From NCBI GenBank assembly GCA_040757205.1, contig JBFLXL010000005.1:1-64000 (forward strand): a stretch of DNA of 64,000 bases, in the 5' to 3' direction. A program made the position numbers and the translations under genes. The DNA comes from Bacillota bacterium (GTDB taxonomy: Bacteria; Bacillota; Desulfotomaculia; Desulfotomaculales; Desulforudaceae). This document shows positions 1 through 64,000 of this stretch, piece after piece (position 1 is the first letter of the stretch; each line of letters starts with the position of its first letter). The notes under the pieces are model-generated. The model searched no databases. It had not been told where the DNA came from and was given only the letters and a program-made list of their open reading frames with translations.

Positions 1-81
1 GGCAAGGACCCGCTCCATGATGTCCAGTCTCCTGGCTTCCTTGGGTTTCAAGAAAACGTCTCCCTTCTTCATGAGTGACAT
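1..81 (-). CDS. Partial ORF at window edge, possible transposase N-terminus
   Basis: An open frame on the minus strand starts at ATG 81 (a second ATG lies at 72) and runs off the window. The 27 visible residues are basic and end in a helix-like stretch (KPKEARRLDIMERVLA). This resembles the N-terminal helix-turn-helix start of ISNCY-like transposases, but too little is visible to be sure. It diverges from rpmB. The coding call and the family are both tentative. Confidence 0.3.
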   Translation of the reverse strand, partial: MSLMKKGDVFLKPKEARRLDIMERVLA

Positions 82-143
82 TTTCTCAGACCGCTTACGG
101 GGTGACAATATCACAGGCCAACAACACTGCCTGAAATAAGCAC

Positions 144-172
144 TTGCGCTGAAACCCGGGCTTTGATAAAAT
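144..172 (+). promoter_or_regulatory. Probable sigma-A promoter of rpmB
   Basis: TTGCGC (144-149) and TAAAAT (167-172) are separated by exactly 17 bases, about 30 bases ahead of the rpmB start. The -35 box matches the consensus only in part (TTG plus C). An AAGGAGGTGG ribosome-binding site follows before the GTG at 204. Confidence 0.45.
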
Positions 173-203
173 ATTAAAGTGGTTTGCGCAAGGAGGTGGA
201 GTC

Positions 204-395
204 GTGGCCAAGAAATGTGACGTCTGCGGCAAGGGCGTGGTTGTGGGGATGAAACTCAGCCACTCGCACATCCGCACCAAGCGCACCTGGGAACCCAACC
301 TGCAGCGGGTCAGGGCGCTGGTGGACGGCAAACCCCAAAGGATCAGGGTCTGCACCCGTTGCCTGCGCAGCGGCCGGGTGGTTCGCGCCGTGTAG
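204..395 (+). CDS. rpmB: 50S ribosomal protein L28
   Basis: This 63-residue protein has the usual L28 length and pattern: N-terminal CDVCGKG, a basic centre (RTKRTWEPNLQ) and C-terminal CTRCLRSG. The two Cys pairs suggest the zinc-binding (C+) form. L28 is a structural protein of the large ribosomal subunit. The start is GTG at 204, supported by a strong AAGGAGGTGG site about 6 bases upstream. It is a single-gene unit with its own promoter and a hairpin terminator after it, and it converges on the riboflavin operon. No anomaly is seen. Confidence 0.97.
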   Translation: MAKKCDVCGKGVVVGMKLSHSHIRTKRTWEPNLQRVRALVDGKPQRIRVCTRCLRSGRVVRAV

Positions 396-424
396 CAAGT
401 AGTGGATCATTATGGTGAAAACCA

Positions 425-449
425 GAAACGGTTCGCCTTGAGCCGTTTT
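425..449 (+). terminator. Rho-independent terminator after rpmB
   Basis: AAACGGTTC (425-433) pairs with GAGCCGTTT (439-447) around a 5-base loop, giving a 9-bp stem that ends in a run of five T. It lies 30 bases beyond the rpmB stop, between the converging rpmB and ribH genes. Confidence 0.6.
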
Positions 450-537
450 TCAGTTTCCTCGCGTATGGTGGGCGGATGAACTCCGGTGCCGGCGATGCCG
501 GGATACACAGGGAGCTCGTTTTCCGTTTCTGGGGTTC

Positions 538-1023
538 CTACGATGAACTCTCCAGGCTGCGGACCAGGTTGGCCATTTCGATGCCGCTGACCGCCGCCTG
601 CCAACCCTTGTTTCCAGCCTTGGTGCCGGCCCGCTCGATCGCCTGCTCGATGGTGTCGGCCGTAATTACCCCGAAGATCACCGGAGTGCCGGTCTCCAGC
701 CCCACTTTGGCGACGCCCTTGGCCACCTCGGCGGCGACGTATTCGAAGTGGGGCGTACCCCCACGGATTACGGTGCCCAGACAAAGGACCGCGTCGTAGC
801 GGTTCCTGGCCAGCATACGGCGGGCCACCAGGGGGATCTCGAAAGCGCCGGGCACCCAGGCCACTTCGATGTCGTTCTCCGCTACGCCGTGCCTGACCAG
901 GGCGTCCTGGGCGGCTGAAAGCAGCTTATGGGTGATGAATTCATTAAACCGGCCCACCACGATTCCAAACCGCAAACCCTCACCGATCAGGTGCCCTTCG
1001 AAAACCTTCGCCAAATCGCCCAC
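538..1023 (-). CDS. ribH: 6,7-dimethyl-8-ribityllumazine synthase
   Basis: RibH condenses 5-amino-6-ribitylamino-uracil with 3,4-dihydroxy-2-butanone 4-phosphate to give the lumazine precursor of riboflavin. The 161-residue length is normal. Family blocks seen are [12 protein letters not shown] (N-terminal strand and ribityl site), [25 protein letters not shown] (with the catalytic-region His) and [17 protein letters not shown]. It is the last gene of the minus-strand ribD-ribE-ribBA-ribH operon, starting about 10 bases after the ribBA stop, which implies co-transcription. Nothing odd is seen. Confidence 0.97.
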
Positions 1024-1033
1024 GCTCCTTTAA

Positions 1034-2242
1034 TTAGTCCGCAAGTGTCAGAAGATGCCCCATTTTCCGTTTCTTGGTGGCCAGGTAGAACCCGTTTTCC
1101 GGCCCCGGCGGCACCTCGATCACCACCCGTTCCACCACTTTCAGGCCGTGACCTTCCAGACCGGCGATCTTCCGGGGGTTGTTGGTCATGATGCGCAGCT
1201 TGGTCAAGCCCAAGTCCGAAAGGATCTGGGCACCGATGCCGTAGTCTCTCAGGTCGGGCGGAAAACCGAGGGCCTCGTTCGCCTCCACGGTATCCTTGCC
1301 CTCGTCCTGCAGTTCGTAGGCCCGGATCTTGTTCAGGATGCCGATCCCCCGGCCCTCCTGCCGCATGTACAGCAGCACCCCGACCCCCTCCGCTTCGATC
1401 TGCCGCAGGGCCCGGCCGATCTGGTTCCCGCAGTCGCACCGGATGGAACCGAACACGTCCCCGGTCAGGCACTCGGAGTGGACCCGCACCAGGGGTGCCT
1501 CGACCGAACTCAGGTCACCCTTCACCAGCGCCAGGTGCCCCTTGCCGTCCAACAAGCTCTCATAGGCGTATACCACGAAATCCCCGTACCGGGAGGGCAT
1601 CTTGGCGGTGCCCACCAGGCGCACCAGCTTTTCGGTGCGGCGCCGGTAGCGGATCAGGTCGGCTATGGTCACGATCTTCAGCCCGTGTTCCCTTACGAAC
1701 CCCATCAGTTCCGGGACGCGGGCCATGGTACCGTCTTCCTTCATAATCTCGCAGATCACGCCGGCGGGATAAAGGCCGGCCATTTTGGCCATGTCCACCG
1801 CCGCTTCGGTATGTCCGGCCCGGCGGAGCACCCCGCCATCCTTGGCGCGCAACGGAAAAATGTGGCCGGGCCGCCGCAGGTCTTCGGGCCTGGTTGCCGG
1901 ATCGATGATCTTCTGCACCGTAAAGGCGCGTTCGTGAGCCGAAATCCCGGTCGTACTCCCCACCGCGTCCACCGATACCGTGAAGGCGGTGGCGTGCGGA
2001 TCGGTATTGGTGACCACCATGGGAGTCAATTCCAGTTTCAGGGCCAACTCACCGGTGATCGGCATGCACACCAGGCCGCGCGCATGCGTCACCATAAAGT
2101 TGATGGCCTCCGGAGTCACTTTCTCCGCGGCCATTATCAAGTCGCCTTCGTTCTCCCGGTCCTCGTCGTCCACTACCACCAGCATCTTACCCCGGCGGAA
2201 GTCTTCAATGGCTTCCTCAATCGTGTTGAATCCAAACTCCAC
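1034..2242 (-). CDS. ribBA: Bifunctional 3,4-DHBP synthase / GTP cyclohydrolase II
   Basis: This 402-residue fusion supplies both branch precursors of riboflavin. Residues 1-200 are the RibB domain ([16 protein letters not shown] acidic metal site, [13 protein letters not shown]). Residues 205-402 are the RibA domain, with the zinc site [15 protein letters not shown], the [19 protein letters not shown] block, and a C-terminal [15 protein letters not shown]. RibB releases formate from ribulose 5-phosphate; RibA opens GTP. The fusion architecture is typical of Firmicutes. It sits between ribE (30 bases upstream) and ribH (10 bases downstream) in one operon. Confidence 0.97.
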
Positions 2243-2272
2243 CGTCCGCTTCCTCCCCCCAAAATACCTTGA

Positions 2273-2920
2273 CTACAAAAAGCCGTGGCGGGCCAAAAAG
2301 TCGCCGTCCAGTTTCCGGTCGGGCTCCTCCCGGCGGCCGCCCAGCATTCTCTCTACGTATTTGGCGATCATGTCCGCTTCCAGGTTTACCCGCGCCCCCA
2401 CCCTCTTGAACCCCAGGGTGGTCATCTTGGCCGTATGCGGGATGATCGACACCCGGAAGGCATCCCGGTCGTGGTCGACCACCGTCAGGCTGATTCCGTC
2501 CACGGCCACCGAGCCCTTTTCAATAACGTAGCGCATTACCGTCCCGGGAGCCTGGATCCGGAACACCAGGGCGACTCCCTCCGGTTCGCACCCGACGACC
2601 GTACCCACCCCGTCGACGTGGCCGCTGACCAGGTGCCCGCCCATGCGCTCCCCAAGCCGCATGGCGCGCTCCAGATTGACCCGTTCCCCAGGGCGGACCT
2701 CCCCCAGGTTGGTCCGCTTCAGCGTCTCGGCCATTACGTCGGCGGTAAACCACCCGGCACCGAAATCGGCCACGGTCAGGCACACTCCGTTCACCGCGAT
2801 GCTCTCACCGAGACGCGCCTCCTCAAGCACCGCGCGCGCTTCGACATGCAGGCGGGCGGAAACCGGGCCGCGTTCGGCCCGCCGCAGGGTGCCCAGTTCC
2901 TCAATGATCCCGGTGAACAT
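2273..2920 (-). CDS. ribE: Riboflavin synthase, alpha chain
   Basis: The enzyme dismutates two lumazine molecules to riboflavin plus pyrimidine. The start at ATG 2920 gives the canonical MFTGIIEELG N-terminus; the frame stays open further upstream, but that part overlaps ribD and is not family sequence. The 215 residues hold two internally repeated barrels, each with a G-H-V-type substrate motif (GGHLVSGHVDGVG at the start of repeat 2; VNGVCLTV and VDGISLTVVD in the two repeats). It overlaps the 3' end of ribD by 20 bases, implying translational coupling. The product is cytosolic and probably trimeric, as in the family. Confidence 0.96.
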   Translation of the reverse strand: MFTGIIEELGTLRRAERGPVSARLHVEARAVLEEARLGESIAVNGVCLTVADFGAGWFTADVMAETLKRTNLGEVRPGERVNLERAMRLGERMGGHLVSGHVDGVGTVVGCEPEGVALVFRIQAPGTVMRYVIEKGSVAVDGISLTVVDHDRDAFRVSIIPHTAKMTTLGFKRVGARVNLEADMIAKYVERMLGGRREEPDRKLDGDFLARHGFL

Positions 2921-4022
2921 CCGTTCCCGCCCTCCCCCATACCGGATAACCTTCGATACAGAAATCATCACCCAGTTCCAGCCGGCGCACCCGTTCCAGA
3001 CCGACCGCCTCCGACATGCGCCCCACACCCTGTCCGGCCACCGCCCCCGGGGCTTCCACCCCGCCCACGATCTTGGGAGCCACGAACCAGTGCAGTTTAT
3101 CGACGAACCGGGCCTCCAAAAACGAGGCGTGCACCGCCCCCCCACCTTCCACCAGCACACTGGTGATCTCCCGCGCGGCCAGTTCCCGGAGCAGCGTCTC
3201 CAGGTCGACCGCCGGTCCCGGACCGCAACGCACCACCTGGACGCCCCGGCTCTCCAGAGCCGTCACCCGGGTCCGCGGGGCCTGTCCGGTCACCGCCACG
3301 ATCACCGGGACGGCCGATTCTCCCGACAGCATCCGGGACGATTCCGGAATACGGGCCAGGCTGTCCAGCACCACCCTTGCCGGATCCCGGCCCCCTTCGG
3401 GAAGCCGCGTGGTCAGGGACGGGTCGTCTTTGACCACCGTTCCCCGCCCCACCAGCAGCGCGTCGTACGTGTCCCGCAGCCGGTGGGCGTATTCCCGGGC
3501 CGGTCCGCCGGTAATCCAGCGCGAATCGCCGGTGCGGGTGGCGATCTTGCCGTCCAGGCTCACGGCCGCCTTCAAGGCCACAAACGGCCGACCGGTGGTG
3601 ATGTATTTGATGAAGACCTCATTTAACCGGGCCGCCTCTTCGCGGAGGACGTCCTCGGTGACCTCAAGGCCCGCTTCGCGCAGCCGCGCGATGCCCCGGC
3701 CGGCAACCTTCGGGTTCGGGTCCCGCATCGCCGTCACCACGCGACGCACACCGGCGGCGATCACCGCCTCGGTGCAGGGGCCGGTCCGGCCGAAGTGGCA
3801 GCACGGCTCTAATGAGACATAAAGGGTGGACCCGCGCGCCGCCTCGCCGGCTTGGGCAAGCGCAACAATCTCGGCGTGGGGCAAACCGGCCCGGGCGTGA
3901 TACCCATGGCCCACAATCTCCCCGTCCCGGACCACCACCGCGCCGACCATAGGATTGGGGCTGGTGCGGCCCCGGGCTTTTGCCGCCAGGTCCAAAACCA
4001 CCCGCATGTATTCTTGGTCCAT
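2901..4022 (-). CDS. ribD: Bifunctional deaminase/reductase of riboflavin synthesis
   Basis: The N-terminal half (about 1-145) is a CDA-fold zinc deaminase with HAEIVAL and PCCHFGRTGPC (the H...E and PCxxxxxxPC zinc ligands). The C-terminal half is the NADPH-dependent reductase (ALKAAVSLDGKIATRTGDSRWITG). Together they convert the product of GTP cyclohydrolase II to the ribitylamino-uracil 5'-phosphate. ATG 4022 is chosen because MDQEYMRVVLDLA begins the conserved deaminase helix; five more residues upstream would be possible. It is the first gene of the rib operon. No RFN-type FMN riboswitch was recognised in the 325 bases upstream. Confidence 0.96.
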   Translation of the reverse strand: MDQEYMRVVLDLAAKARGRTSPNPMVGAVVVRDGEIVGHGYHARAGLPHAEIVALAQAGEAARGSTLYVSLEPCCHFGRTGPCTEAVIAAGVRRVVTAMRDPNPKVAGRGIARLREAGLEVTEDVLREEAARLNEVFIKYITTGRPFVALKAAVSLDGKIATRTGDSRWITGGPAREYAHRLRDTYDALLVGRGTVVKDDPSLTTRLPEGGRDPARVVLDSLARIPESSRMLSGESAVPVIVAVTGQAPRTRVTALESRGVQVVRCGPGPAVDLETLLRELAAREITSVLVEGGGAVHASFLEARFVDKLHWFVAPKIVGGVEAPGAVAGQGVGRMSEAVGLERVRRLELGDDFCIEGYPVWGRAGTDVHRDH

Positions 4023-4189
4023 GCGGCCCCCTCCTGCCAAAACATTAAAAAGTCGACATGGGGCCGACTCCGGATCAGATGCTTGTACGACACGCCCAGT
4101 GCGCGCTTTGCGCCGCGGTTTTCCGTTTCATTATAGGTTTTTCAAAAATACGCTGTCAAGCAAGGGCCGCCGGTACCCAGTTCCGTGCG

Positions 4190-4276
4190 AAAAAGGGGGA
4201 CAGTCCCCCTTTTTCTTTTTTCGGAACACGGACAAGAAAAAGGGGCCAACAAGAAAAAGGGGCCAGGCCCCTTTTT
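4190..4276. repeat. Two terminator-like palindromes (GGGGGACAGTCCCCC type) between ribD and moaA
   Basis: The 325-base gap between ribD and moaA holds two perfect palindromes. At 4190-4214, A5-G5-AC is mirrored around a central A; at 4254-4276, A5-G4-CC is mirrored likewise. Each ends in a T-run on both strands, so they can end transcription from moaA (minus), and also from the other side. Copies of 'GGGGGACAGTCCCC' recur at 7985-8039 upstream of the NfeD gene, so this is a dispersed repeat rather than an ordinary terminator. The rest of the gap (4023-4180) shows only a GC-rich leader for ribD. Confidence 0.7.
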
Positions 4277-4347
4277 TGCCCGGCCCACCCGAAGCAGCCG
4301 TCCGGCCGCACTGTCTGACACCTTTTGCCCCTTTTTGACGTGGGCGG

Positions 4348-5331
4348 TCAGCCGCCGATCTCGGACATCAGCCGGTCGCATACGGGCCGGATCTCGTTCT
4401 CAGGGTGGCCTTGCGGTTTACGGAGCACCGCCTGGACAACCAGGGCGGCCAGTTCCTCGTCGCTCACCCCCCGCGCCAGGGGTTCCACCAGGTCGATCTC
4501 GTTCCCCTGGCAGAGGCACGGCCGCAGGGTACCGGCGGCGGTCAGCCGCAGCCGGTTGCAGGACGGACAGAAGTACCCGCTCAAGGGCGCAATCAAACCG
4601 ACGGTGCCCTCAAAGCCCGGGATCTTCCAGCAACGGGCCGGGCCGTCACCGCCACCCGGCCGTACCGTCTGCAGCGGGCCGTAACGCTCGTCGATCTTGC
4701 GCCGGATTTCGTCGGCCGGGACATAATAGTCGGACGCCCAACTGCTGCTTGCCCCAATGGGCATGAGTTCGATAAACCGGACGTGCAGGGGACGGTCTTG
4801 CGTCAGGCGCACGAAATCTTCGACCTCGTCGTCGTTGATGCCCCGCATTACCACCATGTTGAGCTTCACCGGATGCAAGCCGTGGGCGAGGGCGGCTTCC
4901 AACCCATCCATTACCGGGGCGAGTTCGCCGTTTTTGGTTATGGTGCGGAACCGGTCCGGCCGCAGGGTGTCCAGGCTGATATTCACCCGTTTCAGCCCCG
5001 CCGCCTTCAGGGCCTGCGCCCGGGGCACAAGCAGCGAGCCGTTTGTGGTCAGGGCGATGTCGTCGATTTGCGGGATTTCGTTGAGCGCCGCCACCACGGG
5101 AACTACATCCGGGCGGACCAGGGGCTCGCCCCCGGTAAGGCGGATTTTCCTGATGCCCACCCGGGCCCCGGCACGAATCACCCGCACCAGACCATCCAGC
5201 GGCAGACCGTCCGCTGCAGGCCCTGTGTGCTCGCCCGGGCGGCAGTAGAAGCAGTTCAAATTGCACCTTTCGGTCAAGGACACCCGCAAGTAGGTAATCT
5301 GCCGCTCAAAGTTATCCCGCACGCTCCCCAA
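4348..5331 (-). CDS. moaA: GTP 3',8-cyclase MoaA (radical SAM, molybdopterin synthesis)
   Basis: MoaA catalyses the first step of molybdenum-cofactor synthesis, rearranging GTP. The 327-residue protein has the radical-SAM motif CNLNCFYC near residue 22, the SAM-binding LTGGEPLVRPD block, and a second C-terminal cluster site (CPSCNRLRLTAAGTLRPCL). The usual C-terminal Gly-Gly is present as EIGG. It stands alone: no other moa/moe gene is adjacent, so the rest of the pathway is elsewhere. The terminator-like palindromes at 4190-4276 follow it. Presence of Moco synthesis fits an anaerobe using molybdo- or tungsto-enzymes. Confidence 0.95.
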   Translation of the reverse strand: MGSVRDNFERQITYLRVSLTERCNLNCFYCRPGEHTGPAADGLPLDGLVRVIRAGARVGIRKIRLTGGEPLVRPDVVPVVAALNEIPQIDDIALTTNGSLLVPRAQALKAAGLKRVNISLDTLRPDRFRTITKNGELAPVMDGLEAALAHGLHPVKLNMVVMRGINDDEVEDFVRLTQDRPLHVRFIELMPIGASSSWASDYYVPADEIRRKIDERYGPLQTVRPGGGDGPARCWKIPGFEGTVGLIAPLSGYFCPSCNRLRLTAAGTLRPCLCQGNEIDLVEPLARGVSDEELAALVVQAVLRKPQGHPENEIRPVCDRLMSEIGG

Positions 5332-5337
5332 CTCCCC

Positions 5338-5447
5338 GTGAACTTGCCTTTTTCAAAGCCGCAAAAACAAAACGAGAACTTCCAGACCTCGCCGCCGCGG
5401 GCGAGGCAGTGAACTTGCCTTTTTCAAAGCCGCAAAAACAAAACCGA
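5338..5447. repeat. 39-base direct repeat upstream of moaA; remainder of gap empty
   Basis: Two nearly identical 39-base copies, each beginning GTGAACTTGCCTTTTTCAAA, lie at 5338-5376 and 5409-5447, i.e. 71 bases apart. The differences are at the 3' edge. The 404-base gap 5332-5735 otherwise shows no convincing gene: a 100-codon frame on the minus strand crosses both copies but has no family resemblance. The far side ends with the terminator at 5675-5709. Confidence 0.6.
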
Positions 5448-5674
5448 GCCCTGAAAATTCCCAGGCCCGGTCCCGCGCCTATAACCAAAAACCCCACCAT
5501 CCTTTCCACAACGGGAGGCGCGCCGGTTTCCCAACGCACCCTGTCGGCCCGGGTCCATGGCGCTACGGCTTTAGGTCCCCCGGCTCGGAGGTGCTCTTCA
5601 AAAACAGTCTCCATATTTAATTATGCGCTAAAAAACAACTTCGGGGGCCGGGGCCGTTTTCCTGCCGGTTGGAC

Positions 5675-5709
5675 AAAAAACACGAACCCCGCCCGAAGCG
5701 GACGGGGTC
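5675..5709 (-). terminator. Terminator after the slipin gene
   Basis: Read on the minus strand, CCCCGTCCG and CGGGCGGGG form an interrupted stem around CTT, followed by TTCGTGTTTTTT. It lies about 27 bases beyond the stop of the SPFH gene, the expected place for ending the nfeD-slipin transcript. Confidence 0.6.
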
Positions 5710-5735
5710 ATAGAGCCTCTGCCGCGCGCCTGTTT

Positions 5736-6515
5736 CTATTCCGCCGACCGTTCCGGAATAGCGGTGAAACGCTCCAACACCTTGATAAAGTCCATCGGCA
5801 GGGGAAACACGATTGTACTGGATCCTTTCTCCCCGGAAATGTCGGTCAGGGTCTGCAGGTACCGCAACTGGATGGCGGCCGGGTGGGTGCCGATGATGGC
5901 GGCGGCGTCGGCCAACTTCTGGGCCGCCTGAAACTCGCCGTCGGCGTGGATGACCTTCGCCCGCCGGTCCCTCTCGGCAGCCGCCTGGGCGGCCATAGCC
6001 CGCTGCATCGCCTGGGGCAGTTCCACGTCTCGCACCTCGACCATCGACACCTTCACGCCCCAGGGCTCGGTACCCTCGTCGATGATCTTCTGCAGGCGCT
6101 GGTTGATCTGATCGCGCTGCGCGAGCAACTCGTCCAGCTCGCTCTGGCCGAGCACGCTCCGCAGCGTGGTCTGGGCCAGTTGCGACGTCGCCCGGATGTG
6201 GTCGAGCACCTTCAAAACGGCGTTACCGGGGTCCACCACGCGAAAGTAGATGACCGCGTTGACTTTTACGGTCACGTTGTCCCGGGTAATCGCCTCCTGG
6301 GTGGGCACATCGGCGGTCACCACCCGGAGGTCCACTTTCTCCATCCGTTCGATGATCGGAATGAGAAAGAACAGTCCCGGCCCACGCGCCCCGACGAACC
6401 GGCCCAGCCGGAAAATCACCCCCCGCTCGTATTCCTGGACGATCCGGATAGCGGAGGACAGGAACATTACGGCCAACGCAATCAGCACGCCCCAGAACAT
6501 CAGAAACTCCAGCAT
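5736..6515 (-). CDS. Slipin / SPFH (band 7) membrane scaffold protein
   Basis: The 259-residue protein has one N-terminal hydrophobic segment (about residues 4-20, [18 protein letters not shown]). An SPFH domain follows: [22 protein letters not shown], then [33 protein letters not shown]. The C-terminal part has a helical [23 protein letters not shown] stretch typical of stomatin/slipin proteins, which oligomerise in membranes. It is the downstream partner of the NfeD-type protease at 6619-7962, about 100 bases away and on the same strand. This pairing is well known (PH1511/PH1510 type), and the partner protease cleaves the stomatin C-terminus in the archaeal example. Confidence 0.93.
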
Positions 6516-6618
6516 GTTTTCACTCCCCTTCGCTTGTTTACGCGGTGCCGGTTGGTAAACCGGATACCCGTATTATAATTATACCCATCTTGTTGCCAGG
6601 TTTTTCTATCTGGCACCT

Positions 6619-7962
6619 CTAACCGCCGCCGGTTTTTTCACGCCGGCGCACCACCAACTTCAGGCCGTCCTCCATCCGAACAACGACCACCTCCTCGTCG
6701 GCTTCGACCGGACCGTCCTCGGCCACTGCGCGCCAGCGCTCACCTTCAAGCAGAACCTCTCCCTTGGGGTCAAGCTGGGTAAGAGCCACCGCAACCGCGC
6801 CGGACATCCCCTCCCGGCCGGTGGCCGCCTGGCGCTTGCGCATCTTTACTGCTGATTGCACCGTAAAAATAGCAAACAGGGTGATGCCGGCGACGATTGC
6901 GGCCATCACGCCGATATTTACCTTGAAACCCTCCGGGCTGCCGGCAAAAAGAATCATTGAACCAAGCACAATGGCAATTAACCCCCCTGCGGCCAAGAGG
7001 CCGAAACTGACTACGAACAATTCCAAGGCGAGCAGGACGAATCCCAGGATAATTAACGCGATCCCTCCCCAGGAGGCATCCAGCGTTCCCAGTGAATACA
7101 GGGCCAGAACCAGGGCCAACCCTCCGGCCGCTCCCGGGAAAATGGCCCCCGGGTTGTAGAACTCGATCAGCAAACCGAGCATTCCGAGCGAGAGCAGTAT
7201 GTAGGCGATAGTGGGATTGCTTAAGGTGTGCAAGGTTCGCTCGACCCAGTTCATTCCCTCCCGTTCCAGCGGCGCATCCGCCGTAGCCAGCCGTACAATC
7301 TCGCCGCTGTCCAGGGTGACGGTCCGCCCGTCGATCAGCTGCAAGAGCTCAGCCAGGTTCGGCGCTTGCAAGTCGATCAGGTTGAACTCCAGGGCCTGGC
7401 TGTCGGTGTAGGACCGGCTTTCGGTCACTGTCAGCTCGGCCTTCTCGGCGTTGCGCCCCCGCATCTCGGCGATGCTCCGCACCCAAGCCGCCGCATCCTC
7501 AACGATCTTCTCCTCCTGGGCCTCGGTCATCTGCTCGCCGCCGGCCGCCACCGGGTGAGCGGCGCCGATGCGGCTCCCCGGGGCCATCGCCGCCACGTCG
7601 GCCGAAATGGTAATGAACGTGCCGGCCGAACCGGCCCAACCCCCGGCGGGTGAGACGAAAACCACCACTGGGACGTCGGCGTTCATTATTCGTTGAACAA
7701 TCTTCTGGGTGGTGTCGTAAAGTCCTCCCGGGGTATTTAGCTCAATGACGCAAACCGCGCCCAGCCGTTCCGCATCAGCAATGCCCCGGTCCAGGTACTG
7801 CGCCACCACCGGAACGATGAGGCCGTCCACCGTCAATACCACAACCTGGTCGGCCACTCGGCCCTGAACCGGAACCGCCGGACTCAGAAGCACCATCCCG
7901 ACAAAAATCAGCACGCACATGGCGAAGATCTGCCTGTTACGGGGCCGTACCAGACCCAACAC
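6619..7962 (-). CDS. NfeD-family membrane serine protease (ClpP-like plus OB domain)
   Basis: A signal/TM segment (FAMCVLIFVGMVLLSPAVP) is followed by a ClpP-fold domain with the substrate-strand NTPGGLYDTTQKIV and the nucleophile region SPAGGWAGSAGTFI. After it come four to five TM helices (FYNPGAIFPGAAGGLALVLALY..., LIILGFVLLALELFVVSFG) and a C-terminal NfeD OB-like domain. The frame is open to 8052, but that part lies in a dispersed palindromic repeat. A start in 7962-7974 (GTG codons after AAGGGGA) or ATG 7920 is more likely; 7962 is chosen for spacing. The slipin gene follows on the same strand. The start is uncertain, the family is not. Confidence 0.9.
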   Translation of the reverse strand: MLGLVRPRNRQIFAMCVLIFVGMVLLSPAVPVQGRVADQVVVLTVDGLIVPVVAQYLDRGIADAERLGAVCVIELNTPGGLYDTTQKIVQRIMNADVPVVVFVSPAGGWAGSAGTFITISADVAAMAPGSRIGAAHPVAAGGEQMTEAQEEKIVEDAAAWVRSIAEMRGRNAEKAELTVTESRSYTDSQALEFNLIDLQAPNLAELLQLIDGRTVTLDSGEIVRLATADAPLEREGMNWVERTLHTLSNPTIAYILLSLGMLGLLIEFYNPGAIFPGAAGGLALVLALYSLGTLDASWGGIALIILGFVLLALELFVVSFGLLAAGGLIAIVLGSMILFAGSPEGFKVNIGVMAAIVAGITLFAIFTVQSAVKMRKRQAATGREGMSGAVAVALTQLDPKGEVLLEGERWRAVAEDGPVEADEEVVVVRMEDGLKLVVRRREKTGGG

Positions 7963-7984
7963 TGTCTTTCTCACTCCCCTTAAT

Positions 7985-8039
7985 CGAGAAAGGGGGACAG
8001 TCCCCGGGAAGAAAAAGGGAACAGTCCCCCTTTTCTCGA
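7985..8039. repeat. Dispersed GGGGGACAGTCCCC palindromic repeat
   Basis: The outer arms CGAGAAAGGGGGACAG (from 7985) and its imperfect reverse complement (8018-8039) flank a short centre, and each arm contains the GGGGACAGTCCCC-type palindrome seen at 4190-4214. It lies between proS and the NfeD gene and overlaps the open 5' extension of the latter. Such repeats are often REP-like elements mobilised in trans. No RAYT gene is visible in the window. Confidence 0.65.
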
Positions 8040-8061
8040 CTCCTCCACACAAAACAGGTGT

Positions 8062-9762
8062 TTACAGAACCGCGCGCACCACAGCCGCCAGTTCCCCGAT
8101 TCCGACCAGACGGGTGTCCCCGTTCTTCCGAAGCCGCAACTCCACCAGCCCTTCGGCGGCCGTTTTGCCCACGGTAACCCGCAGGGGGTACCCAACCAGG
8201 TCCGCGTCCTTGAACTTCACCCCGGGGCGCTCGGGCCGGTCGTCCAGCAGAACGTCCACGCCTGCTCCGGAGAGCGCCGTGTAGGCTTTCTCCGCCAACT
8301 CCGACTGCACCTCATCCCGAATGTTCACCGGCACCACCACTACGGCAAAGGGGGCGATGGCCGCCGGCCAAATTATCCCCTGCTCATCGTGGTTCTGTTC
8401 CACGGCGGCCGCCAGGGTGCGGGTCACGCCGATGCCGTAGCAGCCCATGACCACCGGGCGCTCCGCACCGTGCTCATCCAGGTAGGCAAGCCCCATTACC
8501 TCGGAGTACTTGGTGCCCAGCTTGAACACCTGTCCCACCTCGATCCCGCGGGCCGCGAGCAGGGGCCGGCCGCACCGCGGGCAGGGGTCCTTCTCCCGCA
8601 CCAGCCGCAGGTCGGTCACCAGCGGCAGCGGGAAATCCCGCCCGGGATTGACGTTCCGATAATGGGCGTCCCCCTGGTTGGCACCGGTAATACAGTTAAC
8701 CATGAATGAAACCTCATCGTCAACCACGAACCGGACCCCCTCCAGGCCGACCGGGCCGGTGAACCCGACCGGGGCCCCGGTGATCCGCCTGATGGCCTCC
8801 GGCCCCGCCATTTCCAGGTGGACCGCCCCGACCGCGTTCTTGAGCTTGACCTCGTTCACTTCCCGGTCGCCCCGGACCAGCGCCGCGTAAGGCCCCTTGT
8901 CGGTTTCGTACAACAAGGTCTTCACGATGCGCTCCGGACCGACCTCCAGAAAGGCGCATACGTCCTCCACCGTCCGCTTGCCCGGTGTGGGCGCGAGTTC
9001 CAGCGCCCCCGGTTCCTCCTCATGTCGCGGGCGCTCTGCGCCGCTCTCCGCTTTCTCCACGTTCGCCGCGTAACCGCAGGCCGCCTCCGGGCAGTAGACC
9101 ACCAGGGCTTCCCCGGAACCGGCCAGGACCATGAACTCGTGGCTGACATTGCCCCCGATCGGCCCCGAGTCCGCCTCCACCGGGCGGAACTCCAGCCCGC
9201 AGCGGCTGAAAACACGCTGGTAGGCGGTAAACATCTTGCGGTAACTGACTTCCAGGCCGGCCTCGTCCCGGTCGAAGGAATAAAGGTCCTTCATGATGAA
9301 CTCCCGGCCCCGGAGCAGGCCGAAACGCGGGCGCCGCTCGTCCCGGTACTTGTTCTGCATCTGGTACAAGAGGAGCGGCAACTGCTTGTGGGAGCGCACA
9401 TCGCCCATCACCAGTTCGGTGATGATCTCCTCGTGCGTGGGACCCAGGCAGAAGTCGCGCCCGTGCCGGTCCTTCAGCCGGAAAAGCTCCGGCCCGTATA
9501 CCTGCCACCGGCCCGAACGCAGCCACAGCTCGGCCGGCTGCATGATCGGCAGCAGGATCTCCTGCCCCCCCTGCCGGTCCATCTCCTCCCGGATGATGCG
9601 CATAATCTTTTGCAGCACCCGGTGGGCCAGCGGGAGCAGGGTGTAAAACCCGGACGCCGCCTTGCGGATGTAGCCGGCTTTCAAGAGGAGCCGGTGACTG
9701 ACCACTTCCGCTTCGGCCGGCGTTTCCCGCAGTGTCGGGATCAGGTACTCGCTAGCGCGCAT
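8062..9762 (-). CDS. proS: Prolyl-tRNA synthetase (bacterial type)
   Basis: This class II synthetase charges tRNA-Pro. The 566-residue length and an editing insertion (about 220-400, with the [17 protein letters not shown] and [16 protein letters not shown] regions) mark the long bacterial form. Class II motifs are visible: [15 protein letters not shown] (motif 1), [25 protein letters not shown] (motif 2) and [17 protein letters not shown] (motif 3). The start ATG overlaps the ispG stop by one base (TAATG). It is the last gene of the long superoperon, as in other Firmicutes where proS follows rseP. The repeat at 7985-8039 follows. Confidence 0.97.
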
Positions 9763-10835
9763 TAGTCAACTTGTTCCTCCTCGGACTGCAATTTCTCTAT
9801 CTCCTTCAGGAGCGCGTCCACCAAATCCGGCTCCGGTACGATGCGGACCGGTTCTCCCCTGCGGAACAAGAGCCCGGCCCCTTTCCCGCCCGCAATGCCG
9901 ACGTCGGCCTCCCGCGCCTCGCCCGGCCCGTTCACGACGCAGCCCATCACCGCCACCTTGAGCGCCCGGGTCACGCCCTGCAAACGCTCTTCCACCTCGG
10001 TCGCGATGGCCACCAGGTCGATCTCGGTCCGGCCGCACGTGGGGCAGGAGATCAGTTCCACGCCCCGGTGCCGCAGTCCAAGGGCTTTCAATATTTCATA
10101 CCCGGCCCAGACCTCGTGCCTGGGCGGTGCCGTCAGGGAAACCCGGATCGTGTCGCCGATACCCTGCGCGAGCAGCACTCCGATCCCAACCGCCGATTTC
10201 ACCAGACCCCCGCGCATCGTTCCGGCTTCGGTGATCCCGACGTGAAAGGGGTAGTCCACCTGGTCCGCGAGCAGCCGATAAGCGGCCATCGTCAGGGGTA
10301 CGCTGCTGGCCTTTAAGGAAACCTTTACGGCCGTGAAGCCCAAGTCCTCCAGAACAGCCACGTGTTCCAGGGCGCTGGCGACCATGGCCTCGGCCGTAAC
10401 GGCGCCAAACCGCTCCAGGATCTTTCGGTCCAGGGAACCGGCGTTGACCCCGATGCGGATCGGCACGCCCCGCTCCCCGGCCGCGCGCACCACCTCGGCT
10501 ACCTTTTCGCGGCCGCCGATGTTGCCCGGATTCAGACGCAGCCCGTCCACTCCCGCTTCGACGGCCGCCAAGGCCAGGCGGTGGTCGAAGTGAATGTCCG
10601 CCACCAGCGCCACCTCCGGCACCTGGGCGCGGATCTGCCGCAACGCCTCGGCCGCCTCCCGGTCGGGTACGGCCACCCGGACGATTTCCGCGCCGACCCC
10701 GGCCAGCTCGCGGACTTGAGCCACGGTGGCGGCCACGTCGCGGGTGTCGGTGTTGGTCATGGATTGCACCGAAACCGGGGCCCCGCCGCCGACCTGCACT
10801 TGGCCGAGCCGCACCGCCCGCGTCTTCCTGCGCAA
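9762..10835 (-). CDS. ispG: 4-hydroxy-3-methylbut-2-en-1-yl diphosphate synthase
   Basis: IspG (GcpE) reduces MEcPP to HMBPP in the MEP isoprenoid pathway using a [4Fe-4S] cluster. The N-terminal TIM-barrel part shows [12 protein letters not shown] and [11 protein letters not shown]; the C-terminal reductase-like part has the cluster ligands [12 protein letters not shown] and CVVNGPGEA. The 357-residue length is normal. It lies between rseP and proS, and dxr is two genes upstream, so two MEP steps share one operon. It overlaps proS by one base. Confidence 0.97.
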
Positions 10836-10857
10836 GACCTCAAAAACCCCCGTTTCC

Positions 10858-11889
10858 TTACATCATCAATTGGGCGATGTCGTTGTAGGTGATGACCACG
10901 ATCAACAGCAGCAGCAGGGCGAAGCCCACCAGGTGGAACATCCCCTCCCGCTCCGGATTCACCGGCCGCCGCGTAAGGCCCTCCCAGGAGAGAAACAGCA
11001 GGCGGCTGCCGTCCAGCGCCGGGATGGGCAGCAGGTTGAAGAGCCCCACGTTGATGCTCAGGAAAGCAGCCAGCTGCAACAGCGGCATCAGTCCGAGCTG
11101 GGCCGCGGTACCGATCTCGGCCACAATCCGGACCGGCCCCCCTACGTCGGCCGGCGCGTGGCCGGTGATCATCTGGCCCAAGAAGCCGATGATCAAAAGC
11201 GTGATCTGGACCGTGTACTGCACCCCGCCGGCCAGGGCACTAAAAAACCCCACCCGTACCGGCTGTATGTCCGGGGCGAAACCGATTTTGCCCACGCCGT
11301 CCTCATCCGCCGGGACCACCGGCAGCTGAAGATGCCGGCCTTCCCGTTCCACCGTCAGGACCAGGGTCTCGCCCGGCCGGTTTTTGATTTCGCCCACCAG
11401 TTGCTCCCAGTTGCCCACCTGCCGCCCGTCGACCGCCACGATCCGGTCACCCGGCTGGAGGCCGGCCTCCGCCGCCGGCCGGTCGGGCAGCACCGTTCGC
11501 ACCACGGTGGTCGGGGTGGGCTGACCCTGGACCATAAAAATGACGGCCAAGAGGACCACCGCCAGGAAGAAGTTGGCCAGCGGTCCGGCCGCGATCACGC
11601 CCATGCGCCGGCCGACCGACTTATGCTTGTAGCTCCGGGCCGGGTCATATTCCTCTTCCTTGGGGTCCATACCGGCGAACCGAACGAAACCCCCGAGCGG
11701 CACCGCTCTCAAGGTGTATTCCGTCTCCCCCCGGCGAAGACCGGCCAATTTCGGCCCGAAGCCCAGAGCGAACTCGTGCACCAGTATCCCGGCACGTTTG
11801 GCCATCAGGAAATGTCCCAACTCGTGAATGAAAATCAAGAGACCGAATACGACAATTACGGCGATGACCGTAAGCATCAGCTCACCCAA
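10858..11889 (-). CDS. rseP: Site-2 intramembrane zinc protease RseP/RasP
   Basis: An M50 metalloprotease of the cytoplasmic membrane. The first TM holds the zinc motif [13 protein letters not shown] (residues about 21-33). A PDZ domain is in the middle ([25 protein letters not shown]), and the third zinc ligand is in [13 protein letters not shown] near the C-terminus, followed by a last TM. The family cleaves anti-sigma factors and signal-peptide remnants. It overlaps dxr by 8 bases, matching the cdsA-dxr-rasP-proS arrangement of Bacillus, with ispG inserted. Confidence 0.96.
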
Positions 11890-13045
11890 CCCTTTCCGCG
11901 GCCGCCGCGGCCGCCGCGGCCGTTTCCCGAGCCCAGCGGTCGGCGGCCAGAATGTCTTTTAGTCCGGGGCGGCGCTTTTTTTCATGTTGTTCCATGACGG
12001 CGGACACCACCTTAGGGATGCCGGTGAAGGCCAGGCGCCCCGCCAGAAAAGCCGACGCCGCCACCTCGTTGGCGGCGTTCAGCACACAGGGCATGGTGCC
12101 GCCCTCGCGCCCGGCCTGGTAGGCCAGGTCCAGCGCCGGGAAGAGGTCGCGGCGGGGCGTTTCGAAGGTAAGCGCCCCCAAGGCGGCGAAATCCAAAGCC
12201 GGTTGCGCCGTTTCCCAGCGCTGGGGATGGCTCAAGGCGTACTGGATGGGCAACCGCATGTCGGGGGGACCCATGCAGGCCAGCACCGTTTTGTCCCGCA
12301 AGCGCGCCATCCCGTGGACGATACTCTCGGGATGCACCACGACCTCGATCTGGTCGTAGCCCACGTCAAACAGCCACCGGGCCTCGATGATCTCCAGGCC
12401 TTTGTTCATCAGCGTCGCCGAATCCACCGTGATCTTGGGGCCCATCCGCCAGGTCGGGTGCCGGAGCGCGTCCTCCGGCCGCACCCGCTCCAGCTCCTCT
12501 CGGGAGAAACGGCGAAACGGGCCTCCGGAGGCCGTCAGGACGATTCCCGCCACCTCGGTCCGCCGGTGGGCGATGCATTGCCAGACGGCGGAATGCTCGC
12601 TGTCCACGGGCAGGATCCGCGCACCCATCCCGAAGGCCAGTTCGGTGACCAACTCGCCGGCGACCACCAGCGTCTCCTTGTTGGCCAGCGCCACGTCCTT
12701 GCCCAGTTGGATCGCTTCCACGGTCGGAACGAGGCCGGCGGTGCCGGTGACCGCCACCAGCACGATGTCCGCCGCCGGCCAGCCAGCCACGGCGTTCAGT
12801 CCCGGCTCGCCCGCGTGCACCTCGGTCCGGTCGCCCAGGCGCACCCGAACGCGCGCGGCGTCGTCAGCGGACCAGACGGAGACCACTTCCGGCGCGAATT
12901 CGGCCGCCTGCTCGGCCAGCAGCTCCCAGTTCCGCCCGGCGGCCAGCCCCACCACTTTGAGTTTTTCCGGGTGGCTCCGCACCACGTCCAGCGCCTGCCG
13001 GCCGATGGAACCAGTGCTGCCCAAAACGGCAACCCTCTTCGGCAT
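11882..13045 (-). CDS. dxr: 1-deoxy-D-xylulose 5-phosphate reductoisomerase
   Basis: Dxr makes MEP from DXP with NADPH, the committed step of the MEP pathway. ATG 13045 is chosen because [19 protein letters not shown] is the canonical NADPH-binding start; the frame is open 21 codons further. The catalytic block is seen as [14 protein letters not shown], plus ASGGPFR and [24 protein letters not shown] short Ala-rich C-terminus ([14 protein letters not shown]) is encoded by a GCC/GCG run. It overlaps rseP by 8 bases and follows the YtvI-like gene by about 20. Confidence 0.97.
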
Positions 13046-13064
13046 ACCAACCTCCAGCCGCCGG

Positions 13065-14141
13065 CTACACACTCGCTTCGCGCGCGTGTCTCCCGGCCAT
13101 AATCGCACCCTGCACCACCACCACCAGGATCGGACCCAGGATTAACCCAAGTATGCCCATTACTTTGAGCCCGACGTACATCGCCACCAGTACGGCCAGC
13201 GGGTGAAGACCCAAGCTCTTAGCCACCACTTTGGCCTCCAGGGAAGACCGGACGATAAACAGGATCGCGTACAGAATGAACAGTTTCATCGCCAGCGAAT
13301 AGGAACCGGTCAGCACGCACCAAACAATCCAGGGCACGAAGATGGCGGTCGGACCCAGCATCGGAATAAGGTCGAAGATACCCGTGACGATGCCGATCGA
13401 CACGGCGTACGGCGTGCCGATGATCAGGAGCCCGGTGGTGGTGATCGCCATGGTGATGCCCACCAGTACGCACTGGGCCCGGAAAAACCGGATGAACGCC
13501 CCGAAGCCCTCGCGCACGATCAGAAGACTCTTGATGCCCCAGGGTTCCGGAATCGCCCGGATCCACGCTTCGCGGAGCTTTTCGCTGTCCCGGCTGAAAA
13601 AATAGGTAGCCACGAAGGTGATGATGGTCACGATGATGATCAGCGGCACGGCCGCCAACAGCTCGAGTGAAGTGCCCAGCGCACCCGTCAGAAGCCCTTC
13701 CAGGCCCTCGCCCGCCGAAGCGATTAGGCCGTCGATGTAGCTCACCGCGGCCGGGGACAAGCGTCCGTAAATAGTCACCGCCTCATCGATCAGCCGGTCA
13801 AAAGTGTTCCGAAAATGGGCGATGTGATGAGGCAACAACGAAGACAGGTGTTGCAGTTCGGCCACCAGCCGCAGGGTCGCCGCCGTCAGCACGGCCCCGA
13901 CCGCGGCCAGCAGCACCAGGAGCACTCCAATGGCGGCTGCCGGGCGTGGAAAGCGGAGCCGTTCCTGCAGGAACCGCACCAACGGTTCGATCAGCAGGCT
14001 GATCATCAACGCCACCAGGAACGGCAGGATGATAGGCAACATGTACCGGGTGATGTAACCCAAGACGATCAGGTTCGCCGTCACCAGCAACAACGCGCCC
14101 GCGCTCCAGGCAATCCGCTGCACCCGCTCCGAAGGCGGCAT
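13065..14141 (-). CDS. AI-2E-family / YtvI-like membrane permease
   Basis: The 358-residue protein has about eight hydrophobic segments: a pair near the N-terminus ([36 protein letters not shown]), one near residue 75, and a C-terminal group including [23 protein letters not shown]. This is the AI-2E transporter (UPF0118) fold. Its SERVQRIAW start and length resemble YtvI, a sporulation-associated member in Bacillus. The start ATG 14141 is preferred over 14147 because the AAGGGGA site is then spaced correctly. It sits between cdsA/uppS and dxr, which is not the Bacillus position. The substrate is unknown. Confidence 0.82.
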
Positions 14142-14472
14142 GGCCATTCCCCTTCAACAAAAGTATCTAAATAGACTATAACCATTTGCGCCGTACAAGT
14201 AAACCCGCCCGCCCGGTGTGGTTATCGGCCTCCGGTTTCGCGCCAACGAGCACCGCGTTGAAAACGAAGTAGCCACTTTTCGCGGGCCGCCCACAGTTCG
14301 TGATTGCGGCGTTATCATGTTCGTCCAACGGCCGGCAATCGGAAAAAGACCCCCCGGCCACGGTGAGTCTTTCCCCCGAAAAAGGCCGTTTTTTCGCTCG
14401 GCCTGCCAGGACCGGGTCGGTGGCGGCGCTTCCCCGGCACCCGCGCTTTCGGGCACCCGGGGGATTTCACCG
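14142..14472. other. 331-base gap with no recognised feature
   Basis: Frames on both strands are open here but none has a ribosome-binding site plus a protein-like sequence. Pro/Arg/Gly-rich translations are what GC-rich non-coding DNA gives. An A/T-rich stretch at 14158-14185 next to the YtvI-like start could hold its promoter. No strong hairpin, tRNA or riboswitch was recognised. Confidence 0.5.
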
Positions 14473-14949
14473 CTAGTCCCCCCCGGCCGGAGTCTCCCCG
14501 AAACTTCCGGAACCTTGGGCGCCCAAGCCACGCAGCAGTTCGTTCGCCGACTTCAACATCGCGGCCCAATCAAATTCGCCGCCCGGCCCGCCACCCAAGG
14601 CAAAGGCCGACTCTTTCCCCCGGGCGATGTTCTCGATGATCAGGACGGCGGAACCCGCGAGAATCTGCAGCAACTGCCCGCCCATTTCCGCCATCCCGCT
14701 GTAGTACTTCAGCTTATTCAACAACTCCTGTGTGTTGTCCTGGGAAAGCCCCGCACCCTGCTCTTTTTTTCGGGCGGCGAGGCATTCCTCCTGTTTCGCT
14801 TCAATACGGGAAATTTTCTCGATCACTTCTTTCAATGCGGCGGCAAGCCTGGAGGTCTTTTCGACCTGCCAGGCGAGTTTGGCTTCCAGGTCGTCGACCT
14901 TTTTGTTGAGCTTCTCGGGCACCACGGGTTTGTTCCGTTCGTATTCCAC
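14473..14949 (-). CDS. Hypothetical coiled-coil protein
   Basis: This protein is not recognised. The GTG at 14949 is chosen because AAAGGGAG lies 6 bases upstream; the frame is open 11 codons further. Of 158 residues, about 10-60 form a charged amphipathic coil (KLNKKVDDLEAKLAWQVEKTSRLAAALKEVIEKISRIEAKQEE). A moderately hydrophobic helix (MGGQLLQILAGSAVLIIENIA) follows, then a Gly-rich tail (GGGPGGEF, GAQGSGSFGETPAGGD). It looks like a small structural or membrane-peripheral protein. It diverges from the small membrane protein at 15211. Coding is likely from the ribosome-binding site and composition; the function is unknown. Confidence 0.6.
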   Translation of the reverse strand: MEYERNKPVVPEKLNKKVDDLEAKLAWQVEKTSRLAAALKEVIEKISRIEAKQEECLAARKKEQGAGLSQDNTQELLNKLKYYSGMAEMGGQLLQILAGSAVLIIENIARGKESAFALGGGPGGEFDWAAMLKSANELLRGLGAQGSGSFGETPAGGD

Positions 14950-15210
14950 TTTTGCACTCCCTTTCGAATCCGTCAACCCCACGGACGCCGGTCACGCCCG
15001 GAAGGCCGGGGTTCCTCCAATCAAAATATGATTCCGACCGGAGCAACGTGACTGTACACGGTCAATGTTTGCCGGCACGCCGCCAACCGCATCGACATAG
15101 GATATTGGAACCACCCATCCAGGAACATCTTGCCACAGGCGCACGTATAATGACCTTGAGAACGATCAAGGGCATTCGTTCCACACAATAAACTGTAAGG
15201 AGGTAATAAC

Positions 15211-15402
15211 ATGGCCGTGGGTGAATTGGTAGAACAAATGAAGGGCAAAGCGGGCACTCGGGCGACAAGTCTGTTGGAACTCATCGCCGGGGTTCTGCTG
15301 ATTGCGGCCGGGCTTGCTTTGCTGCTGACCCTGCCGACCGATGGATCAATCGCCCTAGGTGCGATACTTCTTATTGCCGGGGCTTTGATCGTCTTGTTCT
15401 AG
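15211..15402 (+). CDS. Small two-helix membrane protein, unknown function
   Basis: A 63-residue protein with an excellent ribosome-binding site (AAGGAGGT at 15197) and an ATG start. A short polar N-terminus (MAVGELVEQMKGKAGTRATS) precedes two hydrophobic segments (LLELIAGVLLIAAGLALLLTL and IALGAILLIAGALIVLF) joined by PTDGS, consistent with a membrane hairpin. It is transcribed alone, ending at the hairpin 15440-15466. The only plus-strand gene inside the long minus-strand cluster, it probably belongs functionally with the divergent coiled-coil gene. The family is not recognised. Confidence 0.72.
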   Translation: MAVGELVEQMKGKAGTRATSLLELIAGVLLIAAGLALLLTLPTDGSIALGAILLIAGALIVLF

Positions 15403-15439
15403 GGTCGACAAGCCACGTACCAGCGGGGCACAAACGATT

Positions 15440-15466
15440 CGGGGACACCACCACAAGGTGTCCCCG
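15440..15466 (+). terminator. Hairpin terminator after the small membrane protein
   Basis: CGGGGACACC (15440-15449) pairs with GGTGTCCCCG (15457-15466) across a 7-base loop: a perfect 10-bp stem, followed by a weakly T-rich tail (ATTATGTGTTT). It lies between converging genes and could also end the cdsA transcript from the other side. Confidence 0.6.
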
Positions 15467-15511
15467 ATTATGTGTTTGGGGCCTGAATCGGACCAGCGCT
15501 TTCCGGAAGTC

Positions 15512-16291
15512 TCACTGGATAATCAGCCACTGAATCAGGTAATAGCCCAGCGGCGCGCTGAAAAGGACACTGTCGAACCGGTCCAGCACGCCCCCGTGGC
15601 CGGGGAGCAGACGCCCCGCATCCTTGACCCCGGCGAAGCGCTTCAAAGCCGAGGCCGCCAGGTCGCCGGCCTGCGCCGCAGCGCCGATCAAAAAGCCAAC
15701 CAGGATGAAAGTCCAGTCCGGCGCACCGGCGATCAAATAGCCGGCGGCGGCCGCCGCCGCCGTGGCGGCCAGGATTCCGCCGACCAGGCCCTCGACCGTT
15801 TTCTTCGGGCTCAGGTTGGGCGTCATCCGGGTGCGGCCGAAGGCCAGCCCAGTAAAGTAGCCAAAAATGTCGAACGCCCAGGTGACGGCGAATACGAACA
15901 ACAGCCACTGCCAACCGTCCGGCAGGGCCCGCAGTAGATAGAGGTACGACAGCAATCCCGGGTAGACCGCGGCCAGCAGGGTGCCGGCCAGTGATCCGGG
16001 TGCAAAACGCGGAAAAAAGAAAACGAAGGCTCCCAGGTAGAGCAGCAACAGGGCGAACAGCGCGGCGTCAGGGAACCGGCCCGGGCTGAAATAGGCCGCC
16101 GCCACCAGAATCAGCCCCCCGGCGAAAACCAGCCCCCGGTGCGGGGCCAAGTCCCCAATCAAGCGCACCAGCTCATATTGGGCCAGAAGCACCAGCACAG
16201 CCACGGCGGCAAGCAGGTAGACCCCGCCCAGCCAGGCGGCCAACAGCAAAAGGGGTGCGCCGAGCAAGGCGGTAAGAACCCTGGCCGCCAT
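15512..16291 (-). CDS. cdsA: Phosphatidate cytidylyltransferase
   Basis: CdsA makes CDP-diacylglycerol, the branch point of phospholipid synthesis, in the membrane. The 259-residue protein is strongly hydrophobic (seven or eight predicted TM segments) and ends in the family signature SALKRFAGVKDAGRLLPGHGGVLDRFDS (broken here as SALKRFAGVKDAG then LLPGHGGVLDRFDS). A TPNLSPKKTVEG motif is also present. Its start shares a base with the uppS stop. The uppS-cdsA order is the normal Firmicutes one. Confidence 0.95.
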   Translation of the reverse strand: MAARVLTALLGAPLLLLAAWLGGVYLLAAVAVLVLLAQYELVRLIGDLAPHRGLVFAGGLILVAAAYFSPGRFPDAALFALLLLYLGAFVFFFPRFAPGSLAGTLLAAVYPGLLSYLYLLRALPDGWQWLLFVFAVTWAFDIFGYFTGLAFGRTRMTPNLSPKKTVEGLVGGILAATAAAAAAGYLIAGAPDWTFILVGFLIGAAAQAGDLAASALKRFAGVKDAGRLLPGHGGVLDRFDSVLFSAPLGYYLIQWLIIQ

Positions 16292-17073
16292 TAAACGTTC
16301 AGGCCCCCGTAGCGCCGGTCGCGGCGCTGAAACTCCACCAGGGCCTGGACCAGGTGCACCCGCGCGAAGTCGGGCCAGAGGACCGGCGTCACCCAGAACT
16401 CGGTATACGCCAGTTGCCAGAGCATAAAGTTGCTGATCCGAAATTCGCCGGACGGCCGGATCAACAGGTCGGGATCGGGAATCCCGGCCGTGTACAGGGC
16501 GGCCTCGACCGTTTTTTCGTCAATGTCCCCGGGGTCAAGCCGTCCCGCCCTGATTGCCTCGCCCAGCCTGCGGGCCATGTCCACCAGTTCCCGGCGGCCC
16601 CCGTAGTTCAGCGCCAGGTTTACAATGATCCGCGAGTTGTCCCGCGTCCGGGACACGGCTTCCGCGAGGGCCGCTCCGGCATCCGGCGGCAACTCCTCCG
16701 GGCGGCCGATCGTCCGCAGGCAGACCCCCTGGCCGTGCATTTCCTCCAGTTCCTTGTAGATGTATTCCACCAGCAAAGACATCAGGCCGTCAACTTCGGC
16801 ACGCGGGCGTTTCCAGTTCTCGGTGGAGAAAGTGTACGCCGTGAGATAGCGCACCCCCAGTTCAGCGGCAAACCGGACCACTTCCCTCAAGGCCTCCGCC
16901 CCGGCCCGGTGGCCTGCGGCCCTGGGAAGTCCGCGCTTCTGGGCCCACCGGCCGTTGCCGTCCATAATTACCGCCACGTGAGCAGGTATCCGCTCCCGGT
17001 CCAGCATCTGCACCAAAGTCTTTTCCTCGGCCGATCCGTCCCGCCCCACGCTTGGCACCTCCAAAGGGGACAC
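16291..17073 (-). CDS. uppS: Undecaprenyl diphosphate synthase (cis-prenyltransferase)
   Basis: UppS extends farnesyl diphosphate with IPP to the C55 lipid carrier for peptidoglycan. Motif MDGNGRWAQKRGLPRAAGHRAG carries the catalytic Asp and diphosphate-binding region; TFSTENWKRP and RPSGEFRISNFMLWQLAYTEFW are the other family blocks. The 260-residue reading has about 25 extra N-terminal residues (SVGRDGSAEEKTLVQ...) before the conserved core, so a later start (M23) is possible. It lies between frr and cdsA as in Bacillus, and uses the isoprenoids made by dxr/ispG in the same cluster. Confidence 0.95.
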   Translation of the reverse strand: MSPLEVPSVGRDGSAEEKTLVQMLDRERIPAHVAVIMDGNGRWAQKRGLPRAAGHRAGAEALREVVRFAAELGVRYLTAYTFSTENWKRPRAEVDGLMSLLVEYIYKELEEMHGQGVCLRTIGRPEELPPDAGAALAEAVSRTRDNSRIIVNLALNYGGRRELVDMARRLGEAIRAGRLDPGDIDEKTVEAALYTAGIPDPDLLIRPSGEFRISNFMLWQLAYTEFWVTPVLWPDFARVHLVQALVEFQRRDRRYGGLNV

Positions 17074-17081
17074 CAGAATAT

Positions 17082-17277
17082 AGAATCCAGAATTCAGAAT
17101 CCAGAATAAAGGGCCGGGGGAACACCGGGGCCAATATTTCGGAATCAGAATGGCGCGCGCCTCAGGGGCCAGAATTCAGAATGAAAATCAGGGCAACCGG
17201 GAATGCACAATCGAGAAACCACTATCCACAGCTTTCATAAATAGTATTGAATTCTGAATTCTGACTCCTGAATTCTT
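17082..17277. repeat. MITE-like segment with GAATTCAGAAT terminal inverted repeats
   Basis: The 240-base gap between uppS and the small gene at 17316 starts with overlapping CAGAATTCAGAATCCAGAAT units (about 17082-17108). It ends with the inverse (GAATTCTGAATTCTGACTCC, about 17248-17275), and another direct unit sits at 17171-17183. The arms can fold on each other, bounding about 195 bases with no gene. This looks like a non-coding mobile or palindromic element. Confidence 0.55.
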
Positions 17278-17315
17278 TTCCCTATAAGAACACCCCCCGA
17301 AACTCTGGGGGGGCG

Positions 17316-17537
17316 CTACTTATGATTCACAATGCCGTCCGGAAACCGGTTTCCCTCCCAACCCTGGTGGGCCGCCACGATTTCGACTTCTTGGGCACCG
17401 GTCATCACCACGCGGACCACCCTGCGGGGTCCCGGCGGTACGGTTCCGGGAGGTGAGGTCAACTTCACCTTCACCCGCCATCCCTTCGCCTCCAGCTGGG
17501 CAAGAGCTTCGTCCAGTTCAAAACCAAGAACGTCCAC
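17316..17537 (-). CDS. Small PASTA-like protein
   Basis: A 73-residue protein starting at GTG 17537, two bases after the frr stop (TGA-CC-GTG), so probably co-translated. The sequence FELDEALAQLEAKGWRVKVKLTSPPGTVPPGPRRVVRVV has the helix-then-Pro-rich-strand pattern of PASTA domains (G..ldeA...L...G), here as a single unit without membrane anchor. The family assignment is tentative. It lies between frr and uppS, a place that is usually empty, so it is an accessory addition. Function unknown. Confidence 0.6.
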   Translation of the reverse strand: MDVLGFELDEALAQLEAKGWRVKVKLTSPPGTVPPGPRRVVRVVMTGAQEVEIVAAHQGWEGNRFPDGIVNHK

Positions 17538-17539
17538 GG

Positions 17540-18840
<1,301 letters not shown>

Positions 18841-18874
18841 CTATTCGGCAAACGCCCCGCTTTTCCTGCTTTTT

Positions 18875-19504
18875 CTATTCGTCGGCCCCCTCGCCCAGCT
18901 GGAACCTGGCAAACCTCTTGATCACGATATTTTCGCCCAACCTGGCCACGGTTTCCTTAAGCACATCCTGTACATCTATGTCCGGATTCTTGATGAACGG
19001 CTGCTCCAGAAGGCAGTTCTCCCGGAAAAACTTGTCGAGGCGGCCCTCAACCATCTTGTCGACGATCTTTTCCGGCTTGCCCTCGTTCAGCGCCTGGGCC
19101 CGCAAGACGCGCCGCTCTCTATCCAGCGCCTCGGCCGGCACTTCCTCGCGCCCAACAAACTCCGGCCGGGCAGCCGCGATTTGCATGGCCACGTCCCGGG
19201 CAAAAGCCCGGAACTCATCGGTCTTGGCTACGAAGTCGGTCTCGCAATTGACCTCCACCAGCACGCCAATCCGGCCCGCACCGTGAATATAACTCTCGAT
19301 CAAGCCCTCGGAGGCCGCCCGGCCGGCTCTCTTGGCCGCCGCCGCGAGGCCTTTCTCCCGCAGATAGTCAACCGCCTTTTCCAGGTCTCCGCCGGTTTCC
19401 ACCAGGGCTTTCTTGCAGTCCATCATTCCCGAGCCGGTACGCTCGCGGAGTTCTTTTACCAGCCTTGCCGACACTTCCACTTCACTTACGCCCCCCAAAA
19501 CCAT
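18875..19504 (-). CDS. tsf: Elongation factor Ts, short form
   Basis: EF-Ts is the guanine-nucleotide exchange factor for EF-Tu. The N-terminal UBA-like domain has [38 protein letters not shown], and the core shows [15 protein letters not shown]. At about 200 residues this is the short form, with one core subdomain, found in thermophiles and many Firmicutes. ATG 19504 has a poor ribosome-binding site; GTG codons at residues 9 and 11 are alternatives that would start nearer the conserved SARLVKELR. It follows rpsB by about 50 bases. Confidence 0.95.
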
Positions 19505-19555
19505 GATTTACCGAACGAGCCACCCTGGCCTAATTATAACCGAAACCCCACCGCT

Positions 19556-20290
19556 TTAGGCCCGGGCTTCGGCCACGACTCCCCGGTCGGGTTCCGGGGC
19601 CGGCTGTTCTCCCTGGCGCCCTTCCAGCACCGCGTCGGCCATCCGGCTGGTTAGAAGTCGCACGGCCCGGATCGCGTCGTCGTTGCCCGGGATAATGTAG
19701 TCGACCTCGTCCGGGTCACAGTTCGTGTCCACAATGGCCACGATCGGAATACCCAGCTTGCGGGCCTCGGCTACCGCAATCCGCTCTTTGCGCGGATCAA
19801 TTACGAAAAGCGCGCCCGGAAGCTTGCTCATGTCCTTGATGCCCTTAAGATACTTCTCCAGACGGTGTTTCTCGTGCATGAGTTCGGCCACTTCTTTCTT
19901 CGGGAGCACCTCGAAACGGCCCTCGGCCTGTTTCCTCTCCAGTTCCTTCAACCGGTCAATCCGGCGCCGGATGGTCTGAAAATTGGTCAGCATGCCGCCC
20001 AGCCAGCGCTGGTTTACATAGAACATCCCGCACCGCTCGGCCTCCTCCACCACCGTCAACTGGGCCTGCTTCTTGGTGCCCACAAACAGCACCGCTTGCC
20101 CTTCGGACACGATCTGCTTAACGAAGTTGTAGGCCTCTTCAATCTTGCGGACCGTCTTTTGCAGGTCAATGATGTAGATGCCGTTCCGGTCCGTGAAAAT
20201 ATAAGGGGCCATTTTGGGATTCCACCTGCGGGTCTGGTGGCCAAAATGCACCCCGGCCTCAAGCAACTGCTTCATGGTCACAATCGCCAC
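19556..20290 (-). CDS. rpsB: 30S ribosomal protein S2
   Basis: S2 binds the small-subunit head/platform junction. At 244 residues it has the family blocks [63 protein letters not shown] and [21 protein letters not shown]. The start is GTG 20290 just after GGAGGTG; ATG at residue 6 is possible. It is the first gene of the rpsB-tsf-pyrH-frr transcript, with a 140-base GC-rich leader that contains a strong hairpin (CCCCGTT-TCG-AACGGGG, around 20353-20369) suitable for autoregulation. Confidence 0.97.
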
Positions 20291-20413
20291 TATTACACCT
20301 CCCTCCGCGTGGTTTTAAGCCTCCGCCGCCTTCAACTTGCGGCCGGACCCCCGTTCGAAACGGGGGCACCGTGGACGCAATCCGGCGGCGTGTGTAATTT
20401 AGCACCAGGGAAT

Positions 20414-20444
20414 ATTTTATCACAAACCCGGGGCAGAAAGTCAA
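20414..20444 (-). promoter_or_regulatory. Probable promoter of the rpsB operon
   Basis: Read on the minus strand, TTGACT (20444-20439) is followed after 19 bases by TAAAAT (20419-20414); taking the overlapping GATAAA as -10 gives 17. The block is A/T-rich against a GC-rich background and lies between codY and rpsB, so it fits the start of the translation operon. Confidence 0.42.
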
Positions 20445-20468
20445 AAAAATTTCAATACCTAATTATTT

Positions 20469-21245
20469 TTAAGGCTTCATCTTCGCCAGTTCGTCGAGTA
20501 AACGGTCATTGAGCACCCGGATATAGGTACCCTTCATTCCCAGGGACTTGGACTCAATAACGCCCGCGCTCTCGAACTTGCGCAGGGCGTTTACGATCAC
20601 CGAACGGGTGATGCCGGCCCGGTCGGCGATCTTGCTGGCTACCAGGAGGCCTTCGCTGCCGTCGAGTTGCTTGAAAATATGCCGCACCGCGTCCAGTTCC
20701 GAATAGGAGAGGGTACCCAGCGCGACCTGTACGGCGGTCCGCTTCCGAATATCCTCTTCCATCCGGCCCACCTGGGCGCGCAGGATTTCCATACCCACCA
20801 CCGTTGCCCCGATTTCGGCCAGCACCAAATCGTCACCGGTAAACTCCTCGCCGAATTTGGCCAGGACCAAGGTCCCCAGACGCTTTCCGGCGCCCACGAT
20901 GGGCACCACCGTAGTCACCTTGTTCACGTACTGGCAGTGTTCGTAGGCGTTGAAAACGCAGGCGTTTTCGGTCTGGCAGAAATTGGCGTACGTCGAGGGA
21001 ATCCCCAGCAGCCATTCGTTGTACTCCCGGGGGAACCCCGATTCGTAAATCATGCTGCGGACGACCTCACAACCGAAATCGTCCAGGAACTCCGCTCCCA
21101 AAATCCGGCCGTCCTCGTCCAGGATATAGGCGTTGGCCCGGAGGTTGACACACAGCACCTGGGCAATTTCACCGTAGTCCACCGCGTAGCCGGCCGACTT
21201 CTGCAAAATCCTGTTGATCGCCCGGCATTTTTCCAGCAGAGTCAC
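20469..21245 (-). CDS. codY: Global transcriptional regulator CodY
   Basis: CodY senses branched-chain amino acids (and GTP) and represses stationary-phase genes in Firmicutes. The N-terminal GAF-type domain begins LLEKCRAINRILQKSAGYAVDYGEIA. The C-terminal winged helix contains LVASKIADRAGITRSVIVNALRKFESAGVIESKSLGMKGTYIRVLN, nearly the family consensus. The length (258) is standard. It is the last gene of the xerC-hslV-hslU-codY block, as in Bacillus. Here the regulator may influence adaptation under energy starvation; that role is inference. Confidence 0.97.
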   Translation of the reverse strand: MTLLEKCRAINRILQKSAGYAVDYGEIAQVLCVNLRANAYILDEDGRILGAEFLDDFGCEVVRSMIYESGFPREYNEWLLGIPSTYANFCQTENACVFNAYEHCQYVNKVTTVVPIVGAGKRLGTLVLAKFGEEFTGDDLVLAEIGATVVGMEILRAQVGRMEEDIRKRTAVQVALGTLSYSELDAVRHIFKQLDGSEGLLVASKIADRAGITRSVIVNALRKFESAGVIESKSLGMKGTYIRVLNDRLLDELAKMKP

Positions 21246-21266
21246 CAGCCAAAGCCCCCTTGCGGT

Positions 21267-22667
21267 CTAAAGAATATAGCGGCTCAAGTCCTCACGGCGT
21301 ACAATTTCGCTTAGTTTTTCCCGGACGTAGTGCTCATCGATGAACACGTTTTTGTCCTCAATATCTGGGGCGGCAAACGATATTTCCTCCAGGAGTCTCT
21401 CGAGCACGGTAAAAAGCCTGCGGGCACCGATATTCTCCGTCTGATCATTAACAGTATAAGCGATTTTCGCAATCTCGACAAGAGAATATTTAGAAAATTC
21501 GAGCTTAATGTCCTCCGTGGCCAACAATGCGGTGTATTGCTTGATTAAAGCGTTCTGGGGCTCCGTCAGGATCTGCAGGAAGTCCTCTTCGGTGAGATTC
21601 TTGAGTTCCACCCGGATTGGAAAACGGCCCTGCAGTTCGGGAATCAGGTCGGAGGGCCGCGACATGTGAAAAGCGCCGGCGGCGATGAATAGCATGTGGT
21701 CGGTCCTGGCCGGGCCGTACTTGGTCACCACGGTGGAACCCTCGATGATCGGGAGAATATCACGCTGCACGCCTCCCCTTGATACGTCGGGCCCGGCGCC
21801 GGCCTCCCGCCCGGCGATCTTGTCGATCTCGTCCAGAAAAATAATCCCGGATTCCTCAGCGCACCGGATACCCTCGGTCACCACTTCCTCGTTGTCCACC
21901 AGCTTCTGAGCTTCCTGCTGGGTCAGGATCTTCCGGGCTTCCGCTACGGTCACTTTGCGTAGTTTCTTCTTCTTCGGAAAGATGTGGCCCAGCATGTCGT
22001 GCAAGTTGATGCCCATCTCCTCGACACCCTGGCCGGAGAAAAGCTCCATGGTCGACATCGGACGGTCCTCGACCTCGATCTCCAGGTGCTCGTTCTCCAG
22101 CTCCCCGCGTTCCAGTTTCGCCCGCAGGGTTTCCCGCTCGAACTCCACCCGGCGCAGCCGCTGCTTGTGCCGGTCGTCCGTCTCCGGATCCGGACGAACG
22201 GTTCCCAACAACATCTCCAGGGGGTTGCGCCCGCCCGTGTCGTGGGGTGGAAAGGGCGCCAGAAGTTCAATGATCCGCTCCTGCGCCAACCGGGCGGCTT
22301 CTGCCTCCACTGCGGCCAAACGCTCGGACCGGACCATGCGGACGGATGTTTCCACCAGGTCGCGCACCATACTGTCGACGTCCCGGCCCACATAACCCAC
22401 CTCGGTGAACTTCGTCGCCTCCACCTTCACAAACGGGGCGTTGACCAGGCGGGCCAGCCGCCGGGCGATTTCCGTCTTGCCCACCCCGGTCGGTCCGATC
22501 ATGAGGATATTCTTGGGCATTACCTCTTCGCGAAGATCGTCCGGGAGCCGCGCCCGCCGGTAGCGGTTCCGCAAAGCGACCGCCACCGCTCTCTTCGCTT
22601 CGTCCTGGCCGACGATATACTTGTCCAGTTCGGCCACGGTCTGCCGGGGTGTCAGTTCCACGGTCAT
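21267..22667 (-). CDS. hslU: ATP-dependent protease ATPase subunit HslU (ClpY)
   Basis: HslU is the AAA+ hexamer that unfolds substrates for HslV. ATG 22667 is chosen ([21 protein letters not shown]) because the conserved N-terminus begins there. Walker A is [17 protein letters not shown], Walker B is [15 protein letters not shown], the I-domain insert lies between about 110 and 240, and the C-terminus ends REDLSRYIL, the tail that docks into HslV. It starts 16 bases after the hslV stop. The 466-residue length is standard. Confidence 0.97.
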
Positions 22668-22683
22668 AACTCCCTTCCTCGCC

Positions 22684-23217
22684 TTAGACTTTTTCCACTG
22701 TGATCCGGTCGTTGGTGTGCACGCAGATCTGGGACGCAATCAAAAGGGCTTCGCGGGCGATGTCGGCCGCCGGCAACGCGGTGTGCCGGGCCAGGGCCCG
22801 GGCCGCGGCCAGCGCGAAAGCTCCCCCGGAACCGACGGCGATAATCCCGTCGTCCGGCTCGATGACCTCGCCACCACCGGAAATCAGCAGCACAGCCTCC
22901 CGGTCCGCCACGACGAGCAACGCCTCCAGGCGCCGCAGGTACCTGTCGGTGCGCCAGTCCTTCGCCAACTGCACGGCCGCCCGGCGCAGGTTGCCCTGGG
23001 ATTCCTCCAGCTTTCCCTCGAAACGCTCAAACAGGGCGAACGCGTCGGCCACGCTCCCGGCGAAACCGGCCACCACCCGGTCCTTGTACAGACGCCGCAG
23101 TTTTACGGCGTCACGCTTGACGATGATTCCCTCGCCCAGTCCGACCTGCCCGTCACCGGCCAGGGCCACCGAACCGTCCCTCTTTACGGCGACAACGGTG
23201 GTGCCTTTAAATGTCAA
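22684..23217 (-). CDS. hslV: ATP-dependent protease subunit HslV (ClpQ)
   Basis: HslV is the proteasome-like peptidase partner of HslU. The mature chain should begin at the Thr pair in [15 protein letters not shown], with a five-residue propeptide removed so that Thr6 is the nucleophile. [18 protein letters not shown] and [32 protein letters not shown] are family blocks, the latter near the ATP-independent peptidase core. The length of 177 is normal. It lies directly upstream of hslU and 135 bases downstream of xerC, matching the codV-clpQ-clpY-codY operon. Confidence 0.97.
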
Positions 23218-23352
23218 ATCAGTCTCACCTCATAACACAGTCTTGCCCGGTTCGACCCGGCGAAAGCCAAAGCACCGTATGAACCAAAACCGAAAACCGG
23301 CCCCCGATCACCCAGGTTTTGCGCGCGGAGCACCCCCCCCGTGCCGCCGCTC

Positions 23353-24270
23353 TCAGTCCCTGCGGCTCCGTCCGCGGGGATGCGCCCGCCGGTATACTTC
23401 CTGCAGACGGTCGGCCGAAACCCGGGTGTAGATCTGGGTGGTCGACAGGCGGGCGTGGCCCAGGAGTTCCTGGACGGCGCGCAAATCCGCGCCCGCCTCC
23501 AGGAGGTGAGTCGCGAAGCAGTGCCGGAGCAGGTGGGGCCCGGCCTGTTGGTCAGGTGCCAAAAGCTTCAGGTGGTTGGTGAAAACAAGCCGCGCGCCCC
23601 GGTCAGTCAGCCTCTCGCCCCGGTGATTCAAAAAGAGCGCCTCGCCTGTCTTCTTTGGACCAAGAAGCTTCGGCCGGCCTTCGTCCAGGTACCGCCCCAA
23701 GGCCGCACACGCGTATCCGCCCAAAGGTAAGAGCCTCTCCCGGTTCCCTTTTCCCAGCACCCGCACGTGGGCTGCTTTTAGGTCCAGGTCGGCCAGGTCG
23801 AGCCCCACCAGTTCAGATACCCGGAGCCCCCCGGCGTACAACACTTCTAAAATGGCGCGGTCGCGCAAGCCCCGTGGGCTTTCGTCCGGCACGTCTACAA
23901 GCTTGCCGACCTCCTCCGGGTATAGGACTTCCGGCAGCCGCTTCTTCAGACGAGGTGCGGACAACCCGGCGAGGGGACTCGCCGGGACGGCGTCTTCCCG
24001 GACCAGGTAGCGGAAAAAAGAACGCCAGGCTGCCACCTTCCGCGCTATGGTGCTCCGGGCGAGACCGGATTGCCCGAGGTGCGCCAGGTAACCCCTGAAG
24101 AGCTTCAGGTCGATCTCGTGTGCTGTGAGCGCGGCATCTGCTTTTCCCCGGCGGCGCGCGAAGTAGTCGAGCCCGGCGAAAAGGTCCTCCTGGTAGGCGG
24201 TGATGGTGCGGGGTGAGGCCTGACGCTCCGCCTGCAGGTAGGCCACAAAACCGTCAATTAAGTGGTACAC
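23353..24270 (-). CDS. xerC: Tyrosine recombinase XerC
   Basis: A 305-residue site-specific recombinase. It has the N-terminal SAM-like DNA-binding domain ([23 protein letters not shown]) and the catalytic domain with all active residues visible: Arg in [10 protein letters not shown], Lys in [17 protein letters not shown] in [17 protein letters not shown], the HxxLSTTQIY region in [16 protein letters not shown] with the Tyr nucleophile. Xer recombinases resolve chromosome dimers. The position upstream of hslV and an overlap of 17 bases with trmFO support the XerC (CodV) assignment over a phage integrase. Confidence 0.94.
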
Positions 24271-25588
24271 TGTCCTCTCCCTTTTCGGCCAGCCAGGCCG
24301 CGAGACGTTCCAGGGCGCGCTGCGCGAGGGCCAGGTTGCGTTCCGGCCGGCGCCGGAGGCGCTTTCCGGGCAGAGGCGGAAACAGCCCGAAGTTTACGTT
24401 CATCGGCTGAAAATTGGCGGAATCCGCGGTGCTGATATAGTTCAACAGGGCCCCGTGCGCCGTCTCGGGTGGAAAAACCAGAAGGTCGTGCCCCTTTGAC
24501 CGCCGCGCCGCGTTCAAACCGGCCGCCAGCCCGGCGGCCGCCGACTCGACGTAACCCTCCACACCGCTCAACTGCCCGGCAATGAAGAGCCCGGGCCGGT
24601 TTCGCAACTCCAGGGTGGGGTCCAGCAAAACGGGCGCGTTGATGTACGTGTTCCGGTGCATCACCCCGTAGCGTACAAACTCCGCCTGCTCGAGCCCCGG
24701 AATCATCGAGAACACCCGGCGCTGCTCCCCCCACTTCAGGTTGGTCTGAAACCCCACCAGGTTGTAGAGCGTGCCCTCCCGGTTGTCTTGGCGGAGCTGG
24801 ACCACGGCGTGCGGCCGCGCGTGCGTGCGCGGGTCGACCAACCCCACCGGCTTAAGCGGCCCGAAAAGCAGCGTTTCACGGCCCCGGGCGGCGATCACTT
24901 CCACCGGCAGGCAGCCTTCAAAGTGAGTTTCCCGCTCGAAGCCGTGCCGCGGCGCCCGCTCGGCGGCCACCAGCGCCTCCCAGAACCGTTCGTACTCTTC
25001 CCGCGACATGGGACAGTTCAGGTAGGCCGGGTCGCCGCGGTCGTAACGCGAGGACCGGAACACCCGCTCCTGATCGATGGATTCCAGGGTGACGATCGGG
25101 GCCACCGCGTCGAAGAAATACAGGTGTTCGTGCCCGGTCAACCGCCGGATTTCGTCCGCCAGGGCGTCGGAGGTCAGGGGTCCGGTGGCCAGGATCACCG
25201 GTTCACCGGCGGGAACGGCGGTGATTTCCTCCCGGCGGACGGTCACCAGCGGGTGGCTCTTTAACCGCTCCGTAACCGCCAAGGCGAACAACTCCCGGTC
25301 CACGGCCAGCGCCCCGCCGGCCGGCACCCGGTGCGCATCGGCGCAGGCCATGATCAGGGAACCGAGCCGGCGCATCTCCTCTTTGAGCAGGCCGACCGCG
25401 TTCGTGAGCGCCTCCGCCCGGAGCGAGTTGGAGCAGACCAGCTCGGCGAACTCCCCGGTATTATGGGCCGGGGTGCGTTTTTGCGGGCGCATCTCGTAGA
25501 GGACGGTGGGAACGCCGCGCCGGACCAGTTGCCAGGTCGCTTCCGCCCCGGCCAGCCCGGCCCCCACCACCACAGCGCCGCCGGACAT
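24254..25588 (-). CDS. trmFO: tRNA (uracil-54-C5)-methyltransferase, folate-dependent
   Basis: TrmFO (formerly Gid) makes m5U54 in the T-loop of tRNA using methylene-tetrahydrofolate and FAD. The N-terminal dinucleotide motif [21 protein letters not shown] is followed by [26 protein letters not shown], the family hallmark. The C-terminal half contains [24 protein letters not shown] and [26 protein letters not shown]. The length of 444 is normal. The ATG overlaps the topA stop (TGATG), and its 3' end overlaps xerC. Confidence 0.97.
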
Positions 25589-27825
25589 CAGGCCTTGCCT
25601 CGCACGGCCTTGCGCTCCTTATAGCCGCAATCCGGATTGGCGCAGGCCAAGGAGCGGCCGGCGTGAGCCGACCCTCCGACCCGCTCACCCGCTGACCCGA
25701 CCCACTGGCGTGGGTGCCCCGCGTGGGTATCCCCGGGTGCCCCCGGGTGCCTCCGGGTGCCCCTGGCCACCAGGAACGACCGGCAGTCGGGGCATTGCTG
25801 GTCGGTGGGCTGATCCCAGGTCACAAAATCACATTCCGGGTATCCGGCACAGCCGTAAAAGACCTTGCCCTTCTTGGTCCGTCTGACCACCACCGGGCGG
25901 GTGCATTTGGGGCAGCGGTGGCCCGTCTCCTCGAAGATGGGCTTGGTCTGCCGGCAGTCGGGAAACCCCGGGCAGGCCAGAAACTTACCGTACCGGCCCA
26001 TCTTGATCACCATTTTCCGGCCGCACTTCGGGCACTCCTCGTCGGTGACCTCATCCAGCCGCACACGATGGATCTTCGCCTCCGCCTCGGCGACCTCCCG
26101 GCGGAAGGGCCGGTAAAACTCTTCCAGCACCTTTTCCCACTGGACGGATCCCTCTTCGATCTGGTCCAGCTTTCCCTCCAGTTCGGCGGTGAATTCGCTG
26201 TTGATGACGTCCGGGAAGTGCTCTTTCAAGAGGTCGATGACCACCAGGCCCAATTCGGTCGGATGGAGCGATTTGCCCCGCCGGATCACGTAGCCGCGGC
26301 GCTGGATGGTTTCCACCACGGGCGCGTACGTGCTGGGACGTCCGATGCCCAGTTCCTCCAGAGCCCGCACCAGGGTGGCTTCGGTGTATCGGGAGGGCGC
26401 ACTCGTGAAGTGCTGAGCCGGCGTCGTGCGCACGCACTTTAGCTGCTCTCCTTTTTCCAGCGGCGGGAGCGCCCCTTCCTCTTCCTCTTCCTCTTCCTCT
26501 TCCTTTTCCTTTTTCTTTTCGCTATTTTTGGCTTCGTCCCGCGTCTCGGCGTAAACCCGGGTGAAGCCCGGGAATTTCACCGTGGAACCGGTGGCCCGGA
26601 AGAGGTATTCCCCGGCGGCGATCTCGGCCCGTACGGTGTCGAGTAACGCCGAAGCCATCTGGCTGGCCAGGAAACGGGCCCAGATCAGCTCGTAAAGGCG
26701 CATCTGGTCGGGATTCAGGTGCTTCTTGACCGCCTCCGGCGTTCGCAGCACGGACGTGGGCCGGATGGCTTCGTGGGCGTCCTGGACCCGCGCCGGGGTA
26801 CCCGCGCTTGCGGGCCGGGCGTACACCCTTTTGTGTTTCGGCACGTATTCGGCGCCGAAGTTCTTGCCGATGTATTCCCGGGCCTCGTCCTGAGCGTGAG
26901 CGGAAACCCGGGTCGAATCAGTCCGGATATAGGTAACCAGACCGACCGGCCCCTCTTTGCCCATGTCCAGGCCCTCGTAGAGCTGCTGCGCAACCATCAT
27001 CGTCTTCCGGGTGGTGAAATTCAGGCGCCGGTGCGCCTCCTGCTGCAGGGTGCTGGTGGTGAACGGGGGCGCCGGGTTCTTCTTCTTCTCTTTTCGGACC
27101 ACGTCCGCCACCCGGTAGAATTCCCCCTTGAGGTCGTCCAGGATGGCCTTCATGGTCTCCTCGTCAGGCACTATAACCTTTTCCCCGGCCTTTTTGTGCA
27201 ACCGGGCCTTGAACTTCTCGCGCTTCCTGTTGGCCACCAACGCGGTGAGCGTCCAGTATTCCTCGGGTACAAAGGCCTCGATCTCCCGCTCGCGCGTGCA
27301 AATCAGGTGCACGGCCACCGACTGCACCCGGCCGGCACTCAAACCCTTGCGCACTTTGCGCCAGAGCAGGGGACTAAGGTTGTAGCCGACCAGCCGGTCC
27401 AGAATCCGCCGCGCCTGTTGGGCGTCCACCCGGTTGGGGTCGATCTTCCGGGGATTCTTGATCGCCGCCGTCACCGCTTCCCTGGTGATTTCATTGAATT
27501 CCACCCGGCAGGGTTTTTCCGGGTCGATCTGCAGCAATTCTTGCAAGTGCCAGGCAATGGCTTCCCCCTCGCGGTCGGGGTCCGAAGCCAGAAGCACCTG
27601 ATCCGACTTCTTGCGCGCGGCCCTCAGTTCCTTGATGGCGTCCCCCTTGCCCCGAATGGTGATGTACTTGGGCTTGAACCCGTTATCAACGTCCACGCCG
27701 AACTGGCTCCGGGGAAGATCGCGGACGTGCCCCATTGAAGCCCGGATCTCGTACTTTTTGCCCAGGAACTTCCCGAGCGTCCTGGCCTTGGCCGGGGATT
27801 CGACAATCACCAGCGTCTTCTCCAA
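25588..27825 (-). CDS. topA: DNA topoisomerase I with a repeat-derived insertion in the last zinc finger
   Basis: Type IA topoisomerase relaxing negative supercoils. The N-terminal Toprim domain has [19 protein letters not shown] and [16 protein letters not shown]; the active Tyr lies in [13 protein letters not shown]. An acidic low-complexity linker (a run of nine Glu after EKKKEKE) sits near residue 445. C-terminal zinc ribbons are CPKCGRKM...CPGFPDC, CPKCTRP...CAGYPEC and CPDCRSFL...CANPDC. The last one carries about 35 extra residues between its Cys pairs ([20 protein letters not shown] and onward), encoded by a repeat also found at 27858-27930. The gene is otherwise normal, at 745 residues. 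Confidence 0.96.
25692..25765. repeat. Repeat copy inserted in frame in topA
   Basis: 37 bases beginning TGACCCGACCCACTGGCGTG (with one extra C at 25692) match the intergenic copy at 27858-27893 with two differences. They are followed by four degenerate CCCGGGTGCC units up to about 25765. The insertion stays in frame and falls exactly between the two Cys pairs of the last TopA zinc ribbon. Confidence 0.75.
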
Positions 27826-27857
27826 TCAGCTCCACCTCGTGTCGTCAAGAATTCACC

Positions 27858-27930
27858 TGACCCGACCCACTGACGTGGGTGCCCCGCGCGGGTGCCCCGA
27901 CTGGCGTGGGTGCCCCGCGCGGGTGCCCTT
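27858..27930. repeat. Intergenic copy of the topA-inserted repeat
   Basis: Between topA and dprA, TGACCCGACCCACTGACGTG begins a 36-base unit whose second part (CGTGGGTGCCCCGCGCGGGT) is repeated directly at 27904-27923. Both ends of the unit contain CGTGGGTGCCCCGCG-type hairpin-forming sequence. The copy in topA is the same unit with two base changes. Confidence 0.75.
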
Positions 27931-27934
27931 ACCG

Positions 27935-29062
27935 CTACCGGCCTTTTAATAAGGAGTAGTATAACCCGCCCGGCGCCCGCCGCACAAACCCCTTGATTTC
28001 CAGGTAGGCCAAAACGGACGCCGCCTGGGGAGCCGTCAAGCCGGTAAGTCTCATCAGGGCTTGGTCGGACAGGCTCTGTCCTTGGAGCATTTCCAGGACT
28101 TGTTTCTCTTCGGGGCTCAACTGGGCGACCCGACCCGCGGACGCAGCCAGCTGGGCTTCCCCGGATTCGTTTTCGGGGAAAAGGGCCGTCAGGCCCAGTT
28201 CCTCCAACACGTCCCGGGCGTCCTCCACCAGCCGCGCGCCTTGCTTGATCAGGCGGTTGGCCCCCCGGCTGTAAGGGTTGTTCACGTTGCCGGGCACCGC
28301 CATCACGTCGCGGCCCTGTTCCAGCGCTGCCTCCGCCGTAATCAGGGCGCCGCTGCGCTCGCCGGCCTCCACGACCACCACCGCGCGGCAAAGACCGCTG
28401 ATGATCCGGTTGCGTACCGGAAAATGCCAGGCCTCCGGTTTTGAACCCAAGGGGAATTCGGTGAGCACCAAACCGCCGGAAGCCGCAATTCTCTTCATCA
28501 GTCCGGCATTTTCCGGGGGGTAGGTCACGTCCAGGCCCGACCCCAGCACCGCCACCGTCCGGGCCCCGGATTCCAGGGCACCGTTATGCGCCGCGGTGTC
28601 GATGCCCCGGGCCATCCCGCTGACTATCACCAGACCGCAGGAACCGAGAGCGGCGGCCAGCCGGCCGGCCGTCTCCTTGCCGTACGGCGTGGCCCGGCGC
28701 GAACCGACGATGGCCACGTTGGGGCCGGACTCCTGAAAGCTAAAAGTCCCCAGGCTGAAAAGCACCGCCGGGGGATCGTAGATGTGGCGCAGGCTTTCCG
28801 GGTAGTCTGCGTCCATCCAGGTTATGACCCGGACGCCGGCACGCCGGACCCGCTCCTGCTCCGCCCCCGGGTCGACCCGGGACCGCCTGGAGAGCAGGTC
28901 CTCCGCCTGGAACATATCCAGCCCCGACGCACAAAGCTCCTTCTTCCCGGCCCCCCAGGCCTGCCGGGCGGATCCGGACGCCTCCACCAGGTTCAGAAGC
29001 CGCCGCGCCCCGACCGGCCAAACCACCGCCCAGGCCAGCCAGTATGCCCGTTCGTCCACCAT
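27935..29062 (-). CDS. dprA: DNA-processing protein DprA
   Basis: DprA loads RecA on incoming single-stranded DNA during transformation. The Rossmann-like core is clear: NVAIVGSRRATPYGKETAGRLAAALGSCGLVIVSGMARGIDTAAHNGALE, then AVLGSGLDVTYPPEN and VPGNVNNPYSRGANRLIKQGARLVEDARDVLEEL. A C-terminal winged-helix (DQALMRLTGLTAPQAASVLAYLEIKGFVRRAPGGLYY) is present. The start ATG 29062 has GGGGGAGG upstream; the earlier ATG 29089 has none. It precedes topA in the usual order. No other competence gene lies nearby. Confidence 0.95.
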   Translation of the reverse strand: MVDERAYWLAWAVVWPVGARRLLNLVEASGSARQAWGAGKKELCASGLDMFQAEDLLSRRSRVDPGAEQERVRRAGVRVITWMDADYPESLRHIYDPPAVLFSLGTFSFQESGPNVAIVGSRRATPYGKETAGRLAAALGSCGLVIVSGMARGIDTAAHNGALESGARTVAVLGSGLDVTYPPENAGLMKRIAASGGLVLTEFPLGSKPEAWHFPVRNRIISGLCRAVVVVEAGERSGALITAEAALEQGRDVMAVPGNVNNPYSRGANRLIKQGARLVEDARDVLEELGLTALFPENESGEAQLAASAGRVAQLSPEEKQVLEMLQGQSLSDQALMRLTGLTAPQAASVLAYLEIKGFVRRAPGGLYYSLLKGR

Positions 29063-29158
29063 GCGCCTCCCCCTGCCTGATTTGTCCATGGGATTCGGGG
29101 GTGTTCTGTAAATTCCTGCCGAATCAGACGTCTTAGGCGCCCAAAAAGTGAACGGTAA

Positions 29159-30061
29159 TTACGCGGGTGACGGGACAAGTGCCAGCAGTGCGTCCAGGCG
29201 GTGGCGACGGTTGAAAAGCGCGGCATAGGGGTCCCCCCGGTTCTGCAGGCGGTCCGGGATGGTTCTGATATTGAACTGATTTGCCGCTTTTAGGCTTTCC
29301 AGTTCATCCCAGGTTACGGGGGTGGACACGGGCGCCGACGGACGGGGGCGCACACTGTATGGAAAAGCCATGGTCTTGCCCACCGTGTTTTGAAGATAGT
29401 CGATGTACACTTTGCCGGTCCGCCGTTCAATCACCCGTTCGGTGGTGGCAAAGGCACAAACGCCGGTCACCAAGCGGGCCAGCGCCTCCATTGCCCGGGT
29501 CGTCTCCCGGTTGGTGTGCACCGGTTCCAGAGGGATAAAGATGTGTACCCCGGTCGCCCCTGAGGTTTTTGGGAATCCGGCCAGGCCGAATTCGGCCAAC
29601 ACGGTGCGGGCTAAAAGCGCCACGTCGATCACCTGGCGCCACGTCGCGTGAGCCGCCGGATCCAGATCGAGGACGGCCAGGTCCGGGTATTCCAGATGGT
29701 CGGCCCGGCCCAGCCAGGCGTGCATCTCAATCGCCCCCTGGTTGGCGATCCAGACCAGGGTGGCTTCGTCCCGGCACACGATGTAGTTTGTCACCCGTTG
29801 GGCACCTTCATGCGCCACCGGCAGAGTCTCAATCCAGTCGGGCGTGTACTCGGGCTTTTCCTTCTGATAGAAGTGCTTCCCGTTTATTCCGTCCGGATAC
29901 CGGCTCATCACGATCGGCCGGTCCTGGAGGTAGCGCAGCACATACGGCGCCACCCGGTGGTAATAGCCCACCAGGTCGCCCTTGGTGTACCCCTCCGGCC
30001 AAAAAAGCTTGTTCAGATTGGTCAGGTCTACCTTTCGGCTGCCGATGAGGACCGTTGGCAT
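29159..30061 (-). CDS. ligD: LigD-type polymerase/primase (NHEJ)
   Basis: A stand-alone 300-residue polymerase domain of the archaeo-eukaryotic primase fold. It shows NLNKLFWPEGYTKGDLVGYYHRVAPYVLRYLQDRP, the YPDGINGKHFYQKEKP block, the metal-binding DLDPA (in LAVLDLDPAAHATW) and SGATGVHIFIPLEP. In bacterial NHEJ this domain fills gaps and adds ribonucleotides at Ku-bound ends. In most species it is fused to a ligase; here the ligase is a separate gene at 30529-31533, with a SASP gene between on the other strand. No 3'-phosphoesterase domain is seen. The ATG 30061 has AAAGGGGA upstream. Confidence 0.93.
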   Translation of the reverse strand: MPTVLIGSRKVDLTNLNKLFWPEGYTKGDLVGYYHRVAPYVLRYLQDRPIVMSRYPDGINGKHFYQKEKPEYTPDWIETLPVAHEGAQRVTNYIVCRDEATLVWIANQGAIEMHAWLGRADHLEYPDLAVLDLDPAAHATWRQVIDVALLARTVLAEFGLAGFPKTSGATGVHIFIPLEPVHTNRETTRAMEALARLVTGVCAFATTERVIERRTGKVYIDYLQNTVGKTMAFPYSVRPRPSAPVSTPVTWDELESLKAANQFNIRTIPDRLQNRGDPYAALFNRRHRLDALLALVPSPA

Positions 30062-30173
30062 AGCGGTTCCCCTTTAAACATATCCGGGTTCCCCATAGGA
30101 CCGGCCCGTGCGCGTGCGCGGTTGCAGAATATTTTCCCGCTGGAGGTGAAATATATGAACGAGGTGATGCTTG

Positions 30174-30389
30174 ATGCCCCAAAAGAAGAACCGGCGCAAG
30201 AAAAGATACGAACAGTTGAAGTGGGAAACGGCACGCGAACTCCATCTGGAGGACGATTTGAAGGCCGGAGGCAATGCGTTGAGCGCCCGGGAGGCGGGAC
30301 GCATCGGCGGACAGATGGTACGCAAACTGGTTGAGGCCGGTGAAAGATCACTGCAAGAGACACAACTCAACAATAAAAAACCGGGGTGA
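30174..30389 (+). CDS. Alpha/beta-type small acid-soluble spore protein
   Basis: 71 residues from ATG 30174, with GAGGTGA six bases upstream. The core KWETARELHLEDDLKAGGNALSAREAGRIGGQMVRKLVEAG matches the SASP pattern, with its E-A-G-R-I-G-G-x-M-V motif. These proteins coat and protect spore DNA and are made in the forespore under sigma-G. A second ATG at 30155 with its own GGAGGTG opens a 59-codon frame overlapping this gene out of register; it is not SASP-like. Its setting between the LigD polymerase and ligase genes suggests spore DNA protection and repair are linked. The N-terminus is unusually basic (PQKKNRRKKRY). Confidence 0.85.
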   Translation: MPQKKNRRKKRYEQLKWETARELHLEDDLKAGGNALSAREAGRIGGQMVRKLVEAGERSLQETQLNNKKPG

Positions 30390-30528
30390 CGGCAGGCCCC
30401 GGCACGAATAGAAATCACCAGTGCGAGCAACAATAGGCTTCGACAAGGCGCAGCCCGTAGTTTTCCGGCTCCAGGATTTTAATCAGTCCCTTTGCCGGAA
30501 GCCGGCTCTGTGCCTTGTCGTTATTCCT

Positions 30529-31533
30529 TCAAAATGGAAACACGCAATCCTCCGGCGCCTGGTCGCCGAACCCTTCCAGCACCGGGTTGCGCAGCCGCCC
30601 TTGGTCGGTCCAGCCGGTGAACCGCACCCGGGCGGTCAAGGGTATCTCCAGCCAGGCGACCTCAAGACCCCGGCTCAACGAGGGTGTGTCCTTGAGCGGG
30701 GAACGTCCGGCCGCGTGGGTGCGGGCGATGCCGGTCAGAACGGTCAGGTCTCGCTCAGAAAGCCCGGCGGCCGCCCGGCCGATGTAGACCAGGTCCCTGC
30801 CGGAGTAGAGCCCGAGCAGCACGGCCTTCGCCCGCCCCTGTTTCAACAAGATGCCGCCCACCACCGCCTGCAAACGGCGGGAGTGCTTTACCTTGCGCCA
30901 GGTGGGGTGTTTGCACCCCAGGTGGTACCGGCCGGCCAGCTCTTTGCTCACAATCCCCTCCAGCCCGAGGGCGCCGGTCGCTTGGAACAATTCCACGCCG
31001 TCCGGGAGGCTCCGGCAGATCGCCACCGGTGCCTCTTCCGGCAGGATAGCCGCCAGGATTTCCTGCCGCCGGGCCAGCGGGCGGTCCAGCAGCCATTCCC
31101 CGTTGACGGACAGGAGGTCAAAAACCACGTAATGCACCGGCAGCTCCCGGCTCAGCGCCGCAGTGACTTTGCGGGTCCGATCGCGCCTCAGAATCCGCCC
31201 GAAGCTCGGACGGCCTTCCTCGTCCAGGACCACCGCTTCACCGTCCAAGACGGCCGACTCGCCTAGCAGGATCTTGGTCAGCACGTGAAGCTCCGGGTAG
31301 GTCTCGGTCCGCACCCCGCCCCGGCGCGTCCGGAGCCGGGCCCCATCCCTCCGGACCTCCGCAATGATCCGGATTCCGTCCCATTTCAACTGGTGCACAA
31401 AACCCGGGTTGTTGAACGGCGCCGGCCACGAAACGGGTTCCATGGGCGAAAACTTGGCGTTCATACCTCCAGTCTTTCCGGAAACGGGCGCGGGCGCCTC
31501 CATATTTGGGCGTTGATAAGGCGTGAAGCTCAC
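30529..31533 (-). CDS. ATP-dependent DNA ligase (LigD ligase domain)
   Basis: The nucleotidyltransferase domain has motif I as LKWDGIRIIAE (adenylated Lys), motif III as LDGEAVVLDEEGRPSF and VFDLLSVNG, motif IV as EGIVSKELAG, and motif V as WRKVKHS. An OB-fold domain follows, ending GFGDQAPEDCVFPF. The start is uncertain: GTG 31533 has AAGGA at correct spacing; ATG 31503 and ATG 31464 are alternatives. It resembles ligases partnered with Ku. Together with the separate polymerase (29159-30061) and Ku (32637-33491), it forms a split NHEJ set. Confidence 0.92.
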   Translation of the reverse strand: MSFTPYQRPNMEAPAPVSGKTGGMNAKFSPMEPVSWPAPFNNPGFVHQLKWDGIRIIAEVRRDGARLRTRRGGVRTETYPELHVLTKILLGESAVLDGEAVVLDEEGRPSFGRILRRDRTRKVTAALSRELPVHYVVFDLLSVNGEWLLDRPLARRQEILAAILPEEAPVAICRSLPDGVELFQATGALGLEGIVSKELAGRYHLGCKHPTWRKVKHSRRLQAVVGGILLKQGRAKAVLLGLYSGRDLVYIGRAAAGLSERDLTVLTGIARTHAAGRSPLKDTPSLSRGLEVAWLEIPLTARVRFTGWTDQGRLRNPVLEGFGDQAPEDCVFPF

Positions 31534-31647
31534 CCGGATCCTTGATAAGGGAAGAACCGTTGGGAAATGGCGGACGGGGACCCGGTCCGCCGCGGGTAAG
31601 CGCACGTCTTTGTGCGTACCCCCACGTCGGCTTTGAGTGTAATGGGC

Positions 31648-31676
31648 GTGACCTCGCGGGCCGAAAGGTGTATAAT
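31648..31676 (+). promoter_or_regulatory. Sigma-A type promoter of the PrsA-like gene
   Basis: A perfect TATAAT (31671-31676) is preceded at exactly 17 bases by GTGACC (31648-31653), four of six matches to the -35 consensus. Transcription would begin about 25 bases before the GTG start at 31711. Confidence 0.6.
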
Positions 31677-31710
31677 GGGGTCCAGTGCACTAAGAAGGGA
31701 GTAATCAATC

Positions 31711-32625
31711 GTGACTGAAGCATTCTCCAAATACGGTCGTTCTCGGCTGGTGGTTGGCATCGCCGTCCTGGTCGTCGCCGCCCTGCTCGCGGGGTCAGCC
31801 CTCGGCGGCTACGCCCTGGGTACCCGCGGGGCGGGCGGCGGTGAAACGGTGGCCGTCGTAAACGGCGAGCCCGTCTCCCGCGATGAGCTTTACGCCGAGA
31901 TGTACACGCAGACGGGTGATCAGACCCTGCAGGAGTTGATTAAACGCAAGCTGATCCTCCAGGAGGGCCGCGCCCAAGGGGTCGAGATAGCGGACGCCGA
32001 CATCCAGGCCCGGCTTAACGAGGTCATTGAAAGCGGATTTGCATCCCGGGAAGAGTTCGAGGAGGCCCTGGCAGCCTACGGACTGGAACAAAAGGACCTG
32101 GAGCAGCAGATGCGGATCCAACTCACCGTTGAAGCACTGCTTGGCAAACAGGTCGAACTGGACGAAGCCGAAGTAAAGGCCCACTTCGAGGCCAACCAGG
32201 AGCGTTTCGGTGAACCCGAGCGCCTGGAGGCGCGCCACATCGTGCTCAAGACCCGCGAAGAGGCGGAGAACGTCCGGTCTGAGCTGGCGGCGGGTGCCGA
32301 CTTCGCCGCCCTGGCCCGCGAGAAGTCGGTGGACACGCTCACCGCCGGCGGCGGGGGCAACCTGGACCCCATCCGGAACGGCGAATTCATCCCCGCCTGG
32401 CAGAAAGCCCTCTTCGGCAAGGAAGCCGGCCTGGTGGACGAAGTGATGGAGACCGAGTCCGGTTTTCACGTGGTCGAAATCCTGGAGAAGCACCCGGCCA
32501 CGGCGGCCGTGTTCGCCGACGTGGAGGCGAAAGTGCGCCGTGAACTCACCGAACAGGAGATCACCCGGCTCTACCCCGCCTGGCTGGACAGCCTGTTGGC
32601 CAAGGCCAAGGTGGAGTACAAGTAA
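31711..32625 (+). CDS. PrsA-like foldase (SurA-N / parvulin peptidyl-prolyl isomerase)
   Basis: A 304-residue exported protein. An N-terminal membrane anchor (LVVGIAVLVVAALLAGSALGGYALG) is followed by a SurA-N-type chaperone domain (VAVVNGEPVSRDELYAEMYTQ... LIKRKLILQEGRAQGVEIADADIQARLNEV). Then comes a parvulin domain (EARHIVLKTREEAENVRSELAAGADFAALAREKSVDT... GGNLDPIRNGEFIPAWQKALF... VETESGFHVVEIL). No lipobox Cys follows the hydrophobic stretch, so it is probably anchored as an uncleaved helix rather than a lipoprotein. It starts at GTG 31711 after AAGGGAG. The family folds secreted proteins outside the membrane. Confidence 0.92.
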   Translation: MTEAFSKYGRSRLVVGIAVLVVAALLAGSALGGYALGTRGAGGGETVAVVNGEPVSRDELYAEMYTQTGDQTLQELIKRKLILQEGRAQGVEIADADIQARLNEVIESGFASREEFEEALAAYGLEQKDLEQQMRIQLTVEALLGKQVELDEAEVKAHFEANQERFGEPERLEARHIVLKTREEAENVRSELAAGADFAALAREKSVDTLTAGGGGNLDPIRNGEFIPAWQKALFGKEAGLVDEVMETESGFHVVEILEKHPATAAVFADVEAKVRRELTEQEITRLYPAWLDSLLAKAKVEYK

Positions 32626-32636
32626 GCGTTCCTGCT

Positions 32637-33491
32637 CTACGGGTGGGCCGCGTCCCTGACCGGTGGGCGCGGCCGTTGCGTTTTTGTCCCCTTGCCTGCC
32701 GCCTTCCCGCGCTCTTTCCTGGCCTGTTCGATGCTCGCCTTCAGGGCCTCCATCAAGTCGACCACTTTTTCCGGGCGCGCCGGCGGCACGGTCACGACCG
32801 CCTCACCGGCCACCTTGGCCCGGATGATTTCCCAGACGGCCTCCCGCCTCTCGTCCCGGTATTTCTCGGGTTCAAACGGTCCCGCCAGGCTCTCCACCAG
32901 GCTCAAGGCCATTTTGACTTCGTTGTCGTGCAGGCTCACGCCGGCGCCCAGCTCCGGCAGGAGCGCGGGCGAACGCACCTCGTCCGGGTAGTACATGGTG
33001 CTCATCTGCAGCGCCGGCCCGCTGACCCGGAGCACCGCCAGCGACTCCTTGGTCCGGATGGACACCCGGGCCACCCCGACCCGCCCGCTCTTCTCCAGCG
33101 CTTCGCGCAGCAGGCTGTACACCTTTTCGCCGCCTTCGGCCGGCGACAGGTAGTAAGACCGGTCGTAGTAGACCGGATCGATTTCCCCGATGGGGACGAA
33201 ATCCAGGAGGGAGATGTTTCTCGCCCCGCCCGTGGGCAGGTTCTCCAGTTCATCCTCCGTCACGACCACGTACCGGCCCTTTTCGTACTCGTAGCCCCGG
33301 ACGATCTCCTCGGCCAGCACCTCTTCCTCACAGTGGGGGCAAAACTTGCGGTACCGGATCGGCATGTGGCAACTCTCGTGCAGGTAGTTGAATTTGATGT
33401 CCCGGTGCTCGGTCGCCGGATAAAGTTTCACCGGGATGTATACCAGGCCGAAGGTCACGGCCCCTTTCCAGATCGGGCGCAAAGCACGCAT
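32637..33491 (-). CDS. ku: Ku protein (NHEJ end-binding)
   Basis: Bacterial Ku forms a homodimeric ring on double-strand ends and recruits LigD. The 284-residue protein starts RALRPIWKGAVTFGLVYIPVKLYPATEHRDIKFNYLHESCHMPIRYRKFCPHCEEEV; this is the Ku-core beta-barrel with a CxxC pair. YYLSPAEGGEKVYSLLREALEKSGRVGVARVSIRTKESL follows. The C-terminal tail is basic (RKERGKAAGKGTKTQRPRPPVRD), as in extended Ku forms that bind LigD or DNA. It lies next to the PrsA gene (converging) and one gene from the ligase. Confidence 0.95.
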   Translation of the reverse strand: MRALRPIWKGAVTFGLVYIPVKLYPATEHRDIKFNYLHESCHMPIRYRKFCPHCEEEVLAEEIVRGYEYEKGRYVVVTEDELENLPTGGARNISLLDFVPIGEIDPVYYDRSYYLSPAEGGEKVYSLLREALEKSGRVGVARVSIRTKESLAVLRVSGPALQMSTMYYPDEVRSPALLPELGAGVSLHDNEVKMALSLVESLAGPFEPEKYRDERREAVWEIIRAKVAGEAVVTVPPARPEKVVDLMEALKASIEQARKERGKAAGKGTKTQRPRPPVRDAAHP

Positions 33492-33536
33492 CACTCCCCG
33501 TGCGCTTTTCCCCTAGTTTGCCTGCACGGACCAGGA

Positions 33537-34796
33537 TTATATCAAGCGTTTGCTGATTTTATCGCCGACAAACGAAAAGAGCATTTCCTTTTCCTCAAGG
33601 ACCGTTTCCAGGTGCACCGGGCGGCCCCAGAGCCGATGGACCAACGGCAGCGTTTTTTCCAGGTAGTGAACGTCCAGTTCCACTCCCTCATAGTGGTGTT
33701 TGAGGTAGAGTTCCCCGCGGCCGTTGAAGTCGCCCGTCTCCACCAGGATGTACGGGTGGCCGCAGTTGAAGAGGTTTTGCACCAGGGTGTCGCGCACCAC
33801 CCGCCAATCCTTTTCCACGGCCCGCCATTCGTAGCCGATCCTGCGGAATACAAAAAGGCCCATTTCCCGGACCAGTTCCTCGGTCAGGTGGTTGCGCAAA
33901 AACCCCGCGTCGTCACTGGTGACCCGCGCTTCAAAAACGGCGTCCCGCCCCCAACGCCGGTCGATGTCGGCGAAGATCGACAGGCCCAGGAGGTAGGGGT
34001 TCACCTGCAAACGCAAAGGCTGGACAAGCTGGGCGTGCATCCGTGCGAAATCAACCGCTTCCGCCTCCGTGAGCTCCAGGCGGCGCATGATCTCCAGGTG
34101 CCAGAAGGTGGCCCAGCCCTCGTTGCACAACTTGGTGGCCGACTGCGGCCGGAAGTACAGCGACTCGTCCCGGACAACGGCCAGGATGTCCCGCTCCCAG
34201 GAGTCCAGATGGTGAGCGAACCGGGCGATGAACCCCAGGAAGTCGTTTTTCGGGTGGTCGGCCGACTCACCGGCGCCCGCCCGCCCGGCGTACGCCGGAT
34301 GCCTGGGGTAATCGACGTGTTCGGCAACCGCCAGCGCCGCGTCCAGGAACTGCTCCACCCGGTCCCGCCCGCAGGCTTCTTCGTAACCTCGAAACCGGCC
34401 GGCGGCGGCGGCCATACTGTCCAGCGCGGTCCGCGGCGCGGTCCGTGCAAAGTAAGCGTTGTGTTTGAAGAAGTCGCTGTGCGCGAGGACGTGGGCGATC
34501 ACCAGCCGGTTCTGAATCCGGGAGTTGCCCTGAAGCAAAAAGGCATAGCACGGGTCGGTATTGATCACCATCTCGTACATCCGGCTTAAATTATGGTCGT
34601 ATTCCGCCTTGATGCGCTGGTAGGCCTTCCCGAAACTCCAGTGGCCGAACCGGGTGGGCATCCCGTAGGCGCCGAAGCTGTAGAGCACCTCGGGCGGACA
34701 GATTTCGAAGTGCATGTCGCGGAAATCCAGGCCGCACTCCCGGGCGACCGCCATTATCTCCTCGATGTCTCTTTCAAGGTGTTCCAGGTCGCACAA
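33537..34796 (-). CDS. spoVR: SpoVR-family protein
   Basis: A 419-residue cytosolic protein of the stage V sporulation R family, required in Bacillus for spore cortex formation. Blocks seen are DMHFEICPPEVLYSFGAYGMPTRFGHWSFGKAYQRIKAEYDHNLSRMYEMVINTDPCYAFLLQGNS and ILAVVRDESLYFRPQSATKLCNEGWATFWHLEIMRRL. The start is TTG 34796 with AAGGAGGG eight bases upstream. It is the third gene of the prkA-yhbH-spoVR set on the minus strand, a widely conserved trio. A run of 13 C lies in the gap before it (34868-34880), a likely slippage or assembly-sensitive spot. Confidence 0.95.
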   Translation of the reverse strand: MCDLEHLERDIEEIMAVARECGLDFRDMHFEICPPEVLYSFGAYGMPTRFGHWSFGKAYQRIKAEYDHNLSRMYEMVINTDPCYAFLLQGNSRIQNRLVIAHVLAHSDFFKHNAYFARTAPRTALDSMAAAAGRFRGYEEACGRDRVEQFLDAALAVAEHVDYPRHPAYAGRAGAGESADHPKNDFLGFIARFAHHLDSWERDILAVVRDESLYFRPQSATKLCNEGWATFWHLEIMRRLELTEAEAVDFARMHAQLVQPLRLQVNPYLLGLSIFADIDRRWGRDAVFEARVTSDDAGFLRNHLTEELVREMGLFVFRRIGYEWRAVEKDWRVVRDTLVQNLFNCGHPYILVETGDFNGRGELYLKHHYEGVELDVHYLEKTLPLVHRLWGRPVHLETVLEEKEMLFSFVGDKISKRLI

Positions 34797-34909
34797 ACCG
34801 CTTTTCCCTCCTTGTCAGCCACGTGGCACCGTACCGCCTTCGGCCGGTTCCAGGTCGTACAAGAGCTCCCCCCCCCCCCCTTGTCAGGCGTCCGGACCGT
34901 CCCCTTCGC

Positions 34910-36037
34910 TCACGAGCGGGCCTGGAAGAAAGTCCGCAGGGCGCCGTATACCTCGCCCTTGTCCCGCAGCACCACCGTCACAAAGCGGGGATCAGCGATC
35001 TTCTTGAAGACGCTGCGCAGGGTGCTCGTGTAGTAGTACGAGCCTTCGATTTCCCCGTAGCCGACGAGGTTCGAGACCCCGGCCAGTTGCGTCGCCAGGG
35101 CGGCGCACAGTTCGTTGTCGGAGGTGAGGTTGTCGCCGTCCGAGAAATGGAAGGCGTATATGTTGTATTGCCGCGGCGGGTAGCGTTCAGCCACAATGTC
35201 CAGGGCCAGGCGGTAGACCGACGAACAGCGCGTGCCGCCGCTCTCTCCCCGGGAAAAAAACCCTTCCGGCGTGGTCTCCCGGGCTTCGGTGTGGTGAGCC
35301 AGGAACACCGTTTCCACGCTGTCGTACCGCGTTCTCAGGAAACGGACCGTCCAGAAGAAAAACGTCCGGGCGATTTGTTTTTCGAACGGACCCATTGAAC
35401 CGGAGGTGTCCATCATGGCCAGGACCACGGCGGCGGATTCGGACTGGCGGACGGTATGCCAGGTCCGGTACCTGAGGTCCTCGGGGGCGACCTGTAAGCC
35501 CGGGCGCCCATTCAGGGTGTTTCTCCGGAGCACCTCCTTGATGGTCCGGCGGCGGTCCAGGTTTCCCGCCAAACCCTTGGGGCGCACATCACGAAAGTCC
35601 ACGCTGTCGGTGACCAGCCGCGGCTGCGGTTTGTCGCGCAGGTTGGGCAGGTGCAGGTCTTCGAACATCAGCGCCGATAACTCGTCGAGAGTCACTTCCG
35701 CTTCATAGTACTCGATGCCCGGTTCACTGCCGGCGCCTTTGCCGCCCCAGACGGCCGGGCAGCCGCCCGCCACCATGTCGCCGATTTCCACCCCACCCCC
35801 GCCATGGCCGACTTGCTTCCGTCGGTTCTGATCGAAACGGAAGCGGTATTCCCGGATGGCCCGCACCGGGATCCTGACCGGCCGGTCCGCATCCGAAACG
35901 ATGATGCTCTCCTCGCTGACGATGTCGGACAGGTGCTCCCGGATGGCCCGGCGCACCTTCTCGCGGTGCCGCTGCTGATCCCGCAGGCCCTTCCGGTGCA
36001 GGGACCAGTCTTCGTGTTCGATCGTAAACCGTTTCAC
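34910..36037 (-). CDS. yhbH: YhbH/YeaH family protein (DUF444, vWA-like)
   Basis: A 375-residue cytosolic protein. GTG 36037 is preferred (MKRFTIEHEDWSLHRKGLRDQQRHREKVRRAIREHLSDIVSEESI) because GGGAGG sits 8 bases upstream. A Gly-rich QVGHGGGGVEIGDM linker leads to a vWA-like domain with the metal-site motif MMDTSGSMGPFEK and later SDGDNLTSDNELC. The family is needed for sporulation in Bacillus and is always found with PrkA and SpoVR, probably as its partner. The molecular function is not known. Confidence 0.94.
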   Translation of the reverse strand: MKRFTIEHEDWSLHRKGLRDQQRHREKVRRAIREHLSDIVSEESIIVSDADRPVRIPVRAIREYRFRFDQNRRKQVGHGGGGVEIGDMVAGGCPAVWGGKGAGSEPGIEYYEAEVTLDELSALMFEDLHLPNLRDKPQPRLVTDSVDFRDVRPKGLAGNLDRRRTIKEVLRRNTLNGRPGLQVAPEDLRYRTWHTVRQSESAAVVLAMMDTSGSMGPFEKQIARTFFFWTVRFLRTRYDSVETVFLAHHTEARETTPEGFFSRGESGGTRCSSVYRLALDIVAERYPPRQYNIYAFHFSDGDNLTSDNELCAALATQLAGVSNLVGYGEIEGSYYYTSTLRSVFKKIADPRFVTVVLRDKGEVYGALRTFFQARS

Positions 36038-36139
36038 TGCCGCCGGCCTCCCCAAACAAGCCCGGCTGCCGGTTCAGCACGATCAGCCGTTGCCGCTTTC
36101 GTTACCCGCAATTCAACCGGCCTCCCCATACAAACCCGG

Positions 36140-38035
36140 CTACCGGTTTAGCAGACTGCCGACGTAGCGCAAGAGCTCCGCCGCGCAGACCGGGCAGAAC
36201 CCGCGGTCGGCCGTCAACCGGTTCCGGACATCTTCCATTCTCTGGACTTGCAAGGGATCGGGGTTGCGGGTGGAGGTGGTGATTTTGATCACGTCCTTCA
36301 GGTCGGCGAAGAGCTTCTTCTCGATCGCTTCCCGCAGCCGCGGGTGGCGGGTAAAGTCAAACCGCTCGCCCTTCCTGGAAACGGCCGAGATGCGGATCAG
36401 GATCTCTTCGCGGAAGGCTTTCTTCGCGTTTTCCGTAATTCCGATCTGTTCTTCGATGGAACGCATGAGCTTTTCATCCGGTTCCAGTTCCTCGCCGGTC
36501 ACGGGGTCATGAACCGCCGCCCGGCAGCAGAAGGCGTCCACGTTGTCCAGGTAATTCTCGCATAGGACCCGGGCCGAATCCTCGTAGGAGTGGGTAAAAG
36601 CGCGCTGCACCTCGCGCCGGGCGAACTCATCGTATTCCTGACGGGCGGTGACGATGAAGTTCAGCAAACGTTCCCGTTCCTCCCGCCCGATGGACGGGTG
36701 CTGGTCCAGTCCCTCGCGCAGCGCCCGCAGCACCTCCAGCGCGTTGAGGCACCCGGTCTCGCTCCGGATCAGCGCGGACGACAGCCGGTTGACCACGTAG
36801 CGGGGGTCGACCCCGGTCATCCCCTCGTCCGGATGCTCACTCCGGAGTTCAGCCAGGTCCCGGCGGCCGAAGCCCTCGACCTCCTCCCCGTCGTACAAGC
36901 GCATCTTTTTCACCAGGTCCAGCCCCGGTTTCCGCGACTCCCGAAGCCGGGAGAGCACCGAGAAGACGGCCGCCGCCCGCAGGGCGTACGGGGCCAGGTG
37001 CACATCACTAAGATCGCTCTGGCCGATCAGCTTCCGGTAAATCCGGACCTCTTCGGAAACACGGAGGTTGTAGGGAATCCGCATCACCAGCAGGCGGGAC
37101 ACCAGGGCCTCGTTCTTCCGGTTGGCGACAAAGGCCCGGTACTCGGACTCGTTCGTATGGGCGGCGATCATCTCGTCCGCGCTGATCAGGGAGTACCTCC
37201 CGGCCTTGAAGTTTCCCTCCTGGGAGAGGCTCAAGAGGTTCCAAAGGAATTTCTCGTCGCACTTGAGCATCTCTTGGAACTCCATCAGGCCCCGGTTGGC
37301 GATGTTCAGTTCCCCGTCAAACCGGTACGCCCGGGGGTCGGACTCGGCCCCGTACTCGGCGATGGTCGAGAAATCGATGCTCCCGGTCAACTCGGCGATG
37401 TCCTGGGATTTAGGGTCCGAGGGGGCGAAGGTGCCGATCCCCACCCGCCGTTCCTCGGACAAAAAGATGCGCTCGACCGGGACCTCCTCGATCCGGCCGC
37501 CGTACTCCGTTCCCACCCGCAAGCGGCAGGCCGGGCACAATTCCCCCTCGATGTGCAGGTTGTATTCCCGGGCGAAGGCGTCCCGGACCGCGGCCGGGAT
37601 CAGGTGCAGGGGTTCCTCGTGCATCGGGCAGCCCTTGATCGCGTACACCGCGCCCTCTTCCGTGCGGCTGTACTCCTCCAGGCCCCGCTTCAAGAGCGTG
37701 ACCAGCGTGGACTTGCCGCCGCTCACCGGACCCATCAGGAGCAGGATGCGGTGGCGCACATCCAGGCGGCGGGCCGCCGGGTGCAGGTATTCGTCCACCA
37801 GCTTTTCCAGGGTCTCGTCCAGCCCGAACAGTTCCCGGGCAAAAAACTTGTATTGTTTTACACCTTCTACTTTCTCCACCCCGGCCGCCATGACCATCCG
37901 GAAGATCCGGGAGTGACTGAGCTGGCAAACCCAAGGCCGGCGGCGCACCACCTCCAGGTAGTCCCTGAAGGTCCCCTGCCACTCGAGCTTTCTCCTGGCC
38001 GCACGATACTCTTCCAGGTGGTGGAGAAAACGCAT
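36140..38035 (-). CDS. prkA: PrkA serine protein kinase / AAA+ protein
   Basis: A 631-residue protein. The N-terminal AAA+ core contains ILLLMGPVSGGKSTLVTLLKRGLEEYSR (Walker A) and ELNIANRGLMEFQEMLKCDEKFLWNLLSLSQEGNFKAG. The C-terminal PrkA kinase-like domain contains LLNFIVTARQEYDEFARREVQRAFTHSYEDSARVLCENYLDNVDAFC. In Bacillus, PrkA supports the sporulation transition; recent work on the family stresses AAA+ protease-like activity. ATG 38035 has GGGAGG upstream, so it is preferred to 38065. It is the first gene of the prkA-yhbH-spoVR operon. Confidence 0.95.
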   Translation of the reverse strand: MRFLHHLEEYRAARRKLEWQGTFRDYLEVVRRRPWVCQLSHSRIFRMVMAAGVEKVEGVKQYKFFARELFGLDETLEKLVDEYLHPAARRLDVRHRILLLMGPVSGGKSTLVTLLKRGLEEYSRTEEGAVYAIKGCPMHEEPLHLIPAAVRDAFAREYNLHIEGELCPACRLRVGTEYGGRIEEVPVERIFLSEERRVGIGTFAPSDPKSQDIAELTGSIDFSTIAEYGAESDPRAYRFDGELNIANRGLMEFQEMLKCDEKFLWNLLSLSQEGNFKAGRYSLISADEMIAAHTNESEYRAFVANRKNEALVSRLLVMRIPYNLRVSEEVRIYRKLIGQSDLSDVHLAPYALRAAAVFSVLSRLRESRKPGLDLVKKMRLYDGEEVEGFGRRDLAELRSEHPDEGMTGVDPRYVVNRLSSALIRSETGCLNALEVLRALREGLDQHPSIGREERERLLNFIVTARQEYDEFARREVQRAFTHSYEDSARVLCENYLDNVDAFCCRAAVHDPVTGEELEPDEKLMRSIEEQIGITENAKKAFREEILIRISAVSRKGERFDFTRHPRLREAIEKKLFADLKDVIKITTSTRNPDPLQVQRMEDVRNRLTADRGFCPVCAAELLRYVGSLLNR

Positions 38036-38100
38036 GTCCTGCCTCCCGCAAGCCAAGTAGTTCACGGTACCAGTATATGCGCCGGTTTCGGGGAAAAAGA

Positions 38101-38392
38101 ATTAGTGGTCGGTGGTCGGGAAGAAGGGTGATGGGTGGTCGGTGGTTGAGCCGTGGCAAAATCCTGGGTCAAAACGATTGACTGGAACTTACTGGGTGGT
38201 CAGTGTGCGACCCGGGGAGGAAACCAGGTGAAAGCAAAGCACTTTGGAAGAACCGGGGGGGCTACGACTGGAGGCTGACGACCATTACAGTGGCCGGCGG
38301 TTGGACCAGGAAAAGGAACCTCGTTCAAGGTACATTGGCCGCGAACCAGTGGACAGCCCCGGTGACCGACGACTGACCACCAACCACTAATC
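38101..38392. repeat. MITE-like segment with ATTAGTGGTCGGTGGTC terminal inverted repeats
   Basis: ATTAGTGGTCGGTGGTC (38101-38117) is mirrored by GACCACCAACCACTAAT (38376-38392), with one mismatch in 17. A third degenerate direct copy (GGTGGTCGGTGGTTG) lies at 38134-38148 and part of one at 38189. The 290 bases inside hold no gene. The right arm touches the stop codon of the small ORF at 38391. Confidence 0.55.
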
Positions 38393-38564
38393 AGTGCAAG
38401 GGGATGACGATGTAGTGCTTATCGGTCTCCAGTATTTCCGGCAGCTCATCCGCGGGGACAAACCGGTATACCACTTCGTCGCCCTCGACCCAGGTCACGA
38501 GGTAATTCATCCGGCCCGCCTCCCAGTGCACAATGTATGGTGTATACAGTATTACTACGCCCAT
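38391..38564 (-). CDS. Small hypothetical protein (39-57 residues)
   Basis: The frame from ATG 38564 to TGA 38391 encodes 57 residues; an inner ATG at 38510, preceded by GGGAGG at correct spacing, gives 39 residues (MNYLVTWVEGDEVVYRFVPA and onward to IVIPLH). The composition is protein-like, with alternating strands and acidic turns, suggesting a small beta-rich fold. The inner start is the better supported one. No family is recognised. Its stop overlaps the right inverted repeat of the MITE-like segment, so its 3' end may have been created by insertion. Confidence 0.45.
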   Translation of the reverse strand: MGVVILYTPYIVHWEAGRMNYLVTWVEGDEVVYRFVPADELPEILETDKHYIVIPLH

Positions 38565-38829
38565 CCTAACAGACTATTCCCCGGGCGGCAAGCTTTTTTG
38601 TCTTCTCTAGTTTACCGTGACGGTGCGCGAGTACGAAAAGTACGGGGGATCCGGGTCTTTAATGCCGTTATGAACGGTTTGCGTTACCTGTGCTGGGGCG
38701 GGGACGGCTAAGCCGTCCAACCCAAAAGGCTCAGGCGTGGAAAACTGCTTGGGATGTGCGCACGCCGCGCAGCGGCAGTCCCCAGCTTCAGGTGCACGCT
38801 TTGTTGGGTGGTGTTGTTAGAAGTATACT

Positions 38830-39130
38830 TTATCTTCGGTCGAGCCACTGATAATACTTCATTACGCCTTGAACACCGAACCATTTGAATGGCTCTGGGG
38901 GGATGAACGAAAGTTTGTGATTGGCATAGGCGGTTTTTTCCCAACCGTGAGGCATGCCGTGGTACATGCTGGAAATAATATTCCCGAACATGAAAGAGGA
39001 ATTGACGCCGTGACCGCTGTATGCCAAACCGTAATAAATATTTTTGAACTTGCCTGTTACGCCGACAGACTCCACTCTATCGTATGAAATACCCAAAATG
39101 CCGTTCCATTTTCCTGTTCCCCTATGGTTA
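38830..39130 (-). pseudogene. C-terminal remnant of an FAD-dependent amine/amino-acid oxidoreductase
   Basis: The frame ending at 38830 reads GILGISYDRVESVGVTGKFK, then NIYYGLAYSGHGVNSSFMFG and PPEPFKWFGVQGVMKYYQWLDRR. The xYGLxYSGHGVN motif followed by IPPEPLxWxGVxG is the C-terminus of DAO-type (GlpO/DadA-like) flavin oxidoreductases, the part that closes over FAD. An in-frame stop lies about 50 bases upstream and the N-terminal 300 residues are absent. It is therefore a decayed remnant; there is no proper start. The segment 38565-38829 beside it has no recognised feature. Confidence 0.6.
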
Positions 39131-39155
39131 TCCCCGCAGCGTATTCAGCCCCCTT

Positions 39156-39491
39156 TCAAAAGTCGTCGGCATCGTCTGGTATGCAGCAAGGGATTCTGTC
39201 GTCAACAATGTATCGTTCCGGGTCTTCATGCGGGTTCCCGTTGTCCCTGTCTGCTGTGCCGGGCCCGGCACAGGCAGGGAGGTTTTCATCATAGAGGGCT
39301 TCGGCCCACAGAAAGTTCAACAGCTCAAGCGTGTCGGCAATGCAGTGTTGGCCGGAGAAAACAATCATTAGCGGTCTTTTTCTGCCCTCGAAAAACAGCT
39401 TCAGGCCGTATTCGCCGGCTGAAACGGCCGGACATTCACCGGACCATACCGTTTCCACCTGCGTATCCTCAGTGACTCTGACTGTCCGCAT
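39156..39491 (-). CDS. Hypothetical protein carrying an in-frame palindromic repeat
   Basis: A 111-residue protein with ATG 39491 and GGAGGAG eight bases upstream. The N-terminal part (VRVTEDTQVETVWSGECPAV... LKLFFEGRKRPLMIVFSGQHCIADTLELLNFLWAEAL) looks folded. Residues about 72-82 (LPACAGPGTAD) are encoded by the palindromic repeat at 39246-39278. The C-terminus is acidic (CIPDDADDF). The ribosome-binding site itself lies beside another palindrome (39502-39521). The function is unknown; the gene may be a repeat-damaged remnant, since the neighbouring segment is decayed. Confidence 0.5.
   Translation of the reverse strand: MRTVRVTEDTQVETVWSGECPAVSAGEYGLKLFFEGRKRPLMIVFSGQHCIADTLELLNFLWAEALYDENLPACAGPGTADRDNGNPHEDPERYIVDDRIPCCIPDDADDF
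39246..39278. repeat. Palindromic repeat (CCTGTCTG...CAGGCAGG), coding copy 1
   Basis: A 33-base palindrome with arms CCTGTCTGCTGTGCCGGG and its reverse complement, inside the 111-residue gene. The copy at 60243-60275 matches with only a few differences, and a shorter form is at 39502-39521. Confidence 0.75.
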
Positions 39492-39501
39492 GTTTTCACT
39501 C

Positions 39502-39521
39502 CTCCTGCCTGCCGACAGGCA
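39502..39521. repeat. Short palindromic repeat of the same family
   Basis: CCTGCCTGCCGACAGGCAGG is a near-perfect palindrome sharing the outer arms of the 33-base repeats at 39246 and 60243. It lies immediately upstream of the ribosome-binding site of the 111-residue gene. Confidence 0.65.
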
Positions 39522-39762
39522 GGGCTTGCTTCTATTTTGGCAGCAGGTCGGTTGATCCTTAATATGACACCTTGCTATCCCTTATTTGACGGTTACAGCG
39601 GGATTTTATCTGATTTTTAGCTTGTTACTTTATGACATCCTGATTAAGCCGTTTTGGCAGAAGTTTGTAGCTGAGGTCAGGAGGGAAGTTCTTTAAGCGT
39701 GAAGGATTGTGGGAATATCTGCCGAATTAAAGAAGCAATAGTAGTATATGGAGGGTGCGGCC

Positions 39763-40239
39763 GTGGATCGGATGCCATTGGCGGCCGTTGTGTTGCATTC
39801 CATACCCGAGAGCGTAGTTTTGCTCAGCCTAGCGGGCGCCCTCCTCGGGGTACGCTGGAGATTCCAGTTGATATTTCCGGCTGCTGTTCTATCGGCTCTT
39901 GCGGCATGGGGTGTGCGGGCGTTGCCGCTACCCTACGGTGTTCATTCATTAATTGGCGTACTGGTGTTCACTATCCTCATCGTTGTTTTCTATCGGCTTC
40001 CCTTTCTCCGAGGTTTGATCGGTACGCTGTTTGCCTTCGGCAGCTTTGCCGCAGTCCAAGTTATTATTATACCCTTGCTGGCTCGGGCCGTTGGCGTGAC
40101 TGAGTTAAGGGATCTCTGGGCGGATTCCTGGTTACGCATCATTCTGGCCTGGCCGGAACTCATCCTGATGGCTGTGGTGGCCTGGTTCCTATATCGTTTC
40201 CGGCCTGTCCCGGGACAAAGAACTGCTCAAAGTGGGTGA
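39763..40239 (+). CDS. Multi-TM membrane protein of the agr-like locus, possible receptor part
   Basis: 158 residues from GTG 39763, which has GGAGGGT six bases upstream (ATG 39748 lies before that site). About five hydrophobic segments: VVLHSIPESVVLLSLAGALLG, FQLIFPAAVLSALAAWGV, LIGVLVFTILIVVFYRL, LIGTLFAFGSFAAVQVIIIPLLA and IILAWPELILMAVVAWFLY. It ends in a basic tail. There is no enzyme motif. It directly precedes the LytTR regulator (8 bases). Because the kinase of this locus has only two TM helices, this protein could supply the missing peptide-sensing membrane domain of an AgrC. That is inference. Possible promoter: TTGACG near 39587, weak. Confidence 0.8.
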   Translation: MDRMPLAAVVLHSIPESVVLLSLAGALLGVRWRFQLIFPAAVLSALAAWGVRALPLPYGVHSLIGVLVFTILIVVFYRLPFLRGLIGTLFAFGSFAAVQVIIIPLLARAVGVTELRDLWADSWLRIILAWPELILMAVVAWFLYRFRPVPGQRTAQSG

Positions 40240-40247
40240 GTGCAGGA

Positions 40248-40979
40248 ATGCTTAGAGCGGTGGTGGTTGAGGACCAAGTCATTGAACGGGAATACCTGAG
40301 GCAACTACTGGATGAGGCGGGCGACGTGGCGGTTATAGCCGAAGCCGGGAGCGGGCCGGAAGCGCTGGATCTGGTTACCCGCTTTCATCCCGACTTGGTC
40401 TTCCTGGACATCGGCCTTCCCGGATTGGGCGGGCTGGAGGTGGCCCGGCAACTGCTTCTCGCCGACCTTAGGCCGTTCATCGTCTTCGTGACCGTAGATC
40501 GACAACACGCCCCCGAAGCGTTTGATCTGGGTTCGGTGGACTACCTCCTTAAGCCTTACAACCGTTTGCGCCTAGCCAAAACCCTTGCCCGGGTGCGAGA
40601 AAGGATGGCTCCGCAGCGTCAGGCCGGTCGCCTTGTTCTCTCTCACAAAGAAGAGTTCCAGATAATCAGGTTAGAAGAAATCATCTTCATCGAATCTGAC
40701 AAAAGAAAGAGGACTATTGTCCATACCGAAACCGCAACATTTGCCGCCCGCCAGAGTTTGGCGGTAATCGAAGATCAACTGGTCCGTTACCCCAACTTCT
40801 TGCGCACTAGCCGCTCCTATTTGGTAAACCTTGATTGGGTGGCCAAGGTTGAGGCATGGACTAATTACAGTCTTAGAATTGTCTTTCGCAATTGCGCCAA
40901 AGAAGCGTTTCTTAGCCGCAATAACTTGGCGGAATTCAAGAGACGACTGGAAGCCTTGCCTTTTGTTCCGGGTCAGTAA
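40248..40979 (+). CDS. LytTR-family response regulator (AgrA-like)
   Basis: A receiver domain (residues 1-120) has the acidic pair in VVVEDQVIERE, the phospho-Asp in LVFLDIGLPGLGGLEVA and Lys in DYLLKPYNRLRLAKTL. The C-terminal LytTR DNA-binding domain shows EIIFIESDKRKRTIVHTE, FLRTSRSYLVNLDWVAKV and FLSRNNLAEFKRRL. ATG 40248 is preferred since GGTGAG is spaced 8 bases upstream; GTG 40236 overlapping the previous stop is possible. LytTR regulators bind paired 9-bp direct repeats with 21-bp periodicity, and such a pair lies just after this gene (40984-41013). Confidence 0.94.
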   Translation: MLRAVVVEDQVIEREYLRQLLDEAGDVAVIAEAGSGPEALDLVTRFHPDLVFLDIGLPGLGGLEVARQLLLADLRPFIVFVTVDRQHAPEAFDLGSVDYLLKPYNRLRLAKTLARVRERMAPQRQAGRLVLSHKEEFQIIRLEEIIFIESDKRKRTIVHTETATFAARQSLAVIEDQLVRYPNFLRTSRSYLVNLDWVAKVEAWTNYSLRIVFRNCAKEAFLSRNNLAEFKRRLEALPFVPGQ

Positions 40980-40983
40980 AACT

Positions 40984-41058
40984 ACATTTCGGGTCATTAT
41001 TTCTGCATTTCGGTTTTAAACCCCCCTGAATATCGTCCGCGGGATGTTACGATATACT
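40984..41058 (+). promoter_or_regulatory. Candidate LytTR operator pair and promoter for kinase-agrB-agrD
   Basis: ACATTTCGG (40984-40992) and GCATTTCGG (41005-41013) are direct repeats offset by exactly 21 bases (12-base spacer), the arrangement bound by AgrA/ComE-type LytTR dimers. A -10-like TATACT lies at 41053-41058, with no good -35 at 17 bases, as expected for an activator-dependent promoter. The kinase GTG start follows at 41082. The site is in the 100-base gap between regulator and kinase. Functional assignment is inference. Confidence 0.6.
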
Positions 41059-41081
41059 CAAAATGGGACGAGGTAGTACGC

Positions 41082-41987
41082 GTGAGGTTCCGTTCAAAAA
41101 GGCCTGTTGCTGAAAACAGCCAGCATACATGGCCTAATCAGCAACACTTTTCCCGGGCAGGCTCACTCTTGCTGGCCGCCATACTATGCCAATTGCTCGG
41201 AATCGCCCTTGTTGTTCAAGTTCTGCAATTCCACGGTTTGCTCCTCTGGTCACAAGGCTTAGTGATCGCGGCGGTGTTCATTCTCTTGCACTATATGCTG
41301 GTCCTGGCCCTCGTCGGGTGGATAATGGCCAATGAGGCCCGCCGTTTCATGCTGGACGAACAGAAGAGAGCAGTGGAGACGGCCCACGGCTTTCTCCAGG
41401 TGGTGCGGGCGCAGCGGCACGATTTGGTGAATCACCTTCAGGCACTGGCAGCCCTGTTTCAAACCGGGCGCGAAGAAATGGGGCGCAAATACCTGGGCGA
41501 AATGATCCGGGTTGGCGCCAACGCCAATGAGGCGATTCAAGGCAATGACCCCGTGCTGGCGGCTTTTCTGCAGGTTCGGGTTCATCAAGCTGCGGCGCAG
41601 GGGGTGGACTTCGAGCTGGATGTGGAAAATGCCTTCGGCCCGCTACCAGTATCCATCGCCTACGCCCTGGTCGGCGTACTGGGCAATCTCCTGGATAACG
41701 CCTTCGAAACCGTGACACCCTTGCCGGCTGCGCAACGGAAAGTAATGTGTGCCATAGCGCAATACGACAAATACTTGATCGTGCGCATTAGTGACAGCGG
41801 CCTGGGAATTGCTCCCGAACACCGGGAGCGGATCTTCAACCCCGATTTCTCTACCCGGGGTACGGGCCGGGGCCAGGGCCTTGCCCTGGTATGGGAAGTG
41901 GTGACCGGCATCGGGGGACGGGTGGAAGTCGGTGATAATCCAACCACGTTTACCGTATGGTTTCCGTTGCGGGGGGTGGCGCCGTGA
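41082..41987 (+). CDS. GHKL sensor histidine kinase of the agr-like locus (Spo0B-type)
   Basis: 301 residues from GTG 41082 (GAGGT upstream). Two adjacent TM helices (SLLLAAILCQLLGIALVVQVL and GLVIAAVFILLHYMLVLALVGWIM) precede a coil with the phospho-acceptor region VRAQRHDLVNHLQALAALFQTG. The catalytic GHKL domain shows LGNLLDNAFETV (N-box), RISDSGLGIAPEHRERIFNPDFSTR (G1 and following) and GRGQGLALVWEVV (G2). AgrC of staphylococci has six or seven TM helices, so the input part here is much reduced. It overlaps agrB by four bases (GTGA). Confidence 0.93.
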   Translation: MRFRSKRPVAENSQHTWPNQQHFSRAGSLLLAAILCQLLGIALVVQVLQFHGLLLWSQGLVIAAVFILLHYMLVLALVGWIMANEARRFMLDEQKRAVETAHGFLQVVRAQRHDLVNHLQALAALFQTGREEMGRKYLGEMIRVGANANEAIQGNDPVLAAFLQVRVHQAAAQGVDFELDVENAFGPLPVSIAYALVGVLGNLLDNAFETVTPLPAAQRKVMCAIAQYDKYLIVRISDSGLGIAPEHRERIFNPDFSTRGTGRGQGLALVWEVVTGIGGRVEVGDNPTTFTVWFPLRGVAP

Positions 41988-42637
41988 TCCGGCGTTGGGC
42001 CGAACAATCGGCGGTTTATCTGCAGACCGAGCTTGAGCTGGATCCGGCCCGGCTAAAGGTTCTGGCCTACGGTCTGGAAGCCGTCCTAGGCGGGTTGGTT
42101 CAGCTCACGGCCTTAGCCATCATACCTTTTCTGCTTGGGATCGGCCCGGCCACCTGGATGGCGGCGGGAACCGCGGCATTTTTCCGACTGCCGGCGGGCG
42201 GAGCGCACTGCCGGGCGTTTGACCGTTGCCTGTTAAGCTCTCTGAGTACCTTTATGCTGGCCGGCGCCACCAGCGTCCTGCTCACCAGCCAAATTTCTTT
42301 TCATCCCTTCCCCCTCGTCCTTGCCGTTCTGTGTGTGGCCGCATTAGCCGTTTTGCTCTATGTACCCGCGGACACGTCCGCACGCCCGATAAAAAGTCAC
42401 CGGGAAAAACGGCGCTTGAAAGCCTGGGCCTTTTTCGTGCTGGGTTTTTACCTTCTTCTCCTCCACCTGGGCATCCGAAACAACATTTCTCCGGAATTGA
42501 TTGTAGCGGGCGGCCTGGGACTGCTCATTCAGGCCTTCACCGTCACGCCCTGGGGTTACCGGGCAATAAACGCTGTGGACCAGTTCCTGGCTGCTGGGTT
42601 GGGAATCTTTACGCGCCGGGGGGAGGTGAGAAGGTGA
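41984..42637 (+). CDS. agrB: AgrB-family peptide-processing membrane endopeptidase
   Basis: 217 residues from GTG 41984, overlapping the kinase stop. AgrB cleaves and cyclises AgrD at the membrane. The conserved catalytic His and Cys of the family are seen in FFRLPAGGAHCRAFDRCLLSS, where the second element is the GGxHC motif. Five to six TM segments surround it (GGLVQLTALAIIPFLLGI, STFMLAGATSVLL, PLVLAVLCVAALAVLLYVP, AWAFFVLGFYLLLLHLGI). The 3' end overlaps agrD by four bases, so stoichiometric co-translation is likely. Confidence 0.94.
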   Translation: MIRRWAEQSAVYLQTELELDPARLKVLAYGLEAVLGGLVQLTALAIIPFLLGIGPATWMAAGTAAFFRLPAGGAHCRAFDRCLLSSLSTFMLAGATSVLLTSQISFHPFPLVLAVLCVAALAVLLYVPADTSARPIKSHREKRRLKAWAFFVLGFYLLLLHLGIRNNISPELIVAGGLGLLIQAFTVTPWGYRAINAVDQFLAAGLGIFTRRGEVRR

Positions 42638-42759
42638 AGAAACTATTGCTGACATTCGCCAGCCAGACGGCTCTGTTGGCCGCCGTGATGGTTGCACAGC
42701 CGGCCAGTTGGCTGTTCTGGCACCAGCCGGAAACGCCGGAAGAGCTAAGGAGAAAATAG
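42634..42759 (+). CDS. agrD: AgrD-like cyclic autoinducer prepeptide with Ser in place of Cys
   Basis: A 41-residue frame from GTG 42634, with GGGGAGGTGAG directly upstream, ending TAG 42759. The N-terminal amphipathic helix is KKLLLTFASQTALLAAVMVA, then QPASWLFWHQPETPEELRRK. The tail QPETPEEL is the AgrB-recognition region of clostridial AgrD peptides (xQPxxPxEL). The expected cyclic part just before it is S25-W-L-F-W29: five residues ending in an aromatic, as in clostridial five-membered rings, but starting with Ser instead of Cys. This predicts a lactone rather than thiolactone. It overlaps agrB and is followed by a terminator. Confidence 0.85.
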   Translation: MKKLLLTFASQTALLAAVMVAQPASWLFWHQPETPEELRRK

Positions 42760-42772
42760 AGATCAAATACTT

Positions 42773-42804
42773 GGGAAAGGGGCAAAAAGGCCCCTTTCCC
42801 TTTT
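42773..42804 (+). terminator. Strong terminator ending the agr-like operon
   Basis: GGGAAAGGGGC (42773-42783) pairs perfectly with GCCCCTTTCCC (42790-42800) around a 6-base loop, followed by TTTT. It is 14 bases after the agrD stop, supporting agrD as the true last gene of the operon. Confidence 0.85.
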
Positions 42805-42915
42805 GGGGGATTGCTGTTACGGCCAGCCTATAATGTCCGGGGATAGACGGTGTTAATTGTCCAAGAATTGACCGGACAGTTGGCCGGCAATCATCGGCGG
42901 GCGGAGCAGGGAGAG

Positions 42916-43716
42916 CTATATGAGCTCTCCCTGAATCACCCGCTTTACCATATGGTCGTCAACGATTCGGTTGCCGTTCTGCGCCCCGTAAATCAGGCAA
43001 TGGGTACAGGCCTTGTTGATCAATCGCGGGGCTCCGGCTGAGAAACGAAAGACCTCATCCAACGCCCCATCCGAGAAGATGTCTCGGTCCGCACCGGCGT
43101 AGGCCAGGTGCCGTTTTACGTACTCGCCGGTTTGCGCCCTGTCCAGGTAGGTTAGTCTGCACTGCAAGTCGATGCGTTGCCGGATGGCGGCGTAGGCCTG
43201 GAGTCGGAGCCGTTCTAAAAGCTCGCTCTGCCCGACCAGGATGAGGGCCATGGGGCTTATGGAGTCCATCTTGAAGTTGAGGAGAAACCGGACCTCTTCC
43301 AGCATCTCCTTATCTAACAAGTGGGCTTCATCCATGATCACCACCGGCTGCAAGGAATGAACGCCCCGCATCAACTCGATCTCCCGGTGCAGTTGGCGCT
43401 TGGCATCGCCCCGGTAGAACTTGGCTTCGCACCCCAACTGTTCCAGCAGGCCTTTGTAGAAATGCCGGGGCGTCAGCTTGGAATCTGCCAGGTACATAAC
43501 CAGAAACCGGGCCGGGTCGAGGGTATCCTTGAACCGCCGGATGGCGGTGGTATTACCGGTCCCGCTGTCCCCAGTGAACACAATAAACAGTTGGCGCTTG
43601 GCGGCATGTTCCAGTCTGCCCAGTGTCTCTTCCAGCATCACGGACGGGTACAACTGGCCTGTCGGAATGTCACGGGTGAACGGGGTATGGGCAAGACCGT
43701 AGAATCCTTCAAACAC
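42916..43716 (-). CDS. Transposon AAA ATPase (TniB/ExeA-like) with altered Walker A
   Basis: 266 residues from GTG 43716, overlapping the transposase stop by 8 bases. The N-terminus FEGFYGLAHTPFTRDIPTGQLYPS is typical of ExeA/TniB-like ATPases that select transposition targets. Walker A reads GDSGTGNTTAIRR: the usual Lys (GKT) is Asn, which should abolish or weaken ATP binding. Walker B is VVIMDEAHLLDKEM and the sensor region is ILVGQSELLERLRL. The reading frame is otherwise intact. The context is the transposase just upstream, so an ordinary secretion ATPase is unlikely. Confidence 0.85.
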   Translation of the reverse strand: MFEGFYGLAHTPFTRDIPTGQLYPSVMLEETLGRLEHAAKRQLFIVFTGDSGTGNTTAIRRFKDTLDPARFLVMYLADSKLTPRHFYKGLLEQLGCEAKFYRGDAKRQLHREIELMRGVHSLQPVVIMDEAHLLDKEMLEEVRFLLNFKMDSISPMALILVGQSELLERLRLQAYAAIRQRIDLQCRLTYLDRAQTGEYVKRHLAYAGADRDIFSDGALDEVFRFSAGAPRLINKACTHCLIYGAQNGNRIVDDHMVKRVIQGELI

Positions 43717-45065
43717 TGCCGTCGACCTCCCGCTTGCGAGTTGACCGGTAGGAAACGGCGGGAATCTGCAGGTTTTTGCGCTGCTGGTGCCTTAAGCGTG
43801 CTGCCGTCAAAAGCCTCGATGATGCCGCCGGCTCTTGCTGCAGATGCTCTGGCAGTCGCGGACGCTTGCCGGTCTGCTCGCCAATGACCAGTGGCTTAAC
43901 CGTAAAGGCGTGCCCCTCGTACTCGATGGTCAGGGCGGCGGTATCAGCCGGGTCGTAGACGACATCCACCTTGCAGCCGATAAAATTCAGACCGACCTCG
44001 TACTTTTTGCCCGCGAAGCTGATGCAGCCCGCCTTGTCAACCTTCCTGTCCTCGCAGTGCAGAAAAGCAGATGCGACAGTTTCGGCATCCAAAAACCTGA
44101 TCGCCTTGCTGTCACTCTGGTAAGCGGCAGCCGGGCTCCGGTTGTTCTCCAGAGCTGAATGGGGCTTGTTCTGGTAACACTCCTCCAACCAGACCCAAAA
44201 CAGCGCATTGAGCTTGTCCAGCGACTGCGGTTTCTCCAGGGCCGCCTCGGCCAGGAAGGCATCCACCACTCGGTTGAACCGCTCCACCTTGCCCGTTGCT
44301 TCCGGAGCATACGGCTTGGCAAAAAGCAACCGGATCCCCATCTTGGCGCAAGCCCGGGTCATCCATTTGGTCCGGTACTGTTTACCGTTGTCAAAAAACA
44401 CCGCTTCAGGCGTCCCGTACTTCCGGATCGCCTGGCGGAAACAGTCCTCGACGAATGCGCTGCTCCAAGGTGGGGTAGAACTCTCCGTGCACAATGAAGC
44501 GGGTGGCGTCGTCAAAGAAGGATACCAGATAGACCTGTTTCCTGGCGCCATCCGGGCCGATGGGCAGGTACGGCCCATACTTGATGTCCGAGTGCCAGAG
44601 CTGGTTGCGGTACCGCTTCTGAAACCGCCGGGCGGCAACGCCGGTATCCGCGTACATGCGCATGTGCCGGGCACTGTAGCCCTTCTCCACCAGTTTCTCC
44701 TGCAAGGTGCTGCGTTTGATCCGACCGGGTTCAACGAGCCCTTCCCACTCCAGGACCTGAATGATCTGCGCGACACTTCTTCCCGGCACCTCGCGGCGCA
44801 AAAGGACGGCCTGCTCCAGAACGTTGGCCGGGACGGCCTCCCTGTTCAGGCGTTCACCTTTACCCTTGGGCTTGAGGCCCCCGAACCCGTTTTCCCGGTA
44901 CCGGGCCAGGTACCGGCGCAAGGTACGCTCGGATATCCCGGTCTGTGCGCAAATCTGGGCCTTAAGTATTTTGGCTTTGGCCGCATCCACGCCTTCCGCC
45001 AACAGCGGGGACAAAAGCTGTATTCGCTCGGCGGCGATTTCTTCGGCCTTCCGGTGGTCTCTCAT
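43709..45065 (-). pseudogene. DDE (rve-type) transposase, frameshifted
   Basis: The N-terminal part from ATG 45065 (GAGGAGGG upstream) has an HTH domain (KAQICAQTGISERTLRRYLARYRENGFGGL) and the first catalytic Asp in NQLWHSDIKYGPYLP and FFDDATRF. After FYPTLEQ the frame shifts. The continuation in another frame starts AFVEDCFRQAIRKYGTPEAVFFDNGKQY (second Asp) and ATGKVERFNRVVDAFL (Glu), and runs to 43709. One extra base near 44458-44465 explains it. All three DDE residues are present if the frames are joined (about 450 residues). The short HTH-rve-C-terminal beta-barrel plan resembles the Mu/TniA/IS481 group. Confidence 0.85.
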
Positions 45066-45116
45066 GCCAAACGCCCTCCTCGATAGTTGATTTGGCACGA
45101 GTCTATACAGGAGCCG

Positions 45117-45639
45117 TCAGGACAGGAATGCCGAACGGGTCTGTACCCAAAGATTAGCATTGGCCACCGGGCGGACAACTCTGGCCAGCCAGCTCACGCC
45201 ATCCCCTACCAACTGCCAGATCCTGTGGAGCGCGGACCCGGGAAGGGTGGATCGGCCTTCCGCAGACGCTAGCGCATAACGGGCGGCTGAAGAGCGGTAA
45301 GGCAACCGAGGAAATACGCAGCCAGTGCCCAAAACCAGCTCCGCCAGCGCCACAAGGTGGAGTCATCGGCCGCGGCGCTACACCGCCCACGGCTGCCTCA
45401 ATGCTTTCTCTTATGTGACGCCTGTACGGCACCAGCAGGTCCGGCAGTTCGTGGTGGATGCGACGGCACGCAACACAACGAAGGCGGCGGATGACGAGGA
45501 TGATTTTGTCCCCCAGGCTGTCGATACAACTCCGCTTACGGCTGCCAATTGCCTTCAACCGCCCGCTACAGCAGGGACAGGGTATCTGCTCCGCGCTCCT
45601 CACAAAAAACACCCCTGTTGGGGTTCTCAATGAGCTCAT
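45117..45639 (-). pseudogene. DUF6431-like transposon gene, broken by frameshifts
   Basis: From ATG 45639 the protein reads IPCPCCSGRLKAIGSRKRSCIDSLGDKIILVIRRLRCVACRRIHHELPDLLVPYRRHIRESIEAAV, a zinc-ribbon type start (CPCC...CVAC) seen in a small family (DUF6431) next to this kind of transposase. After AAV the conserved-looking sequence continues in a second frame (DDSTLWRWRSWFWALAAYFLG, then a stop) and in a third (HRIWQLVGDGVSWLARVVRPVANANLW, stop 45117). At least two frameshifts are needed to read it. The role is unknown; it may bind DNA. The family name is from memory and should be confirmed by profile search. Confidence 0.7.
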
Positions 45640-45812
45640 ATTCTGTTACAATGACCATGCGGTGACGGACGCCTCTTGTGCTGCTGCTAACCACACACGC
45701 ACAGCAAACAGGGGGCGTCTTTCCTTTCTCAATGATGTGGCCATTATATCCAGCAGACCCCGGTCAGGCAATCCCGTCAGCTTTCGGACGTTTTAGGGTA
45801 GCCCTAACAGAT

Positions 45813-46146
45813 TGCCTCTGCAAACCGGTAAGTGTTCATTCTCGTTTCAATAGGTTTCGTACCAAAATCTCTACGTCTCAGGGGCGTACGCCACCATTTC
45901 GGGCAAAAATTGAGACAAAATGGTTACGGTTTGTTATGGTGGATGCGCAAAGGTTTCGGGTGGGTTACAGGTTTTCAGCCTTGCTCCCGTGGGTTACCGG
46001 GACTTTGAAGGAAAAGGAGGTAGCAAAAGGCTGCATCCTGAGGAACTTACAGGGAGGTGGTAATCAGGCGATGGTCTTCCGGGGTTGAGAGCGCGAGTAA
46101 CTGATGATTGTGGTGTCAATTCATTTTGAAAGGAGTGTAATATCCT
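45813..46146. other. Cargo-side leader between transposon end and secreted-protein gene
   Basis: This 334-base stretch is outside the transposon's inverted similarity and upstream of the GTG at 46147. A 50-codon frame (45937-46088) with no family resemblance lies inside it. AAAGGAG at 46130 is the ribosome-binding site of the next gene. No clear promoter or hairpin was found. The stretch is AT-richer than the flanks. Confidence 0.45.
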
Positions 46147-46911
46147 GTGATCACTCGGAAAAGAATTGCGTTAATGCTGATGTTAGCTCTAATGTTGAGC
46201 CTCGTACCGTTCAACGGGGCTTTTGGAAAAAGCGATTTAAAGGATGAACACGTAAGTGTTCGTGTTTTGGAGGCAGACCCAGCTAGTGACTTAGTTTTGG
46301 ATCAAGTCAGCGCAATAATCTACCCAGATGGACGTGTTTCAGTCAGAACTATGGGAACAAAGAAAGCAGGAACACCAGAAATCGTATTTGACATAACCGT
46401 TGATGTTGAAGCAGGAACTTACAAAGTTGAGCTATTGACACCAAGGGATGAGCTTGAAACTTACGATGATGAAGCAAGCAGCATAAGCTCTATTAAACCA
46501 GGAACTTACGAAATACAAGTAAGATTAGTTACAAGAGATCATCTTCCTCAATATGAACTTGCCAGCACCACAAATCGACTTCGTTGGACTGTGTATGCGA
46601 ATGGTACCGTGTTTCGAAACAATCACTGGTATGTATTTTGGACTGCCCAACCCTCTCCAATTGGTACTTACTGGTATACAAGTTGGTCAACAAGCTACAG
46701 CCCTTGGTACAGCGCAGGCAATACTGTCATTAACACGAAGTGCGAGGCACAATACTGGAACAATGATTTTCTAGATCCTAACAAGTATACCTGGGCCTGG
46801 CACCATGTGACTTTATCCGGAACAAATAGTGGGGTGGCAGCTTGGTATGCAGATTGGGATCACTGGGGTGAGTTTAGCGGTCTATTGCATGGAAGAGTGT
46901 TTGTGAATTGA
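46147..46911 (+). CDS. Secreted protein with Trp/Tyr-rich C-terminus, unknown function
   Basis: 254 residues from GTG 46147 after AAAGGAG. A clear signal peptide (KRIALMLMLALMLSLVPFNGAFG, cleavage near FG-KS) precedes a beta-rich middle (DLVLDQVSAIIYPDGRVSVRTMGTKKAG, VEAGTYKVELLTPRDELETYDD). The last 90 residues are very rich in Trp, Tyr, Ser and Asn (NHWYVFWTAQPSPIGTYWY, SWSTSYSPWYSAG, WHHVTLSGTNSGVAAWYADW). This is suggestive of a cell-surface or carbohydrate-contacting domain or a secreted bacteriocin-like protein, but no family was recognised. Codon use is AT-richer than the chromosome around it, and it is flanked by inverted transposon copies, so it was probably acquired. Confidence 0.8.
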   Translation: MITRKRIALMLMLALMLSLVPFNGAFGKSDLKDEHVSVRVLEADPASDLVLDQVSAIIYPDGRVSVRTMGTKKAGTPEIVFDITVDVEAGTYKVELLTPRDELETYDDEASSISSIKPGTYEIQVRLVTRDHLPQYELASTTNRLRWTVYANGTVFRNNHWYVFWTAQPSPIGTYWYTSWSTSYSPWYSAGNTVINTKCEAQYWNNDFLDPNKYTWAWHHVTLSGTNSGVAAWYADWDHWGEFSGLLHGRVFVN

Positions 46912-46919
46912 GTATTTAT

Positions 46920-46946
46920 GGGACCGCGCGCATTGTGCGCGGTCCC
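46920..46946 (+). terminator. Hairpin after the secreted-protein gene
   Basis: GGGACCGCGC (46920-46929) pairs with GCGCGGTCCC (46937-46946) around a 7-base loop; the 10-bp stem is perfect. The tail (ATAACCTT) is only weakly T-rich, so attenuation between the two cargo genes is as likely as full termination. Confidence 0.6.
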
Positions 46947-46989
46947 ATAACCTTATGCAGGAGATAAACAGGATGAGAGGAAAGCAAAA

Positions 46990-47310
46990 ATGAACCCTCC
47001 ATTAACAATGGTGCTATTTGTGTTATTTTGGTGTTGGCCGATATCGCTTCTGATATCACTTATAGGATTGATAAAGAAGCGGCCCAAATGGCTGATATTG
47101 GGTGCAATACTGTATTTGCCCTTTGCACTGTACTTAAGTTTATTGCCTTTATTTAAAGGATATCCACTCCTATTTCCTTTGTTTTTGGTGGGTGCGTCCG
47201 TTGCTCTGAAGAAGGATAAAACGGGTCTTGCCTGGCTATTATTTCTAGCAGTATTTGTATTTACTATCTGGGTGTGGGCGGTCTTTCATGATTTGGAACC
47301 GTTATTTTAG
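46990..47310 (+). CDS. Small three-helix membrane protein, unknown function
   Basis: 106 residues from ATG 46990 (GAGAGGAAAG upstream). Three or four hydrophobic segments: MVLFVLFWCWPISLLISLIGLI, WLILGAILYLPFALYLSLLPLF, LLFPLFLVGASVALK and LAWLLFLAVFVFTIWVWAVF, separated by short basic loops (KKRPK, KKDKTG). No motif was recognised. It is the second cargo gene between the inverted transposon copies and could act with the secreted protein upstream, for example as an immunity or export accessory; that is speculation. Confidence 0.75.
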   Translation: MNPPLTMVLFVLFWCWPISLLISLIGLIKKRPKWLILGAILYLPFALYLSLLPLFKGYPLLFPLFLVGASVALKKDKTGLAWLLFLAVFVFTIWVWAVFHDLEPLF

Positions 47311-47362
47311 CCGGTTGATTCGATTGAAAAACACACGTAACACTCGCCAGCCGAGCCGGTAG

Positions 47363-47745
47363 CTTTTCTTGATGTTAGAGCTACCCTAAAACGTCCGAAA
47401 GCTGACGGGATTGCCTGACCGGAGTCTGCTGGATATAATGGCCATATCATTATAGAAAGGAAAGACGCCCCTGTTTGCTGTGCGTGTGTGGTTAGCAGCA
47501 GCACTAGAGGCGTCCGTCACCGTATGGTCATTGTAACAGAATATGAGCTCATGAGAACCCCGACTGCCAGAGCATCTGCAGCAAGAGCCGGCGGCATCAT
47601 CGAGGCTCTTGACGGCAGCGGGCTTAAGGCACCAGCAGCGCAAAGACCTGCAGATTCCCGCCGTTTCCTACCGGTCCGTCCGCAAGGGGGAGGTCGACGA
47701 CAGTGTTTGAAGAATTCTACGGTCTTGCCTATTTTCGGGGTTGGG
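47363..47745 (+). mobile_element. Deleted, inverted second copy of the transposon
   Basis: 47363-47560 is the reverse complement, with few differences, of 45640-45812 (transposon end and start of the DUF6431-like gene). It jumps directly into 47565-47745, which corresponds to the transposase C-terminus (LPEHLQQEPAA-like frame) plus the first codons of the ATPase (VFEEFYGLAY). About 1.7 kb is missing inside and the far end is cut off at gatD. Orientation is opposite to the larger copy, so together they bracket the two cargo genes. Confidence 0.8.
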
Positions 47746-47746
47746 T

Positions 47747-48472
47747 CTAGCGCACCTTGAGCCGGTTCAGGACGGCGGTGCGGGCCTGCTCTTCCAGGCG
47801 GTCGTCCAAGGGGCTTAAGAAAGGGTCCAGGCCCCGCCGCTGCAGGGCCAGCGAGATGAGGTGGTCGGTCAGCCGGGGGTTCTTGGGGAGCAGGGGGCCG
47901 TGCAGGTAGGAGCAGAAAACGTTGCGGTAGCGGGCCCCCTCCAGCCCGTCGGCGCCGTTGTTGCCGTAACCGGCCAGCACCCGGCCCAGGGGCTCGACCT
48001 GGCCCAGGAAGGTCTGGCCGGAATGGTTCTCGAATCCGGCCACCCGTACCGGGCGTCCGTCAAGTTCAAGCTCCACCGCACAGTTCCCGATGAGCCGCCT
48101 CGCGCCGGCCCGCGTGTAGAAGTCGAGCAGCCGCAGGCCCGGGACCACCTTGTCCTCGGCAAGCTGGTAGTAGTGGCCGAGAACCTGGTAGCCGCCGCAA
48201 ATCGCCAGCACCACCAGCCCGTCCTCAACGGCCGCTTCCAGATTGTCCCGCCGCCTTATCAGATCTTCCGCCAGGATTCCCTGTTCCCGGTCGGAACCCC
48301 CGCCGACGAACAGAAAGTCCAGTTCCCGAAAGTCCACCGGTTCCCCGAGCGGTATCTCCCGTACGGCAACCGGAATCTGCCGCCACGAACACCGCCGGGC
48401 GAAAGCGGTCAGGTTTCCCCGGTCCCCGTACAGGTTCAAGAGGTCAGGATACAGATGACCCGCGACCAGCAT
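47747..48472 (-). CDS. gatD: Lipid II isoglutaminyl synthase, glutaminase subunit GatD
   Basis: GatD releases ammonia from Gln for MurT, which amidates D-Glu of lipid II. The 241-residue protein starts LVAGHLYPDLLNLYGDRGNLTAFARRC, the family signature. The nucleophile Cys is in LVVLAICGGYQVLGHYYQL and the catalytic His in CSYLHGPLLPKNPRLTDHLI, as in CobB/CobQ-like class I amidotransferases. The gene overlaps the 3' end of murT. The transposon remnant ends two bases beyond its stop codon, so the terminator of this operon may have been lost. Confidence 0.94.
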   Translation of the reverse strand: MLVAGHLYPDLLNLYGDRGNLTAFARRCSWRQIPVAVREIPLGEPVDFRELDFLFVGGGSDREQGILAEDLIRRRDNLEAAVEDGLVVLAICGGYQVLGHYYQLAEDKVVPGLRLLDFYTRAGARRLIGNCAVELELDGRPVRVAGFENHSGQTFLGQVEPLGRVLAGYGNNGADGLEGARYRNVFCSYLHGPLLPKNPRLTDHLISLALQRRGLDPFLSPLDDRLEEQARTAVLNRLKVR

Positions 48473-49847
48473 GGTCCGCCCTCCCTTCCGGGGTCAGCCT
48501 CGGCCTCAGAATCCTCTCCACCGGCCAGAGCGCCGTGTAGGTGGCAAAGAAGTACGCCGCCTCCCCGGGGCCGTCCAGGGTCGCGCCCACGGCCGCCTTC
48601 AGGTTCGGCTGCACCGCGATCTTCTTCGGGTCCACGCCGGCGTATTTCAGCCGCACCGCCATGTCCTCCGCCCGGAGGCCGCCGCACACGAACCGGGGCA
48701 CTTTCTCCTGCACCGTCTCCAGCATCTCGAAGTCGACGTCCCAGAGCCAGGAGACGTCCCGGCCGTCCGCCACGTTGTCGTTTATGGCGATGAAGACGTC
48801 CTTGGTTCCCGGATTGGCCGGCAAAAGGTTCAAGCCCTCGTTGAAGCCGGCCGGGTTCTTTACTAAGTTTAAAAACACCGGCTTGTCCCGGTAGCGGAAG
48901 CGCTCCAGCCTCCCGACCGCCGGCTCGTAGGTCTCCAGGCTTTCGATCACCCGGCCGGGGTCCAACCCCAAAAGGGTCCCGGCGGCAAAGGCGGCCAGGG
49001 CGTTGTACAAGTTGTAAAACCCCTGGGTCTGCATCTCCAGCCGGTATTCCGCGTCCCCCGTCCGGATGAGGCAGGACACCCCTTCGCCCTGGTAACGGGC
49101 CTGCAACGCTTCCACCCCCGGTTCGGGCCGGCGGAAACCGCACCCGGCACAACGGAACAGGCCCAACTGGCTGTAGTGGTAAAAGGAATACTGCAGGGTG
49201 GTGCCGCACTGAGGACAAAACCGCGCCTCCCGGGTGTGCCGGCCGCCCTCCACCACCCGGGTGTGCGGGGCCAAGCCGAAGTGGGCCGTACGCGGCCCCA
49301 GCAGGCCGAACTGGGCCACGAGCGGGTCGTCGGCGTTTATGACCAGCCGGACCCGGGGCAGCCTTTTCAGGGCTTCGCGGATCAGCGCGACGGTCGTGTC
49401 GAGTTCTCCGTAACGGTCCAGTTGGTCGCGAAAGAAATTGGTGACCACCACCGCCTGCGGATTGACCTGGGCGGCCACTCCCGGAAAAGCGGCTTCGTCC
49501 ACTTCCAGGACCGCGTAGTCAAACCGCAGCCGGCCGCAGCCGTCAGCTTCCCGGACAAACGCCGTCGTCACCCCCGTGACCAGGTTGGCGCCCTCCCGGT
49601 TGCACACGACCCGGTAGCCCGCCTCCCGCAAGATGCGGGCCAGCATGTTGTTCGTGGTCGTCTTGCCGTTGGTGCCGGTGACCAGGACCACCCCCCGCTG
49701 CGCCCGGGCGGCCAGCTGCCTGAGCGTTCCGGGATAAAGGCTCAGGGCGACCTTGCCCGGCAGGGACGACCCCGGCCGCCCCAGCAGTCGACTGCACCGG
49801 GCGGCCGACTTGGCGCCGCAGATGGCGATCAAAAGCCTGCCGTTCAT
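48444..49847 (-). CDS. murT: Lipid II isoglutaminyl synthase, Mur-ligase subunit MurT
   Basis: The Mur-ligase core has the ATP site VTGTNGKTTTNNMLARIL and the DYAVLEVDEAAFPGV and VVTNFFRDQLDRYGELD blocks. A four-Cys zinc ribbon (FCPQCGTTLQYSFYHYSQLG then CAGCGFRRPE) is inserted in the middle domain, a mark of MurT. A C-terminal DUF1727 domain follows, with KPVFLNLVKNPAGFNEGL, INDNVADGRDVSWLWDVDFE and AVGATLDGPGEAAYFFATYTALW. ATG 49847 is chosen for the GGAGG five bases upstream. At 467 residues it is of usual length. It is first in the murT-gatD operon. Confidence 0.95.
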   Translation of the reverse strand: MNGRLLIAICGAKSAARCSRLLGRPGSSLPGKVALSLYPGTLRQLAARAQRGVVLVTGTNGKTTTNNMLARILREAGYRVVCNREGANLVTGVTTAFVREADGCGRLRFDYAVLEVDEAAFPGVAAQVNPQAVVVTNFFRDQLDRYGELDTTVALIREALKRLPRVRLVINADDPLVAQFGLLGPRTAHFGLAPHTRVVEGGRHTREARFCPQCGTTLQYSFYHYSQLGLFRCAGCGFRRPEPGVEALQARYQGEGVSCLIRTGDAEYRLEMQTQGFYNLYNALAAFAAGTLLGLDPGRVIESLETYEPAVGRLERFRYRDKPVFLNLVKNPAGFNEGLNLLPANPGTKDVFIAINDNVADGRDVSWLWDVDFEMLETVQEKVPRFVCGGLRAEDMAVRLKYAGVDPKKIAVQPNLKAAVGATLDGPGEAAYFFATYTALWPVERILRPRLTPEGRADHAGRGSSVS

Positions 49848-49870
49848 AAAAACCTCCATCCACCTTAATT

Positions 49871-49901
49871 AATGTACAATCCCGGCGGCCATTAATCAAG
49901 G
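49871..49901. repeat. 31-base dispersed repeat, copy 1
   Basis: AATGTACAATCCCGGCGGCC followed by ATTAATCAAGG recurs at 54513-54543 with a single change (G to A). It lies between murT and the GntR gene, upstream of the TTGACA promoter. Confidence 0.7.
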
Positions 49902-49930
49902 TTTGGGTCACTCGCCCCAAAAAAAACCTC

Positions 49931-49979
49931 TTGACACGATTCCCGGACAATGCTATATATGTACTAGTTATCCTAGTAC
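49931..49979 (+). promoter_or_regulatory. Promoter and GntR-type operator of the ABC-exporter operon
   Basis: A consensus TTGACA (49931-49936) and TATATA (49954-49959) are spaced 17 bases. Immediately after, GTACTAG (49961-49967) and CTAGTAC (49973-49979) form a perfect 7-bp inverted repeat with a 5-base centre, covering the expected transcription start. That placement fits repression by the GntR protein encoded next, a typical autoregulated YtrA-type operon. Confidence 0.8.
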
Positions 49980-50012
49980 ACTTCAGACACTCCGCAAGGC
50001 AGGTGAGCGGCT

Positions 50013-50405
50013 TTGTTCAATATCGACCAGCGCAGCAGCACCCCCATCTACCAGCAACTGGTGCAGGAGGTCAAAGAGGCCGTCCTCCGGGGTGTGCTGC
50101 AACCCGGTGACCGGCTGCCTTCGGTCCGGGAGCTGGCTGGACGGTTGGCGATTAACCCCAACACCATTCAGAAATCCTACCAGGAACTGGAGCGGCAGAA
50201 GGTCGTCGAAACGCTGCGGGGCAAGGGCACCTTCGTGTGCCTGGATTATCGGGTGCGGGAGGACGAGGAGAAGATGGGTGAGTTTCGGGAAAACTTGCGC
50301 AAAATCCTGGTCGAGGCGCACTACCTGGGACTGGACCGGGAGCGGATTGTGGCGCTGGTCAGGCAACTTATGCAGGAGCTTGGCATCGGGGAGGGCCTAA
50401 AGTGA
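50013..50405 (+). CDS. GntR-family (YtrA-type) repressor
   Basis: 130 residues from TTG 50013, with GGTGAG six bases upstream. A GntR winged helix occupies the N-terminus: PIYQQLVQEVKEAVLRGVLQPGDRLPSVRELAGRLAINPNTIQKSYQELERQKVVETLRGKGTFV. It is followed only by a short helical tail, as in YtrA-type regulators of ABC transporter operons. The palindromic operator at 49961-49979 is the likely binding site. The stop overlaps the start of the ABC ATPase, so regulator and transporter are one operon. Confidence 0.95.
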   Translation: MFNIDQRSSTPIYQQLVQEVKEAVLRGVLQPGDRLPSVRELAGRLAINPNTIQKSYQELERQKVVETLRGKGTFVCLDYRVREDEEKMGEFRENLRKILVEAHYLGLDRERIVALVRQLMQELGIGEGLK

Positions 50406-51307
50406 ATATTGTCATTCACGGGTTGACGAAGACCTTTCGGGAAAACACGGCGCTGGAGAACATCAATCTCGAAGTGCCGCCGGGCACGATCTTCGGCCTG
50501 GTGGGACCGAACGGCGCCGGTAAAACCACGCTGATCAAGATCATCATGGGCCTCCTGCTGCCCACCCGGGGTTGGGTCTCCATCGACGGGCGCTCGGTGC
50601 TTCAGGATCCCCGGATAAAATCCAGGATCGGCTACCTGGCCGATTACCAGCGCTACTACCCCGGTTTCAAGGTCAAGGACATGTTCCGGCTTTACCGGGA
50701 GTCCTATGAAACGTGGAGTCCGGAACGTTTCGAGGAACTCTGCCGGGTGTTTGACCTGCCGGAAAACGCCAAGGTCAAGAACCTATCCAAGGGAATGCGC
50801 ACCCAGTTGGCGATCATCCTGAACCTGGCCTTTAGGCCGGCCCTCTTGGTCCTGGACGAACCCACCGCCGGCCTGGACCCGGTGCTGCGCCGGCAGTTCT
50901 TGACCATCCTGATGGACGAAGTGGCCCAAAACGGCACTACCGTTTTCATCTCCACGCACAACCTGCACGAACTGGAACGCATCTCTGACCGCCTGGCCGT
51001 CATCCACCAGGGCCGGCTCTTGTTCAACGAAAGCCTGGAAGACTTAAAGCACAAGGTGCGCAAAATCCAGGCGGCATTCGAGAACCCCCTTCCCGCGGAC
51101 GTTTTGCAGAAGACCAGCGTCCTGAACGTCGAGCGAGAAGGCCGGGTTTACAGCATCACTGCACAGGACGGCATCGACGAGCTTGCGGCCGAGCTGCGGA
51201 CATTCCAGCCCCTTTTCCTGGACTTCGTGGACATCTCCCTGGAGGAGATCTTTATTTACCGGATGGGAGGCGAAGGCTATGAACTTAAAAAGATTCTGGC
51301 CCAATAA
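50402..51307 (+). CDS. ABC transporter ATP-binding protein (exporter type)
   Basis: 301 residues from GTG 50402, overlapping the previous stop. Walker A is LVGPNGAGKTTLIKIIMGLL, the Q-loop region is IGYLADYQRYYPGF, the signature is KNLSKGMRTQLAI, Walker B is LLVLDEPTAGLDPVLRRQF, and the switch His is in STHNLHELERI. The signature reads LSKGM rather than LSGGQ, which is common in YtrB/EcsA-like ATPases. A C-terminal extension (about 220-301) ends near the permease start. The substrate is unknown; YtrA-type operons often respond to cell-wall stress. Confidence 0.95.
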   Translation: MNIVIHGLTKTFRENTALENINLEVPPGTIFGLVGPNGAGKTTLIKIIMGLLLPTRGWVSIDGRSVLQDPRIKSRIGYLADYQRYYPGFKVKDMFRLYRESYETWSPERFEELCRVFDLPENAKVKNLSKGMRTQLAIILNLAFRPALLVLDEPTAGLDPVLRRQFLTILMDEVAQNGTTVFISTHNLHELERISDRLAVIHQGRLLFNESLEDLKHKVRKIQAAFENPLPADVLQKTSVLNVEREGRVYSITAQDGIDELAAELRTFQPLFLDFVDISLEEIFIYRMGGEGYELKKILAQ

Positions 51308-52331
51308 GACGCTGGCCTGGAAGGACTGGAAGAACAGCGGGCTGCTTTTCGTCCTGTTCTTCGGCTTTGTCGCCTACGTGACCACGTTCGCCCTGCAGAA
51401 CGCAATCACGACTTACTTAAGAGCCGGGGTGACGCTGCCCGAAGGGCACTACTGGCACGGATTCGAAGCTTTCGCCGTTCGAGTGTGGTCCGCGGACGCC
51501 CTGGTGGGGATCGGCCTGGTCCTTTTCACGGTCGCCCTGGCCGCCATGACCGTGGGCCAGGAACGGGACCGGGAAACCCTGGGTCTTTTGCTGGCCATGC
51601 CCTATTCCCGGCGGGACATCCTGTTCAGCAAAGTGGTGGTGGGCTTGGGGCAAATCCTGATCATTGTCGGGGTGAACGCCCTCTTAATGACCTTGCTGGT
51701 TTGGGTCAACCCGGGCGTTCCGTTTCCGTTCGGCACGCCGGACATCTGGGGCTGGGCGCTCCACAGCTTCCTGGTCCTGACGTTCGTCTTCTGCTTCACC
51801 GTGTTGATCGCCACCGTCAGCGGCACCACCCTGGGCAACGGCCTCCTGGCCCTGATCTTCCTGTTCTTTCCGGCGGGACTGTACGCGTTGCTGGAGGTCA
51901 ACGTTTACTACTGGGTCTCGGATTACGCCCATCCCCCCTACTGGATTTGGCCCAACCTTTTCTCCGATATCGCGCTTCTGGCAACGGTACCCGTTTGGGT
52001 CATCGATTTCAACGCGCTCGGCAAGTACAACCCGGTTTACCTTTACGGTGTCCTGGTCGCCCTGTCCGCCGGCGCTTACGCCCTGGCCCGGTTCCTGTTC
52101 GCCAAAAACCCGCTGGAAAACAACGGGGAGGTTTTAGTGTTCGAACAGCTGGAAGGCGTCTTCAAGCTGGGGGTGGTGGTCTGCTTCGCGCTGCTGGGCG
52201 GCCCGCTGCTGACCGCTTTGGCCGGCATCCACAATCCGGGGGCCCTGGTCTTAAGTCTTTGCTACCTGCTGGCGGGCGGCGTCACCTGGTTTTTGACCAA
52301 CCGCCTGCTGGAATGGCGCCGGGCGGCCTAA
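51279..52331 (+). CDS. ABC transporter permease
   Basis: 350 residues from ATG 51279 (GGGAGG upstream), overlapping the ATPase gene by 29 bases. An N-terminal helix (GLLFVLFFGFVAYVTTFAL) and an extracellular loop precede ALVGIGLVLFTVALAAMTVGQERDRETLGLLLAMPYSRRDILFSKVVVG, the coupling-helix signature of ABC-2 type permeases. At least five further TM segments follow (ILIIVGVNALLMTLLVWV, FLVLTFVFCFTVLIATVSG, LLALIFLFFPAGLYALL, and a C-terminal pair). It forms the exporter with the ATPase at 50402. The substrate is unknown. Confidence 0.92.
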   Translation: MNLKRFWPNKTLAWKDWKNSGLLFVLFFGFVAYVTTFALQNAITTYLRAGVTLPEGHYWHGFEAFAVRVWSADALVGIGLVLFTVALAAMTVGQERDRETLGLLLAMPYSRRDILFSKVVVGLGQILIIVGVNALLMTLLVWVNPGVPFPFGTPDIWGWALHSFLVLTFVFCFTVLIATVSGTTLGNGLLALIFLFFPAGLYALLEVNVYYWVSDYAHPPYWIWPNLFSDIALLATVPVWVIDFNALGKYNPVYLYGVLVALSAGAYALARFLFAKNPLENNGEVLVFEQLEGVFKLGVVVCFALLGGPLLTALAGIHNPGALVLSLCYLLAGGVTWFLTNRLLEWRRAA

Positions 52332-52600
52332 AGACCAGATGGACGGTAATTCTTGTTGAGCCGGTAACAGGTGAATTCAGCTCGGCAAAGTTGAACTCGG
52401 ACGCGTACCGGTCGAGCATGTCCCCACTCGCCGTTCCGGGTGGGTAGACCGGCCCGACTCAGTCCTTGTAGCTGTAACCCGATGTGCCGACGCAGATCAC
52501 CGCGCCTGCGCCCCTCCGCCCGTCCGGGTCCCGTCCTCGCAATTCCCAGATGGCGATCCCATACCAGATACATCCTCAATTACGATGACCAGCGATCGGC

Positions 52601-53302
52601 CTACTTGCAACCCCGCACTTCCCGGTTCTCTTCCCGCTCCTCTTTTCGCCACCGTTTGATCAGTTGAGGACAGCAAGCGTAGCACACCCCGCACCGGATA
52701 CACTTTTCCACACTGAACTCCGGTATCTGGTCGACCATTTCGATGGCCAAGCCGGGACAGGAAACCGCACAAAGTCCGCAACCGGTACAAAGCCCGGTAT
52801 CGATATTCTCATCCAACAGGTTAAAACAACTGATATGACTAATGGTGGTCAGTTTTTTGTAAAGATTAAATTTACCTTTGGCGGTGGTGGACAGGCTGAC
52901 GATAAGCCGCCCGACGCTACGCGCGGGCGGCGGGCAGCCGACGACCGACAGGTCGCAATCAACAAATCGCCCAAGTGGTTGGTGCGTCGCCTGCCACGGC
53001 TTCGGCTCTTGTCCGCCCCGGACGAAGAAGCGCATTATCCCGCCCACAGCCGCGCAGGAACCGAAAGCGACCAGCGTTTTGGTCTTCTCCCGTAACCGGA
53101 CCAGCAACTCAACACTTTTCTGATCTTGAGCGCAAACGGCACCACCCACGAAAAAAAGATCAACAGTCTCCGGCGGCTCCGGCACATCCAGTTGCAACGG
53201 GTGATAAACTAGTTTCCCACCCTGGGGCAACGGTGTCGCGGCGCTCAAGAACGCCAACGAGCAACCGCCGCAACCCCCGATTTCGGTAAAAGCCACGCGC
53301 AT
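52601..53302 (-). CDS. [NiFe] hydrogenase small subunit (group-3-like) with ferredoxin domain
   Basis: ATG 53302 gives MRVAFTEIGGCGGCSLAFL, the proximal-cluster CxxC start; upstream codons overlap the large subunit. Other proximal ligands are in GSCAAVGGIMRF and VVGCPPPARSVG. Two C-terminal [4Fe-4S] motifs follow (CTGCGLCAVSCPG, CIRCGVCYACCP), as in FrhG/MvhG-like small subunits. There is no Tat signal, so it is cytoplasmic. It starts two bases after the large-subunit stop. The 233-residue size and the ferredoxin tail argue for electron transfer to a soluble partner. The 52332-52600 gap beyond it has no recognised feature. Confidence 0.9.
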   Translation of the reverse strand: MRVAFTEIGGCGGCSLAFLSAATPLPQGGKLVYHPLQLDVPEPPETVDLFFVGGAVCAQDQKSVELLVRLREKTKTLVAFGSCAAVGGIMRFFVRGGQEPKPWQATHQPLGRFVDCDLSVVGCPPPARSVGRLIVSLSTTAKGKFNLYKKLTTISHISCFNLLDENIDTGLCTGCGLCAVSCPGLAIEMVDQIPEFSVEKCIRCGVCYACCPQLIKRWRKEEREENREVRGCK

Positions 53303-53304
53303 AC

Positions 53305-54471
53305 TCAATGTACCTCGCAAGGCATACAGGGATCGTACAACCGGACAATGGTCGCGCCCCATTCGGCCGGCAAACCCTTCATCGTCTCCTGCAGGACCGC
53401 AATATTAAACATCGTGGGGGGAATTACCCGGTAGTCCGCCACCCGGCCGTTGGCACCCAGTCGTACCGAATGAATGAGCACCCCCCGGGGGGCCTCATAC
53501 AGCCCGGTCCCTTCCCCGGATCTCAGCGTCGTTACTTCGGCGATCACCATATCTTCCGGACTAATTATTTTTAAAAGGGTCTTTAGTCGCTCCAGACACA
53601 ACCACATCTCCCAAACCCGGGCCTCGTTTGGCCCGACCAACCCTTTCCCGGAAAATTCCTTGAAAAGAGTCATCCGGGCCCGGGGACCGACCTCCACCAT
53701 TTGCCGGGCGTAAAGCGCCACCATACCGGTGGACTCGCCGATCTCCACCCGGAACGCCTCCTGCCCGGAAGTGTTCGAAACAATCTCGATCAAGCCAGGG
53801 TCTATTTTCCCTTTCGCTACCGAAAAAAGACCACCGGCCAGCAAGGGCGGGATTTCAATCGCCGCCGCTTTCAGCTCCAAGTACTGCGCCTGCAGCACCC
53901 TTCCAGCCTCAAGGTGGGTCGTATACTCCCGGAGCAGCCCCTCCATACGAGCGACCAGGGCGTCCAGCTTCTCCAAGGCCTCGGAGGACAATCCTTTCCG
54001 CATCCCCCCGATGGTGATATAGGGCGAGTGGATCGGCGCGCCGCCTACCGTCTCCATAGCTGCATTGAGGTCATTATACAATTGCTGTAGCTTCGCTTTG
54101 ACCATCACCGCCGCGCCGGGAATAAACATGTCATCGACCAACAGTAGTTGAGCCAAAGTATGACTCTGGAGGCGGTTGAGCACCCCGCACGCCTCCCTGA
54201 GCAACGCCCCGCCGTCAGGCACGGTGATCCCCAAGGCGTCTTCAAAAGCCATCGCCGCAGCGATCCCCTGCACCGCGTGACAAACGCCGCACACCCTTTT
54301 CATCCCCTCGACCACGAAGTAGGGGTTCTTGCCCTTGGCGAACGATTCAAAAGCCCTGATAGGCAAAACGGGCACCAGGGAGGCCTCTTTCACGATCCCG
54401 TCCGCGTTGGTCACCAAAGCCAGCCGTGCCTCACCCGCGATTCTGGTCATCAAAGTAACGGTTTTAGACAT
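53305..54471 (-). CDS. [NiFe] hydrogenase large subunit (group-3-like), no C-terminal tail
   Basis: 388 residues. The N-terminal L1 motif is RVCGVCHAVQG and the C-terminal L2 motif is DPCMPCEVH, supplying the four Cys ligands of the Ni-Fe centre. The protein ends exactly at that His, whereas most large subunits carry a further 5-30 residues removed by a maturation protease. The middle (GGAPIHSPYITIGGMRKG, LRSGEGTGLYEAPRGVLIHSVRLG) fits the F420/methyl-viologen-reducing family. It is shorter than most (about 400-470). It is followed by the small subunit; no maturation genes are adjacent. Confidence 0.93.
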   Translation of the reverse strand: MSKTVTLMTRIAGEARLALVTNADGIVKEASLVPVLPIRAFESFAKGKNPYFVVEGMKRVCGVCHAVQGIAAAMAFEDALGITVPDGGALLREACGVLNRLQSHTLAQLLLVDDMFIPGAAVMVKAKLQQLYNDLNAAMETVGGAPIHSPYITIGGMRKGLSSEALEKLDALVARMEGLLREYTTHLEAGRVLQAQYLELKAAAIEIPPLLAGGLFSVAKGKIDPGLIEIVSNTSGQEAFRVEIGESTGMVALYARQMVEVGPRARMTLFKEFSGKGLVGPNEARVWEMWLCLERLKTLLKIISPEDMVIAEVTTLRSGEGTGLYEAPRGVLIHSVRLGANGRVADYRVIPPTMFNIAVLQETMKGLPAEWGATIVRLYDPCMPCEVH

Positions 54472-54512
54472 CGCCCTTCATCCCCCACTACCTCGCTCCT
54501 CATTTCTCATTA

Positions 54513-54543
54513 AATGTACAATCCCGGCAGCCATTAATCAAGG
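54513..54543. repeat. 31-base dispersed repeat, copy 2
   Basis: It matches 49871-49901 except for one base. It is located in the 147-base gap upstream of the hydrogenase large subunit. The rest of that gap contains a GGTCTGACCCCGATTTTTTT stretch (54600-54619), usable as a terminator tail for the minus-strand gene at 54619. Confidence 0.7.
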
Positions 54544-54618
54544 CTTGACCGGATATGGCACCTGACACCTGGTTATCTGCCATTACCATTAATAACTCGC
54601 GGTCTGACCCCGATTTTT

Positions 54619-55089
54619 TTAAGCGAAGCACTTCTTTGAACTGTAGCGTTTTATCAGGTCCTCACGGTCACTGTTGAATACCAGGAATCTAAACACCAGC
54701 GTCGTCTTCTGGCGCTCTCTCATGTGCGTGATCCCGCATTTAATCAGGAACTGGTGCACATGGTCCGTATTAAATTCCTCTTCTTGCAGGAGAGAATCAA
54801 TCATGTTTGCGTACACTTTTGCGCATACCCGCCCGAAAACCGCGCCCCGGGCGTCGGGGGCAGCCAACAGCTTCCCCTCGGCGGTAAGGTGTCCGGTCGG
54901 CTCGGTGAAACCCAGGATGCAAAGCCCCTCACTCAACTGACGGGCGTCTTTTTCCGAGAGCCCCACGGTCTCCGTCAGCCAGAGGTGATCCACCGCCTCG
55001 ATCCCAGGCGTTAGCCGGGCCAAAAACGCCTCCAGGCTCGGTACGCTGAAAACCGGGTAGGCCGACCTGCTCGACAAAAGCCCCCTCAC
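54619..55089 (-). CDS. Hypothetical protein, possible winged-helix (DUF5343-like)
   Basis: 156 residues starting ATG 55089. The sequence YPVFSVPSLEAFLARLTPGIEAVDHLWLTETVGLSEKDARQLSEGLCILGFTEPTGHLTAEGKLL looks like a helix-rich DNA-binding-like domain similar to DUF5343, with the last two helices and a wing. The second half (GRVCAKVYANMIDSLLQEEEFNTDHVHQFLIKCGITHMRERQKTTLVFRFLVFNSDREDL) is also helical. The assignment is by pattern only. It stands next to the hexapeptide-repeat gene on the same strand. A regulatory role is a guess. Confidence 0.65.
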   Translation of the reverse strand: MRGLLSSRSAYPVFSVPSLEAFLARLTPGIEAVDHLWLTETVGLSEKDARQLSEGLCILGFTEPTGHLTAEGKLLAAPDARGAVFGRVCAKVYANMIDSLLQEEEFNTDHVHQFLIKCGITHMRERQKTTLVFRFLVFNSDREDLIKRYSSKKCFA

Positions 55090-55213
55090 CTCTCTTGGCT
55101 CGATTGCACCATAACAGATAATTCCAGAGCCGGAATTTATGATAGTTTAACCGACAAGCATACTCCCGCGGAAATCAATGCGAAATTCGCGGCTCGCGGC
55201 GGACCGCGCAGAA

Positions 55214-56101
55214 TCACGTGACGCGGTCAACACCCCGGAATTCTCCGCGCAAAAGATTCGGCGGCCGCTCAGCGGCGACGACTTCTCCGCCGGACTTGAT
55301 TCCCCCGCCGGCCCGGATATTTTTGCCGGCCCGGATGTCGGCGCCGGCCTCGATGTCCTGGTCGGCATAAATGCCCATGCCGGCCTGGACGTGCCTGGCG
55401 GTCTTGATGGTCCCGCCGGACTGGATATTTTTGCCGGCCCAGATGCTCCCGCCGGCCTGAAGGTCCCCGCCGGCTTGGAGGTCCCCGCCGGCCTGGATGT
55501 TCTCGCCGGCCTCGATGTTCTCGCCGGCCTGAATGCATCCGCCGGCCTGAATGCTTGCACCGGCCCGGATGCGCTCGCCGACCAGGACACCGCCGACCTC
55601 GATTTCCCCGCCGGCCTGGATGCCCGCGCCGGCCTCGACATCCTGGCTGGCCAGGATTTCCCCGCCGGCCTGGATGTTCTCGCCGGCCTTGATGTTGCCG
55701 CCCGCCCGGATGTTCTCGCTGGTCCGGATATTACCGCCGCTCAGGGTACCGCCGGCCTCGATGTCCTTACCGGCCTCAATGTCCTTGCCGGCCTCGACGT
55801 CCTTGCCAGCCTCGATTCCCCCGCCGACCAAGAGTGACTTGGCCGCCTTGATCGAGCTTTTCGCGACAATCGAGCCCGCGAAAAACAGGTTTTCAACCAC
55901 CAGATCCTCGATCTCCAAGACGGCGCTCGTTGGACCCGCTTCCCGCATCAACCAGACCGCCCAATCGGTGCGGTCTTCCACGGCCAACACGTCCAAAACG
56001 GCCTGGTATTCCAAGCCGCCCGGGAAGCGATTTTTGAACGCCTCCCGCATTTCGGCGGGGGCTTCTTTTTCAAGGAGCCATTTCGCCGTGATCACGGTCA
56101 T
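55214..56101 (-). CDS. Hexapeptide-repeat (I-x-A-G-x-x) protein, predicted beta-helix
   Basis: 295 residues from ATG 56101 (GGAGGAGA upstream). Residues 1-60 are a small globular part (TAKWLLEKEAPAEMREAFKNRFPGGLEYQAVLDVL) resembling N-termini of other repeat proteins. From about 70 to 285 there are roughly 33 six-residue units of the form I-x-A-G-x-x, for example DIEAGK, NIRAGG, NIQAGG, SIQAGG. The 18-base DNA period is obvious. Period-6 aliphatic repeats make left-handed or bactofilin-like beta-helices, so the protein should be a long rigid rod. It has no signal peptide or TM. Function unknown. The strong DNA repeat makes length variation likely. Confidence 0.85.
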   Translation of the reverse strand: MTVITAKWLLEKEAPAEMREAFKNRFPGGLEYQAVLDVLAVEDRTDWAVWLMREAGPTSAVLEIEDLVVENLFFAGSIVAKSSIKAAKSLLVGGGIEAGKDVEAGKDIEAGKDIEAGGTLSGGNIRTSENIRAGGNIKAGENIQAGGEILASQDVEAGAGIQAGGEIEVGGVLVGERIRAGASIQAGGCIQAGENIEAGENIQAGGDLQAGGDLQAGGSIWAGKNIQSGGTIKTARHVQAGMGIYADQDIEAGADIRAGKNIRAGGGIKSGGEVVAAERPPNLLRGEFRGVDRVT

Positions 56102-56565
56102 TATTCTCCTCCGAAAATAGAATCTTGGCTGATATTTTCATCCCCGGTGGCGACGAAGAATCGTCGTGCGCGACTCCCTCCCAGAAATTCCGGACCCCGG
56201 GGTCAAGTCCGCGCCCTATCTACAAAATAAGAATCTGTTTCAAGATTTCGTCCACGGCAGCACTCTCCCCGACGGATTAGGTTTATGTTACCACGAACCA
56301 TCCGGGGCGGAAAAGGGGTACACCCCGATCCCTGACGACCTGCGCCGCCGGGCCGGCGCCGTGGGAGAAGGGTTTTAGCAAAGCTGTCGAGCGAGAGGCC
56401 TACCGAGCTTTTAAGGCCGTGGGCCTTCGGGTGCCATCTCAGGTGATGGAGCTTTAATTACCCCCAGGGAAGTGTGGTGGCACGCCTCATACTCGTACCC
56501 GAAAAGCTGTGATATGCGGGACTTTCCAAAATTGAAGCGTCAAACTTGGAATGGCGGCGTGAGGG
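56102..56565. other. 464-base gap without a supported gene
   Basis: This stretch lies between the hexapeptide gene and the toxin. A 70-codon plus-strand frame (56166-56378) lacks a ribosome-binding site and a protein-like composition. Partly palindromic GC-rich sequence occurs at 56400-56460 but no riboswitch or tRNA was recognised. Nothing else is seen. Confidence 0.5.
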
Positions 56566-56880
56566 CTAGAGAATGCGAAGCCAGTCGCGGCGTACGTACA
56601 GGATACGCTCAACGTCAACGACCTTCGCTTTTTCGTCAATCGTGAAGAAAGCAATGTGATTCTTCACGATTAATTTGCGATAACCCATCGAAGCCAAGCG
56701 CTCATCAATAACAGGAGGGTATTTTTGTGGCATATCCGCCAGACCTGCGATGGCTTCCTCAACGGTGTCCATCATCCTCAGCGCGGTTATTGGTGCGGAC
56801 AGCTGCGCAGAAATGTGGCGGACGATGTCGCGCAGGTCGTTTTCGGCAGGTTCCGATATGTTCACTCTATATTTTGCCAT
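56566..56880 (-). CDS. RelE/ParE-family toxin
   Basis: 104 residues. The pattern YRVNISEPAENDLRDIVRHISAQLSAPITALRMMDTVEEAIAGLADMPQKYPPV and the C-terminal strand YRKLIVKNHIAFFTIDEKAKVVDVERILYVRRDW are those of the RelE/ParE superfamily. The ParE subgroup is suggested by LxDIVxYI and the IRRDW-like end (RILYVRRDWLRIL). Such toxins act on ribosome-bound mRNA or gyrase. The start overlaps the antitoxin stop by 14 bases, and the antitoxin is first in the operon, as is usual. Confidence 0.9.
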   Translation of the reverse strand: MAKYRVNISEPAENDLRDIVRHISAQLSAPITALRMMDTVEEAIAGLADMPQKYPPVIDERLASMGYRKLIVKNHIAFFTIDEKAKVVDVERILYVRRDWLRIL

Positions 56881-57139
56881 CGGTTATTTCCTGCCGGATG
56901 TCACGCATGACATCGGCGAGGGGACGCTTCCGGCCTTCTTTTACCGCCGCTCTGCCCTCGTCAAGCAGACGGTAAAGTTCGAGCTTTCCATTAAGCATCT
57001 CAAAGGTTTCGATGCTCATGACCACGAGATCGCCTCGGCCATTCTTGGTGATGAAGACAGGTTCACGGCTTTCGTGACAGAATGCGGATATTTCGTTGTA
57101 GTTGTTTCTCAAATCTGTGCTGGACTTAATGTTCGGCAT
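56867..57139 (-). CDS. Phd/YefM-family antitoxin
   Basis: 90 residues from ATG 57139 (MPNIKSSTDLRNNYNEISAFCHESREPVFITKNGRGDLVVMSIETFEML); the frame is open 22 codons further upstream but without family sequence. The N-terminal domain binds DNA and the C-terminal half (RLLDEGRAAVKEGRKRPLADVMRDIRQEI) is the disordered toxin-binding tail. It lies upstream of the ParE-like toxin with a 14-base overlap. Autorepression by the pair is typical of the family; the operator was not identified. Confidence 0.9.
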   Translation of the reverse strand: MPNIKSSTDLRNNYNEISAFCHESREPVFITKNGRGDLVVMSIETFEMLNGKLELYRLLDEGRAAVKEGRKRPLADVMRDIRQEITDGKI

Positions 57140-57205
57140 GAGATCAACCCCCCTATTCAATCTACAGACATAATACCCGAATTTCTTTAGCTTTACAAGT
57201 GTCAA

Positions 57206-57684
57206 CGTTGGGAGGGGCGGTCAAAATCATGGTGTCCGGTTGGCCACCAAAATCAGAGCGCCCTGAACCCGCAAAGCATTGGTAGTGCGGGTTTTAGTCT
57301 TCCGCATCTTGAAAATGGCCCGAAACTGTCGAACCCCGCTGGTGAAAAAAATCTCGGGCCGAAACCCGAAGACTCCGCGGCTGGTGTGCAAGAAATGGGC
57401 CGTACGTTCCGCAACCCGGCCTTACTGCAGCATTGGATGGATAATTTTCACTTCGGCCTGATTCTTCAGGCCTTCCATCTCCTATCTCGATTGCCCGCAG
57501 AGATGACAGAAGCGAAAAAGCAAGGCCCCTCTGCCAGGGCATGGATACCACCCTTGGACGCGACGAGGATGAGCGGCTGTGATCCTGATTGATTCCTAAT
57601 AAGGACCGCGTTTCGAGTGGGGAAGGACGGCGAACATCCGTGCCGGTTTGCCCCATCCAAGGCAGCGGAACCACCGGTGTTGTT
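57206..57684. other. 479-base gap, no supported gene
   Basis: Frames on both strands are open over 100-130 codons here, but their translations are not protein-like and lack ribosome-binding sites. A short Ser/Arg-rich stretch on the minus strand (57294-57674) is typical of shadow sequence. No strong hairpin, tRNA or repeat family was recognised. The region separates the toxin-antitoxin pair from the Flx/Hdr operon and may contain decayed DNA. Confidence 0.5.
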
Positions 57685-58530
57685 CTAGAACTCGGGCGGC
57701 AACTCGGCGATCTCGGCCATGCTGAACACCGGGCCGTCCAGGCACACGAACTTGGCGCCGATGTTGCAGCGGCCGCACTTGCCCACGCCGCACTTCATCC
57801 GCAGCTCGAGCGTCGAGTAAATCTGGTCGTCCGCAAAACCGAGCTTTTTCAGGGCCGCCAACACGAACCTGATCATCACCGGCGGGCCGCACAATACGGC
57901 GCACTTGTGCTCCGGGCGCGGGGCGACCTTTTCCAGGTAGGCCGGCACGAAGCCGACGTGCCCGGTCCACCGCGCCTCCGCCCGGTCGATGGTGCTGTAC
58001 ACCACCGTGTCGGGTTTCTTGTGCCAGCCGTCCAGCAACTGGGCTTTGAAGCAGAGGTCGTCGTACGACCGCGCTCCGTAGAGGATTTCCACCCGGCCGT
58101 ACCGGGGTCGGTTTTCCGCCGCCAGGACGAAGTCGATCAGCGAGCGCAGGGGCGCCATTCCGATCCCGCCGCCCACGAACAGGAGGTCTTTGCCCTGGAA
58201 CTTTTCGTACGGGAAGTGGTTCCCGTAGGGCCCGCGCACTCCGATCCGGCCCCCGGCCTCCATTTCGTGCAGCGCCCGGGTGAGCTTCCCCATCCGCTTG
58301 ATGCTGAACTCCAGGGAGTCGCGCCGGGTGGGCGCCGAGCTGATCGAGAACATCGCCTCGCCTGCGCCGAACACGGAGAGCATGGCCAACTGTCCAGGCT
58401 CGTGGCGCCAGCCGGCCGCCGCCTGCGAGTTGTCCAGGGTGATCCGGAAGGTCTTCACGTCGCCTGTTTCCGGAATAATCTCCCGGATGGTGGCCCGGTA
58501 GGGCAAAAGCGGGTTGCGCTCGCCGCTCAC
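57685..58530 (-). CDS. FlxA-like FAD/NAD(P)-binding oxidoreductase with 2Fe-2S site
   Basis: 281 residues. An FNR-type flavin domain (residues 1-100, PGQLAMLSVFGAGEAMFSISSAPTR) and a nucleotide domain (LLFVGGGIGMAPLRSLIDFVL, CAVLCGPPVMIRFVLAALKKLG) precede a four-Cys site (LRMKCGVGKCGRCNIGAKFVC). This resembles the PyrK-type 2Fe-2S ligands. The family includes sulfhydrogenase gamma and the NAD(P)H-binding subunit of Flx complexes. In the Hdr-Flx system this subunit would exchange electrons with NADH and feed the bifurcating HdrA flavin; that role is inferred from the neighbours. It is the last gene of the operon. Confidence 0.9.
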   Translation of the reverse strand: MSGERNPLLPYRATIREIIPETGDVKTFRITLDNSQAAAGWRHEPGQLAMLSVFGAGEAMFSISSAPTRRDSLEFSIKRMGKLTRALHEMEAGGRIGVRGPYGNHFPYEKFQGKDLLFVGGGIGMAPLRSLIDFVLAAENRPRYGRVEILYGARSYDDLCFKAQLLDGWHKKPDTVVYSTIDRAEARWTGHVGFVPAYLEKVAPRPEHKCAVLCGPPVMIRFVLAALKKLGFADDQIYSTLELRMKCGVGKCGRCNIGAKFVCLDGPVFSMAEIAELPPEF

Positions 58531-59559
58531 CTATCCCACCTCCTTGATCTCGGCGATCACCCTGGTGATGTCGATGTTCACCGGGCAGGCGGCGATGCAG
58601 CGCCCGCAGCCGACGCACCCGGGCAGGCCGTAGCGGTCCAGGTGGTAGGAGAGCTTGTGCAGGAAGCGGTTGCGCACCCGCTCCATTTTCGAACCCCGCG
58701 GGTTGTGGCCGCTGGTGTGCAGGGTGAAGTCCCGGAACATGCAGGAGTCCCAGCAGCGCCAACGGGTGCCGGTCCGGTCGCCGCGGTCCTCGTCGACGAT
58801 GTCGAAGCAGTGGCAGGTCGGGCAAAGGTAGGTGCAGATCCCGCAGCCCAGGCAGCGGTGGGCCGGTTTTCCCCAGTAGGAACTCTCAAAAAGCGCGTCC
58901 GCCTTCTCCTTCACGCCCGCCAGGTCCACCCGGCGGTTGAACCGGGCCTCCAGCTCGCGGCCCAGGGCGGCCTTCGCCCGCACCGCCTCTTCGGCGCCCT
59001 CGGGCGGGAAGAACTCAGCGCAGCGCCGGACCAACTGCTCCCCCTTCGGGGTCAGGACTTCGGCCAGGTAGGACTCACCAACCCGGGTGAGCATTAGGTC
59101 CGCTCCCTGCCCGTCCACCGGGGAACCGCCGTACGCCGCGCAGAAACACTCCGGCCGGACCGTGGTGCAGCCCAAGCCCACGACGGTGGTGTACTCGCGT
59201 TTGTCCCGGTAGTATACGTCCGCAAAGCGCCCGCCGAACACCGGGTCCAGGGCCGCGAAACCCCGCAGGTCGCAGGGGCGCACCCCGAAGAGCACGCTCG
59301 CCGTAATCCCGGGCGGCTCTTTCAGTTCCAGGCCGTCCGCCGCGTTGTAGCTGAAAAGCCGCTCGGTCTGGGGGAAAAAGTGCGCCTTCGGCGGGACCAG
59401 CGGCAGGCCGAAGTCCAGGCACACCTCCCGGCCCCCGTCCACCCGGCGGTAAAGGACCACGCCGTCCTCCTGCACGGGGGCCGTCAGGCGATATTTCTGC
59501 GCGATCCGGTCCAGGAGCGGGACCATCCGCCCGCCGGCCAGAACCCTGGCTGCAGTCAA
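58531..59559 (-). CDS. FlxB-like dicluster [4Fe-4S] protein
   Basis: 342 residues. The N-terminal two thirds (FGLPLVPPKAHFFPQTERLFSY, SVLFGVRPCDLRGFAALDPVF) form a domain shared with sulfhydrogenase beta and anaerobic sulfite reductase A. The C-terminus has two cluster motifs, CLGCGICTYLCPTCHCFD and CVGCGRCIAACPVN. The gene ends one base before the FlxA-like start. In Flx complexes FlxB and FlxC carry electrons between the NAD(P)-binding subunit and Hdr. Assignment rests on motif plus operon position. Confidence 0.88.
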   Translation of the reverse strand: MTAARVLAGGRMVPLLDRIAQKYRLTAPVQEDGVVLYRRVDGGREVCLDFGLPLVPPKAHFFPQTERLFSYNAADGLELKEPPGITASVLFGVRPCDLRGFAALDPVFGGRFADVYYRDKREYTTVVGLGCTTVRPECFCAAYGGSPVDGQGADLMLTRVGESYLAEVLTPKGEQLVRRCAEFFPPEGAEEAVRAKAALGRELEARFNRRVDLAGVKEKADALFESSYWGKPAHRCLGCGICTYLCPTCHCFDIVDEDRGDRTGTRWRCWDSCMFRDFTLHTSGHNPRGSKMERVRNRFLHKLSYHLDRYGLPGCVGCGRCIAACPVNIDITRVIAEIKEVG

Positions 59560-59675
59560 CAGTTTTACACCTCTTTGAGAAACCCTACCCTGAAAATCCC
59601 CTCTCCCTCTGGGAGAGGGCCGGGGTGAGGGGTATTTTCATCCTTCCGATGGTGCCGCTAGAGCGGCATGGGTGT

Positions 59676-60695
59676 CTATTTGAACTCGTCGGGGTCGGCC
59701 TCTTGATACCCGCTCAAAAGCGGCGTTTCTTCCGGGCTCACCCCGGCGGCGGCCGCGCCGAACAGTTCCTGCGCGTCCTTTTGCACCTTGCGGTACAACT
59801 CGCGCAGGGGGATGTTCACCGGACACACCCGGCCGCATTCATCGCAATCGACGCAGCGGCCGGCGACATGCATCATCCGGCCCAGGTGAAAAAAGCCGTT
59901 TTGACCGGGATCGGTCCGCTTGCTGACCCAGCACACCCCCTGCTGCCATCCCGGCACGGCCTGTTCAAAGGAACACTCCTTGCAGTTGCAGGCCGGGCAG
60001 ACGTTGCGGCAGGCGTAGCAACGCAGGCACCGGGCGAACCGGCGCTCCCAGAACGCGCTTTTGGCCGCCGGCTCGAGCGACTCCAGCCGCTTCACCGCCG
60101 CGAAGCGGTCGCTATCGGGGAGCGCCGGCGACGGCACCACCGGTCCGATCAACTTGTCGGCCGTGAGCGGCACGTTGTGCGCGCACTCCAGGCACTTGGC
60201 CAGCAGGAAATCCCGCTTGGGAAACTCGAAGCTGCCCCGGCCGGCCTGTCTGCCGTGCCGGACACGGCACAGGCAGGTGGTCAAAAGGTACCCGTCGCCC
60301 CGGTCCTCCGCCGCCAGCAGCTCGGCGTCCGGCCCCACTTCCGCCAGCACCTTCGCGCGGTCGAGCATCCCGCCGCACGGCAGGCCCAGCGCCACCACCC
60401 GCTCCCGCGCAAACTGGCGGTCGGCCAGGATGCGGTTCAAGCCCCGGCTGTCGCAGCCCTTCACGAACACGGCCAGGCGGGTGCCGGCGTAACGGTGGTC
60501 CAACAGGTACTTCACCAGGCTGGGCACGCAAAACGGGTTCCAGGTCAGCCGCGCGGCCTGCCGGACACTGGAGGCGAAAAAGGGCATCATCCGGGCCGGG
60601 TCGGTGCCCGGCGCGTACCCGATCACGTACTTGACCCGTTCTTCCTTGATCAGTTGGGCGGCTACCCGCCGCACTTCGTCGGCGGTCTGCTTCAC
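59676..60695 (-). CDS. FlxC-like iron-sulfur protein carrying an in-frame repeat insertion
   Basis: 339 residues from GTG 60695, overlapping the mvhD stop (GTGA). Blocks VFVKGCDSRGLNRILADRQF and ALGLPCGGMLDR occur in the N-terminal half. C-terminal cluster motifs are CLRCYACRNVCPACNCKEC and CVDCDECGRVCPVN. Around residues 142-152 the sequence CRVRHGRQAG is encoded by the palindromic repeat at 60243-60275, which interrupts a region otherwise expected to run from the LLTTCL strand to SFEFPKRD. The frame is kept. It lies between MvhD and the FlxB-like gene, separated from FlxB by 117 bases. Confidence 0.85.
   Translation of the reverse strand: MKQTADEVRRVAAQLIKEERVKYVIGYAPGTDPARMMPFFASSVRQAARLTWNPFCVPSLVKYLLDHRYAGTRLAVFVKGCDSRGLNRILADRQFARERVVALGLPCGGMLDRAKVLAEVGPDAELLAAEDRGDGYLLTTCLCRVRHGRQAGRGSFEFPKRDFLLAKCLECAHNVPLTADKLIGPVVPSPALPDSDRFAAVKRLESLEPAAKSAFWERRFARCLRCYACRNVCPACNCKECSFEQAVPGWQQGVCWVSKRTDPGQNGFFHLGRMMHVAGRCVDCDECGRVCPVNIPLRELYRKVQKDAQELFGAAAAGVSPEETPLLSGYQEADPDEFK
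60243..60275. repeat. Palindromic repeat (CCTGTCTG...CAGGCAGG), coding copy 2
   Basis: A 33-base palindrome with arms CCTGTCTGCCGTGCCGG and its reverse complement, in frame in the FlxC-like gene. It is nearly identical to 39246-39278 in an unrelated gene, which shows an insertion rather than shared ancestry of the two proteins. Confidence 0.78.
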
Positions 60696-61126
60696 CGGTC
60701 ATCCCTCATCTTCCGGTTCGGGCCCAGGGCGCGGATCTGTTCGGTCATCTCCCGCACCGTGTCCACCATCTTACCCCCCTCGGAACCCGAGATCCAGCGC
60801 AGCTGAAAACGGCCCGGCTCGAAACCGGCGTACTCCAGGAGCCGCTTGAACAACAGGAACCGCCGCCGGGCGTGGTAGTTGCCACTAACATAGTGGCAGT
60901 CGCCCGGGTGTCAGCCGGAAACCAGGACCCCGTCCGCGCCCCGCTGAAAGGCGCGCAGGACAAAGGCCGGGTCGACGCGGCTGGAGCACGGCACCCGCAT
61001 GATCCTGACGTTCGGGGGATAAGTCATCCGGCTCACCCCGGCCAGGTCGGCCCCGGCGTAGCTGCACCAGTTGCAGAAAATCGCCAATATCTTCGGTTCC
61101 CATTCACGGGAAAGGTTTACAGACAT
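60692..61126 (-). CDS. mvhD: MvhD/FlxD-type subunit, predicted selenoprotein (UGA = Sec at residue 72)
   Basis: The coding frame runs from ATG 61126 to TGA 60692 through an in-frame TGA at 60911-60913, 144 residues in all. The sequence is [20 protein letters not shown] ... [36 protein letters not shown], then a continuing family sequence [21 protein letters not shown] and a typical tail. The MvhD consensus at that spot is GCHPGDCHY, so the TGA replaces the first Cys. A hairpin at 60866-60907 fits a bacterial SECIS. The subunit has a [2Fe-2S] cluster and passes electrons between hydrogenase or Flx proteins and HdrA. It overlaps hdrA by 10 bases and the FlxC-like gene by 4. Confidence 0.88.
60866..60907 (-). 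promoter_or_regulatory. SECIS-like hairpin directly after the in-frame UGA of mvhD
   Basis: On the minus strand, UGA (60913-60911) and 12 bases precede a 6-bp upper stem TGCCAC/GTGGCA around the 7-base loop TATGTTA (60892-60886). A lower stem CCGGGCG (60907-60901) with CGCCCGG (60872-60866) encloses it, with an asymmetric bulge. The distance from UGA to apical stem is close to the 11 bases of the E. coli fdhF SECIS, and the loop holds a GU. The loop sequence itself is not identical to known consensus. Confidence 0.7.
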
Positions 61127-63102
61127 AAGGCCTCCAACTCCGCCAGTATTTGCTCGTTGGTAAACCCGCGCACCTCGACGGCTCCGGCCCGGCAGGCCGC
61201 GTTGCAGGCCCCGCAACCCCGGCACAGCCCGGTGTTCACCTTGGCCACCACCCGTTCCCGGGGCGCATGGCCGCCGATCCGCTCGGTGATCACTCCCGCT
61301 TCCAGCGCCCGGTACGGGCAAACCGGCACGCACAACAGGCAGCCGGAACAAAGCGCCTCGTTCACCGCCGACACCATGGGGCTGGTGACCAGCTCCGGCC
61401 GGGACAGGAGCCCGGCCACCTTCGCCGCCGCGCCGCCGGCCTGGGCGACGGTGTCCGGAATGTCCCTGGGCGCCTGGCAGGCGCCGGCCAAAAACACCCC
61501 GCCGGTGTGGGTTTCCACCGGCCGGAGTTTCGGGTGCGCTTCCTGGAAAAAGCCGTCCCGGTCGGCACTGATGCCGAGCAGGCGCGCCACGGCCGCCGCC
61601 CCCGCGGCCGGTTCCACGGCCGTGGCCAGCACCACGAGGTCCGCGTCCACTTCCACCGGCCGTCCGAGCAACGTGTCCGCGCCCTTTACCACCAGCCGCC
61701 CGCCGTCCCGGTAGATTTTCGAGACCCGCCCGCGGATGTACACAGCCCCCTCCCGGACGGCCCGCTGGTAGAACTCCTCGTAGTCCTTGCCCGCCGTGCG
61801 GATGTCCATGTAAAACACGAACACCCGCGCCCCCGGCACCTTCTCCAGCATCTGGAGGGCGTGCTTGGCGGTGTACATGCAGCAGATCCGGGAGCAGTAC
61901 GCCCGGCCCTTGGATTCGTCCCGCGACCCGACGCACTTCACGAAGACCACCGTTTGCGGCACGGCCCCGTCCGACGGGCGCCGGACCTTGCCCCCGGTGG
62001 GCCCGGCCGCGTTCACCAGCCGCTCGAACTGCAGGCCGGTAATCACGTCCGGGTACTTGCCGTAGCCGTATTCCCCGTACGCCCCGGCCCAGTCGAAGAG
62101 GCTGAAGCCGGTGGCGGCGACCACGGCCCCGACCTTTTCGACCGCCGTTCCCTCTTCCTGCTCGTAGTCCACCGCGCCGACCGGGCAGAGCTTTTGGCAG
62201 ATCCGGCATTTGCCGGTCGTAAAATAACGGCAGTGTTCCCGGTCGATCACCGGCTTGTTGGGCACGGCCTGGGGGAAGGGAATGTAGATCGCCTTCCGGT
62301 CGCCCATGCCGGCGTCGAATTCGCTGGGCACCCGCGTCGGGCACTTCTCCCAGCAGATGCCGCAACCGGTGCACTTCTCGTGGTCCACGTAGCGGGCCTT
62401 TTGCCGGATGGCGGCCTCGAAATTGCCGATGAAGCCGGTAAGGCTCTCGACCTCGGCCCAGGTGTACAGCCGGATGTTCGGGTGGGAGGCCGCCGACACC
62501 ATCTTCGGGGTGTTGATGCACGCCGAGCAATCCAGGGTGGGAAACGTCTTGTCCAGCTTGGCCATATTCCCGCCGAGCGTCGGTTCCCGCTCCACCAGGA
62601 CCACCTCGTGCCCGGCGTCGGCCACGTCCAGGGCCGCCTGAAGCCCGGCGATCCCGCCGCCGATGACCAGGCAGCGCCCGGTGACCGGAATCCTGGATCC
62701 GAAGAGCGGCTGGAGGCGGTTCGCCTTGGCCGCGGCCCGCCGGACCAGACTCAGCGCCTTTACCTGGGCGCGCTCCGGCTCATGCCCGTGCACCCAGGTG
62801 CAGTGCTCGCGGATATTGGCCATCTCCACCAGGTAAGGGTTCAGCCCGGCGCGCGCCAGAACCTTGCGGAAGGTTTCCTCGTGCAGGCGCGGGGAGCAGG
62901 AGGCGACCACCACCCGGTTCAGGCGGTGCTCCCGCACGGCCTCGATGATTTTGTTCTGGCCCGGTTCGGAGCACATGTACTTTTCGTCCACGCTCATGAC
63001 CACTCCCGGCAGCCGGGCGGCCTCGGCCGCCAGCCCGGGACAGTCCACGACCCCGCCGATGTTCGAACCGCACCAGCATACAAACACGCCTGTTCTAGCC
63101 AT
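61117..63102 (-). CDS. hdrA: Heterodisulfide reductase subunit A-like flavoprotein (electron bifurcation)
   Basis: 661 residues. The N-terminal cluster domain ([54 protein letters not shown]) is followed by the FAD domain ([28 protein letters not shown], then [12 protein letters not shown]). Ferredoxin-like sites are [33 protein letters not shown] and [12 protein letters not shown]. In the family HdrA is the flavin-bifurcating core, coupling exergonic and endergonic electron transfer. It lies between hdrB and mvhD, sharing the operon with Flx-like genes. The length is the standard (about 650) form. Confidence 0.95.
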
Positions 63103-63127
63103 TGCCTACACTCCCACGGGTTGGGTT

Positions 63128-63973
63128 CTAAAACGCGAATTTTACGAAATGCTTGTCCAGGCCCAGTTCCCGGCCGGACAGCCCGAAGGCCGACCCCAGC
63201 AACTGGGTGAAGTAGAGCACCGGCAGGCCAAAGTCCGTGCCGAAAGCCCGGTTCACGTGTTCCTGACGGGCGTCGAGGTTGTTTTGGCAGAGGGGGCAGG
63301 CGCACACCAGGCAGTCCGCCCCGGCGCGCCGCGCCACCTCCAGGATGTCGCGGACCAGTTTAAGCGTCACCGGTTCGTTCGCCACCCCGTGGGCCGCCCC
63401 GCAGCACTCGGTCTTGTAGCCCCAGGGCAGCGACTCCGCTCCGGCCAGGCGGACCAGGTCGTCCATGGACCGCGGGTCTTCGGGGTCGTCAAATCCCGTG
63501 ACGGCCGGCGGCCGGACGAGCAGGCAGCCGTAGTAGCAGGCCGCCTTCAGCCCGTCAAGGGGCCGCGTGACCTGTGCTTTCAGGTGCTCGGCATCGAGGC
63601 CCCCCAGCACCTCGAGCAGGGACCGTACACCCGTCCGCCCCGCATAGTCCCGGGCGGTGACCCGCGCCACCCGCTCCCGCAGTCCGGGATCCTCCCCCAG
63701 TTCCTTGCGCGCCACCGCCAGCCGCTGGTAGCAGGCGGCGCACGGCACGACGATGTCCCCGGCACCCTGCGCTTCGGCCAACGCCAGGTTGCGCGCCGCC
63801 AGGGACACGGCCAAGAGATGACTGGTGCTATGGGCCGAGGACGCCCCACAGCAGTTCCAGTCCGGAATTTCGGCCAGCCCGATCCCCAGCCGGGCGCACA
63901 CCGCCCGGGCCGAAAGGTCAAACTCCCGGCCGGTGGCGTGCAGGGAGCAGCCCGCATAGTAAGCGTAGTTCAT
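63128..63973 (-). CDS. hdrB: Heterodisulfide reductase subunit B-like (CCG domain)
   Basis: 281 residues. Two CCG-type motifs ligate noncubane [4Fe-4S] clusters: WNCCGASSAHS with VPCAACYQRL downstream, and YYGCLLVRPP ... TECCGAAHG with CPLCQNNLD. YAYYAGCSLHATGREFDLSARAV is the canonical start. The family catalyses disulfide reduction in methanogens; in bacteria its disulfide or other acceptor is often unknown. It begins the visible part of the operon. Its ATG probably overlaps an upstream hdrC stop (ATGA) that continues outside the window. Confidence 0.94.
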   Translation of the reverse strand: MNYAYYAGCSLHATGREFDLSARAVCARLGIGLAEIPDWNCCGASSAHSTSHLLAVSLAARNLALAEAQGAGDIVVPCAACYQRLAVARKELGEDPGLRERVARVTARDYAGRTGVRSLLEVLGGLDAEHLKAQVTRPLDGLKAACYYGCLLVRPPAVTGFDDPEDPRSMDDLVRLAGAESLPWGYKTECCGAAHGVANEPVTLKLVRDILEVARRAGADCLVCACPLCQNNLDARQEHVNRAFGTDFGLPVLYFTQLLGSAFGLSGRELGLDKHFVKFAF

Positions 63974-64000
63974 TGGCCGCTTGTCAATCGGCCCAAGCGG
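63970..64000 (-). CDS. hdrC: Possible end of hdrC (partial)
   Basis: The TGA at 63972-63970 overlaps the hdrB ATG in the ATGA manner seen elsewhere in this operon, and the nine codons before it (RLGRLTSGQ) are open to the window edge. HdrC is normally encoded next to HdrB. The visible part is too short to identify; the call rests only on context. Confidence 0.25.
   Translation of the reverse strand, partial: RLGRLTSGQ

Follow-up and report, generated by a model that had tools for sequence, protein, structure and literature searches.

Whether an AgrD precursor in which a serine stands at the position expected to close the autoinducer ring belongs to a complete signalling system, or is a recent accident in a single genome, is the question raised by a locus of the Desulforudis group. 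The locus lies in a stretch of 64,000 nucleotides, called the window here (positions 1 to 64,000 of contig JBFLXL010000005.1, assembly GCA_040757205.1), and its agrD had been singled out in an earlier note made from the DNA letters. The host is a deep-subsurface anaerobe of the Clostridia with a complete peptide-signalling operon. The reading that we favor, at a probability of roughly 0.78, is that of a complete agr circuit of a Ser-type lineage, combining a serine lactone, an AgrC receptor made up of two proteins, and autoinduction via a LytTR regulator. The argument is built on sequence comparison, namely on gene identities, the conserved serine, gene order, the correspondence between split and fused receptors, and the repeats.

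The agrD Gene and Its Precursor Peptide

The agrD gene (42634-42759, + strand) encodes a 41-residue precursor, VKKLLLTFASQTALLAAVMVAQPASWLFWHQPETPEELRRK, which is devoid of cysteine. Its start codon, a GTG at 42634, lies in a four-base overlap with the end of agrB (stop codon TGA, 42635-42637), and GGGGAGGTGA, a good ribosome-binding site, is located directly 5' of it. An intrinsic terminator with an 11-bp stem, a 6-nt loop, and a TTTT run follows the gene (42773-42804, + strand); its hairpin (42773-42800), folded with its flanks, gives -26.2 kcal/mol (z = -3.06). A 41-codon gene overlapping agrB, with a strong ribosome-binding site and a strong terminator, had been described in the earlier note, and these features are confirmed, as are the serine at the ring position and the lack of cysteine in the translated ORF.

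The precursor scores 43.4 bits against the TIGR04223 profile, above the cut-off of 19, and its E-value of 3.4e-10 in a search of the whole genome excludes a chance match; just two AgrDs of the genome exceed the cut-off, this one among them. Membership of the family is further indicated by adjacency to agrB and by a Cys or Ser residue five positions before a [YH]QPxxP motif. Here, this residue is Ser25, five residues N-terminal of HQPETP, in a region that reads ...VAQPASWLFWHQPETPEELRRK. The sequence supports a predicted ring S25-W26-L27-F28-W29 (SWLFW) closed via the serine, presumably through a lactone bond.

The overlapping agrB gene (41984-42637, + strand) encodes the processing endopeptidase. 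It matches PF04647 with 101.5 bits (cut-off 23), and the G72 G73 H75 C82 set, which includes the catalytic His75 and Cys82, is invariant across the clade described below. Outside the genome, the nearest locus is that of Desulforudis sp. isolate SURF_60 (contig QZIR01000051.1), with an identical ring, SWLFW, and an AgrB 77-79% identical to that of the window.

Between agrD and its orthologue, dN is 0.09-0.13 and dS 0.34-0.74, rough values for so short a gene, which indicate that agrD is under purifying selection. The operon might nonetheless be decaying or silent, with Ser25 as the relic of a broken Cys-type AgrD, and transposase-like ORFs just 3' of agrD would fit such a history. This is very improbable, in view of the dN values below dS, the serine kept over the lineage, the five intact genes, and the conserved repeats; a maintained Ser-type system is thus preferred. 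The neighboring ORFs (42916-45098, minus strand), AAA-ATPase-like and transposase-like, perhaps form a transposon. Farther along the window, at 55178-56101, overlapping ORFs on both strands contain long runs of short repeats (AGxDIxAG-type); the minus-strand repeat ORF, of 295 aa, may encode a beta-helix repeat protein.

Conservation and Spread of the Ring Serine

When 101 AgrBs of the order are placed in a tree, the window sequence groups within a clade of 19 rows (SH-aLRT 95) with Ser in all 19, and a larger tree, of 142 rows, recovers this all-Ser clade. Lys2, Pro23, Ser25, Gln31, Pro32, Pro35, and Leu38 of AgrD are invariant in the clade, and ring positions 2-5 vary freely (SWGLW, SWVTW, STWFW, SVGSF, SLCTL). 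The Ser25 codon is TCT in two members and AGY in the remainder; hence, the residue has been retained through a change of codon class. The earlier note had called for a comparison of the agrD genes beside close AgrB homologs, to see whether Ser is conserved, and Cys in all close relatives would have refuted it. This outcome is not borne out: Ser25 and Pro23 prove invariant in the 19 members, and a lone recent Cys-to-Ser change is ruled out by the all-Ser clade. Three members of the clade (L068, L073, and L087) have a Cys two residues past the Ser, SLC[TS]L (SLCTL, SLCSL), which makes the ring-closing residue ambiguous in these peptides. Two other AgrDs (L093 and L100), once classed as other/Ser, were reclassified as Cys-type: in both, Cys precedes the QP motif by six residues (CNLWVW, CSWGFL), and six-residue rings are predicted.

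Carriers of Ser-type AgrDs include Desulfofundulus, Desulfovirgula, Desulforadius, Moorella, Thermanaeromonas, and Brevibacillus massiliensis. We compared 142 AgrB loci, gathered as three differently drawn samples (by AgrD, AgrB, or 5-TM similarity) and not as a census. An AgrC-type kinase is adjacent to agrB at 59 of them, 47 with Ser and 12 with Cys. The other 83 have a 5-TM protein without an adjacent AgrC-type kinase, and all 83 are Cys-type (0 Ser). Among sampled loci with an adjacent kinase, Ser-type autoinducers are therefore the rule and not the exception, and the rarity that had been ascribed to them does not hold here. The same counts (47/59 vs. 0/83) led us to consider a functional coupling between Ser and the adjacent kinase, which we rejected: in the AgrB tree, one branch sets all of the Cys-only group apart, giving 1 independent pair, and an association resting on a single evolutionary contrast cannot be read as functional coupling.

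At least four supported Ser/Cys changes have occurred among the kinase-bearing loci. One of them separates the sister AgrDs of L191 (5995-6156) and L192 (5977-6138), with rings SFFWF and CFFWF that differ solely by Ser vs. Cys. This natural O/S swap provides a direct test of the effect of the replacement on stability and on receptor choice.

It had also been speculated that an oxygen ester would suit an anaerobe, where thiol exchange is a problem. The thiol problem fails to explain the serine, because the same genome also encodes a Cys-type AgrD, and of the 23 Ser-bearing genomes that we examined, at least 17 contain Cys-type AgrDs as well (our own count). On the same count, the idea that Ser suits anaerobes or hot habitats is unsupported. 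The Cys-type AgrD of the genome (ring CGWLH, ...SASACGWLHYQPRPP, G000:C5:79200-79274) belongs to a second agrBD (G000:C5:78446-79837, corresponding to L041:4447-5838), which is followed by its own 5-TM copy; no adjacent AgrC-type kinase was seen at that locus.

An Apparently Split AgrC Receptor

A multi-TM sensor and a SPOB/GHKL kinase, expected within a single AgrC polypeptide (the AgrC of S. pseudintermedius/intermedius is one protein), are found here in two ORFs, with the regulator gene between them. The first ORF (39763-40239, + strand) encodes a 5-TM membrane protein, the candidate sensor half. Its GTG start at 39763 is preferred to an alternative ATG at 39748 because VDRMPL fits the consensus MDxMPL of fused proteins. 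The second ORF (41082-41987, + strand) encodes the kinase half, a protein of 301 aa with two TM helices by hydropathy, SPOB_a (PF14689), and HATPase_c (PF02518). The gene order 5-TM, 2-TM kinase, agrB, agrD is found in 19/19 Ser-clade loci, and the regulator gene stands between the 5-TM and kinase genes in the window and in its orthologue.

The AF2 model of the 5-TM protein is of high confidence (pLDDT 95.7, pTM 0.89), and no match to Pfam or NCBIfam profiles was found. In its homologues, E14, G57, H59, and P129 (numbering of the aligned stretch) are nearly invariant. Most agr loci of this order encode such a homologue, some of them two. Homologues occur at 87 of 111 loci with short flanks, many of the rest being cut by the locus end, and four loci (L055, L061, L091, and L099) have two different copies in tandem. 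No PDB fold match of weight emerged: a Foldseek search gave a best E of 3.4, and fold comparison gave VIA Z values of up to 6.3, within the chance range for helical bundles. In BFVD, the predicted structure of A0A8S5PKY4 (Siphoviridae sp. ctOSJ35, 165 aa) has a 5-TM-like fold (TM 0.66, E 0.04), and this protein may represent a phage-encoded version of the sensor subunit; a search of phages for full-length AgrC-like proteins that include the sensor half returned kinase-half matches alone.

The link between the two ORFs comes from relatives in which sensor and kinase are fused (about 23 ORFs, 440-496 aa, most beside agrB and agrD). In hhalign comparisons with these AgrC-like kinases, the 5-TM protein corresponds to residues 2-151 (E 5.5e-36) and the 2-TM kinase to residues 166-448 (E 6.3e-77). 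The two halves are consecutive on the fused protein, without overlap and with a 14-residue gap, at which the predicted structure of the fused protein has a low-confidence linker (156-167, pLDDT < 50). Both halves are thus homologous to fused proteins adjacent to agrBD, and the kinase half of one fused relative matches S. aureus AgrC. The receptor therefore appears to be split into a 5-TM sensor protein and a 2-TM kinase, which would assemble with each other.

Alternatively, the 5-TM protein could be an accessory or immunity-like protein, encoded beside agrBD by chance, and not a receptor half. Most Cys-type loci do carry it without an adjacent AgrC-type kinase, and some copies adjoin kinases that themselves contain several TM helices. 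Since the protein matches the N-terminal half of fused AgrC-like kinases, and since the partner kinase in the Ser clade is devoid of those helices, we regard this role as unlikely and retain the sensor half. We give even odds to a wider proposal, in which the AIP receptor of many Bacillota would be modular, with a free 5-TM AIP-sensing subunit, and in which the Ser-type lactone, far from an exception, would represent an ancient half of the agr family of these organisms. The corresponding pairing, of the 5-TM protein with a separate 2-TM kinase in the Ser lineage and with other kinases in the Cys lineage, is an equally balanced proposition. If the split is real, a confidently predicted sensor of about 158 residues becomes available for ligand studies in which the kinase is left out.

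The Regulator and the 21-bp Repeats

The gene located between the two receptor halves (40236-40979, + strand) encodes an AgrA-like response regulator with a receiver domain (PF00072, 5.5e-20) and a LytTR domain (PF04397, 9e-20). As expected for AgrA, 21-bp-spaced direct repeats accompany these domains at the agr promoter. Three copies, TTCCGGGTCA / TTTCGGGTCA / TTTCGGTTTT, form a predicted LytTR site at 40966-41013 (+ strand), between the regulator and kinase genes, the first overlapping the end of the regulator gene. A 21-bp period is what the paired LytTR domains of AgrA-type regulators bind. Zero-mismatch pairs of the repeat, including the 8+8 pattern, are found nowhere else in the 2.03-Mb genome, and the repeats are retained in the orthologous locus of SURF_60. 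When the best repeat period was determined for 33 related upstream regions, 21 bp came up most often (12.0/33 vs. 3.1 for the next).

The presence of three repeats 5' of kinase-agrB-agrD, genome-unique at zero mismatches, suggests autoinduction, and the transcript of these three genes is the likely target of a putative regulation by the bound regulator. When the repeat was used to search the genome for a regulon, the agr promoter was the sole perfect site and other matches were near the control level. A promoter scan 5' of the kinase found no sigma-70-like site.

Proposed Circuit and Mature Signal

From these features we infer the ring chemistry, the assembly of the receptor halves, the binding to the repeats, and the direction of regulation. 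AgrB, using His75 and Cys82, would cleave AgrD behind Trp29, the acyl group would pass to the Ser25 hydroxyl, and the resulting five-residue lactone, SWLFW, would be released from the cell. The two-protein AgrC, in which the 5-TM subunit (39763-40239) is combined with the 2-TM kinase (41082-41987), would sense this signal. Its kinase would phosphorylate the LytTR regulator (40236-40979), which would bind the three 21-bp-spaced repeats and raise kinase-agrB-agrD transcription.

The SWLFW lactone is perhaps not the final species, because tail-less lactones hydrolyze and rearrange slowly at pH 7; indeed, when a tail-less pentameric AIP was studied as its lactone analogue, 22 h at 37 C left 36% of it hydrolyzed and 48% rearranged (PMC11297923). 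Either the lactone or a homodetic ring could thus be the active species. In the second case, the lactone would be an intermediate, and an O-to-N acyl shift by the free N-terminus of Ser25 would give head-to-tail cyclo(SWLFW) as the signal. Pentameric tail-less (thio)lactones do rearrange spontaneously, as the 48% shifted in that study illustrates, but in the lactone this shift proceeds slowly, and the peptide of C. thermocellum was described as a lactone (PMC5322536), which makes the homodetic signal doubtful.

The mature signal could also keep an exocyclic tail containing Pro23 (for example QPA-SWLFW), as do the S. pseudintermedius AIP and GBAP. The invariance of Pro23 in the Ser clade and the tails of the known Ser-type AIPs of Staphylococcus and Enterococcus speak for this form; however, the C. 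thermocellum AgrD, with the same numbering, has a predicted cut between A24 and S25, and a tail-less ring was found (PMC5322536). We give the tailed form no greater weight than the homodetic ring, and the Ser-closed SWLFW lactone, as the earlier note had proposed it, stands as the predicted product.

Comparison With Known Systems

The closest precedent is the AgrD of C. thermocellum, Clo1313_2818, for which LC-MS/MS against a synthetic standard identified an S25-F29 lactone (Verbeke et al., 2017; PMC5322536). With a lactone pentapeptide proven in this organism, the lactone idea is sound, and it is not new as chemistry. As is predicted for the window peptide, this AgrD, from a thermophilic clostridium, gives a pentapeptide lactone at Ser25 and is cut before residue 30. 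The two precursors share Pro35; in C. thermocellum, Y30 and P35 follow the ring (PMC5322536). The rings differ at least at residue 29, which is Phe in C. thermocellum and Trp in the window. The genetic context also differs, as the authors found no agrB, agrC, or agrA beside agrD (PMC5322536), whereas the window clusters all of them. The C. thermocellum lactone had neither a known processing enzyme nor a known receptor, and the lineage of the window offers the full set.

Reviews treat Ser-type autoinducers as exceptional and name S. pseudintermedius and E. faecalis. In the S. pseudintermedius/intermedius AIP, as in the predicted window peptide, Ser replaces Cys to close a lactone (Ji et al., 2005, as cited in PMC3673130). 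As presented there, this AIP is a nonamer with an exocyclic tail and is exceptional for a staphylococcus; in the case of the window, Ser characterizes an entire lineage. The FsrBDCA system of E. faecalis also combines a Ser lactone, GBAP, with partners of the AgrB, AgrC, and AgrA types. In contrast to the window peptide, GBAP has 11 residues with a ring of nine, and fsrD lies inside fsrB (PMC3673130; PMC12312760).

Beside the lineage-wide preference for Ser and the complete gene set, what looks new is the split receptor. No report of a natural split AgrC was found among the open-access papers searched. In S. aureus, sensor and kinase belong to one chain, unlike in the window. However, a truncated S. 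aureus AgrC, TM5-6C (297 aa, residues 134-430), which has only the last two TM helices, kept kinase activity (PMC3841183). In its SPOB/GHKL-type kinase, its size, and its layout, this construct resembles the 301-aa kinase of the window, which would be its natural counterpart.
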